Shown here in pieces: positions 1-64,000 of a stretch of 64,000 bases of DNA (positions are counted from its first letter, which is position 1; each line of letters opens with the position of its first letter). Source of the DNA: Ulota crispa (lineage: Eukaryota; Streptophyta; Bryopsida; Orthotrichales; Orthotrichaceae). The notes beneath the pieces are model-generated. The model saw only the letters and a list, made by a program, of their open reading frames with translations, did not search any database and was not told where the DNA came from. A program made the translations under genes and the position numbers. The stretch covers positions 25,276,358 to 25,340,357 of the forward strand of contig OY987244.1 of NCBI GenBank assembly GCA_963920765.1, read 5' to 3'.

Positions 1-53
1 TTACAATTTTTCATACGTAATTATCAGATTAAATACTTGTTGGTTTAGTTAAA

Positions 54-468
54 GGGAATTGATACGTGCACACCCTAGGGTGGACATATGCACACTCGGA
101 GGGGGGATAAATTTTAGCTATTTACCAGTAACAAGCTGAATTTAGAATGTTTGAATTCAAATTTGGATTCAAAGACCTTGATTTAGTTGGGAACCACAAA
201 GGAGGCTATAATTAAACAATGCCTAGTGAAAGAGCTTAGTTATTTTTACAGATAAGGATAAAAGTAATAATTTGTCCCCTAACAATGCTTTTCCATTGGA
301 CATTGTTTGATTATAACCTCCTTTATGGTTCTAGAGTAAATCAAGGCCTCTAAATTCAAATTTAAATTCAAAATTCCCAAATTTAGCTTGTTGATGGTAA
401 ATATCTAAAATTTACCCCCCCTTTGCGTGTGCATATGTCAACCCCAAGGTGTGCACATATCAATCTCC
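54..468. repeat. Inverted-repeat (foldback/MITE-like) element
   Basis: The two ends are inverted copies of each other: the left end contains TTGATACGTGCACACC and the right end, reverse complemented, contains TTGATATGTGCACACC. Pairing continues inward through ACATATGCACAC, a G/C run and the CAAATTTAG-like block, giving arms of roughly 180 bases around a short spacer. No ORF is present. It is best read as a non-autonomous foldback or MITE. Target duplication is not clear. Confidence 0.75.
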
Positions 469-1785
469 TAATTCAATTGATGAGTTACATAAAATTATGC
501 CATAATCAAATTAAGTACCCATTGTAAACCCATTTAGCAAGATAAGTGAAGCCCAATTGGAGATGCCATCCCATGGCTCTATCCCATGATAATTCTATCT
601 TGATCCTATCTCTTATTAAGGTAGTTGCTCTAAAATTGTCACTTTAAAACCTATTTTGGATTTTCATGGGCTTTTCAAGACATGAAGATATTTTGCCTAA
701 TTTTTTGTGAAAGAGAAATGGATGCTACATGTAACCCAATTTTTTTCATATTTTTTGAAGCATTATTGAATTGTCGGTGACTTTTCAAATTTTTTGTAGT
801 AGGCACCTATCTGTGACCATAGGTCTCCCATAAAGCATCCCCTTGCAACTTGTAAAGAGATCAAGTGAATAAAGGAGTATGATTGGCTCTTGTAATAAAA
901 TACACCTTTTCTTTTAAGATTAAGAAGGGTCCATTCAAGAACTATCTCAAATCCATTCTTGGACTAGCTATGGAACACATTAAATGAGGGTCGCAATTAA
1001 AGCAGACTACCTTAAACTAAACACGTTGTTTTAATTTTAGCCCATCTCATGGTTCACATTCCATGCCCCCCATTTGACCATTCGGACCAATGGCGTAATG
1101 CAAGAGACATATTTCTTTTAAGAATGCATTTAAAAAAAAAATCTTCACACATTGTTATTAGAAACAACTATAGACACTAGTCATATTGACGGCAAATACA
1201 TAGAAAAACATATATTGCGCATTGATAGAAACAATGAAAGAAAAAGAAAAAGAAAAAGAAAGGCATAAACCGCATAATGATAGAAACATTTGTATTTTGA
1301 TATGGAACTCCTTTAGCTTGAATTTCAAAATTAGAGGAACGTACAAACACCCAATGTCATAAAGAACCTCAAACTTATAATGCTTTATAAAATATCAAAT
1401 TTGAATAATCCCACTGACTTTTCATAGTTTGAGTGACTTTTCATGAGTGACTTTTCACAAGATAAATGACTTTTTGTATATGAGTCCAATGACTTTTCAC
1501 CCTTCGTTCAGTGGGTACCTCTTCCTCTCCCTTTGCAACATTTCACCCCTCACTTGGCGCCTTTTCCTCTCCTTTCCCTCTCTATTAGATTGTGTGGTAT
1601 TCACCCCTAAAGTCATGTACACCCTTATTTGGCAACATAGCAATGTTGGGCAGCTCACTACCAATGGGGTTTTAATTTTTTTTTCTTTGAGATTTTCACG
1701 CATGATGTGTCCAAGGAGTAGCTTTATGGCCCAACAATTTTCATAACTTTTGACTTCATGGTTCAAAAATTATTGCATGATAAGC
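469..1785. other. Intergenic DNA, no gene seen
   Basis: AT-rich DNA with only short chance ORFs. It holds a small (AAAAAG)n run near 1234-1261 and several copies of the decamer TGACTTTTCA between about 1407 and 1500. The stretch near 1490-1620 (TTTTCACCC, CTTTTCCTCTCC) resembles DNA near 33290-33485, so it is probably an old dispersed repeat. Confidence 0.5.
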
Positions 1786-2509
1786 AGTTTTCTTTGCTTG
1801 GCGGGCAACCTAGGCAACTCAATTTTTTTTAAACTGCATCTTTTGAATATATTTTTTTGAAATTGGTTCTGAAGATTTATATATACATGGGAAGCTTTGA
1901 ATCATTCCATTTTGATCAATGAGACAAAAGTTATGAGGAGCTTTTGTTTGTGGGCAATTATGGATTCTCTACTCAAATAAACTTTGAAGTCCTTTATTTT
2001 ACTCAATTTTCAATAGATTAGAAAAGAAACAAAACCAAAAGATGTAAATTTTTTATCACAACATTACAACCATTGGAATTGGAATTTTTCATTTCCATAA
2101 TTAAGTTCTTAACAATTTAGTTGTTTGAATCATTCTCTTCTTTTTACTTACTATTGTTTTTCCATGTGTTTTACAATTCCAAATGATTTGAAAATTTTCA
2201 AGTGTGTACCCAACTTGCTTTGAAGAACAAATCCAAAAAATTACAGCCATTTTTGGAAAAAATTCATACAAATATGACCTTGTGAAGTGCAACTGCCCAA
2301 ATTTTTGCAAAAACAAAAAATGGCTATTTGTCAAATTAAACTCAAATATCTTACAATCTACATGACAAAAATTTCTGACTTTTTGTTCACATCTTTTTAT
2401 ACTAGGTTAGTACAAGATTTTACGACTACATTTGTCAAAAAATATTTTGTACTAAAAATGGCAGTTTTGGAGCGGTGTTGGTGAAAAACTGACATCAGGA
2501 CTTTAGGGG
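1786..2509. repeat. TTAA-flanked repeat, copy D (left part missing)
   Basis: The right end reads CTTTAGGGG followed by TTAA (2510-2513). Internal blocks such as GGGAAGCTTTGAATCATTC and AACTTTGAAGTCCTTT recur near 4110-4220 and partly near 54455, so this is a dispersed family. The left end does not match the longer copies and seems lost. TTAA duplication plus CCC/GGG termini is the hallmark of the piggyBac superfamily; assignment to it is inference since no transposase is visible. Confidence 0.55.
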
Positions 2510-2513
2510 TTAA

Positions 2514-2914
2514 TTCAAAAACATTGAGGCCCCTTAGAAGTAGGTTTTAAGTATTAGCTATAAGTGTAATTTTTTTGTGAGAATAACGTATTTAAAACAC
2601 ATATTACATGACATGCAACTTACATAAATTTGGAGAGTTAAAGAAGAATGCTCAAACTTTTAAGTTTGAGTTTTAAAGGTACCTTAAGATATAATTATAT
2701 GTATTTTCAAAATGCGTGAAGTGTTTCAGAAGACCCTCAAATACCCAATCAAATCGTAATTCGTCGTAACCAAGTAGCACACATGCACTTAAAAAGTTGA
2801 GGTTTTTAAAAATAAATCCATAAATACACATTAATCATTATTGATTCTTGGCAAATTGATGTATAAAATGTGTTAAGAAGCTTGATGCGAACCAATGGTT
2901 AATTGCTTTAGCTA
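2514..2914. other. Intergenic DNA, no gene seen
   Basis: AT-rich, without a convincing coding frame or a recognised repeat end. Confidence 0.5.
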
Positions 2915-2977
2915 ACTTGCACCCTTGTATCCTTCTAGACCATTGTCCCTTTCGGGGATAAATGGGATTTCGGGCAT

Positions 2978-3882
2978 GTCCAGTACCCTCTAGAAAGTCT
3001 TGCAACCCCTTTTGAGAAGCTCTTCAAATTCTTTTTTTTATTTTCATTGTAAAAGTATTTTGTCAAAACTATCCTATTAAATGTATTGCTTTATAGCACC
3101 TTTACCAACATACAAAATGTTAATGTCTAAAAATAAAAACTCTATTTTTGGTGAATTAATTAATTTTACTTTATTTTATTGGCTTTACATAAAAATTAAA
3201 TGAAAATTATATGTGATGATTTTTTAACATTTGATTGCACAAATATATAGGAAATGTCATTGTTCACATCTTTTGTATTACAAAAATGCACACTATGTAG
3301 GTAAAATTTTCCTTTATGTGGCTATAAAGTTTAAAATTTGCCCAAATTTGTTTTCCATTTTTCTTTCAAAAAAAAGCTAAGGAAATCAAACTAATGTTAT
3401 AGTAGGCTTCTACATTATTATAGCTTTCTAATGACACCTTATTTCACTATGTTTGTTCAAGTTTTAGCCTACGATAATATGAGTTTGATTTCCATAGCCT
3501 CAAATCTGTATGAAAGAAAATTAGAAAACATGTTATAGCCACATAGAGGAAAATTTTACCTACATAGTGTGCATTTTTGTAATTCAAAAGATGTGAACAA
3601 TGATATTTCCTGTATATTTGTGCAATCAAATGTTAAAAAATCATCACATATAGTTTTTAATTAATTTTTATGTGAAGCCAAGAAAATAAAATTAATTAAT
3701 TCACCAAAAATAGAGTTTTTATTTTTAAAAATTGACATTTCATATATTGACAAAGGTTCTATAAAGCAATACATTTAATACAATAGTTTGGATAAAATAC
3801 TTTTACAATGAGGATAAACAAAAGAAATTTGAATAGCTTCATAGAAGGGTTGCAAGACTTTCTAGAGGTATTGTACCTATGG
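2978..3882. repeat. Solo palindromic foldback unit nested in a TTAA element
   Basis: The left arm starts TACCCTCTAGAAAGTC and the right arm ends with its complement GACTTTCTAGAGGTA followed by TTGTAC; the arms then pair for roughly 350 bases around a spacer near 3340-3430. Internal blocks (TATTTTTGGTGAATT, TTTGATTGCACAAATAT) are shared with the 27.7-33.1 kb array, so it belongs to that family. It interrupts a TTAA-type element: flanking DNA (GGGCATGT on the left, ATGGCTAAACTACTTTG on the right) is contiguous in the uninterrupted copy near 54220-54245. It is therefore a later insertion at a GTAC-containing site. Confidence 0.75.
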
Positions 3883-4749
3883 CTAAACTACTTTGCGTGA
3901 TTTTTTGAAACTTTTATTGAAGATGAGAAATTCAAAGATCTACACGGGAATGTAATTTTTTCTTCACTCCTACATTTATTGAAGAAGTTATGCATGAAAA
4001 TCTAGAAAAAGCTGCTCCCCGGGCAGCCAAAATTTCTTTAAAAATTCCAATTTTTTCAAATGAAAATCTTAAATAGGTAAGTCTGAAATAGGTTCTTTAG
4101 ATTTGTATAGACGTGGGGAGCTTTGAATCATTCAATTTTGATAGATGAGATGAAAATTATGAGGAGTTTTTGTTTGCAGGCAGTTCTAAATTCTCTACTC
4201 TAAAATAAACTTTGAAGTCCTTTAGAATATTCAATTTTCATTATTTTGGAAAAAAAAAACCAAAGTATGTAGATTGTTCATCAAAACATTATAACCGTTG
4301 GGATTTGCATTTTTCATTTTAATAATTAAATTCTTAACAGTTTTGTGTTTTAACTCATTCTCTACTTCTTTTTACTTACTAATTTTTCCCATGTGTTGTA
4401 TAGTTCCAATTGATTTGAATATTCTCCCACACATACCTAACTTGGTCTTCTACATGGGAAAAAAAACCTCAACTTTGTGTAGAGCAGATTTTTTGATATA
4501 GGAGTGGTCAACGGCTTTTGAAGATTTTGGGCACTACAAAAAAAAACTTTTTTCTTCACTTCACATGTAAATATCTCACTCCTTTCCATTTGGAATAAGC
4601 TCCTTTTTTTCCCAAGTACCTCATTGTCTAGAGCAAGATCTTACGGTTAGATTTCAAAAAATTAAAAAAAATATTACCATTCTTTTCATCCCCCAAAAGT
4701 GGCAGTTTCCAATGTTTTTCACAGAGAAAAGGGCTTGGTCCTTTAGGGG
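3883..4749. repeat. TTAA-flanked repeat, copy E (right part)
   Basis: This is the right-hand portion of the element split by the palindrome at 2978-3882; the left portion lies around 2915-2977. The right terminus GGTCCTTTAGGGG abuts TTAA (4750-4753). The first 350 bases match the element at 54181-54896, and the middle matches copy D. No transposase ORF is visible. Confidence 0.6.
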
Positions 4750-4821
4750 TTAAGAACAACAAAAACTCTAAATGCCTTCTTACCAAAACAAATTTCTCAT
4801 TTTGTCTCACACACACATATT

Positions 4822-4822
4822 C

Positions 4823-4883
<61 letters not shown>

Positions 4884-4921
4884 TATATATAGATATAGAT
4901 AGATATAGATATAGATAGACA
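4822..4921. repeat. (TA)n microsatellite with (TAGA)n tail
   Basis: About 60 bases of uninterrupted AT dinucleotide run into TAGATA-type repeats. ORFs crossing it encode only Ile/Tyr alternation and are artefacts. Confidence 0.95.
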
Positions 4922-5050
4922 CGTACATATACAAAAATACTGAAACATATGAAACATGTAGGCTTGACATAATATGTATATCTAGATTTTTGTAAGTACA
5001 AAATTAAAAGTAGTAAGGGGTTGCTAATTGTTTGCATTATAAGGCACTTA

Positions 5051-5170
5051 GAGGATATTCACTGTTGGTGTTAGGAAGGGTATTAGCAATATGTGCAATT
5101 CAAAAGTGAGTCCAAATGTATCTAATTTTCCTTTGCTACTATACCTCTTAAGACCAAATGTCAACATACC
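5051..5170. mobile_element. Tourist-like MITE, copy 1
   Basis: A 120-base element between TTA trinucleotides (5048-5050 and 5171-5173), with inverted ends around GGATATTCACTGTTGG and the right-hand complement CAAATGTCAACATACC. It shares internal blocks GTGTTAGGAAGGGTATTA and CCAAATG.ATCTAATTTT with the copy at 53447-53569. A TTA duplication is typical of PIF/Harbinger (Tourist) MITEs. Confidence 0.6.
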
Positions 5171-5173
5171 TTA

Positions 5174-6659
5174 CTTGTAGTCTAGTACATTGTGGGGTAA
5201 TGAAATGCTACTTCAAACACTGTGATTCAAAAGGTCAATTTTATGAGTAGATTTTGTGAGCGCATATTTCAATTAAAGAGTGTGTGAAGGATGTTACACA
5301 ACTGGTACTTGAAGGGTGACAAAAAAGTTGTGGCCAAATTTGTACTTGGGGTGCATATCACACCTCACTCTAATTAGACATAATTCACACTTATTTGTGA
5401 AGAAGTCTTACACTGTTCAAGTCTCTCACCAATTGAAACAACTAGTGTACTTACATACGAATACTCAATGTAGAGCTATAGAACTAAAATATCATCAATG
5501 ATTTAATGAACATACCATACCATGGTCACCAAATTAAGGTTATGTGTATTGAAACTAGGAACTCTTGAAACAAAATGGTTTCCAGATGTTTTGATACAAG
5601 GAATGTTGTCTGAATAGTTCATATTTGAAATTTCTCCAAACTTGGGTGTCCTTAATTTTTCTGGCACTTGCTACTCCACATCAGTATGCTCTAAATGTTT
5701 GCTTAGAAGTTGCTCTACTGGAAACAATGTGGGCATTCTACTAGCAAGGAGTTCATTGCAATAATAGAGGGTTTCAAATATGGTGTTCAGCATCAAAATC
5801 ATTCAAGTGAAGAAGCTTTGTGAAAAATGTGGGCAAGTCACTCTGTGAATGAGCCATGATGACCTCCCAGAGATTGTCATAATGTAGTTACTGGTGAACA
5901 AAAACTCGTTCACAACCATTTGCTCATTGTTTTTTTGAGATATATGAAACCCCTAATACATCCCTCCAAAATGGCGGACTGTCATTGATAGGTTGTATAT
6001 GTGGTTTTGAACTATTAATATAATATAAATTTTTATTAACTTTTTCAAAATTGAATGTAAAACTAACTATTGTTTTAACAGAAGTTGGGAAGTACTTAAC
6101 AAAGAAGATTCACGTGGTCTTTTTGAAAACGTATTAATCCCTAAAGTTGAAGCAACAAAAGACACCCACAATGTAGAACACCAAGTGCCCTACGACCATG
6201 TTCATTTCCAAAATTTTGTAGAACTTTTTGGTGGAAATTGAAACGATAAAGGTCGCCCCAAATATAGAATATCAAACACCCTCCAACTATGTGCTAGAAA
6301 TTAATAAATGCTAAGCACCGCCTAGCAAAATATAAAAGAGTAGCATTGTGATGAAAGCCATTGGTATAGTTGGTTTCAAAAAAAGACCAAAATGATGGTG
6401 CATGTGGATTAGATTCTAAACCAATTGTGAAATATATCTTAATTTTTTGTATAGTACATCTAGGTCAGATGTTGTGTAAATAGATATCGCTAAACACAAC
6501 ACATCGTGTACTATCACTAATAGCAGATAAAAATAAAAATGTAATCCAAAAACATATATACAAATACGCTCTCAATTGCTCCTCTAGCTGGCTAACAGAG
6601 ATTTGCAAGTTAGCTAGGAATATACTAAAAGTACAGCTAGATTCAAATGTTAAGATGAA
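5174..6659. other. Intergenic DNA between MITE and retroelement
   Basis: No gene is supported. The only candidate signal is TAGATTCTAAACCAATTGTG near 6410-6429, which resembles TAGATTCTAGACCAATTG near 16187-16204 on the other side of the retroelement; it may mark flanking or terminal DNA, but no clear LTR was found. Confidence 0.4.
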
Positions 6660-6894
6660 TATAAGTCCTTAGCATCTATCCACATCAAAAGTGATGTTGT
6701 TGGCGACCGATAATGACAAGTGAACATGATGAAAAGAATGTATAAAAGATTGTAGGTCGGGTGCAATGATGAATCCCATTGTTAATTGCCTTTGGCAGGT
6801 TTTTTGTGCCAATCTCTTATGCAATCTTCCATTAGTCCAATCTTGTATACTACAAATCTGGCGCCTAGTCAAGAAAGGTGGCAATGCTGTCATC

Positions 6895-7143
6895 TCAAAC
6901 ATAAAAAACTTGACATCTAGAGATTATTAACGCTTGTCCGGAGACGTAGCATGGCCTTGAAGATCTCTTACAACGAGGACAAATCCAATCTTCTAGAGGC
7001 AGAGTTGACAAGGACAGAACTAAGCATGCTATGTGCCAACCACTTTCGCACTGGTCACACAAAAGTATAGTAGCCACGCCTTTCTTTTTTCCACAAACAA
7101 AATAAGGTAAACCCTCTGGCACCACTGCCAACTCCGGCTGCAC
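6895..7143 (-). pseudogene. PHD finger at the C-terminus of pol
   Basis: The spacing FVC-GKKKG...LLCDQC-x4-H-x2-C...DWICPRC is a C4HC3 PHD zinc finger, a fold that in other proteins reads the histone H3 tail. Seven of the eight ligands are visible; the first Cys is Tyr (TAT, one G-to-A change from TGT). It directly follows the integrase C-terminal region, the place where many Ty3 elements carry a chromodomain, so a targeting role is a reasonable inference. The fusion is supported by position and strand, not by an intact frame: stops separate it from integrase. Confidence 0.8.
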
Positions 7144-7180
7144 AATACCATCAATGGGTCAGTGACAAAGAGCACAATTT

Positions 7181-8290
7181 TTAGAATGCTCCTTGCACTC
7201 TTCGTCCATCCTTGCCTTTCAGCAAGAAAATACCACTAGGCAAGACATTCTTCACGCAAAGAATAGTACGCCTTGCTTTGATATCTAATGTAGTAGGCGC
7301 CTCGTGCTGCAAATACATATAATCTCCTTGAGAAAATCTTTGCAGCTGAGGTTGATAAATGCCGCTACGAATGCGCGCATAATGCAAATAATCTCAATGT
7401 TGGGCTATGAGCAAGCTCTCCAAAGCCATAGGCATGGCTTTCTTGAAAAACTTAGCTTGATGATGTAGGTATTAAGCCTAAATATCTAGACTATCCAAGT
7501 CCACGACTAAAACCAGCTTCTCTTACACGGAGCTAGGCAAAATAGGCTTCCGTCTATAGAGCAACTGGTAAGGGTTATAAGAGGCCAATGAAGCCTGCCT
7601 ACTAAAACGGTAACTCATGGCAATCCATAGTAACATCAAGTTCCAATCTCAATGGTTTCCACAAAGCAATCCATACTTGCGTAAACCACGTTTGACTATT
7701 TGAACAACACGTTCAACCAAACTATCCGCCTCAGGGTGATCTTTAGAGGTGATGCGGTGATTAATCAAAGTTTTGGTGCATAAAGTCTCAAAAGCTCCTA
7801 AAAACTCTCGGCCTTGATCTGTCAAGATTTCAGCCGATGCTCCAAAGCGTGCCAATACGCAGTTAAGAAATGCCATAGTTGCCAACTCTGAAGAGTTTTG
7901 AGGCAAAGCAACTAGCTCAATTCATTTGCTGAAATGCTCTACTATTACCAATATGTATTTGGCTCCACGTGGGGTGACAACAAGCGGTTTGGCAAACACC
8001 AAAGACCAACGATAACCTAAACCCATGATTGGTAAAGGCCTCAACTGTGGCAATAAGGTGTTAAAACTTGATCTCACTCGATCACACACCTCACTCCAAA
8101 AAACATAGGTGGAAACTTGCTGATACATGTCAGTCCACCAATACTGATTGCGCAACATATCATGTGTCATGCGCGCTCCAAAATGACTAAGCTCCTTATG
8201 CACTTGCCGTATCAAAGAAACTCTCTGGTTTAACCTAGGAACTATGTGCCTAGCTCTATCTGGCCAAACACGAATTAATAAACCGTAATT
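7181..8290 (-). pseudogene. Integrase remnant
   Basis: The N-terminal zinc-binding region (HKELSHFGARMTH then EVCDRV; the first Cys of the CxxC pair is Ser here) is followed by the DDE core with ILTDQGREFLGAFE (~7795-7830) and the final Glu in LVERVVQIVKRGLRKYG (~7690-7725). The C-terminal part (7181-7387) shows GDYMYLQ and LPSGIFLLKGKDGRRV, like the GPY/F-type region before the C-terminal reader module. Stops lie at 7918-7921 and elsewhere. Confidence 0.88.
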
Positions 8291-8559
8291 CCAACGGAAC
8301 CTTATTATTCAATGATAAACTCTGTCTTGCTCCATGGTAGAAATATCCAAAGGAAATGATCCATGCTAAAGTTTATGCAAAACCACTAAGTCTTCCCACA
8401 CATCTTCAATACTTTGAGATTTACTAGGCTCATTATCCAAACCTAGATCAGCCGCCTCAGTAGTAGAGCTTGACATCAAATTCAAATAAGCAACTGCATG
8501 CCAGCTTGAAACTGCCTCTCTGTCGCAATTCTCATGTCATCTAGCACCAGTCAAATCCT

Positions 8560-10060
8560 CATCAGAAGAACTTGGATTGCAAAAAAGCCCATTCGTATCT
8601 AAGTTAGTGATACCAGCTCAATGAACAATCTCAAAGACGTACTCTTGTAGCAGTAGAGTCCATCTAACAAGCTTGCCGGTGAGTTTATCTGACTCCATAA
8701 GCTACTTCAAAGGTTGATGATCTGTCACCAATGTGAACCGCAGCATATACAAATAAAGCCAAAAATGTGAAATGATTTATATTACAGCTAAAGCTTCTCT
8801 CCTATAAGACAAATAATGAGACTCTGCCAAGTTTTTACTCCTTGAAGCAAAGGCAATAACATACTTCCATCTTTTCTCATCTTTTTGAGTCAAAACTGCA
8901 CCTAATTCCACTGCACTCCAATCCATGTGCAGTTACAAAGACTTAGTAACATCAGGACATCAAAGCACAGGTGTTGAGCCCAACTTTTGCTTCAACGTAT
9001 TAATAGCCAATTGCTGCTCACAGCACCATGTTCATATCTAGTCTTTGCTAGTGAGCATAGTCAAAGGCTTGGCAATCAAGTTAAAGTTTTTGACAAAGCG
9101 GTAGTAATAATTTGCTAAGCCAAAAAATGAGCGCAGTCATAGAATATCACTAGGCACTAGAAGCTTCTGAAGAGCATTCATCTCTGCCTGCTGTATGCCA
9201 AGTTTTTCTGAAACTATCATGTGTCCCAAGTATAACAACCGGTCATAGAAGAATTTGCACTTGTCATGATCCAAGCGCAATCCCCACTCACGCAATCGCT
9301 CAAAAACGGTTTGCAAATGCCTCACATGTTTTTGAGGTGAACTACTAAAGATTATAACATCATCAATGTAGCATCGAGCAAATAGTAATCCAATCAAAAT
9401 ACAATCCATCACCCTCTGAAACTTAGCAGGTGCGTGTTTAAGACCAAATGAAAGAAACTTTCAATGATAAAGTAGATTTTTGCCTTCATGATTCACTCTC
9501 CAAAATGTAATCTTCACACAATCTTTTAACTGTAGTGGCAATTGGTGGTATCCAGATCGCAAATCCAATGTACTGAAAATTTGAGCTGATCCCACTGTAT
9601 TAAATAATTCCTCTAATGTTGGAATAGGATATCAATTTAATTTGGTTTTTTTATTGACCAAATAGTAATCTTCACACATCCTCTTCTTAGTCTAATTGCT
9701 AAAGATATCTTTTTTAGAAAGCATCACTGTAGCACAAGCATACTCGCCATTGGATAATTCAACCAAGCCCGCAGTTAAAAGCTTTTGATAACGGGCTTAA
9801 ATACCAGTTGACTCAGAATTACTCAGCTTTTAAGGGCGTCTGAAAATCAGATAATCATTTTTAAGCTAAATGTGAATGAGCTTGCCTTTGTATTTTTTCA
9901 AATCATGAAGGTTGAAAGCAAAGCAACTCCGGTACGAGTGAATAAATATTCGTACCTCATATGCCTCAACATCTATGAGATGATGACCTAAACTCAAAGG
10001 CCAATCATCAAACTCCATGGTAGTCTTTTCCATCAATAGAGTACCGTCAGATGTGGACAC
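8560..10060 (-). pseudogene. Reverse transcriptase and RNase H remnant
   Basis: The RT fold is clear: STLDLRSGYHQLPLQ, the LPFGLKHAP-type segment (here LSFGLKHAPAKFQRVMD) and the catalytic YIDD at 9359-9370, followed by FSSSPQKHVRHLQTVFERL and a thumb. RNase H follows with LHMDWSAVELGAVLTQ, ESHYLSYRREALAV and LVTDHQPLK, all typical of Ty3 elements. Numerous TAG/TAA stops interrupt the frame. Confidence 0.9.
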
Positions 10061-10285
10061 AAGTTGTGGTTGCTAATCAGAAGAGGGAGGGACAATATCA
10101 TTGCCCCCAATATCGCCACTTAAGACCAAAGTAACAAAAGATATTTGAGCTTGAAGCTCACCAAAAGCTTGTCACTATAAATGAAAATGATGCTCAGGAT
10201 CCTCTCCAACTGTAGTGATTGATATTCTTGTTGCCTCCTTACCATTGTTTTTTGCCCCTAGAGTGAATAAATGACCATGTTGTTG

Positions 10286-11262
10286 CTAAATAGTAAAGCA
10301 AATGTCAATATTCCAAACCATAGTATGAAGATCCATAGTCGGATTCAATATAAAGTGTCGTTGACCTTCAGTGAGATCATGAGCTGCTATAGTGTCGGTA
10401 GCAAAAGCCATGGCACGCTCTCGCTCATTCTCATTGGATTCCTTATAAGTGTCACCATGAGAATCCCACACCATGCCAAGTCCACGTACTCGGAATACAA
10501 AGGACTTAGAATATTTAACAAAGGTTGGTAATGCCTTGCAAGGCTTTCCAACCTTATTAACTAAAGCAAAGGAAAGTGAATTATCTTTGGTCACAGCCAA
10601 AGGGTCCATGTTTTCATCCAAAATGTCCTTTACTACCTGTCTTGGTGGTATAATAACCTGTGAAAATGCCTTGGCCAATATGGAATGTGACATCATGTTG
10701 ATCTAAAGCTAACGTGATTGATGGATAAACAACTCTAATGCAGGGACGTCCACAAAGGTTGGAGGATCAAGAATTTGGCAAATATAATGGCCATCGTCCA
10801 TTACCTTAGGCCGCTCATCATCCAATGTAGATACATTATCAAAAATATACCCAAATGGAATGCTTTGATGGTTATACCACCACTATGAAATCCTCACCAA
10901 CTCCATAAAAAAGATTGATTTTGGGTCATCTAACTCTTGACCTGCACCTGCTCGTGAGAGACCTTGGCAAGGCCATCCTGCTACAAGCAAATTAACGTGG
11001 CCCAACCTCCTCAAATCCTCATCACCAATAAGACTAACTTCTCTAAGAAGGTGGCCAAAACATCCATAAATGGATGATGGAGGTAATTGCTCAAGAAACT
11101 GAGCCATCAACTTCTGAAGATGGTGTTGGACTGCTTTATTAGGCACATAATTATTATCAACGTGAATGTACCGGCAAACCATGAGCCTAGCCTATAAAAT
11201 GGCTGCCAATCCAATACCAATGCTTTCAAAAAACTTCACAAAAGTGATCTCGTCTGGAGATG
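10286..11262 (-). pseudogene. Captured C5-cytosine DNA methyltransferase domain
   Basis: Conserved DNMT motifs appear in order: motif I near 11203-11253 (FFESIGIGLAA, SAM-binding FxGxG type), motif IV with the catalytic Pro-Cys-Gln at 10964-10972 (GWPCQGLSRAG), a motif VI-like FDNVSTLDDERPKV near 10810-10850 (ENV changed to DNV), and a C-terminal block NERERAMAF...LTEGQRHFIL resembling the ERxxxMGF...L motifs after the target-recognition region. The enzyme would transfer a methyl group from SAM to C5 of cytosine. It sits inside pol between protease and reverse transcriptase, co-linear with both, so it is a domain of the element rather than a neighbouring gene. Stops (for example after MELVRIS and after GLAAIL) make this copy non-functional. 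Whether the ancestral enzyme was CG-specific cannot be told from sequence. Confidence 0.88.
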
Positions 11263-11638
11263 GATGCTAATGAACAGGTCTTCTAAATATAAAGCTAATG
11301 GAGATAGAAGCAAGAGTGTCATCAAGTACAGAAGCTGCAATGTCCCTACATTGTCGGGACAACTCCTGACGGCTAGTCCATGATGGCAAAGTATCCTTAG
11401 GATGCTGAAGTATAGCCATCAAAATTGGTGACTCTCGTTGGTCTTCTGGAAATGTAGCAGCAAACGCTAAGGTCTCTTCTAAAAGTGAAGGATAAAATAG
11501 AAAGCTCTCTAAAGATGCCAAACATCTAAATATAACGTTAACAATTATTGACATAATCAATTCTACAAATGCTATCGGAATCAGCTTCTTCCGGCCATCG
11601 CCAGAAGATCATCTTGGTCAAATCCAAGCTTCTTCGAT

Positions 11639-11932
11639 CTAGTTATCCATACCAAAACCAAGAGGATAAAATGTATGCTGATCAACTAAGATATTATAGT
11701 AGATGGCATTAGTGACAACGTACTTCAAAGAAAAGTTAGAATATATAAGTCTTCCACTCACTTGAAAAATCAACTGTAGAAGTTCTTTGGTGTAGTTTGT
11801 AGCACGTTCCATGCCCCCAATTGAAGTGACAATAGTGAATGGACAAGGCTCCAAGTCTTTAGCAATCAAGCAAAGTTCTGCCGCCAAATATTTGCCAATC
11901 ATAACTGGTTGGGCACCCAAATCCATCATCAC
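11639..11932 (-). pseudogene. Retroelement aspartic protease remnant
   Basis: The motif DLGAQPVMIGK (about 11895-11925) is the active-site D-[ST]-G-A loop with Leu replacing Ser/Thr, a single C-to-T change from Ser. It is followed by a hydrophobic strand region and NILVDQHTFYPLGFGMDN, which fits the flap and C-terminal ILG-like segment of Ty3 proteases. It lies between gag and the methyltransferase, the expected position. It is broken by stops on both sides. Confidence 0.7.
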
Positions 11933-12589
11933 TCTAAGTAGAGTAGTTCAATGACTCTATTTTCCACCACATGAAATCACAAACACCCCATTGTTGTTTA
12001 TCAAACGAACAACACCTGGGTACACTGCTTGTCGCTCTCTAGCGGATCTTGCTGAAACATCTGGAAGATAAACTGCTCCCGCCGCTAGAGGCGCAGCCAT
12101 AGAGGAATGATGCAATGTGTGGCTATCCATATGCTCATCAAATGCTACAATGGCTTCAGCTGCAAGCTTGGCTCGTAGCTTGGTTTAAATCTTTAAATCA
12201 TGAACTGAAGAAGTTTCGGCAACAACTTTAGAAACCTAAAAATATAGCATATCCGCCTTTCTTTTTAAAATATGTCCCACCATATGAAAGACATCAAATG
12301 CCTGAAAACCAGATGCCATCAACTTTGAGCCAAAAAATATCGGCATCTGCATAACCTTGGAAACCATAGTTTGTAGTAAATCAAGTGAGGTAAAACCTTC
12401 AAGATGTGAAAGTGCTACAACTAGACATATGCTCATGGTAACAACATCAGCCAAACCAAAAGATAATGGTAGGCGTGCCTGACCAATAGGATCAGCAGGA
12501 CCACTATGGCGTGAGCGTGAGATAGACGTAACGTTTAGCACTGGAGAACTAACGAATCTTCCAGTGGTTTGAGATAGAATAGTAGCTGC

Positions 12590-13760
12590 AGCTCTCAACT
12601 CTCCAGATGCGTCGAATATATAATGCTGAGAGTTAGAATAAACAGCTATTTTCTTGAGAGATGTTCCAAAATCAGAAGCTTGAGCAAATCATGCAGAGGT
12701 CTTGAGTTTCTGTTCAAACTCTGTTACCTCGGCTTCCAAGATCTTTTTCTTTTATATCTTAGCAGCTACAAAACTAATTGGCTTCATTTCATGATGAAAC
12801 TGAAAGCAGTGGTTCTCATCATAATTAGTGCCATCACAATGGTTGCATTTCAAAGCCTTCTTTTTGGATTTAGCTTCACCCTTCACCTCTTCTATTTTAA
12901 TAACTTTAGATGACTGAGAATGAGTCTTGAGTTTCTCTGGATAATCCTTCTTGGTATGTCCATTTTGCCCACATTTTTAACAATGCAAAATCCTCTCTGG
13001 CTTAGTGTCCATTAGACTACTAGTGACAGCAGAGGTTTTCCTAGATTTTGAAGAATCTGTCATGGAAGACACCATATCCGTGACATCATGATGACAAAGA
13101 GTCCAGTCACACCTCTCAACCACAGCAAAAGCTTGAGCTAAAGTAGCCCTACCCTCATAATCAAAGATAATTCAAAAAGATACTAAATCCAACAATCGCT
13201 TGTTGATCTTTAATAAAAAGATTTTCATAAACTAACTCTCAGTAGAAACTCCACTAGATTCGACAACAAACCGTGCCAAATAAGTGTACATGGTGCGTAA
13301 CGTATCCTCATTCTTTCAAAAGTCATGAATACGCTGCATCAAATTACAACGAAATCCGCCATACTCTACTTTCAAATGCGCAATAAATTGCGCTTGTAGA
13401 TCAAATCGAGGTGAAGGACTAACTGAGGCTAATGCTGCTTGAGTAGCTTGTGCTATGCACGATATGATGGATGATGTAACATTCTCTGTCCTGGGTCCTA
13501 GGGCTATTGCTTTGCTCTTAGAAATCTCAGATGCCGATTGATTACCCTCACTAAGTTTTTCCTCTACCTTCATAGATGAGGAGGCAAAAACAATTACCGT
13601 ACCATCCTTGAGAGCTGAAACAAGCTCTACTTGTATCTCACAATAAAGCTGCACCTCAAGAAGCTTAAGTTGTTGAGCAGAAGTCTACTGCTTATAGGTC
13701 TGAAGGGCCTCAAATTCCAAATGTTGAGGTAAAAGCTCAAAGGCAAACTAGTCGTTAAAA
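12590..13760 (-). pseudogene. gag remnant with zinc knuckles
   Basis: An ORF block at 13316-13654 gives a capsid-like helical segment (FIAHLKVEYGGFRCNLMQRI is typical of the gag middle), and downstream, near 12943-12985, lies a nucleocapsid knuckle reading C-stop-K-C-G-Q-N-G-H-x4-Y. The last ligand is Tyr where Cys is required, and a stop sits inside the knuckle. A second Cys/His cluster near 12783-12850 (CNHCDGTNYDENHCF) is a further zinc-binding remnant seen in plant gag proteins. Both lesions can be produced by single transitions. The product would package element RNA; this copy cannot make it. Confidence 0.7.
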
Positions 13761-15139
13761 CTAGATGAATTCTGGCGCTTTTAATTTACCCATGTGCAGA
13801 AGCAAAGCTTCCAATCAGGAAGAGAAATTCTTTATGCGCATTTTGAGAAACAATTACGCACCAAACTATAATAATCGTCTTCCATCTCGTTAAATGTGCC
13901 TACATTCAAGACCCAAAGCCTACTAATAGTCTTCAATGCCAAATCAGACTGAAAAGCTTTGTTGATATCTACCGTTCGCATAAAATCTTTGATGTATTCA
14001 CTTTTCCAGTAGTCTGGAGAGAGACCGATAATATCGGCTCCTAGTCTGCACCATAAACAGACTACGTGGATATCTACAACTATCTAAAGACTTAGGATAA
14101 CCTAACTTGTAATCACCACAAGACTGTGTGGTTTACCAGTAATAACTTTTGGTGAGTACAAGTCCAACACATACAGGAAAGGTCTCATCGGCAATCAACC
14201 CAGCCTCACTTCCACAATACGCCCAACTCCAACAAAATACATAATGGGACAATGTCCACAAACAAGGAAGGTACCAAAAGACAGAATCAAAAACACAAAT
14301 CTTGGATTTTCTTCCCCAAACAACAGATAAGCGAAAATGAAAATCACACAATTGGCACATGCCTGCGGTTGGTGATAAGTGGCAAAAGTGAAATGCAACA
14401 CCTGCAAATCAATGCCAACTTTCTCTAAATGCCCTCACTGCTCTAAAAAAACCTATAGAGATGAAGAAAGGAAAATAGAAGAAAAGAGAACTAGAAGAAA
14501 ATGTGGAAAACTATCAAACTCAATTGTCAATTGAGTAACTTAAATCTCACCAAGACCCAAAATCAAATACACCAAAAGGTTCATTGGCTTCTTCTACCCC
14601 CATTTTGGTATAAAAAGTGTGAGATTTGGAGTCCAAATGCCCCTACAAACAAAGCTCAAAGATTGCACTAAGAAGCATTGGAATTTCTCTGAAAATCTAG
14701 GAAGAATGAAGATTTAACATTCCATAGATTTTTTGAAATGTACCTCAATCTGAAATTTCGAATTCCGGTATCCAGGATTCGGGTAGATTTAGGTTTGGTT
14801 TAAGTTTCTGAAAATGAAACCTTTGGCTGAATTTCTGAATCTTCCATGGAAAGTGATTAAATTTAGATTTTCTCAAACTCGAGGAGTGTAAATCCTTCTC
14901 CCAAGTGCTCACAATTTCCCACTAAAATGAAATTCAATTCTTTGAAAAGCCTAGAATTCTTGAAGACTTTTAATCTCTGAAGTTTTCAGAAATGTGCCAA
15001 ATCTAAAATTTCAAATTCCCATGGAATGCACCTCGTGGGTAAATTCTGAAACTTCCAGCACAAGTAGGTTCACTCGGCTTGATGAAAATCGAGTGTCCAG
15101 GGCTCCGGTTGTAATTCGGTGCTTTGCAACTCCAATTCT

Positions 15140-15665
15140 GAAGTGGATGAAAACCACGGATGAAACCCTGGGTGGACGTGAGCGCTGCTCGTGCTGCGGG
15201 CACGAAACCCTAATTTTCTCGGCACCGTGCTGCCGTTCGGCGCTCAAGCTTGACATCGACTCGCCCTGCACCTGCTCCCACTCGGCCTGCTACCGATGGC
15301 TTGCGTCGTCGCTCAGGCCTCGTTGCCTTCCCCGACTGCCGCGCCTGCTGCGATGTGGCCCTCCCGAAACCCTAGCCGGCTCTTTCCTCGGTGCTGCGGC
15401 CACCGCGACCCCCCGCTGCTGCGACGACGACCGCGCCTGCTCCTCCCGTCGGGGCCTGAAACCCTAATTTGCGGTCGCGCGGCCTGCTCCGCGTCGCCTG
15501 CCCGAGTCGCGGCCCTGCTGGTCCCGCGACTGCCCTCGCTCGTCACCGCACAGCCCGAGCCCGCTCCGGTCGCCTGTCGCGCGGCTTACTTGGGGCTGCT
15601 ACCGCCCCTGTCTCTGTCCGAATCTGATACGGATCTGCTCCACGGCCGGCCTGACCCGTCGTTCC
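15140..15665. other. GC- and CpG-rich island at the retroelement's upstream end
   Basis: Composition changes abruptly from AT-rich to strongly GC-rich with many CpG dinucleotides. On the plus strand three copies of GAAACCCTA occur (near 15199, 15366 and 15458); read on the minus strand these are TAGGGTTTC, a motif common in plant 5' leaders. The long ORFs in both strands (Cys/Arg/Pro-rich) have no recognisable domain and are a by-product of composition. The most likely role is the promoter/leader of the minus-strand element, or a captured host promoter. Confidence 0.55.
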
Positions 15666-15800
15666 CGTACTCCGTACTTCAGCCCATGGCTCTCAACAAA
15701 GCAAGCCTCAAAATCCCAATCAAAAACTAAAACTCGGACAGAAACTAGAAAACCCTCAAAGTTTTGCAAAACCGCAAAAATTTCAAGAAACTAAAAAACA

Positions 15801-16091
15801 TGACATTCTTTGCCAAGTGATAAGATACGAAATCTACGCACTTAAGCGTCAGTCAAGCTACCTCTCACTTCGCTCACGGGAGAATCCAAGAGTGCAAGGA
15901 GAAACATGAAAGATAGTATAAAACCCAAGAAAACACAGCAAGCGTACTCTTTCTCAAAAACACCTTAGATGACTTGACTTGGCAAAGAATGTCAAGTCAA
16001 AGAAGTAACGTGCCTCAACTAACCCCAAACCTTAAGTGGCCTCAAATGAGGTGCCAAATGGAATGAGGTGCCAAATGGAATGAGGTGCTGA
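15801..16091. repeat. Short inverted repeat and short tandem repeat at element edge
   Basis: GACATTCTTTGCCAAGT at 15801-15817 recurs in inverted form as ACTTGGCAAAGAATGTC near 15977-15994, which could form a hairpin of about 190 bases. Just beyond, GAGGTGCCAAATGGAAT is repeated about two and a half times (about 16047-16090). Their relation to the element terminus is unclear. Confidence 0.6.
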
Positions 16092-16302
16092 AGGCCCTAA
16101 CCTTCCCCAAAACTACTAAAAACAAAAACCATCCACTAATAAAATACATCCAATGTGGCATAGCCACAATGCCACATCACGTGACATAGATTCTAGACCA
16201 ATTGGTTTGTGAACATCATTTTTTTGTAAAATTGAATATTGCATTACACATACATGTCCGTCCTACTCATGCAAAGCATGTGCATGTGTGCATGTATACT
16301 AG

Positions 16303-16331
<29 letters not shown>
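16303..16331. repeat. (TA)n microsatellite
   Basis: Uninterrupted TA dinucleotide run of just under 30 bases. Confidence 0.95.
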
Positions 16332-16334
<3 letters not shown>

Positions 16335-18046
16335 ATCTAAATTTAGCTACAAAGTACAATTATGATGTTCTCCATATTACATTCCAGTTGTTTTTTATGT
16401 AAACTAAATTGCCAACATATCTTGCACCAAAAAGTGTGATGAATAGTATCCTTGGACACTGAGAGCCCTTCCATTGAAAATTTATCATCTAACAAAATTC
16501 AAATGTGTTTTTGGGTTAATTTCACTTGGAATGTCCTTGTTATACAAATCAAAATTCATTCACCATCAAATTTTCTTTCATTCATGATGATTTTCGTCAA
16601 TAATTGGAGCTAATTTTTTTTTGCATTGGGTGGTACCTCTTCATGCATAGTTGCATTGTAGACTCATTTGTAAAACTGTGATCATGGATTTGGAAGGGGG
16701 GTCATTAGTTTTGAAGCAAATATAACAAACAATAAATCATCATAAGTGATTGTTTCCCATTTTTGTACACAAAAGTTGCCATATTTGCATTGGAAGTTTA
16801 AGGTAGCAAAAAAAGAACCCAAAAATTCCATACTCATTCACATTCAATCACAAATACTTGAAATTTACATTGCCTTTTGGAGTTTTTTTTTGTAGCACCG
16901 TCTAGAAGCTTTGAAGTTCAAGATCCTATAGTTACAACTTAGTTTTGATGTTTAATCATGATCTTACAAGGACAATTTGAAAACTTCAAAACTGCCTTCT
17001 AAAAACCAGAAAAACAGCCTTGAGCATTGAGGGGTTAATTGGCCAGTTCATTACACCTATTGCAAGGCTTTGAAACAAATCTTCCACTGCATTAGTCCTT
17101 GTGAAATTTGGCAATCACATCTTCGTCGAGTACTCATGAGTGTACTTGGTCAATCAAGCCAAATTCCTGTTTTGATTTTTGAGGTATGAACCCTTGAAGT
17201 GATTTTGATGGACAAAAGATTGCTGTTCCTTGAAAGTGATTTATAGTGAATTCAACATCTTTTCAATCAATTTCTATGAAATTTGAGGGTAAGCTAGTTG
17301 GGCAGTGGTAAACAAGAGCATGTGGTTGTTTGCACAAGCATAAGTGCGCTACTTGCAAAATGGGCCCGTTTGGAGGTGACTTTGGAAGGAGTACCCACTT
17401 CGTTTCGCAGAGGTTGGAAGCGTTGAGCTTCTGTATTGCAGATAGAGTCCAGTATGACGCAGTTGGTACATAAGCAACAAAACATAAGATGGTCAAGATT
17501 TTACAGAGCCTGCTAACATAATCATCTCTAGCAACGAGAAGGGGTAATTGTAAACAACGAGGATGCTCTTGTTCCCTGCAACAGCGCTAGAACATGTTTT
17601 ACATCAATGTTTGAATCTCACGACTCTTAACACAAAGTATTCTAAAGTCCATTTTTGGAAGCTCATAACCAGTTGTACCAGTTGTACCTTCTTTTTATCA
17701 TTCAGTAAATGTAGGGCATGATTTCTTCTTCCATTCAAATAATTTCTTACCTTAAACGTTTCTGAAGTGATTCATTGCAACTCAAACACGAGCAGCAGCT
17801 ACTACTAGCCGTAATGGCACTAAGGGGTAAAGAAGCCAAGGAAAGGTTTACAGGAGAAAATAAAAATTCATTTGATACACCTGCTAAAGGTCTCCCGTAT
17901 CACCCACCAGAAAAAAAATTGATTTAAAATCTAAGCCACATTGATGTTGAAGATACAAACTTCAAAAATACGATGACCACAGTGCAGCATCTTTCATTTT
18001 CAGTAGAAAATGAATGGGTACAGAAACCCCACTTGTTAGGGCTCAC
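16332..18046. other. Intergenic DNA and 3' flank of the F-box/LRR gene
   Basis: No gene is supported. The sequence ATTGAGGGG-TTAA at 17026-17038 is a right terminus of the TTAA-flanked repeat family without a visible left partner. The last few hundred bases before 18047 are presumably the 3' untranslated region of the minus-strand gene. Confidence 0.5.
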
Positions 18047-21000
18047 CTAGTTTGAAAAGGTCGTCTTCCACTGTTTGCTAAGCCGTGCCAGATTCTTTTG
18101 GACGGACTCTGATACATTACATCCACTAATAGAGATTTCGAGACCCTCTTGAGAGGCACTAGGATCTTGATCCCGATACTTAACTGCCAGATCCACCGAT
18201 TGCTTCATGGCATCCAACGGAATAACCTGGAACACAAATAATCCACCTATCAACATTGCCCATCACACCAACAAACTCTAACAAACATTATGACGAAAAC
18301 AGCGCTATAAAACAATAAAAAAATTCATGGCAGCGAATGACCATGGATGTTGAATTGCAGTACTACGTCCGCGTATTAGAATCTTTCCATGTTTTGAGAG
18401 AAATTCACCCAATCATAACTAACTTCTGAAATCCATACACTGTTGAGCACATGTACTAACTAAGCAGCAGACACGACAAAGGCAAGGTTCAGAAATCTAA
18501 CCAGTGTTTGCAAGAGTGCACAGTTGGAGAACAGCATGCGACGCAGATTAGGAGAATACAAGTGTACTTCTGCAAGATTCTTGCAGCCACAAGCATCTAC
18601 GGCTTTCAAGAGTCGAGATTGCACGTTCAACCTGTAAGCACAATACTAAAATAGTTCAGATTAACCTCTAGGAGTAGGAAAAGAGTATACACCACAATAA
18701 ACCGTTCTGAATACATTATAACTGTGCATATATTGTGACTAGAAACTAATTACCGTACATACCTTCTGAGAGACGAGCAGCCTTGAGCTTCAAGACGTAT
18801 CAAAGACAATTGAGATATCTCCAATCGCTCCAGTCTCTCGCAGCCTCCACAGCGGAACTCCCGCAATGACACAGCTGCATCAAGGATGCTAGAGAAGCCT
18901 ACTGGCCTCAATAAGCGACACCCATATACATTCACACTCTGAAGAGTACCACATGTGAACCTTGCGATAGTTTCCAATGACTCTGCAAATCAAAAGGCTA
19001 CAAGAATCAGGAATGTTTCTGAACACAATAACGTGCAAACCACCTTTCCACGCTCAATGAGCTAATGACCTCAAGCAAAAAACTGTAGGAGCAACGAAAC
19101 AAGGTTTACCCTTCCCATGTTTACATAGTGAAATAATCCTACAAACACGTTCACCTCGACAATGCCACCAAGGAGCAGCAGCAGCTCCAAGGAATAACAA
19201 GTAGCAAATACGAGCCAATATACACTTGCTAGGAGTGTTTTTGGAAACCTAATTTCATATGCCCAAAAATATGGAGCAAAGTTACAAAGAGGTTCAAGAT
19301 CTCAGGAATACTGCAAGCATGAATATGTGATGTTGAGTCTCTGAGAGTTGCGTAGGATTGGGTATCAGTTCAGAAATGACCATTGATTGGGCAACAAATG
19401 CAATTACATACCACAAAGAGTAAGATTGCAGGAAAGCAGCTCTGGACACTTCAGCTGAAGACGGATGAGCTTCTTGCAATTAGATAGATTCAGTGTCTGC
19501 AAGTGTGGAGCCACCAAGTGCAGATCATCCAGCTGCAAACAAAGTATGAATACAATTACATTATCAGGCACATTGAAGCGACAACAGCGAAAGTCACAAA
19601 TTGTTTCAAAATGATTAATATAGAAGCATTGATTAATCCAGCATACAAGGAAGTGCAGACAAAAAATAAAGAAGGTAAATATACGATACTGCAAAATTCT
19701 ACTACTAAACCAGTCTAATTATTCGATTGTATAAGAATTGATAGACCCTTTGTATTTTTTAATGAACAAAAATAAGAAGTAATGCAAATGGAGATCAAAC
19801 GTGTAAAGTCCACGACGCATGCTCAAAGTGATAAAGACAACTTGCTCTGTGCATATTGTCATATAATGTAATGGTATAAGATGCGAACTAGAGGTCTACT
19901 AAGACAAGCACTTGCAGAAAACGAAACTAACCTTTGGACAAGCTGCAAGACTAAGGTGCCGAAGAGAGCCCTCACTTGAAAGTTGCATAAATAAGCGAGT
20001 TATATTAGGTAGCTGAGCTGCTGTCAGAACCTCTAAGGCAGATATTGGCGGAAGCCGCAGTCCCGCACTAGTCACTCCTGAGCATCTTGAAATATCTAAA
20101 GAAACCAAAGATTCTTTAGATGGACCTCTCAGCAGTGCCTGCATTAAACAATGACGAGACCCACTAGTGAAAAGAGAGTAATGCATCTTACAGAATCAAG
20201 AGCCCTCAACGGAAAGTAAAACCTTACACAGATTAATACCAACAACAACTGAAAAACCAAGAAATTAAAAAAAAAGATATATCAAACCTGAACCCCTTTG
20301 TCGGTTACATCACTGCACCCAGCAACAGACACTGACCTCAAACCCCTTGTCTTCCAATGTTCCTCATCACTGCCAGTCACATATTCAACACTTCTTCCGT
20401 CAAAAGAAGACACAGTACATGACAACCTAGCATAATGAACCTGTGATATGCCCGGCTTAACAAGCGGCCACAAAACGTAAAACATGCGTCCTCATCTCAA
20501 CATCCATGGCTTTACACAACTTTACTGAGCATCGATTACAGCGTGTAGGCAATAATCTTCAAAGATTGAGGCATGGGAAAAGACTGACTGACGTTTGTTA
20601 TATGCTAGCGTAAAAAAAAAATCGCTTCCATTCCAAAAAACCGTATAATTGATGAATGTAGGAAAAATGTGGCATCCAAATATAATCACCTCAGAAAACG
20701 ATTTGCAAAATATATGCATAAAGCATTCCAAAACAATATAAACAGGAGACATACCCTTGACCAAGGAAAATAGGCGTTTCCAGTTGATACTCCAGTAACT
20801 CAGGGGCAACATCATTATACTTGCCATGCTTCATCATAGTGCCAACCTGCAAACCTCCTAATCCAGCTGGTAATGGTGTTGACTCTTGCGAGCGCTGAGA
20901 CCCTTTCTTCCTATTTCGCTTACCCATGTCCAGTGAATTGGATTGGAGGGAGCTTTCAAAACCTGAGCTATCCGATCTTCTATCTGATATATTCTCCCTG

Positions 21001-24000
21001 AAAACGAATTGTCAACTATGAGTACAACGGCAAAGCTTGAGAAAATCCCACAAAAAAGTTAATAATTCATAGTTGCACAGACATACCATAGTTGACTTGC
21101 AAACCTAAGCTGAGACTGAACAGCTACGATTAAACCACAAGGTTGGCATTTTTAAACTAAGCCTTCCACGTGTCACGATAAAAATGATATGATGCAGAGA
21201 AGGAAATATATGATTTGTAGTATAGAGATCTAAATCAAAGGCTTACCGAGCCTTGATACCCCAAACATCGGACGAAAACATTAAATGAAACTCATGAACT
21301 TAGAACTCAGATGAGCCTGGTGCAGGGTACTGGCTGCATGTCATCTATCAAAAAACCACCTAAAACGTCTACTTTGTACCACAAGACCTGTCACAGAAGA
21401 TGTCAACGCCTTCCCGTTGAAGTACCAATTTGAATTTTACCTGGAAATCATGAAAAGATCCACATCAGAATGTGTGCTTTGAAAAGCTTCCACACGATCC
21501 TCTGCGGACTTATGACTTGGCATTTCTAGGCGCTGGTCTGTTACTTGCTTAGCCCCCCCAACACGAACAGCTTTCGACGCTTTGAAATCCTGCATTAGTT
21601 TGTTGTATTCTGCCTCTGATGTGCTTGCATGAGAATCCGGGATGTGAAGGCTTCTCCGTGTGGCAAGCCTCCTATCACCTGTGAAACCACACTGAAGTCT
21701 TAGGACGACCCACAAAGTTTCTAGCATGTTGGGCAGATTCATACATATGTAAAGCAGAATACGTCGCACACTGAAAAAAACCATAAACCCGATATATCCC
21801 AACACAAGCACTACGCAGCATTGTGAGTATTGACACCAAGGCAGACAATTCCGTAATATGAAAGTAACTAACGGATGCAATACTCTCCAAAAATGAAGGA
21901 GATGAAGCAGAGAGAGCTTCAATCTTGACCAAACTCTAGGAGAGTGCTCATTTGATGACTGGACAAAATTGCTCTACAAGAAAGTCATTGTAAGGCGCAC
22001 TCTAAATTCTATACGACGAGAGGATCACCTGACGATTCAAAATCGAGGCTGTAGAAATTCGTCCCTTTCCCACCATCATCGACGACCACCTTGTCCAGTC
22101 TTCTTGATGAAGGTAGCCTCAGATCATCTCTCAGGAGAAAATCCCGTTTGGCAGCAGAATCCAATTGTAGAGCGTCCATTCGTTCAGTAAGAGTCGTTCG
22201 AGAATTTTTAGCGTCCACTAAATAACCCTTGTTTCCCTTTTTCTTGCGAGTAAAATCGAGTTTCCCTCGCTTTAGGTCTTCCGCATCTACAGCGTCACCT
22301 GGCGCAGGTGAAGAGAGAAATCTAATGTGACTATCATTGGTGCTAGAACCAGATGGATCCACTATTCTTGAGGGAATCTGTACACTAGTCCAATCTATGT
22401 GAGGAAGGGCCACCCCTTCCTCAATTGTTGTATCAACGAAGTTCGTCGTATCCAAACCTGAGTCCGAAGGAGAAGATACATCCAACTTGCTTCTAAAAGT
22501 ACTGGAAAGAACCATGAGAGAACTATCAACTGCTTTCAAGGCAGCCTGAGCATAACTCCTAGAAGAAGGCAGTGACGGGTTCGTGATTTTCGGATTTTGA
22601 AATACATTTACAGGTGCCCTATCGGATGTTTTCTTTGATTGAGCATGCAAGTTCAGCTCAGGCCAAATGTTATCAGAATCCTCCCTGGTGGTATCAGAAA
22701 TCTGAGTTACAGGCATGGAAAATTCTTCTCTTTCATCCAACAACTCTGCGGATACCCCACGAGTAGAATCACCGGAGACAGGTCTCGATTGTCGATAACG
22801 AGAGAGAACTGTAAGGGCAACATCAGAAATGCCGGAACAGTTTGCCAGATTGACATTTTCCAGCTGCCAAGCAAACAGACAAAATTTTATGGAAAATCGC
22901 ACAATGCTTGATCATGACCACCAAATATCTAGACTTTGAGAGAGAGAAAATATGGATAATGTCTAGTGTCAACTAATCAAAGAAACTAATCATTTAGCCA
23001 GACACTAAGAACAGCTCAGACAAGCACCAACATATAAAAAATCGGAGGTACTTTAATTTTACCCTGGAATGTAGAACACAAAGTGCATTCACATCAACAT
23101 CAGTCAAGAACCCACAGCTCCTGAAGTCCACAGATTCTAGTGACCGCCGATGGTACCACTTGCTATCTAGCTTGCCGCCTGCTGCAGCTTCTAAAATAGG
23201 CAAGAAACTCTTCACTTTAGCACCTGAGAGCAACATACACGAACCAAAAAAGAGATTTATGAGAACTGATTTAAAGCGAGACGAAGAGCAAGTCAGTGGC
23301 CTTCAGAAGAAAATCTGAAGCCAGATTTTTGATAGCAAATACGAATACAAAATAGCTGAAACATCGCTAATACACGTCACCTTGGTCGAGAGCAATGTGC
23401 TGAACTAGTTAATTTTACCAGGGTTCATCTTATCAAAGCATTTTTATGCCACGAGCATATATTCAGAAAAGTAGCAAGTAATTTTCTTAATTATGCACAG
23501 CCCCAATCAAAAATACCCAAACAAGCTTTTTCATCATGGTCGGCAAAAAGCAAGGTATTAGTAGGAGCATAAGAAGGTGTCTTACTGCAACGCTTGAAAC
23601 TCAAAGATTTCAGATTCCTATGCGAAGCGACCTATAAATCACGCGGTACAAACACAGATCACATATTAGACAATGCTGGCTCAGGTGATAAGACAGATCC
23701 GTATTGAACAAGGCATTTGCTTCAACCCAATCTCCAGTGATGGATGGAATACAACTATAATAGCAACATGATTACATGAATCAACTCTTCACTCCATGCA
23801 CACGCTGCACTGCTTAATGCTTCGTATGTATATCAAATCCCTGACATAAGAAGCACGTATATATGCCCTGAACATAACTACTGCAACGAAACGAGGCACA
23901 TACAAAGCCTTGCAAAGCCGCAGGTGACAAATCGGGGGGCAGCACAAGCAGCTGAACTGAATCCCTAATAACCTTTACCACTCCATCAAATTCCTTGGAT

Positions 24001-25890
24001 ACCTGGCCATGCAAAGGGAAACAGGAATCAATATTTCAACCTGATTGCAAGCTCAATCACGAGCACACATATCACATGGAAAATTATAAACGAAATACAA
24101 ACTACATTCCCATAAAAAACCGACTGCAACAATAATATGACATCCAATTGAACCGATTCTAGGAAGAGACATCATGTCATCAAACACCAGCAAAATGAAT
24201 TAGCTTAAAACAATCAGAAATGATGAAGGCATGATAAACTTATCTCCTTCTAACTCAAACACACATAAGCTAAATACTCAGCACTCTCAGTGATTTACAA
24301 GGTTGTGTTTCTGCAAAACAGTGATTGTACTACCTCCATTGAGCCAGGTTCGAGTTACAGAAATACCAAACTGCATTAAGTGGACAGGAGAAAATCTAGT
24401 TTGTGGTGCAAGCGAAGAACGGACAATTCCTTTAATATAACGTTGCTAACTAAAACACTATCTCCAATGCCGTTGTCCATAAACTCAATAGTATCATTTA
24501 AAAACACCAATGACCTTGTGTGTCTTCTCTTCGGTCTTGTCTCAACCGGCACAGCCAGATTCAACGGCAAGTGTCAGCAGCAAAAGTCTCCATCTTTCTT
24601 ATTGTAAGAACAACAAGCACAAAATTGCCACACTACGAAATGCACCAAGTTACTGCACAAGAACACATAGTCTAATGATTGAATTATGAACTCAAATCCA
24701 TCATCTTTGTAAATATAAGAAGATGAAGAAATTCATTTTACTCTAAACCCAATGCGATGAACGCACACAGACATGGGACACAAAGGCACTAACTCCATTT
24801 GAACATCTCCGGGGAAAGATAACTAATTTTATACTCAAAAATGAAGCTACAAGACGTAAATTAGAAAACTCTTAACTAACTATGGTGCCACCATCAAGTC
24901 GTCCACTAAGGAGCTACCAAGAATCTTGACACTTCGCCAGTCAAAATCTCATCCATAGCGTTATTTTTATTGGTAAAATGCATGCCAATACAAGTCGACG
25001 TTGACGATAAAGAAGAAGACATGGCTAATCTCATCTTTAGAATGCGCAAGCTCTGAAAATTCAGAACTTTCTGTAATTGGTAGACTGCAAAATATACATC
25101 CGGCCCCAGAATAACCAAGCATCTGCCACTTACAAGGTGAGCGCAAGACCCCTACTGGTAGGGCGCCATTTCTACTTAAATGCAACTACTTTAATATCAT
25201 TTTTACAAGACAAACATTTTAAAATAGTAATTGCTCCAAAATATGAATATCAAACCTCTCCTAATACACTGTAGCCGAACGCAAGTGATACTACAAAAGC
25301 GGGAGACGAAAACTACTGCACGCGATAACAAAAGTCCCGAAGTGCTTCAACGAAGTCAAGAGCCCCCCCCGACTTTGCTTAACGCACTGAAAGCCAACAA
25401 TCTTGATAGAATCGTGCTAAAAAAACGAAATTGCTGTAAAATTTACCTTTGTACCAACAAAATGATATTACAATGACCTCTGATGGTTTCGCGCAAACGA
25501 GACGGATAACACTGGAAAAGTTTTACTTTTTGAAACTTTAAGGAATTGAATGGTCGACTATGTGCATTGTCTCTCCCGTATATGATTCAGAATCAAGAGC
25601 GTAGGCTGATTTACATTGCTTTTGCAATTACATTTGTAATGAGAAGACGGTACTTTTACATGTAAAGTTCAAAAGTGATACACAGGGATCTTTCAAATTG
25701 ACTTGTTTAAGTTGACTTATCAAAGCGGCCTACTCGTGCCAGCCAAAAGTCCAAAGGGCAATACAGTACAAATTAGGAAACTCACTCTTCCAATTCGAGC
25801 AGCTTCTCTGTTGGATAAACGCGACAAAATCATTGACTTGCACTCTTCTGGTAGAGTTTCCCATAAATTCGGTCCACTATTTTCCTCCAT
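18047..25890 (-). CDS. F-box/leucine-rich-repeat protein (13 coding exons)
   Basis: Coding exons, in transcript order: 25890-25786, 24002-23904, 23631-23586, 23223-23063, 22863-22029, 21678-21441, 20997-20755, 20426-20288, 20138-19932, 19532-19412, 18982-18763, 18631-18502, 18226-18047. All introns are GT-AG and the phases agree, giving about 907 residues. Residues ~9-45 are an F-box (LWETLPEECKSMILSRLSNR), which would bind a SKP1-type adaptor so the protein acts as substrate receptor of an SCF ubiquitin ligase. LRRs follow at ~70-160 (SLSFKRC, SVDFRSCGFLTD, NVNLANCSGISD) and from ~590 to ~850 (SVSVAGCSDVTDKG, SLDISRCSGVTSAG, TLNLSNCKKLIRL). Between them, ~170-570, is a long Ser/Asp/Arg-rich, probably disordered segment. 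The start is the ATG before the F-box; nothing longer is in frame with an ATG. FBL15/SLOMO-like proteins are the nearest family I can suggest, without certainty. Confidence 0.85.
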
Positions 25891-27650
25891 GATTGTAGAC
25901 GCCAAGAAATAGTCTCTTAATCCCTTCTACGTAAACATCACAAGCCTGCATAATATTATCAAGGAGCACTCAAAGATTAGTCAAAATTTACTCGCATGAT
26001 ATCTTACATGGTCCTCAAAAGCAATCGATTGATTCTGATTGTTATAATGACACAGATCTACAAGAATACTAAACAAAACCAGAATCCAAGGTCCAAATCA
26101 TCCAAGAGCTTGCTAAGCCTAACCGCAAGTTGCATCAACGCAACCTTGAACTGAAGTAGATCCAGCTCTCGAAGCCAAGAACAAATCCACACTCACCAGG
26201 TTCCAGACAGAGCTTGAAACAAAGAAATACTCTTAACCTAGAGAATTCATCGCAACATGTAAACGATACCCAAATCTTCTGCAGCCCGATTCCCTAATAA
26301 CATAATACCGTTCCAAAACCACCTCCAGTATTTGCAGAGAGAAAGGAATTTTTTTAAGGAAATAAAGCCAAAAGATAAGACCTGTCCACAACCCTAATCT
26401 GTCCACTGAAACAATAACCAAGTGCAAAGCATACATGCCGTATAATTCCTTATCTACGTCGCCCGGTAACCTCGGACACTGCACCAGTAGAGAGGTAAAC
26501 TACTCGACCCGAGAAAGGTAACCAAAGCAACTGATAGGTGAGAAAAAACGAAAATTGCTTACTCTTAAAAGCATCTCAACTTCAACGAGACATAAAAAAC
26601 CAAACGAGGACGACAACCTTTAGTAATGTAGAGGAGCAACTGCTAATCTCTTAATTTTTCATTTGGTAAAATCCAAATCGAAAGAATTAGGCGGTTAGGC
26701 ATTAGAAATTTGCCGAACAAATTAACACGTACTCCTTAACAACTGAACATCCTAACAACTTCTCTAATCAAACACGCTCCTGCACTTCAAAAGTTACACC
26801 TAAGTTCAAACACGTCCGGCACTACACTTCCAAAATTGAACTGGTCACCTGATTTCCTCACAGTCCCGAAAATTCAAACATCCGAATATTCAGACTTCCA
26901 ATGACACTTTCACATTTCGTCCCAAATTTCAACAGAAACAACTCATTTTCTGAAGAAAACCTAAACGTCTCACTCGCCCTAACAGTCTCAGTATTCAATA
27001 ATTGTATGAAATTCAAGGAAACTTTCTTTAAATTCAAACAGATCCGGCACTAGTTAAAAACAGGCTGGTCACGTCAAAGTCCACAAAAATAACAGAATTC
27101 CAAGTTTATAAAGAATTTCAATGACACTTTCACATTTCGTCCCAAATTTCAACAGGAACACTTCATTTCTGAAGAAACCTAAACGTCTCACTCGCCCTAA
27201 CAGTCTCAGTATTCAATGCTTGTATGAAATTCAAGAAAATTTCTTAAATTCAAACAGAAGTCCGGCACTAAGTTAGTTAAAACGGGCTGGTCACGTCAAA
27301 GTCCAGAAAAATAACAGAATTCCAAGTTTTTAAAATTCACATACATCCAGCTGCCAGACTCTGCAATCCAGAAAGAAGGAGAAGACCAAAACAATATACC
27401 TGATAGCAAGGCCGAATTAGAGCCGTAATAAGCGTGGCCAGACTGCAGCTCCAATTATGTTACCGCAGCGGGGAAAGAGAAAATGGCATAGCGGAATTCC
27501 GATCCGAAGGCGAGACGACCAATTAAGGTACAATGGACGCCAGTTGCGGGAGGGCAATTTGAAGCAGCGAGCGAGGGAGCCAGATGTTGATACAAAAGGT
27601 TCGTTACGAAGAGTCTTATGGCCATGCTGGAAACCCTGGTGATCTCAATC
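25891..27650 (-). promoter_or_regulatory. 5' untranslated exons, leader intron and promoter of the F-box/LRR gene
   Basis: A probable noncoding exon ends at 27400 with a donor GCTATCAG|GTATATTG, and an acceptor ATTATGCAG|GC at 25946-25945 joins to the leader before the ATG at 25890. The leader intron is therefore about 1.45 kb. The transcription start is probably near 27600-27650, in the only moderately GC-rich stretch of this region. No TATA box was identified with confidence. Confidence 0.5.
26900..27330. repeat. Tandem duplication in the F-box gene leader intron
   Basis: Two consecutive copies of a ~215-base unit: both contain CAATGACACTTTCACATTTC, CCTAAACGTCTCACTCGCCC and GGCTGGTCACGTCAAAGTCC. 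The first runs about 26900-27117, the second about 27118-27330. The copies differ by scattered substitutions and small indels, so the duplication is not very recent. Confidence 0.85.
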
Positions 27651-27740
27651 TCTTCATCGTCGTTTAATCAGCCCCTGGACATACCCTAGCCGACCTGCAG
27701 TACAGCAGGGTTCATACAGGTCCTCAATCGAGAATTGGAA

Positions 27741-28625
27741 CTGTACAGTACCAGGCAAGCATTAATTGTCCGGTGCCTTGCTGCAGTTCGAAGATCTTCC
27801 CATAATATATTGCAAAATTGAGATTTTGTTATTTTGAATTATAGAGATTAATTTTTATGCAATCCCAACCAAGCATATTAAATTTTGATTCCAAAAAATC
27901 AAAACCTTATTTTTGGTGAAATATTTTGTATTAAATTCATGATTTTACATGAAAATTGATTGAAGAAAATTGGTGATGAATTTTTGTAGATTTGATTGCA
28001 TGAATATGTTGGAAACATCCATACGCACATTTTCCCTTCTAAAAAGAACCCCCTTAAGTAACAAAATTATGATTCACAAAAAGTTCAATGTGGGTTGTGG
28101 TAAAACCAAAATTTGTAAAGTGGATATTTCTATTTTTTAACTGGAATTTTGGCTAAGTAAACATATTGTCATGTTCAAAGGTACAAATTTAGTCATAGTA
28201 TATGACTCAAATAACATAAATTAATTATCAAAAAGAAATATCTATTTCACAAATTTTGGTCTTACCACACCTCACATTGAACTCTTTGTCAATCATAATT
28301 TTGTTACTTAAGGGAGTTCTTTTTAAAAGGGAAAATGTGTGTATGGATGTTTCCAACATATCCAATCAATCAAATCTACAAAAATTCATCACCAATTTTC
28401 TTCAATCAATTTTCATGTAAAATCATGAATTTAATACAAAATAATTCACCAAAAATAGGGTTTTGATTTTTTGGAATCAAAATTTGGTATGCTTGGTTGG
28501 GATTGCATAAGAATCAATCTCTATGATTCAAAATAACAAAATCTCAATTTTGCTATGTATTATGGGAAGATTTTTGAATTGCAGCAAAGCACCGAACAAT
28601 TCATGCTTGCCTAGCACTGTACAGT
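27741..28625. repeat. Array unit 1
   Basis: Left arm begins ACCAGGCAAGCATTAATTGT, right arm ends ACAATTCATGCTTGCCTAGC; pairing runs inward to about 28140/28230. Arms look above 90 percent identical by eye. Confidence 0.88.
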
Positions 28626-29498
28626 ACCCCTTAGTATGTTTACATTCACGCTCGTTTTGCTGTTCAAAAAACTTTGCACAAACCAGAGTATAATTTCATT
28701 TTCTTGCCTTGTATCAAGGTTTTGTAATTTGCATGCAGTTCCAATAAAGTATACCAAATTTTAGTTCCAAAAAGTCAAAACTCTATTTTTGGTAAATTGT
28801 TTTGTACTAAAATTCATGGTTTGTATGAAAATTGATTGAAGAAAATTGGTGATACATTTTTGAGATTTGATTGCATAGATATGTAGGAAACATCCATACG
28901 CACATCTCCCATGCTAAAGAAATCCCCCTTGAGTAACAAAAATTTGGTCTACAAAAGATTCGCTGAAACTTGTGATAGGCCCAAATTTTGTAAAATATAT
29001 ATTTCTAAATCTTAACTAGCTTTTCATCAAGTAAAACATACGTATTGTTTAGAGATACAAACCTAATTACAATATTTAAGTCAAACAACATAATTTGATT
29101 TTCATAAAGTGATATATATTTTACAAAATTTGGGCCTATCACAAGTTTTAGTGAATCTTTTGTAGACCAAATTTTTAATATTCAAGGGGAATTTCTTTAG
29201 CATGGGAGATGTGCGTATGGATGTTTCCTACATATCTATGCAATCAAATCTCAAAAATTTATCACCAATTTTCTTCAATCAATTTTCATACAAACCATGA
29301 ATTTTAGTACAAAACAATTTACCAAAAATAGAGTTTTGACTTTTTGGAACTAAAATTTGGTATACTTTATTGGAATTGCATGCAAATTACAAAACCTTGA
29401 TACAAGGCAAGAAAATGAAATTATACTCTAGTTTATGCAAAGTTTTTTGAACGGCAAAATGATCTTGAATGTAAACATACTAAGGGGTACTGTACAAT
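28616..29498. repeat. Array unit 2
   Basis: Left arm begins ACCCCTTAGTATGTTTACAT and the right arm ends ATGTAAACATACTAAGGGGT. Arms pair almost throughout, including the CTTGTATCAAGG-type block. Confidence 0.88.
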
Positions 29499-30365
29499 AC
29501 CCTAAAGAAAGTATACGTAAGTCCATTTTCCAGCATTCAAAGAAGTTGGAATAACATAAAATTTAATTGGCATTTTGTTTTCATATTTTTTTCATAAAAT
29601 CCTTGTTCCATTCCAATCAAGTATACCAAATTTCAGCTTCTAATAACCAAAATCCTATTTTTGGTGAATTATTTTGATTAAAATTCATGGTTTTAAGTGA
29701 TAATTGATTTAAAAACATTGGTGATGAATTTTTGAGGTTTGATTGCACAAATATGTAAGAAACATCCATACATACATCTTTTATTTTAACCAAATCATCA
29801 AAAAGTTTCAAAATTCCTTCTATAGAGGTTTTTACGATAGGGTGATCATGCCCAAATTTAGTAAAATAGATATATATTTTAATTAGCTTTTGGCAAAGTA
29901 AATATATCATCATGCTCAAAAATAAAAACTTAATCACAATATACAAGTCAAACAATAAAACCTTGTTACCATAAAGAAATATTTATTTTACTAAATTTGG
30001 GCATCATTACCATACCATAAAAACCTCTATAGAAGGAATTTTGAAACTTTTTGATGATTTTGGTTAATAAAAAAGATGTGTGTATGGATGTTTCCTACAT
30101 GTCCATGCAATAAAATTTCAAAAATTCATCACTAATGTTTTTTAATCAATTATCAAGTAAAACCATGAATTTTAATCAAAATAATTCATTAAAAATAGGA
30201 TTTTGGTTATTAGGAGCTAAAATTTGGTATGCTTGATTGGGATGGCACCAGGATCATATACAAAAAATATGAGGATAAAATGCCAATTATACTTTATGTT
30301 ACACCAACCTCTTTGAATGTTGGAAAATAGACTTACATATACTTTCTTTAGAGTATTGTATAGTA
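29487..30365. repeat. Array unit 3
   Basis: Left arm begins ACCCTAAAGAAAGTATACGT, right arm ends ACATATACTTTCTTTAGAGT. Arms pair around a spacer near 29870-29960. Confidence 0.88.
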
Positions 30366-31300
30366 TCCTTGAATAAAGTTTATCACCCTCTATTTTTTTA
30401 GCTACAAGTCATGTTATGTTTTGAAATTGAGGTCAATTGGGCTTTTCCAATCTTGCATTTTTATATCTCATTCTTTTCCTTAATGCCAACCAAGCATACC
30501 AAAATTCAACCTCAAAATACTAAAATCCAAATTTTGACAAATTGCTTTGCGTCACAAATCAAGATTTTACATGGATTTACAAGAAAATTGATTGAAAAAT
30601 ATTGATAATAAATTTTGGAGGTTTGATTGCATGGGTGTATAGGTAACATCCATACGCACATCCATATGCACATCTTTCATGCTAAAAAAAACCCCTTAAG
30701 TAAAAAGAAATTGATCTTCATAAGGTTTAGTGTGACATATGATATGTCCAAATCTTGTAAAATATATATTTTTAATTTTTATTTAGCTTTTCACCAAATA
30801 AACACAAAAATATGTTCAAAGTTACAAACTTAGTCATAGTTATGAGTAAAATAGCAAAATTTGATTATTAGAAGAAAATATATATTTTACAAGATTTGGA
30901 CATATCAAATGTCACACTAAACCTTATGAAGATCAATTTCTTTTTACTTAAGGGGTTTTTTTTAGCATGAAAGATGTGCATATGGATGTGCGTATGGATG
31001 TTACCTATACACCCATGCAATCAAACCTCCAAAATTTATTATTAGTGTTTTTCAATCAATTTTTTTGTAAAACCATGTAAAATCTTGATTTGTGACGCAA
31101 AGCAATTTGTCAAAATTTGGATTTTAGTATTTTGAGGTTGAATTTTGGTATGCTTGGTTGGCATTGGGGGCAAGAATGAGATATAAAAAATGCAAGATCA
31201 AAAAAAATGAATTGACCTCAATTTCAAAACATAATATGACATGCCCTGTAATTGAGAAAAAATAGAGGGCAACAAACTTTACTCAAGGCCATTATACAAT
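30353..31300. repeat. Array unit 4
   Basis: Left arm begins ATCCTTGAATAAAGTTTATC and right arm ends with its complement CAAACTTTACTCAAGG. Longest unit; arms also share TTTGTGACGCAAAGCAATTT. A duplicated CATACGCACATCCATATGCA block is present in both arms. Confidence 0.87.
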
Positions 31301-31480
31301 AACCATGGGTTTTACAATATAATTAATTGAAAAAAATTGGTGATGAATTTTTGAGATTTGGTTGCATGGAAAATGTGCACATGGATGTTTCCTACATATC
31401 CATACAGATCAAATCTCAAAAATTCATCACCAATTTTTTTCAATCAATTCTTTTGAAAAACCCATGGTTATTGTACAATA
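31291..31480. repeat. Array unit 5 (short palindrome)
   Basis: A 190-base palindrome containing only the core: ACAATAACCATGGGTTTTAC on the left and AAAAACCCATGGTTATTGTA on the right. It is followed by a single arm fragment (about 31481-31600) with the TTGGGATGCTTAATTGGGAT block. Confidence 0.8.
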
Positions 31481-31663
31481 AAATTTACCAAAAATTGGGG
31501 TTTGATTTTTTGAAGTCAATTTTTGGGATGCTTAATTGGGATTGCTAGCTATAATCAAATATAAATAATGCAAAATAATAAAACACCGATTACATTCTCT
31601 AAATTGCTAAATTTCAGCACTATTAAAACCACCAAAAGGGGGGCAACAACAATTTTGGTCTAA

Positions 31664-32222
31664 GTACTGTACTGTACTATAAAGAAAGAGTACATAAGTC
31701 CCTCTTTTGGGATTCAAAGGAGTTTGTGCAATGAATAATATAATGGGCATTTTATTCTCACATTTTTGGTATGTCATCCTCATGCAATCTTGGTCAAACA
31801 AAACAAATTTTGGTTACTAGAAATCAAAATCCTATTTTTGGTAAATAATTTTGTGTCAAAACCATGATTTTACAAGAAAGTTGATTAAAAAACAGTGGTG
31901 ATGAATTTTTGAGATTTGATTGCATGGATATGTAAGAGACATCCATACGCACATCTTTCTTTCAAGCAAATATTTCCAAAAGCTTTCAAAATTCCTTCTA
32001 TAGAGATTTTAATGTTAGGGTGATCATGACCAAATTTAGTAAAATACATATTTCTTCATGAAAAATACTTTTGTTATTTGGCTCATACATTGTGATTAAG
32101 TTTGTACCTTCAAACATGATGATATATTTATTTTGCCAAAAACTAATTTATTTTTTGTACAAACTTCTTTGAATACCATAAGAGGGACTTATGTACTCTT
32201 TCTTTAGGGTACTGTACAGTGC
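31664..32222. repeat. Array unit 6 (one arm shortened, spacer reversed)
   Basis: Ends are inverted copies (GAAAGAGTACATAAGTCCCT and AGGGACTTATGTACTCTTTC). The left arm is complete, the right arm has lost most of its inner part. The spacer (CATTGTGATTAAGTTTGTAC near 32090) is the reverse complement of the spacer orientation in units 1-4. Confidence 0.8.
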
Positions 32223-32775
32223 CCTCCAACTAGTCCTCATACACCCTAATTTCCCATTCTGAAAACTTTGCTACTACAAAATATCATTGACTTTTTGTTT
32301 TGTGAATCATAGAAGTTTGATTCTTATGCAATTCCAATCAAGCATATCAAATTTTGATTTTTGAAAACAAAAACCCCATTTTTGATGAATTATTTTGTAT
32401 TAAATTCATGAGTGTATATGATAATTGGTTGAAAAATATTGGTAATGAATTTTTGAGACTTGATTGCATGGACATGTAAGAAGCATCCAAAGGCACCTCT
32501 TCTATGCTAAAAAGAATCCCCTTAAGTAACAAGATTTTGATTTACAAAGATTTCAGGGTGACTTGTGCTATGCCCAAACTATGTAAAATAGATATTCCTG
32601 TACAATAATTAGATTTTACTACTTGATTTGTACATTGTGACTAAGTTTGTACCTTTGAACATGTTGTTATGTTTACTTGGTGAAAAAGTTAATTAAATTA
32701 TTTTAGCAAAAAAAATTGAATGGCAAGAGAAGGTGTTTGAGGACTTGTTGGAGGGCATTGTATAGTCCTTGGAAA
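32212..32775. repeat. Array unit 7 (one arm shortened, spacer reversed)
   Basis: Ends are inverted copies (GCCCTCCAACTAGTCCTC, GAGGACTTGTTGGAGGGC). As in unit 6, the right arm is mostly deleted and the spacer block CATTGTGACTAAGTTTGTAC is reversed relative to units 1-4. Confidence 0.8.
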
Positions 32776-33110
32776 GAAGTCTAAGTTTTCTCTTCTTTTC
32801 ATTCAATCAACTTGCATAATATAGAACATAATTGGAATTCTTTGTCTTGCATCATTGACATGCAATTTTGATTAAGCATACCAAATTTTGATTTCAAATC
32901 AAAACCCCATTTTTGGTGAATTATTTCCCATAATATTTATGGTTTTACATGATAACCAATTTTTTTAAAAAGGTGATGAATTTTTGAGATTTAATTGCAT
33001 GGGCATGCAAGTAACATTCATGTATACATCTTTTGTGTTACAAAAAATTCCATCAAGCTCTCACAATTCTAAAAAAAGTATGACAATGGTGTTCATGAAT
33101 CAATCACCTT
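32756..33110. repeat. Array unit 8 (single arm)
   Basis: Begins TCCTTGGAAAGAAGTCTAAG after the junction ATTGTATAG and contains the core blocks, but no complementary second arm is found before the DNA changes character near 33110. Confidence 0.7.
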
Positions 33111-33546
33111 TGCAAGGATAGTCACTCAAAACCAAATTAATTGATCCTACATATAACAAAATCTAGACTAATTTTAACTTACTCTAGAAGTCTTTCATAC
33201 AATATATTTTTTATTTCAAACCATTTAGAAAAGCATAAATTTAATAAAAACAAATATGCCTTGCACATGCTTTGCACCTTGTCTCTCTCATAAATTTTTA
33301 TGATTTTTCACCTACCTTTTCCTTTCCCTCCCCCTCAAATTTCAAATCTTGGGTGACTAACACACTTAATGCTTGGCACCTAGTATTATATAATAGAAAA
33401 TTTCAAACCTATGAAAAAAAGTTTAGAAAAAAATTTCCAATAACTTTTCACCCTTCCTATAGGTGCCTTTTCCTCTCCCTTACTTGTCACTAATAGAACT
33501 TGTGTTACAAAGGTAGGAATACCATAAACCATTACGCCCACATTAA

Positions 33547-33788
33547 CCCATGAGAGCCCAGCCCAAGTTCACTAAAACCCAGACCTACACAAATTGATTC
33601 CAATTAAGTTGTTACCAAAAATAAGATTCATAGAAAGTTACCCTATCGATAGGGAGTGGAGATAGGCCCCAAGGTATGGGAGAAAGGATGAATGTTTTGA
33701 CTATGCCAATCAAAAAATTATAGCAATCAAAAAGAAAACTTTTTTTAATTTAGAGCAACCATAATTTGGTCACTAGGGCGCTCAAGGG
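33547..33788. mobile_element. 242-base TTAA-flanked MITE, copy A
   Basis: Bounded by TTAA at 33543-33546 and 33789-33792, with termini CCCATGAGAGCCC and GGGCGCTCAAGGG that are imperfect inverted repeats. The internal sequence (CCCAAGTTCACT, AATAAGATTCA, AGGCCC near the middle) is shared with the element at 48846-49087, which has exactly the same length. TTAA duplication with CCC...GGG ends fits non-autonomous piggyBac-type elements. Confidence 0.75.
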
Positions 33789-33799
33789 TTAATGGCATA

Positions 33800-34718
33800 G
33801 TAGATTGTTTTGAAATAAAAGATAGTTGGTTTTGAAAAAGATTATGAAAAGATACAATTTTTTTGCATTTGATTGGTTCACATTTGTTTTGGAACAAAAT
33901 TCCAAAGGTAGCCATTTTAAGTGAACATATGAAACAAGAATGGGTCCAAATGAAAAAAATCCACATTCATATTGCTTAAAAAATTCATTCTCGTAAAATT
34001 ATTATTAATATATTTCTTTACATTCACAAGAAATTCCCCATATCTTCCCCATATCTTACAGGCTGACATGCTTAATTTAACGGTTTATGGTATTTCTACC
34101 TTAGTAGAGAATCATGTCATGAGGCAGATAGACAGCCCACGATTTAGAACACTGATGTATCCATGCAATGCTAGGGCTGACTTGGCACTAATAGTAGCAA
34201 CTGTACAGTACATCCAAAATTCACTGTCTTCGAATTCGAACACGTTGTTTGTATAAAACCCTAAATCGTCGGTACTCAACGACAATCTTCGAACGCTGTT
34301 CTATTCTCCGACCAGGACTTCCTGTTAAGGATTTTGCAAGTAGTGGAAGAATCCAAGCCTGCTTGTTTGATTCTGGTGTCACCTTCATAGACAGTAGCAT
34401 TGATTGTCACGGTTTTACAAAACTTCGTCGATACTCGCAATGTTAATTTACAACACTTCATTGATAATCACGTGCAGTGCGTGTGGGGATTGCGAAGGAC
34501 ATACCCTCGTAAGCAAGCTTAGCAGCATCAAGTTCGAGCGTTGAAGCTCGGGGCGCAATTGAGCAGGTATGATTCCGAATTACCGATTCTCTTGAAGAAA
34601 ATTTTCCTGGCGTTTTGTATGATGGTTGCTGTTGTCCTTGATGCTCTGAGAGTCGAGTCGGGCGACGTCATGGTGGCCCACAGTTTTCCTGAAAGAAGCT
34701 TTGTCTGTTCTGTTCTGG
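33800..34718 (+). promoter_or_regulatory. Upstream region and 5' leader of MED27
   Basis: Intergenic DNA becomes less AT-rich from about 34240, where a plant 5' leader is likely to begin (AAACCCTAAATCG at 34256-34268 resembles a telo-box). The palindrome ACTGTACAGTAC at 34199-34210, identical to the junction motif of the foldback array, stands alone here. Transcription probably starts between 34250 and 34500. Confidence 0.45.
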
Positions 34719-37700
34719 ATGAAGGGGTTCGCAATGCAGTCCTCGCCGTATTTTTCGATGGAGAAGCTCGCAGCCATGCAGCAACCAAGTCCGACGCTGT
34801 CGTCACCGTCGACGGGATTCATGAATCCGCGATCGTCACCTCTGTTTTCCTCGGCAGTGGATCAGCCAGAGCCACCCGCTCCTGCAGGACAAGATGTTGG
34901 CAGGTTCTCGATCTTAACTTACTTAGACCTCTCTCTTCGACTTTCTTCCTTGTTCTATGCTACAGTAGTCCCTTCTTAACTTATCACCCGAACATCATTT
35001 GAAACCCTAGCCTAAAAATTTCAAAGCTTGCTGCGATCTGGTTACTACGATTCAGAACGTGGAAATGGCTTGTTAAATGTGCGTTAATCATGCCATTTGA
35101 ACAAGCTGTCATTTTCTAAAAAATGAGTAAAAAATCTTAAAAATCTCTGCGAAGGCTCATTATTCAACATGTTCTTGACGGCTTGCTGCGATCTCAATAC
35201 TTTGAGCGAGGAGACGAATTACGCTCAAAGCATTTGGGTGAGAATTGAGCACGGAATCTTTGTGTAAAATTTTGTGTGTATATACTCGCTTCCGGCTTAA
35301 GTCATCGAAGGATCAACCAACTGTGCATTTGGTGGCATCAGTTTGTAGGGTTTAGGGTTGCGCAAAAAAATCTTAAAAATCTCTGCAAAGGCTCATATTT
35401 AACATATTCTTGACTGCTTGCTGCGATCTCAAGACTTTGAGCGAGGAGACGAATTACGCTCAAAGCATTTGGGTGAGAACTGAGCACGAATCTTGGTGTC
35501 ATCGAAGGATCAACCAACTGTGCATTTGGTGGCATCAATGTTTGTAGGGTTTAGGGTTTCATTGGAGAGTCGATTGCGGGGATTTGAACGTGCTGCTGTG
35601 AGTATTTGCAGGCCAAACACGATGTCAAATGGACCAGACAGCGATCAAGCTCCTCCGCAGCGTCTTGCGAACGCGCTGGATGGCTTAGGAAGGGCCGTCC
35701 GTCACATTGCCGATGTTCGCTCCGGGGCGGACCTGCTCCTGGAAGCGCTGGACTCGGCTGCGTACGTGCGTGGACGTGAGACTGGAGGCAAGAAGGCCAG
35801 TGATGGTATCCAGCAAGCAGCTGACGCGATGAAAAAAGCCCTGGATGAGCTTCGTGCTACAGGTAATTTGGTGCAAACGAACTTGTTGTAAGATATTGGA
35901 TTCTATTTGCATCGCTTTTAGTATTTTCACCAGTATGTAGGAGAGTGATTTTTGGGAGACGTATAGAGCTGTGGAGAGTTTACTTTCCTTACAAGAGCCA
36001 AACTCTCTTTACACTTGTATCACTATGTGTGAATTTTTCATGTAAGTGGAAAATTGTTGACCCCTTAATTGCAGCAAACAATCCCATTTCCATTCAAAGA
36101 TCAATGGCCATAGACGTTAACTCAAGCCATGCTTACACCACATGATTGTCCAAGGTCAACCAAGTTTATGCATACATGAGTTCTTGTTTGTAGCAGGGGC
36201 TAGTGTAGTGGATGGGATCAGGTCCCAAGCGGCTTTAGTATCTCTACCTTGTATACGTATGTGTGTATGCAGATTTGTATATATTTGAGAATGACTTTTT
36301 AGCAGTTCTGTGAGTTATTATCTTAAGTCACGTACTGCCGTCTTGATGTGTGAAATAGGCTATTGTTCTGGTTGTTCTTTGGATTGTTCCTTGTCTCTTT
36401 TTTGTCGTGAGTAATTGAATACGTGAGAAGCTATGGACTGTATTGTATCTATATTGTGAAGTGCAGGTAATTCTAGACGCAGTACGAGGTTTTGTTGTTA
36501 AAGTTATATGATACTTGCAGGAAGGGAGTTAGAAGCTGCAGGGGTGCTGAATGGAGCACAACAGAGGTTTGAGGAGAATGGTCTCTGGAATATGCCAGTT
36601 CCTTTTGTTGCCCCTGATGGAGCTTTGGTACCTTACGCTTGGAAGCGTCAGATAGCTGGTCAAGCGGCAGCTACTGCGTATGACAGAGCGAAGTATGCTT
36701 TTTCCTTATTGAATCTTGAGATGCACCTCTTTACAATAATTTTCGTTATTGAATATAGAAGATATCGTGACCTGTAATTCTTGATGATAGGACTTCTTTA
36801 TGTTTCTTTCCACCAAGACAAGTGACATTTTGTTTCAATTGTGCAGGCTTGCTCTGAAGGCTTTTACTGAGCAGAAAAGGCGTTTCTTCCCAGGTCTGGC
36901 TGCCACGACCTCTGAAGCCAAACGTCTCCGTGTCGAAGGCTCAGAGCCTTCGGAGGATGCAGGACCATCTTTGTCTGACTTATTGAGGCGCCTGCAGCCT
37001 GACACTCAAGGAATGGCTGTTACATCTTATGATCGCTTGGCTTGGGTGAACAAATCAAAATTAAGAGATGGATTGGGTGGTAGGGTACTCACTTCCAACT
37101 CGTCACTCTCCATAAGGCATGGTGATGCCGGGGCACCTCAAGCTGGAGGGGATGATTCCACTACATCCACGAAACAGACTGATAAGCTAGCTGTTTTGGA
37201 AGCTTTAATTCCTGGAGTGCTTGTGGCTGTTGTTTCAGTCCTACCCACTTGCTCTGTGTATCCAGATGCTGTCGCTCTATTCTCTCCTGCTGAGGTAGGT
37301 CAACAATGTTTAAATCTTCAATTTTTTTCCACTTGGATTTGCACAAAGTGATTGTTACTAGACAGACGTCCTCTTCGATCCACAATTTCACGATATGAAA
37401 AATATCTTGTTTCACAATTCATGGAAGTTGCAGGCTGAACATCCAAATTTCTGGTGGTTTTTACAGACAGGTGGTCACATCCAAGCATGGGGTGTATCGC
37501 ATTACAAACTCTATCAGCGATTCTCGGTAATTGTATCTGTGCAAAAACATCTTGTATATTAAGCACATGGATCAACTGCTTTGTATTCTTATTTGTCTTT
37601 AGGTGTCTGACTACGTGTTGGAAGTTAAATTCCGACTTCTGACCATTTGGCTGTTTTGATTTCAACCTCATATCTGCTTCCTAATGTCGAATTAGAGCTG

Positions 37701-38377
37701 TGGTTTCTTGTCCTATGTTTGCATGTGACTATTATTAAAAATATTGAAAGTTCAATGATCTGAAAACTTACGCAGGCGCATGCAACCAAAGTTATGCACC
37801 ACCTATTGCAACAGGATCGATCTTCTGCACTGGAGCTTCTCTTGGTAAGTACATTCCCACTTCAAAATGACTTTGCTCTAATGAAACAGAGATTAGCAAA
37901 AACTACTCATGCTAGTTTGGTGCGCCTGCACTCATGTGCAGGCTGATGACCAACTGTCTGTCTCTTATCTGTGATCCGTTCATCAACTGACCGATGTTAT
38001 CATGTTTTTTGTCGGTGATGTATGCAGAGATGGCTACACTCATATCGGACGCTTTTCACACAACAGTGCTCGTAAGCCCTTTTCCCACCAGAGAAATTAT
38101 TATTTAGTATTCTGCATCTACAGGGTTAATTTTTGTGGTTTCATTTGGTGTGTGACACCTCAAATCTCGGTGCTTACGATTTTGTGGAACCTGCAGGGTG
38201 TGCAAGCACGTGATGGCCTTTGATGGTCCATCTGACCTCATGTTTCCTCCTTTGGTTAGGCCTACTCCACGGCTACCAGTCGCAAAGAGTGTGCAAAGTA
38301 GCAAGCCAGAGGAATCAAACGTAGATAGTGAATCACTTGCTTATCATTTAGGTTGCACCCCCAAGGATGTGCTATAA
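34719..38377 (+). CDS. MED27: Mediator complex subunit 27 (8 coding exons)
   Basis: Exons 34719-34903, 35612-35862, 36521-36692, 36847-37294, 37434-37526, 37776-37844, 38028-38071, 38197-38377; all GT-AG, phases consistent, about 480 residues (the Arabidopsis protein is roughly 400). Recognised by LANALDGLGRAVRHIADVRS, WKRQIAGQAAATAYDRA, LALKAFTEQKRRFFPG, LAVLEALIPG and a C-terminal CxxC segment (QQCSVCKHVMAFD). MED27 belongs to Mediator, the nuclear complex linking transcription factors to RNA polymerase II. The upstream exon adds a Ser/Pro-rich stretch (PSPTLSSPSTGF) before the conserved part; its ATG at 34719 is the first in frame after a stop, but ATGs at 34734, 34758, 34776 or 35622 could also serve. 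If 35622 is used the protein is ~415 aa. Confidence 0.92.
35128..35558. repeat. Tandem duplication in MED27 intron 1
   Basis: Two copies of a ~190-230-base unit: both contain TCTCTGC.AAGGCTCAT, TTTGAGCGAGGAGACGAATT, ACGCTCAAAGCATTTGGGTG and ATCGAAGGATCAACCAACTG, ending in GTAGGGTTTAGGGTT. Copy 1 is about 35128-35360 and holds ~45 extra bases; copy 2 is about 35368-35558. High similarity suggests a fairly recent event. Each copy carries a telo-box-like TAGGGTTTAGGG. Confidence 0.9.
35920..36270. repeat. Dispersed repeat in MED27 intron 2
   Basis: Blocks ATTCAAAGATCAATGG, ACTCAAGC/TCATGCTT and a terminal TTTAGTATC(T)CTACCTTGT also occur, in the same order, near 46275-46441 in an intron of the SM-protein gene. 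Spacing is similar but identity is modest. Possibly an old SINE or MITE. Confidence 0.5.
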
Positions 38378-39104
38378 ATTGCCGTTCCTTGTACTCTTTG
38401 TGGTTTTAATTTGGATTGGAAAGTGTTGATGGAGGAGATGTTAAGCCAAATGCATTTAGGCAGACATGATCTCTCAGCTCTGACATTTTTATTCTACAAA
38501 ATGACATGCCCACCGGCTATTTTCTATAATAATGGCAGAGGGTTTCGATGCTGTCTATGCCGAGAACCTGATTTACTTAATATGTGTTTTGTAGCCTACC
38601 CATCTCTCTCAATTTCTCTACATTATGATCGTCTTTCAAGCTTCTGTTTTCAATCCTCTCTATCGACACTGTGTTCTGCGTTTGAAAGACAAAATGGGCT
38701 TCCAACGCACTGCATAATTGTTCATTACTTTATGTACGCACAAGTTTCAGGATATAAGGAAAGTGCAATTATTATATGTGTTGTTAGAGAAAGTTAAGTG
38801 TGTTTAATTTTAGTTTATTTGTAGAATTTGTAGGAATCCTAAACCTAATTCAGATTTGCACAAAAAATTCTTTGTTTGCAGATAAAAAAATAAGTGGCCA
38901 TCAAAGTACAAAAATACCTTCTTAACACCACCTGCTTAACGTTATGGTCTCTGATCTCGCACCAAAGCGTAGGGAATGAACATAATCATCTAGGTCAAGA
39001 TTCACTTCCAGTTCTTAGTATTGCTCTTGGCAATGTCACTAGTAGCCGCATATAGTTGTGACAAGCTTTCAAATTGCTACAGTTTTTTGTGTCATTCTAA
39101 TATA
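38378..39104. other. 3' flank of MED27 and intergenic DNA
   Basis: The first ~450 bases after the stop are plausibly 3' untranslated DNA. The 128-codon open frame at 38411-38797 has no recognisable domain and lies in this flank; I do not call it a gene. Confidence 0.5.
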
Positions 39105-39310
39105 TTCCCTTTGTCCCTCTAAAAATGTCCAAATCATAAACATTTCTTGTACCACTAAAAAGCTCCCTCTTGCTGATTTCAAACATTGAGAAAGAGTTTG
39201 ACATGTTCAATGATCTCATGAGGACAAGTTAAGCAATTAGGGAGCATTCCTCTCCTAGCAAGCTTGGCCTTGTCCATACAAGGTACTATTGTTGCTACTA
39301 ATTTAAATCA

Positions 39311-39625
39311 TCAATAATGAGAAGCTAGCAGCATGCACAAATATGGTACTTTTTGTATGGAATTTAGGTGCCCAAATGGCAACATCCAAGCTAGAGATTT
39401 TGCATACATTTGATAGATGGTATATTGATTCTAGAATGCATGTGTCACTAGTACAAAGACTAAAATAATGAGGAGCTAGCAGCATTCACAAACTATGCAC
39501 AAATGTGATACTTTTTGCATGGAATTTGGGTGCCTAAACAACTACATACAAACTGGAGATTTTGTATACAATTAAAAGATGGTAGATTGATCCTAGAATG
39601 CATGTGCCACTAGCTCAAAGACTAA
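39311..39625. repeat. Tandem duplication of ~157 bases
   Basis: Two adjacent copies sharing AATGAG(A/G)AGCTAGCAGCAT, GATTTTG.ATACA, AGATGGTA.ATTGAT and TAGAATGCATGTG. Copy boundaries are about 39311-39467 and 39468-39625. Confidence 0.85.
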
Positions 39626-39637
39626 AAACACAATTAA

Positions 39638-40272
39638 CCCCTAAATGCCTGCAACACCAAATTTTGGTGTTTGCAATATTCTGAAGTTCAATAAACCTAA
39701 GTAAGGTGCTATTTTTAGTAGTTTACATTTTTGGATTTATTGTTTGTGAAATCTAATTTTAGGATCAATAATGTGATTTTGAAAGTGATCGACTATGAGT
39801 TTTTCATTCAAGCTTTTGTGCAAGGGTCTTGACTTTCTCTAGTGTTGAGAGCTCTTGGAAATGAGCCTCAAATACACTAGATCTTGGAGAAAAAATTACA
39901 TGAAAAATTCATTTGAAAAGATAGTAGAAGAGATTTTGAAAAGTTATAAACTGATTGGGGTTATGTATGTTGTTTCCTTTAACCTTGTATTTTTTTGATG
40001 GTCATTTTTTTAGATTTAACATGTGAAAAAAGGATTTAATGGCTTCAAGCCATTTTTGTAGTTTTAACACCCTCATGATCAAACATTATAATTTTTCAAT
40101 CCATTAGTGATATTGTTGTGTTTTCTTTTCTTGTGTGATCTCTAACATATCTAGTTTGAATTTGTATGGTTATAATTTAAAAGAACTTGATATAGCTTAT
40201 TAAAATGTTACCTTTTTGTTCAATTTGAAGCAAATTTCTAAAAGCCCAAAATAGGCCTCAGGCATTTAGGGG
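39638..40272. mobile_element. TTAA-flanked element, 635 bases
   Basis: Termini CCCCTAAATGCCTG and CAGGCATTTAGGGG are perfect 14-base inverted repeats directly bounded by TTAA (39634-39637 and 40273-40276). This is the cleanest member of the TTAA family here. The interior has no coding frame. Confidence 0.8.
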
Positions 40273-40326
40273 TTAATCCATCACAAGGAAACTTTTTGGA
40301 CGCTTTTCTTAGGGACAAAGGGAGTA

Positions 40327-40921
40327 AAACATCATATTACCACAATGGGGATAAGTCAAAGTTACGGTCTTTACCTTGTTTTCAAACCTGACCATGTACA
40401 ACTTTGAAACCCCAAAATTTCAAAATCATTCGGCATTTTCAAGTAACTTAGTCTCCACTCGTGAATCATCACAGGGATCGAACTCTGAATAACAACAAAG
40501 CTTCATACTCAGTACTATCCCGTACATTTCGGGATGTGATGTTAAAGAGGAGGGGGCATTGCGACCCCGGTACCGCGCCCTCGCGGTAATAGGGTTTAAC
40601 CGTGTTTCTCCAAAGTTTAGAAGGAGAACCGCCGTCGGAATCCCCAGACTGTCAACTTTTGTATTTTCATGGAAACCAATTACTTAAGACTGTGATCTGC
40701 TCGTGGAGGATGGCTGAAGGACAGACAGAAATGATTTTTCGTCGCGACTGTTTTTGATTCCGATCTTTAGAGCGTTGCCGTCGACAAGGAATTGATTTTG
40801 AGTAGAACTACCAAAAATTCATTCCATTTTTCGAATCTTATACCTCTTCTACTTCGAGTGGTTTGCCGACATCGATTGAAATGAAGATTGCCTGAATCGG
40901 AGAGCTCCGAAATCGCGTGCC
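40327..40921 (+). promoter_or_regulatory. Upstream region and 5' leader of the SCFD2/MIP3-like gene
   Basis: DNA becomes less AT-rich from about 40550 (GACCCCGGTACCGCGCCC). The leader before the ATG at 40922 is probably 200-350 bases. No TATA box is evident. Confidence 0.45.
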
Positions 40922-43900
40922 ATGGGCGTGGATCTGGTGCGCGAGTGTCAACGATGCCTCGCTCAGGTAAGCGACTCTGTTTTTAGGTCACACACTAATT
41001 CCTTTTTTCATTTCAAGTGCAACTAGCAAACCCTGGTAGGCGTGCTAGTCCACAAACGTGCTCTGTAACGATTTTTTAGGGTTCAGACAGGAGCGAGCGA
41101 AAGAATCGTTGATAGGAGAATTTTAGGGTTGGCGACTAGACGGGAAAATCGATGTGCACGATGGATTTCACAATTTTTTGCTGGACTGGAATTGTTTCAA
41201 TAGGCGGCGGACGAAGTCGAAGGAGGCTTGCTCTACGTGGACGAAGGAGTAGGGGAGGCTCTGCATTACGTCGGAGGCCTCCCTTTTTTGTTGCAGTTGG
41301 GCGTCCGATCAGTCTGCAGCTTAGAGAATGCTTCTCCTCTTGACGCTGTATGATTCTTTCTCCTCTTGCCCCTTTTTTGATGACATGTTTAGGGTTTAGG
41401 GTTAATGTTTGGTAGTGGAGGCAATGGTACCTTGCTTTAGCTGCTCCAATTCCCTCGAGCTGTGATGAATGCTTTCCATTTCGTTGCTTCAAATAACTCT
41501 TTTAACTTTAACTGCGTACTTTTGAAAGCTTGTCATGGTTTTGGAGACCATGTACGTCTCTTTTGGTTCTACTCTAGGGTTTCGTATGATAGACGGTATC
41601 TCTTGGAAGTGCACATACCTTGTCTAGTTCGATGAAAGTTGGTCTGCTTTCGGAGATTTCTACTGAAAGTAGTCCTTGTGCCACCATTTACTTACATTGT
41701 GAGGTCGTGACGAGAATGTTGCGGTTTGGGAAGCACTCCTAATGCAATATGCATGCATGATTGCAGGCAGTAGCCTGGCAAGGGGGGCGGCTTCAGAAAG
41801 TGGTAGTCCTCACTGCACGGTTACTGAGTGATGCTCACCGGTACATTTTGCGGTGTCTGCGGTGTCATCCAAGTATCAAAAAGTGCACTATCTTCACCTC
41901 TATTTCACAGGTACTGTCAACACTCACTGATGCTGTACAACGTATGTAAATCTCATTTATTCTGATGGGAGAATATCACTCTCACGTGTTGGTAATTGAG
42001 CATTCTCTAAAAGTTTCTGTTTTCTATGTTTTTGATATGACAGGAAGGGCATTCGGCATGCTTCGAGACTCCCCTTGGGCACAATGCCTTCAGCGAGTAC
42101 GCTAGCTTACTGCAACAAGATCTTCAATCAAAAAGACTGGCTGCGACTGCGGATGAGAGCTTCACGTATGGAGATAAATCAGATGAACTTGAACTCGTTG
42201 TGAAGCATGCTCCCTTATTGATGTGCGCCTTGACGCCGAACCTGTTCGTGTTACCATCGGGTGGAGCAGAAGCTGAGGCTCCTCTGTCGGATCACAAGAA
42301 GACGGATGCGTCACTTGGTCCAGGGTTACCAGCCATCGACACTGGTGTCACGTTTGACGTCGACGATAGAATCCCCTCTGGAGCATCGCTTCTCGGGCAC
42401 TTTCTACAACAACTGACTGCTCAGGTTTAGCCTCACTTCCTCCGGTCAGTTTTTGTTGATGTTTTTATCAATCTCCATGACCAAAAACCCTCCCTAGATT
42501 TATAGAGTTCTTGATGTTACATCAATAGGCATTAGAGTCCTGGTGGATTTGATAATTGGATTCTTAAACGGCACAGGTTGAGTAGTCAGCCAAGTTAGCC
42601 AATGGATTTGGTGTAATGGTTAAAGCCGGAAGAGTTAATGTTATCGTACTCTTATAGCAGGTATAGCAGGTTTCAGACACCGTGAGATGAGTGTGTAATT
42701 AAAGTTACAAGCATCCGCCAAAATTAATATTTAAATTCTGTTTTTTTTTGTTACTAACCAAGATAATACTTTGAAAACACGTGGAAAACACATCCGTTTT
42801 TCAATTTTGATTCTTTTGTTTTGCTGCTCTCACATTTTTTTTACTTCTTTTTGTTTGCTATTAATGATTATTTGGTACCAACCTGCTATGCAGGTGCGAT
42901 AGTTTTGCAGAAATGGAGCTAACTTTTTGTTAGTGTCATGTTTGTGTCATCAGCATTTACTTGGTATTGCAATAAACGTCAATTTTCACTTGACGATAGT
43001 TTAGTATCGATCTAGTATTTTCTGAGATTAACTTGAACCTCCCATTAATAGCATTGTCAGTCTAATGGGGGTCCTTTGAGATATCTATTTTCATCAATCT
43101 CTGTTTCTACTAAAGGACATGTAAATTCTTTTGTAACATCATTAGTGATTGTGCAGCTAGATGTAAAAGTGGACGTCTTTTCATTGGGTCCACTCGCTCA
43201 CCTGGTTGGGAACCTGGTGACAGACCTGTCAACTTCCACTGTGTTAGACCATGGCTCACAACGAAAGTCTGCGGGTCTTTTACTGGTGGATCGATCGTTG
43301 GATCTGATTACACCCACATGCCACAATGACAACTTTTTGGATCTTGTCGTCTATTCTCTGCTTCGCAGGTGATTAATTACTCTTCCCTGGTTTCGTTAGT
43401 TTGCCTTCAAGATTAGTCTTAAACTTTTCTTTTCGTATATTACTGAATACATTTTGAATTTCAGGACTGCTTTTTTATATATTGTTGCAACTTTGAAATG
43501 CTTGCCTGTTCTTTTTTTCATACAGGCCTACAGTTCTCCCTCCGTCACGCCCTCAAACGATTGGCAACGAATCTGAACCAGTAGCTCGAAAACCCATGGA
43601 CTTCCGTGTACCGACAGAGAGCAGACAGAATGGTGGAAATGGAGGCTCTGAGTTTCCTCTGTTCCCACAAATGGCAGGATGGGATTGCAAGACTCAGGAG
43701 AACCCTTTGTCTATACAGAACGACAGCTCTACAGGTTCTGCAGAGTAAGTATTTTGGCATGTTTCTTTTGGGACTGAGGAGTAGGTTGTGTCAATATTGT
43801 TCTTAGTCGTACTTTGTTCTTCCGGACAAGGAATTCTCTCTTTTAATACTCCTATTGAAATATGTGCAGAAAATTTCTAGATTTAATCCCGAAGTGTCCT

Positions 43901-46625
43901 TAGTAGTTGACATGAATCATTTAGGAAGCTAACTAAATGTACCAGAAATTATACTCTACATTTCTGAATTTTAGAGAACAAGTTTTGAAGCCTGCTATTT
44001 TTGGCTATTAGCTTTCAATAAACTTATACAATTAGGTTAGTACATTATTGTGAGCTCACATTTTATTAGATACTCTTGAAATTTTTAGGTTTGGTGGAGT
44101 TTGTTTTAGTAGATTTCTGATATAGACAAGTTCTTGATTTACAGAGAGGACAAAGCGCAGGTCATGGGTGGCTCTCTTGCAGCCTCATGGGACCAGTTTG
44201 GGTCATTCAGTTTAGATTCTATGCTGGATAAATCAACGAAAGATGCTACCCTTATGTTACGGAAATGGTTTCATGAAGCTTTAAGATCCGAAAAGCAGCC
44301 TATACCTGAAAAGGCTCGACTAGGTGCTATGAATTCTGCAGAACTTGCTTCTCTGAAAACCGCATTGTCATCCAAGCCAGACATGACAATTCGTCACTTG
44401 GATCTTCTTCAGGTGATTTCTCCTAAATGACCCTTCTTTCCTCACTTTGGCTTGTTTATATACTTGTTGTTTCCATCCAATGGGGGGAGACTTGGCAATG
44501 ACTCAAAAGTGTAGAAACTTATGGTGTCCAATGAGAATTAGACTTGTTAGGGGGCGTATTATTCCAAATAATGAAATTTTATGTTTAGTAATATTCTAAT
44601 TTGTGATAGTAAGAATGGGGCCATTCTAAGATCATGGAATGAAGTTAATTTTTTTAATCCTCACTTGTATTACAAGCGAGTTGGTTTCAGGTAGTCTGCG
44701 GTCCCTCTTAAATTTTGTCATGAGCATCAGCATGTTTGATATGCAGTTTTCAAATGTTGTTTGTTTAGTCTATTTCAGGATATGAGTCTGCATAATTAGA
44801 ACTACTCGTGGTTACTATTTGTCGCCTCTTAAAGTTTTTATGGACTTAGGATGATATCATGGATGTACATTCCTGAGTGAATAAATGACGTCATTCCCTA
44901 TGGGTTGTTTTAATCAGGTTGCGAGGGCAATGGAGGAGGTTCGAATTGGAGATAAGCGGTCCAAATGGGAAGCTGTAAGCAGCGCAGAGAAGATTCTGAG
45001 ACTGACTGTCAATGATGGAAGTCAAAGCATTGCTCTTCAATTGAGTGACATGGTGCAACAAATTTCAAACGACGGTATGCTGGACCTAAGCGATGTGCTC
45101 ACCTTAGCGATTGTGGGGTATGCCCTTGCTGGTGAAGCGAGTCCCAAGGGATTTTCAAATGGCCCCTTCTCTTGGGAAGAAGAGGCAGTGCTCAAAGACT
45201 CTCTTCTCAATGCTATTTTGAAAGGCTCTTCTAATTTCTCGTTCCCAAGGCGCTTGAAAAGAGCACTTGAGATTCATTGGGAGAAATCCAAGGGTAAACC
45301 TGCCAGAGGTGAAGCGAAGAACGTTGAAAAGGACGTGGAGGTGAATGATGATTGGGGAGAGTGGGAGGGAGAAGAAGAAGAAGAAGAAAGTGAGGATGGT
45401 GACTATCTAGAGGCTCACTTGAAGTTGGAGATAAGGGACTGGTTACAAGAGCTCATCTCAAGGTTGCACTGTATTTCACAAGCGCGGGCACGACTTCCTG
45501 TTTCTTTACGTTCGACGGAGGAGCAGGTTTTTGCTGTGGGGTTGTTGCAGCGAATTTTTTCATTGATTTTCTCAAAATCTGATGTCCCCGGACTGCACCA
45601 CCATATTTCAAGTGTTGGTCGAATTTTTAAAAGTGGGCTCGGGAGATTTGGTTTAGGCCAGGTTCGTTTCTCTTTTGTCTCGAATCCAAACATTTGCCAG
45701 GCACTGTAGAGCTCTTGTTCAAGGCCCGTTTTTTTCTTTAATTTCGTTTTGAACTCCGTGATTCATAACACTTATGGTGTTGCACTTTGCTTAGAATAGT
45801 CTTAATTGTGTGCATTTTGTCTCTTTACTAAGACCAAGAACTAAAACTACGTGATGCTTTAGCCTTTACTTGATCTCATCTTTTTCATCACTTGAAAATA
45901 ACTACTTACTTGTTATTCTTATCTATGCTTGCAGCCAAAATCAAAACTTGGAGATCATAAGTTGATAATCATATTTGTTATTGGAGGAATCAGCGGCTCT
46001 GAGGTACGTTGCACTAGTCTTAGCAGACCGTCTCTTCACTGGGCTTTTCTTAGTACTCTCCATGACGTAGGGGATGCTATTTGAGTCCAACTTGAAGCAT
46101 TTTAACATGTGTAGAAGTTTGATCTTTGGGAATTTGCTATAAAGCTTGAAGAAAGAAGTTACTTTTGGTACAAGCTCCAAATCCGCTTTGATAAAATCTC
46201 TATCATTTAGTATGAATCCCTTCTGCAATTGTTTAAGTGGGAGTGCTAGACTCAACAAGTGACAGGAGATAACCTTGTTTCTATTCAAAGATCAATGGGT
46301 ATAGATGTACTCAAGTCATGCTTTCCTTACTTGCTAATTAGTTCAACTGAGTGTGAATAGATGAGTTACTATTGGTAACAGAGGTTGGTAGCACAAATGG
46401 GATTAAATTGTTACCTGCTTTAATATCCTCTACCTTGTTGCACTTACTTTGTATTTGACTATTGTGGCGAAAAATTTGCTGGTGATTGAACAGATACGGG
46501 ACATAAAGGAAGCTCAAGTGGGACTTCAAGGAGCAGAGGGTGTAGAGGTTTTGATAGGTGGTACAACGTTTTTATCTCCATCAGACATGCGAGATCTACT
46601 CCTTGCTTCACATTCAGCACTATGA
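40922..46625 (+). CDS. MIP3: SM-family (Sec1/Munc18-like) protein, SCFD2/MIP3 group (9 exons)
   Basis: Exons 40922-40966, 41767-41910, 42044-42424, 43157-43368, 43526-43744, 44145-44412, 44918-45661, 45935-46003, 46494-46625; all GT-AG with consistent phases, about 737 residues. Sec1-like signatures include SAGLLLVDRSLDLITPTCHN at residues ~235-250 and the C-terminal KLGDHKLIIIFVIGGISGSE and EVLIGGTTFLSPSDM, the GG.T...E-type end of SM proteins. A stretch of acidic residues (WGEWEGEEEEEESEDGD) lies near 565-585. In Arabidopsis MIP3 works with MAG2/MIP1/MIP2 in tethering Golgi-to-ER vesicles; the same role is inferred. Intron 3 is ~730 bases and holds a tRNA-like repeat; intron 1 is ~800 bases. 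Confidence 0.88.
41388..41403 (+). promoter_or_regulatory. Telo-box-like motif in intron 1
   Basis: TTTAGGGTTTAGGGTT lies in the first intron of the SM-protein gene. Telo-box motifs in plant 5' regions are associated with housekeeping genes; similar motifs lie at 35346-35357, 35545-35559 and 49892-49902 near the other genes. Confidence 0.4.
42598..42690 (+). repeat. tRNA-like sequence, possible SINE head
   Basis: TTTGGTGTAATGGTTAAAGC resembles a polymerase III A box and GGTTTCAGACACC, ~65 bases later, a degraded B box. It lies in intron 3 of the SM-protein gene. Folding as a true tRNA is not convincing. Confidence 0.35.
46050..46445. repeat. Dispersed repeat in intron 8 of the SM-protein gene
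   Basis: Shares ordered blocks with the repeat in MED27 intron 2, most clearly ATTCAAAGATCAATGGG and TTTAATATCCTCTACCTTGT. Together they define a low-copy family inserted in introns. Confidence 0.5.
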
Positions 46626-47269
46626 GCAATTTTCTTTTGCTCTCTTCCCTCACTCTTATCCTTAGCTATGGCTGGTTATGGAAAGAGGCAAGATTTCTGT
46701 GGACACCGTCTGGTGTCTCCTCTTCATTGGCATTTGGTAACTTGTCATAGAGCAGGATAGGACGTATCAATACAAGAATTGTTTTAGTTCTGTAGGGCCT
46801 TCAAGTATTGTTGTATCTGTATATGTGAATATTCATCGATCAAGTGTTCGGATGTATGCTCAAGTAGGTTTGCTGAATTTGTTATAAATCGTGTGGTGTA
46901 TTTTGTGCATTTCGTTGTATGTTTGTAAGTATGCTGTATTTTGGTTTTCCTGGAAATTTTGATGGCATTTGTACTTGATCATAGTTGGTGTTGGTAAGAC
47001 TTTACTTGTTTTCATCAATGATATCTGTGTACCTATTGTAATAGGCGTTGAAATGGAAATCACAAACAATTCGTGATGATGTGGCATATATCTAGAATTA
47101 TTCACTTGTTTTTGTCCAAGACGAGCATCATATGAGCTTAAATTTACACGCATTTGGAATAGAGTACACAAATGTCTCCTTCTCTAATGTAACGATTCTA
47201 AAAAACTTTGTTCTGTAACTAAACCTTAGGAAATTGACACACTCGAATCAAACTCAAGCTTCAACAATG
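46626..47269. other. 3' flank of the SM-protein gene
   Basis: No further gene is seen. Probable 3' untranslated DNA at least to about 46900. Confidence 0.5.
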
Positions 47270-47590
47270 GGAAAATTTCATGGATACCCCTGAAGTTTGT
47301 AATAATTTCATAGATACCGCTGCTTTTTCAGAAATTTCACAGATACCCTTGGATCAAAATTTTCAAGCGTTTTTTTGTTGTACATGTCACTTCCATGCCA
47401 CTTCCCTTCTTTCTTTGTGCGTACACATAACAAGAAAGAAGCAATAGGTGCACAAAGAGAGAAGGGAAGTGACATGCACAACAAAAAAATGCTTGAAAAT
47501 TTTGGTCCAAGGGTACCTGTGAATTTTTTGAAAAAGCAAGGGTATCTATGAAATTAATGCAAACTTTAGGGGTATCCGTGAAATTTTTCC
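47270..47590. mobile_element. TIR element with ~140-base arms
   Basis: Left arm GGAAAATTTCATGGATACCC pairs with the right-end complement GGAAAAATTTCACGGATACC, and pairing continues through TTTTTGTTGT and GAAGGGAAGTGACATG to a ~60-base loop. The flanks carry CAACAAT on both sides (about 47262-47268 and 47593-47599), a possible target duplication of Mutator/hAT length. Confidence 0.75.
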
Positions 47591-47599
47591 TCCAACAAT

Positions 47600-48137
47600 T
47601 GCAAGCTTTGTTATGGACCACCTCGACACTTGTAATTCTAAATGCCTCTTACTTAGGGGGTTTCAAACTTTGGCACTTTATGTTCATATTTAGTACAAAT
47701 TCTTTTTACATAATTGTTTATTTCATATCATATAAGCGCTTATATGGTTTGGCAAAGTAAACACTTCTACAAATGTCTGTATGGTCATATAAATGCTTAT
47801 ATGGTTTTATAATTTTCTTAACTTTTTTTTATTGTGTCCATGTTATTGTAGGTTGAGAGCAAATTTGATAGTCAACTGCCAAATTAATTAATTTTTGAGA
47901 AAAATTTGATTTGGCATCAAGTTTAGTAATTAGATTAAAATTAGGCATTTTCAAAAAAAATTATTACTATATGACAATCAACTAGTTTTTTTAGTTGAAT
48001 CAAGTCTTCTTAAAAGCATCTTTGACTTTCCAAAATTAGACCTTGGAACAAAGTTTGTAGTAGATTGAGCCTTTCTAGAATTAGCCTTGACCTTCCAAAA
48101 TTAGCTAGACTTAATGACTTCCACAATATTAGGCAAT
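47600..48137. other. Intergenic DNA, no gene seen
   Basis: AT-rich, no convincing frame or repeat boundary. Confidence 0.5.
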
Positions 48138-48449
48138 CATTAGGAAATATATGGGGCCTTCAGAAGGCCTTTAAAAAAGAATTGGTAACCCCCATTCTTT
48201 TGGTTCCCAATGTGGGGAACTAGCCTGCTGATGGCCAAAAAATTTGAATTAAAAAAATCCAAAAATTTTTAAAAAAAAAAAATCTTGAAAAAAAGAATCC
48301 GATTTTTTTTAATAATTTTTTTGAAAAAGCTGAGGTGGCATCAATGATGCCACCTTAGCCTGCGCATGATTTTATTGGGAACTGGGTTCCCATGTCTAAG
48401 GACCCCCCCAAACTCAAGGCCTTATTGGGGCCCCATATTTTTCCTAATG
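48138..48449. mobile_element. 312-base TIR element
   Basis: Ends CATTAGGAAATATATGGGGC and, reverse complemented, CATTAGGAAAAATATGGGGC. The middle is A/T-rich with a small hairpin TGGCATCAATGATGCCA. No ORF. Confidence 0.7.
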
Positions 48450-48845
48450 TAAGTTCTTTGTTTTATTTGACATTGGGCATTTTTGGAGAATAATTTACAA
48501 AATCATTCAAATAAATTTTGTGAAATTATTTTATGCCAAATCTACTCTCAACCTACAATATTCATCCAAGGTTAACTACCTGAGCCCAACCACATGTTGT
48601 GTTTGTCAAGTTGCTGCCTCCCAGATAACCACGTGGAACTTTGAACTCTATCTTAGAGATCCTAAGGAGAAAAAACTTCAATTTTTTTGCAAGTGCTTGA
48701 AAAACCTTTGTCGAAAACCTGAAACCATAAGAGATTATAAATCTGATGTGTCAAATTTTGAAACCCCTAACATGAGTATTTACTTTACATGCAACACTAT
48801 GATAGAACTCCATATAATCACGCGTGTATTAGAATGTGACATTAA

Positions 48846-49087
48846 CCCTTGAGCGCCCAGCACAAGTTCACTCAAATCCAAGCCCTTTGGAACTCATTCC
48901 AATCAAACTATCACCAAAAAGAGATTCACAAAAATTAACAATATCAATTGATAATGAACATAGGTCCAAAACTCTAAGAAAAAGGACATGCCCTTTCACC
49001 ATACCATTCAAAAGTTTATAACCGTCAAAGAAGGAAATTTTTCAAAACCGAGAGGGAGCATGTTTTGGCCCCTTGGGCACTCAGGGG
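48846..49087. mobile_element. 242-base TTAA-flanked MITE, copy B
   Basis: Bounded by TTAA at 48842-48845 and 49088-49091; termini CCCTTGAGCGCCC and GGGCACTCAGGGG. Internal blocks (CACAAGTTCACTCAAA, CACCAAAAAGAGATTCA, AGGTCC) match copy A at 33547-33788, and both are 242 bases. It sits just upstream of the LIFEGUARD gene leader. Confidence 0.75.
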
Positions 49088-49091
49088 TTAA

Positions 49092-50227
49092 CGAGAGACA
49101 TTGGTCACAGCCACTGGGCGAGGTTGGTGGGTAACCAAGACATCCAATCCGGGTATCGAGAGATATTATTACGAATATCAACTTCCAGGTTCTCAACTGA
49201 CCATGATGGATATAATAAGTTCCTCTCGCTCGCACTTCAGCTTCGTGCTCGTTTCGAGATTGCTGCGGAGTTTGCTGCGGAATTTTGCAGTTTCGGAGGA
49301 CGTCGGATCGCGTTGCCGACTATTTTTCCGCCGTCTGCTGATCGATTTTTTGAGGTAAGAATCATCAAATATGGTGCAGTATTGATTGCGGTGGGAGAGA
49401 GTCTGTGCAGCTGTGTGTTTTTACGGTATTCGTCGTGAGTTCATTCCTTCGGCAGAACTGTGGTCGTCTTTTCTCTTTTTCTGAAGACAAAATAATTGAC
49501 TCGAGGTTGAGCTTTTGGAGCTTCTTAGTGTATATTTCGCAGGCTTGTCTTTGTGAAATGAATTTTCTAGGGTTTCTAAGTCTATTGATGTGTAGATTTC
49601 GGTGTCGCGACCCTCGACGATGATGATCTTGGAACCTCTTAATGCTCTAGGGTTGCACAACATGTTGATGCCATCGTCCCCCTCCTTAGCCTGTGCACGT
49701 GTTTGCCGACAGTACCTCGATGTTGAGATCAGAAATAACAATTTTCCATGGAGATTCGGAGTATGTCTTGAAGGTTGCATCTTTCTATGCAAGTGCTGTC
49801 TTTCTCTTCGTGAATGAGTTTCGAGGGTTTCTAGGTCCATTCATCAATGGATAGTCCTTGAATCCATGGCCGTTCATTTTGGAGACGTCTGTTTAGGGTT
49901 TGTGTTATTTGAAGATCTTAATCCTCTCAGCCCCTTTAGGGTTGCAAATGTGGAGAGCCGTGATTCTTCGTCAATCTAGTCACGTTGATGCACGTTTGAT
50001 GTTGCGCGGTACTACTAACATGCATCGAGATCCATTCCTTGATTTGGTATTAAAGGTAACAATTTGCATGAAGGCTTTGAGCATGTCTTGGCGGTTGTAT
50101 CCATGCTTGTTTATCCAGTGCTTGTTTCGGCTTTTCACTTTAAACGGGTTGTAGTGTATGGTTCCACTGACTTAAGCTATTTTTGTAGGTTTTTTGCTGC
50201 AGCTGAGCTTGTTGGAGCTCATTCGAG
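49092..50227 (+). promoter_or_regulatory. Promoter and 5' leader of the LIFEGUARD gene
   Basis: The leader is likely to begin in the less AT-rich stretch after 49200; TTTTTTGAG|GTAAGA at 49342-49357 is a good donor and TTTTTGTAG|GT at 50181-50191 or GCTGCAG|CT near 50197-50205 are acceptors, implying a ~0.8 kb leader intron. The intron holds a diverged tandem duplication. Confidence 0.45.
49540..50125. repeat. Diverged tandem duplication in the LIFEGUARD leader intron
   Basis: Two imperfect copies share, in order, TGTCTTT.TGAATGA..TT..AGGGTTTCTA, GAACCTC/GATCTTAAT.CTCT, AGGGTTGCA and a later block with GAGCATGTCTTG..GGTTG.ATC, CTTTCTATG/TGCTTGTTTATC and CAGTGCTTG. Copy 1 is about 49540-49790, copy 2 about 49793-50125. 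Similarity is clearly lower than in the other two leader duplications. Confidence 0.6.
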
Positions 50228-51730
50228 ATGGAGTTCAAGATGAATGAGTTAAGTGGAGGAGTGAAGTCTGAGAGGTTCGATGACCTCGAGGCGGGATTCG
50301 GCGGGTCGTCGATGTTGTACCCTGGCATTGCAGCAGACGAAAACACGCTGCGATGGGGGTTCATCAGAAAAGTGTACGGAATCTTGAGTGTTCAGATCCT
50401 GTTGACGACGATCGTGGCCGGTTCTGTTGTATATTTCGAGGGGATCAGAACCTTTTTCGAACAAACTCCGGGACTGGTTGTGTTCCTCGCATTTGTGCCA
50501 CTCCTCAGTAAGCCTCTTTGTTATGTTTTCCCTTTCAGCCTGTGGTCGTAACTTCTTTGTTGATTCTTGATGTGAAATTCATTACCTGTACTCGTTTGTA
50601 TTCCATCTGGTTTTAAAATACGTGATTTTGACAATGTTTTATTCGGCGATCAGGAAAAAATACTGTTCAGCTATGGACATCTTTCAAGTGTACTTGGTTA
50701 AGGATCGTTGTTTTGCCTCTTTCTTGTCTGACTTTCGTATTTTGGTTTGCAGTTATGTGTCCTTTGTACGCATATCATCAAAGCCACCCTTTGAACCTCA
50801 TTTTACTGGGACTCTTCACCGTGACTATGAGTCTCTCTGTTGGAATCTCAAGTTCCATGGCTCCAGGTACCTCTCATCTTCATAGGTCTAAATCTTGGAA
50901 AACACATATTATTGTAGTTGCAAATTTATCACAACCTCGAAGTCTTAAATTCACATCTAATATCCAGTTTCCCCTTTTTCGAGCTTTTTTCAGAGTAGTT
51001 CTGTCTATTTCATTTCATGCAGCATAGGTGCTCGCAAGGACTGCGGCGACTTGATTTAACAGTATGCTCAGCTGAATCTTACTGACTCTCTTTAACCTGA
51101 CTGGTGTTGTCAACAGCGCCAATCGTACTGGAGGCTTTGGTTTTGACGACTATAGTGGTGATGTCGCTGACTGGGTATACCTACTGGGCAGCCAAGAAGG
51201 GGATGGATTTCCACTTTATGGGCCCTGCTCTTTTCACGAGTCTCCTGGTCTTGATTTTCTTCGGTTTTATCCAGGTATAACCTAATATCCTGTCCTTAAC
51301 AGTGCCAATTCTCTGTACGGCAACCTTTGTCACAGGTAGCATAACATTATTTTGAAAGCATGACCTTTTTTTTTTGCTTTTTATTTGCGGACTGAATTCC
51401 ATTTTTTGTTCAGAAAGGTCAGTCGGTGCTCAAGGGAAGCAGTGAATGTTGTTCCATTTACGATTTGTATATGCTTTATCTAGGATCATCTTTTGACTTT
51501 GTACGTGCTTTTGTATGCAGATGTTCTTCCCTCTGGGTAGCATGTCTCAAACAATTTACGGAGGACTCTCTGCTCTTATTTTCAGCATGTACCTTGTGTA
51601 TGACACCGACCAGTTGATCAAGCGATACACTTACGACCAATTTATTCTGGCTTCAGTTGCCTTGTACCTCGACATCCTCAACTTGTTCATCGCCATATTG
51701 CAGGTTCTGAATAGTTCTCGATCTGAGTAA
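50228..51730 (+). CDS. LFG: LIFEGUARD/TMBIM-type Bax-inhibitor family membrane protein (4 exons)
   Basis: Exons 50228-50507, 50753-50866, 51117-51274, 51521-51730, GT-AG, phases consistent, 253 residues, the usual length of the family. A soluble N-terminus (DDLEAGFGGSSMLYPGI) is followed by RWGFIRKVYGILSVQI and seven hydrophobic segments. Family signatures are CPLYAYHQSHPLN, LVLTTIVVMSLTGYTYWAAK and, in exon 4, LVYDTDQLIKRYTYDQFI and ASVALYLDILNLFIAIL; the Asp residues in the last two are the conserved acidic pair of the TMBIM calcium-leak pore. Plant LFG proteins sit in endomembranes and restrain cell death. The start is fixed by the position of DDLE relative to homologues and by the lack of upstream in-frame alternatives. 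Confidence 0.94.
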
Positions 51731-52895
51731 CTAGCTTATGGACTTTTGGAATGCCGGTTACTGAAGATGTTGTATTTGTATTTTTCTTGTGAGGGAATCA
51801 AAGGGTTGCTTGTCAGCAATCTTGAAGGAGAACTGAGGAAATAAATTACTAGGAGGCGTTATCTCTCCGTCACCACAGTACCTTGGCTACTCCTCATGGG
51901 ATTTAATATCATGCTCTCGACGGTGTCACAGGGAGTCACACTTCACACGTGACACTCCTTTTGACAAGTGTATCAACTGGTTCTTAGTATTTGTGACCAA
52001 TTCATGACTTAAACAAAGGTGTGGATGCCCTTGGGTGAATTCATTGTAAATTGTTTACCTGGAGTATTCATACGTTCCCTTGCGTCTGCACACTTATACC
52101 ATGAGCTGTATCCTTCAGGTAATGGAGAAATATTGAGGGCAAAACAAATTGCAGCATTGCATGTTCTGTGTATAATCATTTCGAAAATTGCAGACGATTT
52201 TACATCATTCTATATTGTTCTTTAAGGTGCGGAAGTGAGAGGACTGACTGAGTACCAATGCATTGGCCAACTCTAGGAAAACTATTCTTGCTTACCGAAA
52301 TGATGAGATAACCGTCATGGGAGAGTTCTAGTATCTTATTGCTTCCGAAATCTAAGGATATTGTCTTGAAATATTGGTGTGCATCAGAAACAGTCCTGCC
52401 GGTTCAAAACCATTCTATGAAGTCATTTTTCTTGCAAGAAACAAACTATGAAGGAGGAATTTCTCCCCTTCATTCGCTCTCGAGTTTGTTGGAAAAGAAA
52501 GAGAAGATCCAGCATTAGCAACATGTTTAAACACTCCAAAACAGCAATGATTCTCCTCAAGTTCGTGTCTACGAATACAAATATCGAGGGACATGAACCG
52601 GAATGTGACTTCCGTCAGCTTACTCAAAGAAGGAAAAGCTAGTCCAACAAAGAGGCGAAGTGGTGTCAGATAGGTCCCTTACAAGTCCCCATCTGTTTGC
52701 TTCAGCTTGCACCTGTACATCAAAACACACCTCTCATGTATCCACAGGTCATCCGCCGAACTATCCCCCTTGCAGGAGGTATTCGTGCATCATATAGAGT
52801 TTTCACAAGATTGATTCAATTCAGAAATCATAGACAACATCATAAAAGAAACTATTTCCATCCTTCACGGACATGTCCCTTTGGTTGCAGATATC
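51731..52895. other. 3' flank of LFG and intergenic DNA
   Basis: Short open frames here (for example 52019-52225 and 52697-52969) have no recognisable domains. No gene is called. Confidence 0.5.
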
Positions 52896-53137
52896 ATAAC
52901 GCCATATTTGTTAAATTGGAAAAAAGAGTACATTTTGGGACTTTTGAAAGATTAAGGTGGTCACCTTAATTTGAGCACTAGCATTTTTTTGGTACACTTG
53001 CCCTCACCTAAGAGGAGGAATTTGCAAGGGAAAAAATCTTAGTGGCTCAGATTAAATCTGATACTTTTGAATCTGATTTAAGGTGGCTATTTTGGATTGG
53101 TACCCATTGTTTTCCCATTTTAATGAATATGGCGTTA
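52896..53137. mobile_element. ~242-base TIR element
   Basis: Left end ATAACGCCATATTTGTTAAA pairs with the right-end complement GTAACGCCATATTCATTAAA, continuing to TGGAAAA/TGGGAAAA. The interior has a small hairpin (GATTAAATCTGA / TCTGATTTAA). No ORF. Confidence 0.65.
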
Positions 53138-53446
53138 CACACTCTGGCCTCTCTATGAATCACTTAAGGACCATGAAGAGACTTCTCCATGAAGCACGGG
53201 AAAAGCTTTTTTGTATGGTGTCGAAAGAATCCTAAAACAGGCTGATTATAGTGAATGCGATGGCTAAGAAAACGAGTATCTTTACATCATGGGCGCAACA
53301 GAAACCTGGACATGCAAGGTTACAGTCAATGCTTTCTCTAAAATTTCAATCAGTGTAGCTGGCTCCTATAAAAGTGTTGCACATTTAACGAGGAATTCCG
53401 CATAATACTCACACAGTAGTGACTTACCGCTACACGAACTGACTTA

Positions 53447-53569
53447 GGGTATGTTCACCCTTGGTGTTAGGAGGGTATTACCAGTATGAATGTAGTCTAA
53501 AGGTGCATCCAAATGCATCTAATTTTTCTTTTGCTAATACTCCTCCTAATATCAAGTGTGAACATACCC
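53447..53569. mobile_element. Tourist-like MITE, copy 2
   Basis: A 123-base element between TTA (53444-53446) and TTA (53570-53572). Perfect 12-base ends GGGTATGTTCAC / GTGAACATACCC; arms pair nearly completely. Related to the copy at 5051-5170. Confidence 0.75.
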
Positions 53570-53572
53570 TTA

Positions 53573-54180
53573 TATGTTTTTGTGTTGAGATACGTAAAGG
53601 AGGTCCCGCGACAGATTTGAGGAGAAATTTTAGCTTCATCGGTTGAAATTCAGCATTTCCCAATTTCAACTAGATTTTCCCAAACATGCACCAGTTATTT
53701 TTTGTAAAACTTCTAAATTTTTATTGTAAATATACTATATTTAGATTTTTTGAAAAAAATGACCAATTTTTTATCCGGTAATTTTAGGTTCCAACACAAA
53801 CTTTGCAGTTTCAACCCGCTGCCACTACACTAACCGCCGGTTCTCCCTGAACCCTGGTCCCGCCATTAAATGTCACATCGTCAATGGCTCCCGTCGTTTT
53901 CAGTTCATGGATTCCATACCTGATACGGCAAATATGTGCCTGGTAGTAACCTCCCCTAGATTCATCACATATCATCATACAGACATCCGAGGTTCTAAGC
54001 ATGCGAGGAAAACATCTAAAAACTAAATAAACAAATCTAATTTCTCTCAAAACGTAAGTTTCCATCGATCGAATTTAACTCTTTCATGTTCAATTTGGAG
54101 AACCAATTATCTTTGGATGGAAGTGGGAATGTCTGTCATGCTTTCCGTAAGGTAGGAACACCCATAAACTAAACCCTAAA
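53573..54180. other. Intergenic DNA, no gene seen
   Basis: No convincing frame. At the right edge lie two copies of the plant telomere repeat CCCTAAA (54174-54187) with one mismatch-free overlap into the next element. Confidence 0.5.
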
Positions 54181-54896
54181 CCCTAAAGGACCACTTGTTC
54201 GAGAGACAAATGGAATTTAGGGCATGTACTTATGGCTAAACTACTTTGTGTAATTTTTTGAAATTTTTATGGAAAATGGGGAATTCAAAAATCTGTGTGT
54301 GCATTCAATTTTTTCCTCATTTCGACATTTATTAAAGAAGTTAAAAATGAGTTTATGAGAATTTTTGTTTGGCGGGCAGCACAAAAATTTCTTTAAAAAT
54401 TTCATTTTTTAAAAATAAGAATTTGAGGTTAGTTCTTTAGACTTATGTATATGTGGGAAGCTTTGAATCATTCAATTCTAATTGATGAGATGAAAGTTAT
54501 GAGAAGTTTTAGTTTGCGGGTAGGTGTAAAAAATCTCAAAACTATGCCTATGCACATACTAAAACTTCTCATAACTTTTATCTCATCAATTAGAATTGGA
54601 TGATTCAAAGCTTCCCACATATACGTAAGTCTAAAGAACCAACCTCAAATTCTTATTTTTAAAAAATAAAATTTTTGAAAAAGTTTTTGGGCTGCCCGCC
54701 AAACAAAAATTCTCATAAACTCATTTTTGACTTCTTCAATAAATGTCGGAATGAGGAAAAAATTAGATGCCCACACAGATCTTTGAATTCCCCATCTTCC
54801 ATAAAAGTTTCAAAAAATTACACAAAGTATTTTAGCCATAAGTACATGCTTGAAATCCCATTTGTCCCTCCGTAGGGACAAGTGGTCCTTTAGAGG
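54181..54896. repeat. 716-base near-palindromic TTAA-type element
   Basis: Left terminus CCCTAAAGGACCACTTG and right terminus CAAGTGGTCCTTTAGAGG are inverted repeats, flanked by TAAA and TTAT, degenerate TTAA sites. The arms pair over ~340 bases (for example GGCTAAACTACTTTGTGTAA with TTACACAAAGTATTTTAGCC) around a ~40-base loop near 54530. This is the uninterrupted relative of the element split at 2.9-4.75 kb. Confidence 0.8.
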
Positions 54897-54899
54897 TTA

Positions 54900-55408
54900 T
54901 GGTGAAAAGAGTTCTGTTTTTTCACATTTTAAAAATTGTGATAGTTTGGAGTTTTATAGTCAAAATATTGATTTTGAAAATTTTGAAATCACATTTGAAT
55001 TGAGAAACCTTGATATAGCATAGAACCACAAAGGATAATACTATTGAACTACACCAAAATCAAGGGTAGATTATTCTTATTATGAGGAAAGTACAAATAG
55101 GGGCTTGAAAATGAAAAATACTACAGATAGGGGCATAGTTTCAAGATAATTACAAATAGAGGCACAATTTTAAAATACTTTGTAAATTTTTGTAAATCTT
55201 TTTGGTATGGACATTGGTTGATTTAGATACATCACATTAAACGTTAGCTAACTTCCAAAAAACTTAGAGGTTTTTCCAAAAATTGCCATCTTGTTTACTA
55301 AATTTCTTTATTTAGGCTTCATTTGGAAAGGTCTCTTTAGAGACCAAATTAGGTGAATTGGAAAAAATAGTGCATTCTAGGACTTTCACTATTTCTGCCA
55401 TTATGTAA
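54900..55408. other. Intergenic DNA left of the mitochondrial insert
   Basis: No gene seen. The boundary to mitochondrial sequence lies between about 55320 and 55439. Confidence 0.45.
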
Positions 55409-55621
55409 AATATAACATATTACAAAAAAGGAATTTTTGTGAAAAGCTACTGTAAAAATTGTCGTTTTTTTATGGTTCTTTCAATTTTTACAGCAGCTTT
55501 TTTAACACCTCTAGATATTTGGTGTCAAATTGTCGCTTGTTTACTTATTTATTGTATAATAGAGTTGACCATTTTTTACACATTGATTATACAAGTTTAT
55601 AAGAAGCAACGAGTCCTTTAA
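55409..55621 (+). pseudogene. tatC: tatC (mttB) 3' part, mitochondrial origin
   Basis: The frame reads [17 protein letters not shown] then [18 protein letters not shown] and ends [11 protein letters not shown]-stop, the C-terminal third of the mitochondrial Sec-independent translocase TatC, including the last hydrophobic segments. A stop at 55406-55408 precedes it and the upstream two thirds of the gene are absent, so the insert edge cuts the gene or lies just upstream. There is no intact start; it is a fragment. Confidence 0.8.
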
Positions 55622-56352
55622 CCAAAACTGGGCCATGGTCAAGGGCTAGGCCGCAGAGCGCAACAAAAAACAAAAATCTAGATAGATTTTTTTGGATCTT
55701 TGGCCTAATTTTACCTGCTGCTATGCATGAAGCTTTAACCATTTATTCATTCCTTCTTGGCTACCTTTCTTTTTTCCTTGCCGATGCGGGAAGAAGACGC
55801 ACAAAAGCCCAATAGCTTTTGTTTGCGCTGCCCTTCCCCACCCCACCCCAGATGCTTTATGGTTGATTTGGATCCAGCCAAGCAGAGCAAAGCGACCGTG
55901 ACGACGCCATCGAGCAACAAATAAGCGCTTTGCCAAAATGGAGTTGCAACGCCCACTATGTCATAGTCTTTGCCAATTCAATATGATATGAGACTAAGCT
56001 CGCTTATAACTTTTACAAAACTAGCCAGGGCGCAGCAAATAAAAGTATTTTTCACTCCACACTACAAAGCAGACTTAATTCCCGCTTATTTTTCCGTCTT
56101 TAGCCTCAAAGACGCAGAAAGATAATATGAGGCCAAGAAAAAAGCTCATAGAGCATAAAACAAATGCTCCGTCTACTCGGGCATACAAGCTTTACTTTCT
56201 TTTTTTGCACAATTGTAGTATTATCTTTATGTCTATAGCAAAGAGCCAAAAATGGTTCAAAAAAATCAAAAGATTCTCGAAATATTTTCACCTCTACAAG
56301 AGATTAACTCTGTTATCGCTTTGCCAATAAATAATTTACATACATTCCTGCT
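55622..56352. other. Mitochondrial spacer between tatC and rps4
   Basis: No gene recognised. It holds a GC-richer patch near 55840-55925. Open frames here (55721-55956 minus, 56106-56330 both strands) have no family I can name. Confidence 0.45.
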
Positions 56353-56950
56353 TTAATCAAGAAGGTCTAGGCCTATGCTATAAGGGAATTGTATTTGTTG
56401 AGGTTCATATAATACCACAGCTTTTAATGTTTTATAATTAACCTCCAAATGAGTAGGTTTTATTCTCCATATTTGATTACTTTGAAAATTTTGTCTTATC
56501 TTTTATCTAATGAAATATAGAAAATTATCTTGGATAAATATGAGATCACCCTTGGATAATTGAAAACCAAGAATATTGACCATTTTATAATTGACACGAA
56601 TTTTTTTATGACTTATTAGCTGCCTTGCTTGACAAATGGTTAAACAGAAATTAAGACAAACCAAAATAACGTCTAATCTTTGTTCTATATCAAATAACAA
56701 ATTGTTTTTTTATCTAAAGAAGTCTGCCTTTTAGACCTTTGCATCTTTTTAATGGGTAATTTTCCATAAAAAAGGACAACTTTTGTATAGTTTGTAATTC
56801 TTTGGAAAAGTTAGATTGTTTTTTATTTGTTTTTTTTTGAAGCTTCAAAATACTGGCTTTTTGTTTTTGAGTAAGTTTTTTGGTTGGCCAAACATTTTCC
56901 AAAATTTGACGACAAGTTTTAAATCTTAATGCAGGCATATGAAGTTTCAT
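56353..56950 (-). pseudogene. rps4: Mitochondrial rps4 with frameshifts
   Basis: Starts at ATG 56950 (or 56938) with MPALRFKTCRQILENVW and ends with HLEVNYKTLKAVVLYEPQQI...DLLD-stop at 56353, the full ribosomal protein S4 of plant mitochondria (~199 codons). In between, the S4 RNA-binding core (LDVILVCLNFC, CQARQLISHKKIRV) lies in a different frame from the N-terminal part, so at least two frameshifts are present, one near 56720-56770 and one near the end of the core. Such a gene cannot give a functional S4. trnG lies just upstream on the same strand. Confidence 0.88.
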
Positions 56951-56966
56951 TTGTTTTTTTAGCCAT

Positions 56967-57037
56967 TGCGGATAATGGGAATCAAACCCATATCTCCTGC
57001 TTGGAAGGCAAATAATTTACCTTTAATTTATATCCGC
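56967..57037 (-). tRNA. trnG-UCC: tRNA-Gly (UCC), mitochondrial origin
   Basis: A 71-base sequence on the minus strand with perfect acceptor stem GCGGATA/TATCCGC, anticodon loop CTTCCAA (anticodon UCC) on a 5-bp stem TTTGC/GCAGG, and T stem ATGGG/CCCAT. Cloverleaf intact apart from an AT-rich D arm. Confidence 0.88.
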
Positions 57038-57149
57038 CTAAAAATTTTATTTATTTCTTCTTGCTTTTTTTTTTCAATCTCCATTTACATAGCAAATTAA
57101 TATTAGGTTGATTATTGGTTCTTTTGAGCCGATGATCTTATTAAGATAA

Positions 57150-57233
57150 GGATAGATATCTAAGCGGTTGAAAGAATCGGTCTTGACAACCGAAGTATTG
57201 AGAATACCGAGGGTTCAAATCCCTCTCCATCCA
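57150..57233 (+). tRNA. trnS-UGA: tRNA-Ser (UGA), mitochondrial origin
   Basis: 84 bases with a long variable arm (AGTATTGAGAATACCGA region) typical of tRNA-Ser. Anticodon loop CTTGACA gives UGA; stem CGGT/ACCG. Acceptor GGATAGA pairs with TCCATCC except for one A-C mismatch, again a G-to-A change. Confidence 0.88.
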
Positions 57234-58166
57234 TAAGTAGGGTAATTACTAAACCCTTTTTAAAACAAAATAGCATGTAACCTTTACAAATCTTAACATT
57301 GTGTAATTATTTTGCACAATCAAGCAAAAAATAAGATATTCTCTTTATGAAAAAATATATATAATCATTATTTATGATGATTCATTCAAGAAAAAGTAAT
57401 GATCTTGAACTGGTGGCTCTGTGCTTGGTAGCCAGAAAATAGGGCAGTACCCTGAAGAGCTTGAGGAGATTTTTACTCAGTTGGACAGCGCGTATCTTGC
57501 TGTGGCTTAGCTCAAGGCGCAACATTGAGCCATGTTGCAAAATGCGCCACAGTGCACTGGACCAAAATATATAGATGTCATAATCTGTATAATATTGGGT
57601 AAATCAAAAATTTGCATGTTTTTGTACATCACGCGCTTAACCACAATCTAACAAAGGCGACAATAAAAAATAACATAATAAAATTGCCAGTATACCAATC
57701 AAATGACATACAAGATAAACTACCGGCACTAGTGGTTGATTGCGCGAAAGCAAAGACCCGCTTTGCCCTTTTTCTTTTCACGTAGTCAAAAAGATACGAT
57801 GCTTAGATAGTACACTTGCAAACGCAAAAAACAATATGACTTATGGATCATTAATAAGCAAATCTAGTTTAGTTTCTTTTTATAGTGACAAACCATGAGA
57901 AATAACTTTATCTATAGGCATAACTCAGAAACCATAAAACACAACCTAACCTACAGGGTTAGGCCAAATATGATGGTGTAAGTTCAATTCTAGTTTGACG
58001 AGAGGGCCTTTGACCCATTCATGTGACTGTGAGTAATTGATCAATAATAAAAAGTCTGGCAATCCATGGGCCCTTGAGCTACCATTTGAAATGGTATTGA
58101 GGCCATTAAGAGAGTCTAATAACTAAAGAAAAGAAAAGAAAATTCCACAGATTAAATCAAATTTTG
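57234..58166. other. Mitochondrial spacer
   Basis: No gene recognised. A tRNA-5'-half-like string (TACTCAGTTGGACAGCGC near 57474) has no matching 3' half. Confidence 0.45.
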
Positions 58167-58251
58167 GCGGATATGATGGAATTGGTAGACATGCCAAGTT
58201 TAGGTTATGGTGACTATAATATTTGTGGGGGTTTGAGTCCCTCTATCCGTA
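58167..58251 (+). tRNA. trnL-UAG: tRNA-Leu (UAG), mitochondrial origin, degraded
   Basis: 85 bases with GCGGATA acceptor, class II long variable arm and T arm GGGGGTTTGAGTCCCTC. Anticodon loop TTTAGGT gives UAG. The acceptor has one G-T pair and the anticodon stem CCAAG/TATGG has a mismatch, so it is probably non-functional. Confidence 0.8.
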
Positions 58252-59494
58252 CAAGTTGAAACTTCAAATTCTGTGATCACCAGGCCTTTAGCGTTTGGCT
58301 AGCCTATTATATAATTACTATTTCTTAGTTAATACTGCTTCTTGAGATAGTATGCCACCAGCTATAGTAAATTGTCGAGCTGCACCCGACATATTCAACT
58401 AATGGAAGTTGATTAACAAAGCAACCACAAATTTACGTGCAAATCAACCAAATAGAAATGAAGAATAAAGATGCCCAATCCACAGTAAGCGTCAAGTATG
58501 ACAATATTCTGAAGTGACGACAATAAAATAACATAATGAGTCCATGATTTTCCTAGGTAATATAAGCTTAAAGCTAACCCTAAACTCTGCCCTTATTGCA
58601 AAACATAAGGCTATGACAAGAATTTCCAGAAACTTATCTTTCTTTAAATTATGATTATTCCCAGTAGAAGTTACGAGGCTCCAGAAACAACTATTTGTTT
58701 AGCATTATTATTTCCTAAATATATCATTGTGATCTATTTGATAATAGTATGACATGCATTTTCTAGTCCTAACCTATTTGTGCGGAAGGGACCACAGTGA
58801 TTGCACTATCCTTTAATCACTGCAGTTATTTTTGTGTATCTAACGCCTAAAAACAGGCTTAGTAATTTGAGTGGTTAGGTTTAAGACCCATACCAAGATT
58901 AAGTGTAATCAGATTGCTTGATCTATAGATATAAATCCCTATGATGTTTTGAAGTTTTTTATTAAAGATTTATGGCTGCCGCCCTCACCTAAATTCATAC
59001 AACATTTGACAAAAAAAAGGTATAACTACTATTAGGAAATTTAGTATTCTATCATAAATTTGTAAATCAATGGATCTTTCACCTTGCATAGTATTTGTAC
59101 TCTTGCCCCGTGGATCAAACACCAATTGTGATCAAATTGTTTTTGGAAATTAGGAGAGAAGCCATGCTGCTTAATTGGCAAAAAAAGAATATACGTTTAT
59201 TCATAAGAAAATTGCTCAATTCATAAATCAGATTCTAAACTGTGCTCTATTTATTTATTATGTATGCATAAGAAAACAGCTCAGGCTTAAAGTTATAGGC
59301 CCTTCATTCACAATATAGATGAATAGTTTGATTATCAAAAAATATTGTATATTGTAAAAGAACCTAAGCAAATTAACTGCCCCTACATTGTTCTGGTATG
59401 AGCCATTGGCAGAGTGGGAAGTTATTTTGTTTTTGTTTTAGGCGGGTGCGTAGCACTTTACAAGCTTCAAAAAAAAGGCAGTAGGTAGATTTTT
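58252..59494. other. Mitochondrial spacer
   Basis: No gene recognised. A short minus-strand frame starting at ATG near 58385 (MSGAARQFTIAGG) is not assigned. Confidence 0.45.
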
Positions 59495-59566
59495 TGGAGT
59501 ATAGCCAAGTGGAAAGGCTTCGGTTTTTGATACCGACAGGCAAAGGTTTGAATCCTTTTACTCCAG
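59495..59566 (+). tRNA. trnQ-UUG: tRNA-Gln (UUG), mitochondrial origin
   Basis: 72 bases, acceptor TGGAGTA/TACTCCA with discriminator G, anticodon stem TCGGT/ACCGA, loop TTTTGAT (anticodon UUG), T arm AAAGGTTTGAATCCTTT. Intact cloverleaf. Confidence 0.9.
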
Positions 59567-59583
59567 ATTTATGTAATTTTTGA

Positions 59584-59591
<8 letters not shown>

Positions 59592-59636
<45 letters not shown>
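59592..59636. repeat. (TA)n microsatellite
   Basis: About 45 bases of TA repeat directly at the 3' end of ccmFC. Confidence 0.95.
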
Positions 59637-59638
<2 letters not shown>

Positions 59639-61848
59639 ATTCCAATCCAATCTATATAAAGCCAGCTGACATAGAAAACCACACAAGCCTCCCAATGAAG
59701 CCAAAATAAAGCCTATCCAAATACAGAAAATGAAAGGTAGTTTCATTATGGTAATATACTAGCCTGTTTCAAAACTTTTAGTTCCAATTAAAGCATATAG
59801 ATCCGTAAAAAGATTACTATGTATAGCCACTTTGGTAGTGCTTGTTTCTCGATTAGAAAAAGAAAATATTTTTTCTGGGAACACAGTCAACCAAAGTGGG
59901 AAACTATGATGTTTGCAATTTCTCCATGATCTGTCACCATGGAAAAAAGTTGAAAAAATATATACATATATTTTTTCAACTTTTTCATTCTAGTACAAAA
60001 GAGCAGCAAGTGGCAACAAGTTGATTATGGCACAAAGTGATTCATCATAATCAAAAATGAATGGATTTTTTAAAGACGGTTTATAAATAATCAAATTACC
60101 ACAAATGGAATAAAAGGTGGGTCCATGTAATTGATCAATACCTTGCAAACAACAATGCTCTCTTTGTATATGTAGTTCAAAACCTAAAGGCAATAATTGA
60201 GTAAACTGTCTCTTTTTTGTGTTGGTTAACCCAAGCCACAGCATCACCGCAGGGGCTTGGCTTCCAAACCGTACGTGAGCCTATAGCCTCATACGGCTCT
60301 TCTCAAGGGGAACTCGAAAACCAAATAATAAATGAATAATAAAGTGGAAATTTACATAACATTTGTCTAAAAATCTTTTTTCTTGTTTATTCTACTTATA
60401 GGAACTCTCCACCATTCGTTATGCTGCGCCCTAAGTCCCTGCGTTGGCCTGGCACTTCAAGATTTACTTTACTAACGCAAGCAAAGTGAGCGTTTGCCCT
60501 GAAGGTCTTGTCTTTTTGGAAGAATCCTGTTCCCACTAGCTTACGGCTCGGCTGGCTTGCCAGTTTTACTGGAACTTAATGGGAATTATTCCGTTCCCCG
60601 GTTAGATCTTTGGATGTGAGATTTATTCCATGAGGAATAGTACAAATGTAGATGAATATCATCACAATCTCTTTTTCCGTATTGTTAGGAATGCTTAATG
60701 CCAGTTGCCAACTAGCGTTACCCACGGCCTAGCATTACCATTGGCAAGTCTCTCAAAGTGGTCAATACTGGGTGTTTTTGAGCAGCAAAGCTTATATCCA
60801 TTCACGTTAAGTTCATCCTAAGTCCTTGAACCTCTTGCACTAATTTGGGAAGAAGCCATCTTCCTATCAAGGTTCAAGAGTCGATTGAGCATCTCAATGG
60901 TGGGATTTAGAACCCGAATTCAACCAGAGTTCACACCCACATGGCGTGAGCTTAAACACAAGATGGTCGCGCATAAGCTGCTGGGTTGCACGACAAAAAA
61001 CACCCATAATAAAGATGCAAACTCCTCCATGAGAAATTTTCATAGTCATGGGAACTTTTTGAAAGTCATGACCAACATCCATCAGTCTTTTTGGTAAGGT
61101 GCGAACAATAAAAAATCTATTCCAAATATTTTCAAGGACAAAAGAATAAGCTTGCAAAAAAGCAAGCAGAGAATAAAAAGCCAAAATTTTGGTTTTCTTG
61201 TTGAAGTTGAAGGTTTTTGAAAATTGTAGCAAATAAATCAAAAATATTTTTGATTTATTTGAAAGAAATAAAAAGGAAAAATGTTCTTTTTTTAATTTCT
61301 TTATTTCTTTTTTTTTGTCAGGCCAACAAAGCGCTTGGCGCTTTCTTCTCTGTGCCCGCTTACGCGGTTTTCTTTTCTCTTCCATTCCAAGCCTACTCTC
61401 CTTGTTTGCCCATGTATTGCGCCTATATTTAAATGATAAAAAAATGTACAAAATAATAAAAAATAAGCACACTATAGAAAGATTCTAAATATGACAAGTC
61501 CCCCATAAATTTAAAAATAAAAAAATTTGAAAAAAAAAAACAAAAAAAATGCATTTTTAGCTCTAGTTTTGGGGGAGCTTTTTTCAATTATGTTGAGTAA
61601 TAAAATGTGTTTTGCTTTTACCAATACTATCCTTTCTGTTTTCTCCATAGAGCGTATGAATCCCCTAGAATGTACATGAACTAGAAGCAATAATAAAGAG
61701 GTAAAAATAGGTATTATAGTACCATGAGAAAAAGGAGCACCTGTGGGAACATCTTTACTTACCAACCATTGAAATAGTATGGGTGCTGCTGTACCACAAA
61801 GCACAACCATAAACATGAGAAAAAAAAAAGGTTCTGTAGTTGGACCAT
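59636..61848 (-). pseudogene. ccmFC: ccmFC, mitochondrial origin, with group II intron
   Basis: Starts at ATG 61846-61848 (MVQLQN) and ends at 59636. Exon 1 (61848-60992) has MVVLCGTAAPILFQWLVSKD and, at its end, VPMTMKISHGGVCIFIMGV; exon 2 (60223-59636) has RQFTQLLPLGFELHIQREHC, GPTFYSICGNLIIYKPSL and MKLPFIFCIWIGFILASLGG. CcmF proteins are inner-membrane subunits of the heme lyase for cytochrome c. Lesions: the T run after codon 7 is one base off frame, a frameshift near 59990, and TAG where Trp is expected before the ITIMKLPF segment. The gene starts 72 bases after ccmFN ends on the same strand, an arrangement suggesting co-transcription in the source mitochondrion. Confidence 0.9.
60224..60991 (-). 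other. Group II intron in ccmFC
   Basis: The 5' end reads GTGCAACCC (GUGYR-type). Domain V is at 60266-60299: 34 bases starting GAGCCGTATG and ending CACGTACGGTTT, with the AGC triad and a short terminal loop; domain VI follows. About 768 bases, no maturase ORF. The position fits the known land-plant ccmFC intron. Confidence 0.88.
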
Positions 61849-61919
61849 ATGCTCTATTTGTTTTTAGGATTTTGCTTTAAAGAAGAAAAGAATACAAGAT
61901 AAAAAAACTCAAAATTGAA

Positions 61920-63983
61920 TCAAAAAAATGATTCATTGGCAGGGCCGAAGGCTTCTCTTCTTTGGCCTTTGGCAAAGGCTTTGCGCCCCTGGTACGCTAC
62001 CTCTGTAGCCATAGCTCTTGGAAGGCGCAGAGCCTTTGCATAACAAATGACAGAAAAGCCAAAGGTTTCACCATGTAGATTCGAAATGTTGCTAGCTTTT
62101 TCTCTCTTTGGCCCAAAAAAAGAACTTTTTTTCTTTATGTATTTTATTTGCTTTGTATCCAATTAGTTTGTCATGGCCTTCTTTATCCTCCATCAGCTTT
62201 GATAAACAAGTAAATTGACGCAAGTGCATGAATAGAGTACTTTGCCGCAAATACCATAAGATCCGGTTTACGGGTTTTGGGGCTCTTAGGCTTTGATTCA
62301 ATGATAAATCAAAGAATGCACCAACTAGCCTAGTACTTGATTGCTGCTTCATTTGGAAAAAAACATCAAAGATATGCTAGTAATGTTGAGGAAGAAAAAC
62401 CATAAAAAGATTCCTTGTATAGAATCTGTAGCAAAACTACAAACAGAAGTTAGCAATCCAGAACGTACAAAAAAAGTTCCTAAAACACAACATAGAAAAG
62501 TGACCATATTAAGAAACAAAGTCCAATAATTCAATTTAGGGAAAATTACTGAATGAATACAAGCTGTAGCTAATAGCCAAGGCATAAAAGAAGCATTTTC
62601 TACAGGATCCCAAAACCACCAACCCCCCCACCCTAATTCATGATAAGCCCACCAATTTCCTAGCAATATGTCTACAGTTAAAAAACACTAGCATGTCAAG
62701 ATCCAAATTTGAATTTGTTTCCACCCGTGGTATTGTGGGCCAGAGACCACTTTATTCGCGCTACGGGTCCAACCAAAATACAAAAACACAATATTTGCTT
62801 TATGAACAACACGCTTAGTCCACTGGCTCTTTGTAAGATTCAGCCACTCTTTTGACCAAAGCAAAGAAGGCGACACCAAGTGCCCAAGCCCAAGCAGGCT
62901 TCTATTGCATAGCAAGATGAAAGCAAAACTGGGATAAAGAGAACAAGTATTTTCAAATAGATTTTTTCTAATTTTCTTTGCATTCTCCTGAGTAATCAAA
63001 TTATTTGTTATGCGAAAGAAAGCATCAAAAATTTTGGCCTTGCTTTCCCTTTGCACTGGCAAATAGAGTGCAGAGATACCATTCATTATTTTGGCTAGAC
63101 ATAAGCAAAAACCAATAGCACTGGTGACATATCTTGCATAAATGCAGGGAGGATGTATAGCTAATATAGGATCTTGTAAAACAAGATTTAATTCTGCAAG
63201 TGATTTAGTACAAACAAATGAAATTCAAACAAAAGGATTGGAACTTGCTAATAAGAAAATAAAAATAAATAAAGGAATGCCCATATAAATTTGCCGTTCA
63301 TCAATAAAGGAAACTTTATTATTTGCATTTTGTGCCAAAAAGAAAAAATCTAAATTGTTATATAAAGCGTAAAGCAAAAAAACAAAATCTAGATTTTTTT
63401 TTTTCAACTCTTTCCCTTTTTTAAGCCTTATGGGCCTTTTATTTTCTTCTGCATTTACACCATCTTTTAACCTTTTATCTGAGAGCTCTTGAACAATACC
63501 TAAGGGCGCCGCTTTGGATTGGCTCTTGAGGGAGCTTTTATGATTTATGGTGCCAAACAAGTTTTGCAACAAATGATGTCTGAATTGTTTATTTTCTTTT
63601 TTTATGAAGGAAGCGGAGCAAAAAGCCACAAGCAATCTACAAAAAAAAGAGATTTTTTTGCCCCCTCGTTTTGAAACATTGCAAGGTTGAACCCGATGAC
63701 CCAAAAAAAATCCATAGAAACTTAGGATCCAACACCATAATAACAAATTGCCCTCATGATTAGATCATATTCCTGATATTTTATAAAATTAAGGCGCATT
63801 AGCATTTGAGTTGGTAAATACATTGTAATTGAAAAAATTAGAAGAAATATAGCAAGACAAAACACCAAAAAAAGAAATAGTAAAGAGAAAAAAATAAAAT
63901 GAAATAGCCGCAGGTCTTTTGTTGTAAGTTAATGCGACAAAAATACTCAGTACTAAAAAATAATGGCCCAATTCATTATACAT
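61920..63983 (-). pseudogene. ccmFN: ccmFN, mitochondrial origin, interrupted
   Basis: From [20 protein letters not shown] at 63983 to the stop at 61920-61922, about 687 codon positions. The heme-handling WWD region is complete ([18 protein letters not shown], near 62590-62640), followed by [20 protein letters not shown]. Lesions: TAA after SNANAP, TGA for Trp in SGI-x-SNHEG, TGA after SSNPFV (CGA position), TAG for Trp after IWILTC, and a frameshift near 62110 in the HKEKK segment. The encoded protein would be the N-terminal partner of CcmFC in cytochrome c heme ligation. Confidence 0.9.
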
Positions 63984-64000
63984 TTTAGTAAATTTTGCTT

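Follow-up and report, generated by a model that had tools for sequence, protein, structure and literature searches.

Among described transposons, the Tc1-like elements PpTc1 and PpTc2 of the moss Physcomitrella are 1.6-1.7 kb long and have 33-bp inverted ends. Their likeness to the elements reported here lies in CAGT...ACTG ends, a TA duplication, a Tc1-like DD34E transposase and a moss host, whereas palindromic MITEs, a TGTACA target and stacking are not found in the available parts of their description (PMC4054914). Double insertion, in which transposons land in the duplicated target of their own kind, is known (McGurk and Barbash, reviewed in PMC12628747); there, as would be the case here, adjacent copies arise since insertion duplicates the target. 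The present locus differs in that only TA is duplicated, the CA and TG tips of the element itself complete the hexamer, and the subfamilies are mixed. Tc1-type elements also lie head to tail in the Bari1 cluster of Drosophila, but that cluster holds roughly 80 copies of one element, for which an error-prone, rolling-circle-like transposition has been proposed, against eight units of different subfamilies here (PMC8834629). The coral CMITEs share with our elements an interior that is conserved between families, differing ends and tandem arrays of full MITEs; however, they are piggyBac-type elements of about 100 bp with a TTAA target, and their array units are highly similar, for which slippage has been invoked (PMC2872659). 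At inversion breakpoints in cod, palindromic MITEs of the hAT type likewise have long inverted arms, a tandem arrangement and a lost transposase, whereas their arms are built of 167-169-bp repeats and they are linked to inversions (PMC12368964).

The window analysed here, 64,000 nucleotides of Ulota crispa contig OY987244.1, contains an array of eight abutting units that spans 27746 to about 33110 (5.4 kb; no strand is assigned to any feature). Units u1 (27746..28619, 874 bp), u2 (28622..29492, 871 bp), u3 (29495..30358, 864 bp) and u4 (30361..31294, 934 bp) are full-length palindromes, with identities to their own reverse complements of 88, 90, 83 and 87% and ungapped arm identities of 91, 96, 86 and 97%, respectively; the two tips of u4 are unlike each other. 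Unit u5 (31297..31669, 373 bp) is degenerate, with a 177-bp palindrome confined to its left side; u6 (31672..32214, 543 bp) has 65-bp inverted ends and one core arm; u7 (32217..32760, 544 bp) has inverted ends of about 80 bp (74%); and u8 (32763..33110, right end approximate) is truncated to a single arm. A first-pass annotation had described about eight palindromes running directly one after another for 5.4 kb at this place, most of them near-perfect; the unit and joint coordinates bear out the place, the number and the abutment, but "most" was too generous, as full-length palindromes make up four of the eight. The only stop-to-stop frame of at least 120 aa in the array, one of 121 aa, lies in u3. 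Foldback (FB) elements have arms built of short tandem repeats; such arms are absent here, Tandem Repeats Finder having returned nothing in the array beyond a pair of 29-bp runs with a 12-bp period. A solitary family member of a different subfamily, with a decayed left TA, lies elsewhere in the window (2981..3876).

All seven joints and the left outer border (27744..27745, GAACTG-TA-CAGTAC) contain a TA. One shared TA is present at the joints u1/u2 (28620..28621, CACTG-TA-CAGTAC), u2/u3 (29493..29494, TACTG-TA-CAATAC), u3/u4 (30359..30360, TATTG-TA-TAGTAT) and u6/u7 (32215..32216, TACTG-TA-CAGTGC), and one TA at u5/u6 (31670..31671, TACTG-TA-CTGTAC), u4/u5 (31295..31296, CATTA-TA-CAATAA) and u7/u8 (32761..32762, CATTG-TA-TAGTCC), the last two departing from the joint motif GTACTGTACAGTAC by more than three mismatches. 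With up to three mismatches, this motif matched the left border and the other five joints, and it occurred 10 times in the window (seven of them inside the array) against 1.28 expected.

We sampled 124 element ends across the 275-Mb genome, of which 117, having CA or TA at tip positions 1-2, were usable. Position 3 was G or A in 114 of these and position 4 was T in 113, so that elements start with CA(G/A)T and end with A(C/T)TG, and the flanks carried T at -4 in 107 and G at -3 in 106. Among 60 copies with both ends placed, TA was duplicated in 56, flanking matches of 3-9 bp occurred in none or one, and flank symmetry at the first four positions (57, 57, 49 and 47 of 60) fell to 11-22 beyond them. 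The duplication is thus exactly TA, inside the palindromic target TGTACA. A TTAA duplication of the piggyBac type seen in the coral CMITEs was not found at the sampled ends and copies, and one longer than TGTACA was rejected, as matches beyond the hexamer stayed near shuffled values for k = 1-8 (k=1, 21 vs 14.2; k=2, 4 vs 5.1; k=3, 2 vs 0.9). The empty site of one copy (L003), found at another locus (L060) with 88% identity over 303 bp, contains AGTACA once; because this AG-TA-CA variant is already there in the empty site and has no mirror image within the opposite tip, a 6-bp duplication of TGTACA is disfavoured relative to TA. The empty-site pattern fits four of five copies with spanning non-family matches, with L006 as a misfit, and the hexamer is missing from several diverged sites related to that of L068. 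A literature search for TGTACA as a transposon insertion target gave unrelated work only, which does not imply absence in print.

The array is very probably a stack of Tc1/mariner-type MITEs inserted serially at a target that renews itself. Insertion would take place at the TA in the middle of TG-TA-CA, and this dinucleotide alone would be duplicated, giving TG-TA-[CA...TG]-TA-CA, so that one TGTACA would become two, one per border. Because each insertion would recreate TGTACA at both ends, stacking would follow: the next element to arrive, whether or not of the same subfamily, could land on a border and would then abut its neighbour with one shared TA. The order of insertions into the array is one that we can only infer.

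Comparison of core (positions 116-285) and outer (positions 9-98) arm segments showed that core identity in u1 to u4 is 89-99% within units versus 73-89% between units, and that outer arms are 83-93% identical within these units, whereas most pairs of outer arms from different units gave no alignment over 60 columns. As exceptions, u3 and u6 have an outer arm in common (73-80%), and alignments at 71-78% were obtained for a handful of further pairs, most of them involving u8 or u7. Each unit searched (u1 to u4 and u7, five of the eight) has dispersed relatives of its own, 40 having been scored per query from 2,696-3,397 first-look candidates; those of u1 are 88-93% identical over the part searched, and the u7 subfamily includes two-armed copies beside the one-armed form. 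In addition, u6-like elements of 534-537 bp adjoin three other copies (two at L014, and one each at L022 and L052), and exact family tips number 1,603 genome-wide versus 97 in the control. Lacking a transposase of their own and present in high copy number, the units are, judged from their sequences, Tc1/mariner-type non-autonomous elements (MITEs) of different subfamilies. The dispersed relatives and the u6-like copies argue for separate arrival of the units. The first-pass annotation had found arms alike within units and outer arms unlike between them, with independent insertion of subfamily members as one reading, and both points agree with these data. Amplification of one element in tandem, by rolling circle, slippage or unequal exchange, could account for the regular 872-876-bp spacing over u1 to u3, and head-to-tail arrays of full elements such as the Bari1 cluster and the coral CMITE arrays are known elsewhere (PMC8834629, PMC2872659). 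We nevertheless regard it as improbable, since neighbours belong to different subfamilies and several length classes and fall far from the near-identity of neighbouring Bari1-type units, and since u1 to u4 and u7 each have their own relatives elsewhere.

Palindromes are hard to assemble, and the array might consist of unrelated palindromic repeats chained by the assembler. We consider this very unlikely, because the joints keep one anatomy and the same abutting arrangement recurs at other loci. With up to one mismatch, the joint motif GGTACTGTACAGTACC has 172 matches in the genome versus 4 for the reversed control, and the matches listed include 21 exact ones on eight contigs; the 172 are joint-like places rather than each a confirmed joint, as many with one mismatch might consist of one tip next to flanking sequence that resembles a tip. 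Among the 124 sampled ends, another family member starts within 97 bp at 26, and at nine the first family match lies further out. A run of such palindromes, taken at first to be unusual, is therefore not so in this genome. A clean neighbour tip directly after the TA was seen at only 15 of the 24 abutting ends in the usable set, and the same short tip motif also follows the TA at 35 of 93 non-abutting ends. It might also be proposed that the host keeps the array as a functional hairpin or small-RNA locus that silences Tc1-like elements. The RNA hairpin predicted for u2 is extreme (-609 kcal/mol vs -161, sd 8, for 20 shuffles) and the genome has many Tc1-like transposase matches; however, the units are mutually diverged, u5 to u8 are incomplete or have only short ends, as would be seen in a passive accumulation, and a search of the array against Rfam gave no match, so that such a role seems very unlikely. 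Under serial insertion at a renewed target, which we favour, hexamer density alone does not explain the amount of stacking: tip-bearing sites make up 1,603 of 129,034 TGTACA sites, predicting 1.2%, against 24 abutting among 117 usable ends. An extra factor is therefore needed, such as hops over short distances, preference for a longer target, an effect of chromatin, or the sampling of well-kept copies.

In a tree of u4-family arms, 25 of 26 cherries joined the two arms of one copy (shuffled mean 0.43, maximum 3), and in the u2 family 14 of 23 did so (shuffled mean 0.42, maximum 4), although some of these same-copy cherries are weakly supported, two of the 25 below 0.5. Only 25 of 54 arms in one set and 36 of 58 in the other had their partner as the closest sequence, and copy-private substitutions were present in both arms in 47 and 54 cases versus one arm only in 121 and 179. 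The outermost tips differ in 24 of 29 u4-family copies despite matching arms behind them. The trees show concerted evolution between the two arms of a copy, and the arm-to-arm homogenisation suggested at first reading is supported, as the likeness of arms within single copies exceeds chance. Palindromy would be kept by repeated rewriting of one arm from the other; the outcome is observed, and the enzymology might be hairpin repair, gap repair or fold-back synthesis.

The genome contains 134 matches to DDE_3. One locus, L073, has HTH_Tnp_Tc3_2 and DDE_3 domains (Sleeping Beauty-like, E 2.6e-20); the 27 bp of its right terminus are 93% like a palindromic member beside L052, with CAGTGGCC-type tips, and its left end gave no family-tip match. 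Another element (C5:17425470-17428961) carries a DDE_3 frame, with an internal stop in the match, between 858-bp inverted arms that are 99.8% identical, and has flanking TA and the tips CAGTACCC/CAATACCC. Its first 26 bp are 96% (left) and 92% (right) identical to u6 and 81-85% to u3, and the 26-bp right tip of u6 is 96% identical to its tip; it sits outside TGTACA, between GT-TA and TA-TA flanks. Transposase-bearing elements with matching tips thus occur in the same genome for u6/u3-type and CAGTGGCC-type tips, and Tc1-like transposases of this kind may move the array-type elements. For the outer arms of u1, u2 and u4, a comparison of the units with ten of the 134 DDE_3 loci revealed no such element. 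A candidate transposase inside a family element at C1:7079870-7081900 was rejected, the DDE_3 match lying beside a palindromic member (L080 bases 27-910). The arms of the C5 element are 78% identical over 427 bp to a palindrome at another locus (L077), and from this pair it appears that palindromic members may derive from long-armed Tc1-like elements after loss of the gene between the arms.

A broader reading, which we put forward tentatively and hold to be rather doubtful, is that the elements renew their shape as well as their target. Tips would complete TGTACA at the borders, while one arm of the body would serve as template for the other, perhaps every time the element transposes, by way of an intrastrand hairpin. 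Forms with a single arm and short TIRs, and long-armed Tc1-like forms that lose their gene, would become full palindromes, and each copy would start as a near-perfect hairpin with private sequence. This is suggested by the pairing of arms within copies, the copy-private substitutions shared by both arms, the one- and two-armed forms of the u7 subfamily, the nearly identical arms of the C5 element and the tips that differ in front of matched arms.

Serial insertion at a target duplication is already known; the element family, the self-renewing hexamer and the arm matching are new. Our literature search found no palindromic elements of this sort in mosses, although this does not imply their absence in print. 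The self-renewing target offers a simple, testable rule by which dispersed elements become clusters, namely that tips completing their own target seed a stack wherever the element lands. Because numerous palindromes of about 900 bp with matched arms occur in the Ulota crispa genome, it is a natural test bed for the survival of long hairpins and the likeness of their arms, questions for which most work has used a small number of palindromes on sex chromosomes or in yeast. The stacks are also clear candidates for surveys of small-RNA production in mosses.

Comparison of the window (C3:25276358-25340357, in a genome of 275 Mb and 157 contigs) with itself revealed a palindrome chain spanning 27737-31301, followed by weaker units to about 33110. 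Direct reading of the sequence found TA at the left border and at all seven joints between the eight units, u1 to u8, which were delimited by cutting at the joint TAs. With up to three mismatches, GTACTGTACAGTAC matched at six of these eight sites, namely the left border and every joint except u4/u5 and u7/u8 (27738, 28614, 29487, 30353, 31664 and 32209); the entire window held 10 such matches, against 1.28 from shuffles. Units u1 (874 bp), u2 (871 bp), u3 (864 bp) and u4 (934 bp) are palindromic over their full length, at 88, 90, 83 and 87%, respectively; u5 (373 bp) is degenerate, with a left-side palindrome of 177 bp; u6 (543 bp) and u7 (544 bp) each have short inverted ends and one core arm; and u8 (about 348 bp) is truncated. 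The first-pass annotation, which had described about eight long palindromes here, was therefore right in place and main impression but overcounted, only u1 to u4 being palindromic throughout. A solitary palindromic member of another subfamily, about 896 bp long, occupies 2981-3876, with tips CAGTACCCTCTAGAAAG and CAATACCTCTAGAAAG and a decayed left TA.

The window also contains an integrase zinc-binding domain fragment, a retrotransposon remnant (7922-8308); two-copy tandem duplications at 26892-27334 (218 bp) and 39333-39627 (162 bp), the latter with relatives in the fetched loci L006, L032 and L045; and a segment, 47269-47599, both strands of which match the flank of locus L068 and which is probably another palindromic element family. 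The stretches 56967-59567 and 62688-63224, which carry tRNA genes for Gly, Ser, Leu and Gln along with a cytochrome c assembly fragment, are probably transferred organelle DNA. One window protein had eight relatives, of which the single one assigned to an organism is a hypothetical protein from the moss Ceratodon purpureus with 77% identity; the host is likely to be a moss.

Genome searches with part of u1 and with u2, u3, u4 and u7 each found dispersed relatives; the best 40 of 2,696-3,397 first-look candidates were scored per query, so that counts are lower bounds and copies are the top-scoring ones, chosen by similarity in a sample that favours well-kept members. Identities were 88-93% (part of u1), 79-88% (u3) and 78-83% (u7) for the best-scoring copies, 84-88% for the 28 fetched u2 relatives and 88-91% for the 29 fetched u4 relatives, and u6-like elements (534-537 bp, 81-87%) adjoin the copies at L014 (two), L022 and L052. 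The array is a mix of families that are also found singly elsewhere. The u7 subfamily has a one-armed form of 542-554 bp (e.g. C1:22984758-22985305) and a two-armed form of about 850-870 bp (C5:1871231-1872103, C3:12446523-12447389 and C6:18058007-18058857). Three u7-type copies at C9:9404493-9405034, 9415146-9415687 and 9442669-9443210, with equal scores and the same neighbouring matches, look like a local duplication.

Core arms (arm positions 116-285) of u1 to u4 were 89-99% identical within a unit, compared with at most 89% to any other unit, the margin for u3 being 89 versus 87%; outer arms (positions 9-98) were, with few exceptions, unalignable between units. In the u2 family (27 copies including the window), arms averaged 0.946 identity within a copy and 0.900 between copies; the corresponding values for the 29 copies of the u4 family were 0.942 and 0.900. 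L023, L034 and L046, each with one end unplaced, were omitted. The sequence closest to an arm was its partner in the same copy in 25 of 54 cases in the u2 family and 36 of 58 in the u4 family. In midpoint-rooted FastTree trees, 14 of 23 cherries in the u2 family and 25 of 26 in the u4 family joined arms of the same copy (shuffled means, 0.42 and 0.43), with support below 0.5 for two of the 25. Of the substitutions private to a copy, 47 (u2) and 54 (u4) were shared by both arms, compared with 121 and 179 confined to a single arm. Within-copy identity, cherries and shared private substitutions together show that arms are repeatedly rewritten from one another, which may happen at transposition or later in place. 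In 24 of 29 u4-family copies (L040-L068), a rule-based count whose total was the same on direct tip reading with two copies classed otherwise, the two ends carry different outermost tips (ACCC-type and GGCC-type) although the arms behind them match; the tips of u4 itself also differ.

The genome has 134 matches to the DDE_3 transposase profile (E up to 0.001), and two transposase-bearing elements have tips in common with the family. One, of 1,342 bp (L073, C8:15467200-15470300), has ends agreeing at 19 of the first 30 bases and a frame of 314 residues with HTH_Tnp_Tc3_2 and DDE_3 domains, matching Sleeping Beauty transposase at E 2.6e-20 and with 34 residues from the second D to the E, counted by hand on the printed alignment. 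Its right terminus, CAGTGGCCTCCAACAA..., matches over 27 bases (93%) the end of a 935-bp palindrome beside L052, which has 410-bp arms at 96% and a u4-type core (83%), and differs by one base over 14 from the u7 start, CAGTGCCCTCCAAC; its left terminus matched none of the family members compared. Locus L081, which lies 1.2 kb from another DDE_3 match, contains TGTACAGTGGCCTCCAAC. The second element (C5:17425470-17428961, L079 with L070) has a DDE_3 and HTH_Tnp_Tc3_2 frame, whose DDE_3 match contains a stop, flanked by 858-bp inverted arms that are 99.8% identical, TA included; such similarity suggests that the copy is very recent or that arm matching is very effective. The arm starts, CAGTACCCAAAAGAAAGAGTACATAAC and CAATACCCAAAAGAAAGAGTACATAAC, are 96% and 92% like u6 over 26 bp, 81-85% like u3, and identical (29/29) to the member right of L052's element; the flanks are GT-TA and TA-TA, i.e. 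not the TGTACA hexamer. The u1-u8 core is absent from these arms, which match an 861-bp palindrome in L077 at 78% over 427 bp; at least this one palindrome therefore resembles a long-armed Tc1-like element from which the gene is missing. None of the ten DDE_3 loci compared carried an outer arm like that of u1, u2 or u4.

Ends were read in 64 fetched copies, comprising 7 from the u1 group, 28 from u2 and 29 from u4, after exclusion of four loci that correspond to the window; 124 ends were placeable, and the 117 with a CA or TA tip were counted. The flank just outside the element is TG-TA (T 107, G 106, T 116 and A 115 of 117), and TA is duplicated in 56 of the 60 copies with both ends placed, in which duplications of 3-9 bp numbered 0 or 1 per length and flank-to-flank symmetry stopped beyond four bases. 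Non-abutting ends lean mildly to T, A, A at -7 to -5 (45, 42 and 39 of 93). For each of these 60 copies the two flanks were joined without the element, and the window and 68 loci were searched for the joined sequence in unbroken form; spanning non-family matches were obtained for five. In the best case, L003, AGTACA is unbroken in L060 (303 bp at 88%), indicating entry at the TA. The empty sites of L005 and L060 also fit (TGTACC and TGCACA), and that of L068 had seven relatives, one with TGTACA, two with TGCACA and four with other hexamers; L006, whose relatives have a replaced stretch instead of a TGTACA-like hexamer, is an exception to the insertion rule. On both sides, the element-proximal flanks of L044 and L053 (u4 family) match but run in opposite orientations, which may reflect a single event copied along with its flanks.

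A fresh insertion gives TG-TA-CA...TG-TA-CA, with the outer TG and CA supplied by the target and the inner CA and TG by the tips, so that both borders are again TGTACA; a subsequent element landing on such a border would produce the joints observed. Genome-wide, GGTACTGTACAGTACC occurs exactly in at least 21 places and, with up to one mismatch, 172 times versus 4 for the reversed pattern; these are candidate joints, and part of the one-mismatch matches may instead represent a tip next to flanking sequence that resembles one. Another family member begins within 97 bp of the border at 26 of 124 ends, and the first family match lies farther out at 9. Such frequent abutting exceeds what the supply of hexamers would give. 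The genome has 129,034 TGTACA sites (132,884 for the reversed control), and tip-bearing sites (1,603 versus 97 in the control) make up about 1.2% of TGTACA sites, the share expected from supply, compared with 24 abutting among 117 usable ends. The size of this excess is approximate, since tips that have mutated escape the tip pattern and well-kept copies are over-represented in the sample; supply alone is not sufficient, and an additional preference is likely.

Stacking by repeated insertion at the target duplication has been reviewed for Drosophila transposons (PMC12628747), and the nearest cases found include the Tc1-type tandem cluster of Bari1 (PMC8834629), the coral CMITEs, tandem MITE arrays with conserved cores (PMC2872659), and the palindromic tandem MITEs of cod (PMC12368964). 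A survey of 207 plant genomes, four of them bryophytes, reports that lower plants carry fewer copies of Tc1/mariner MITEs (PMC12550479), and moss Tc1-like elements have been described that have CAGT ends and duplicate TA (PMC4054914). A preference for ATATATAT, very similar to that of Sleeping Beauty and Bari, has been reported for ZB (PMC7913693), and TGTACA is therefore a different preference. Two further Tc1-like elements, in L072 (1166-3238) and L075 (463-2006), lie within TG-TA...TA-CA, and the TGTACA preference may be common to several Tc1-like families of this genome.
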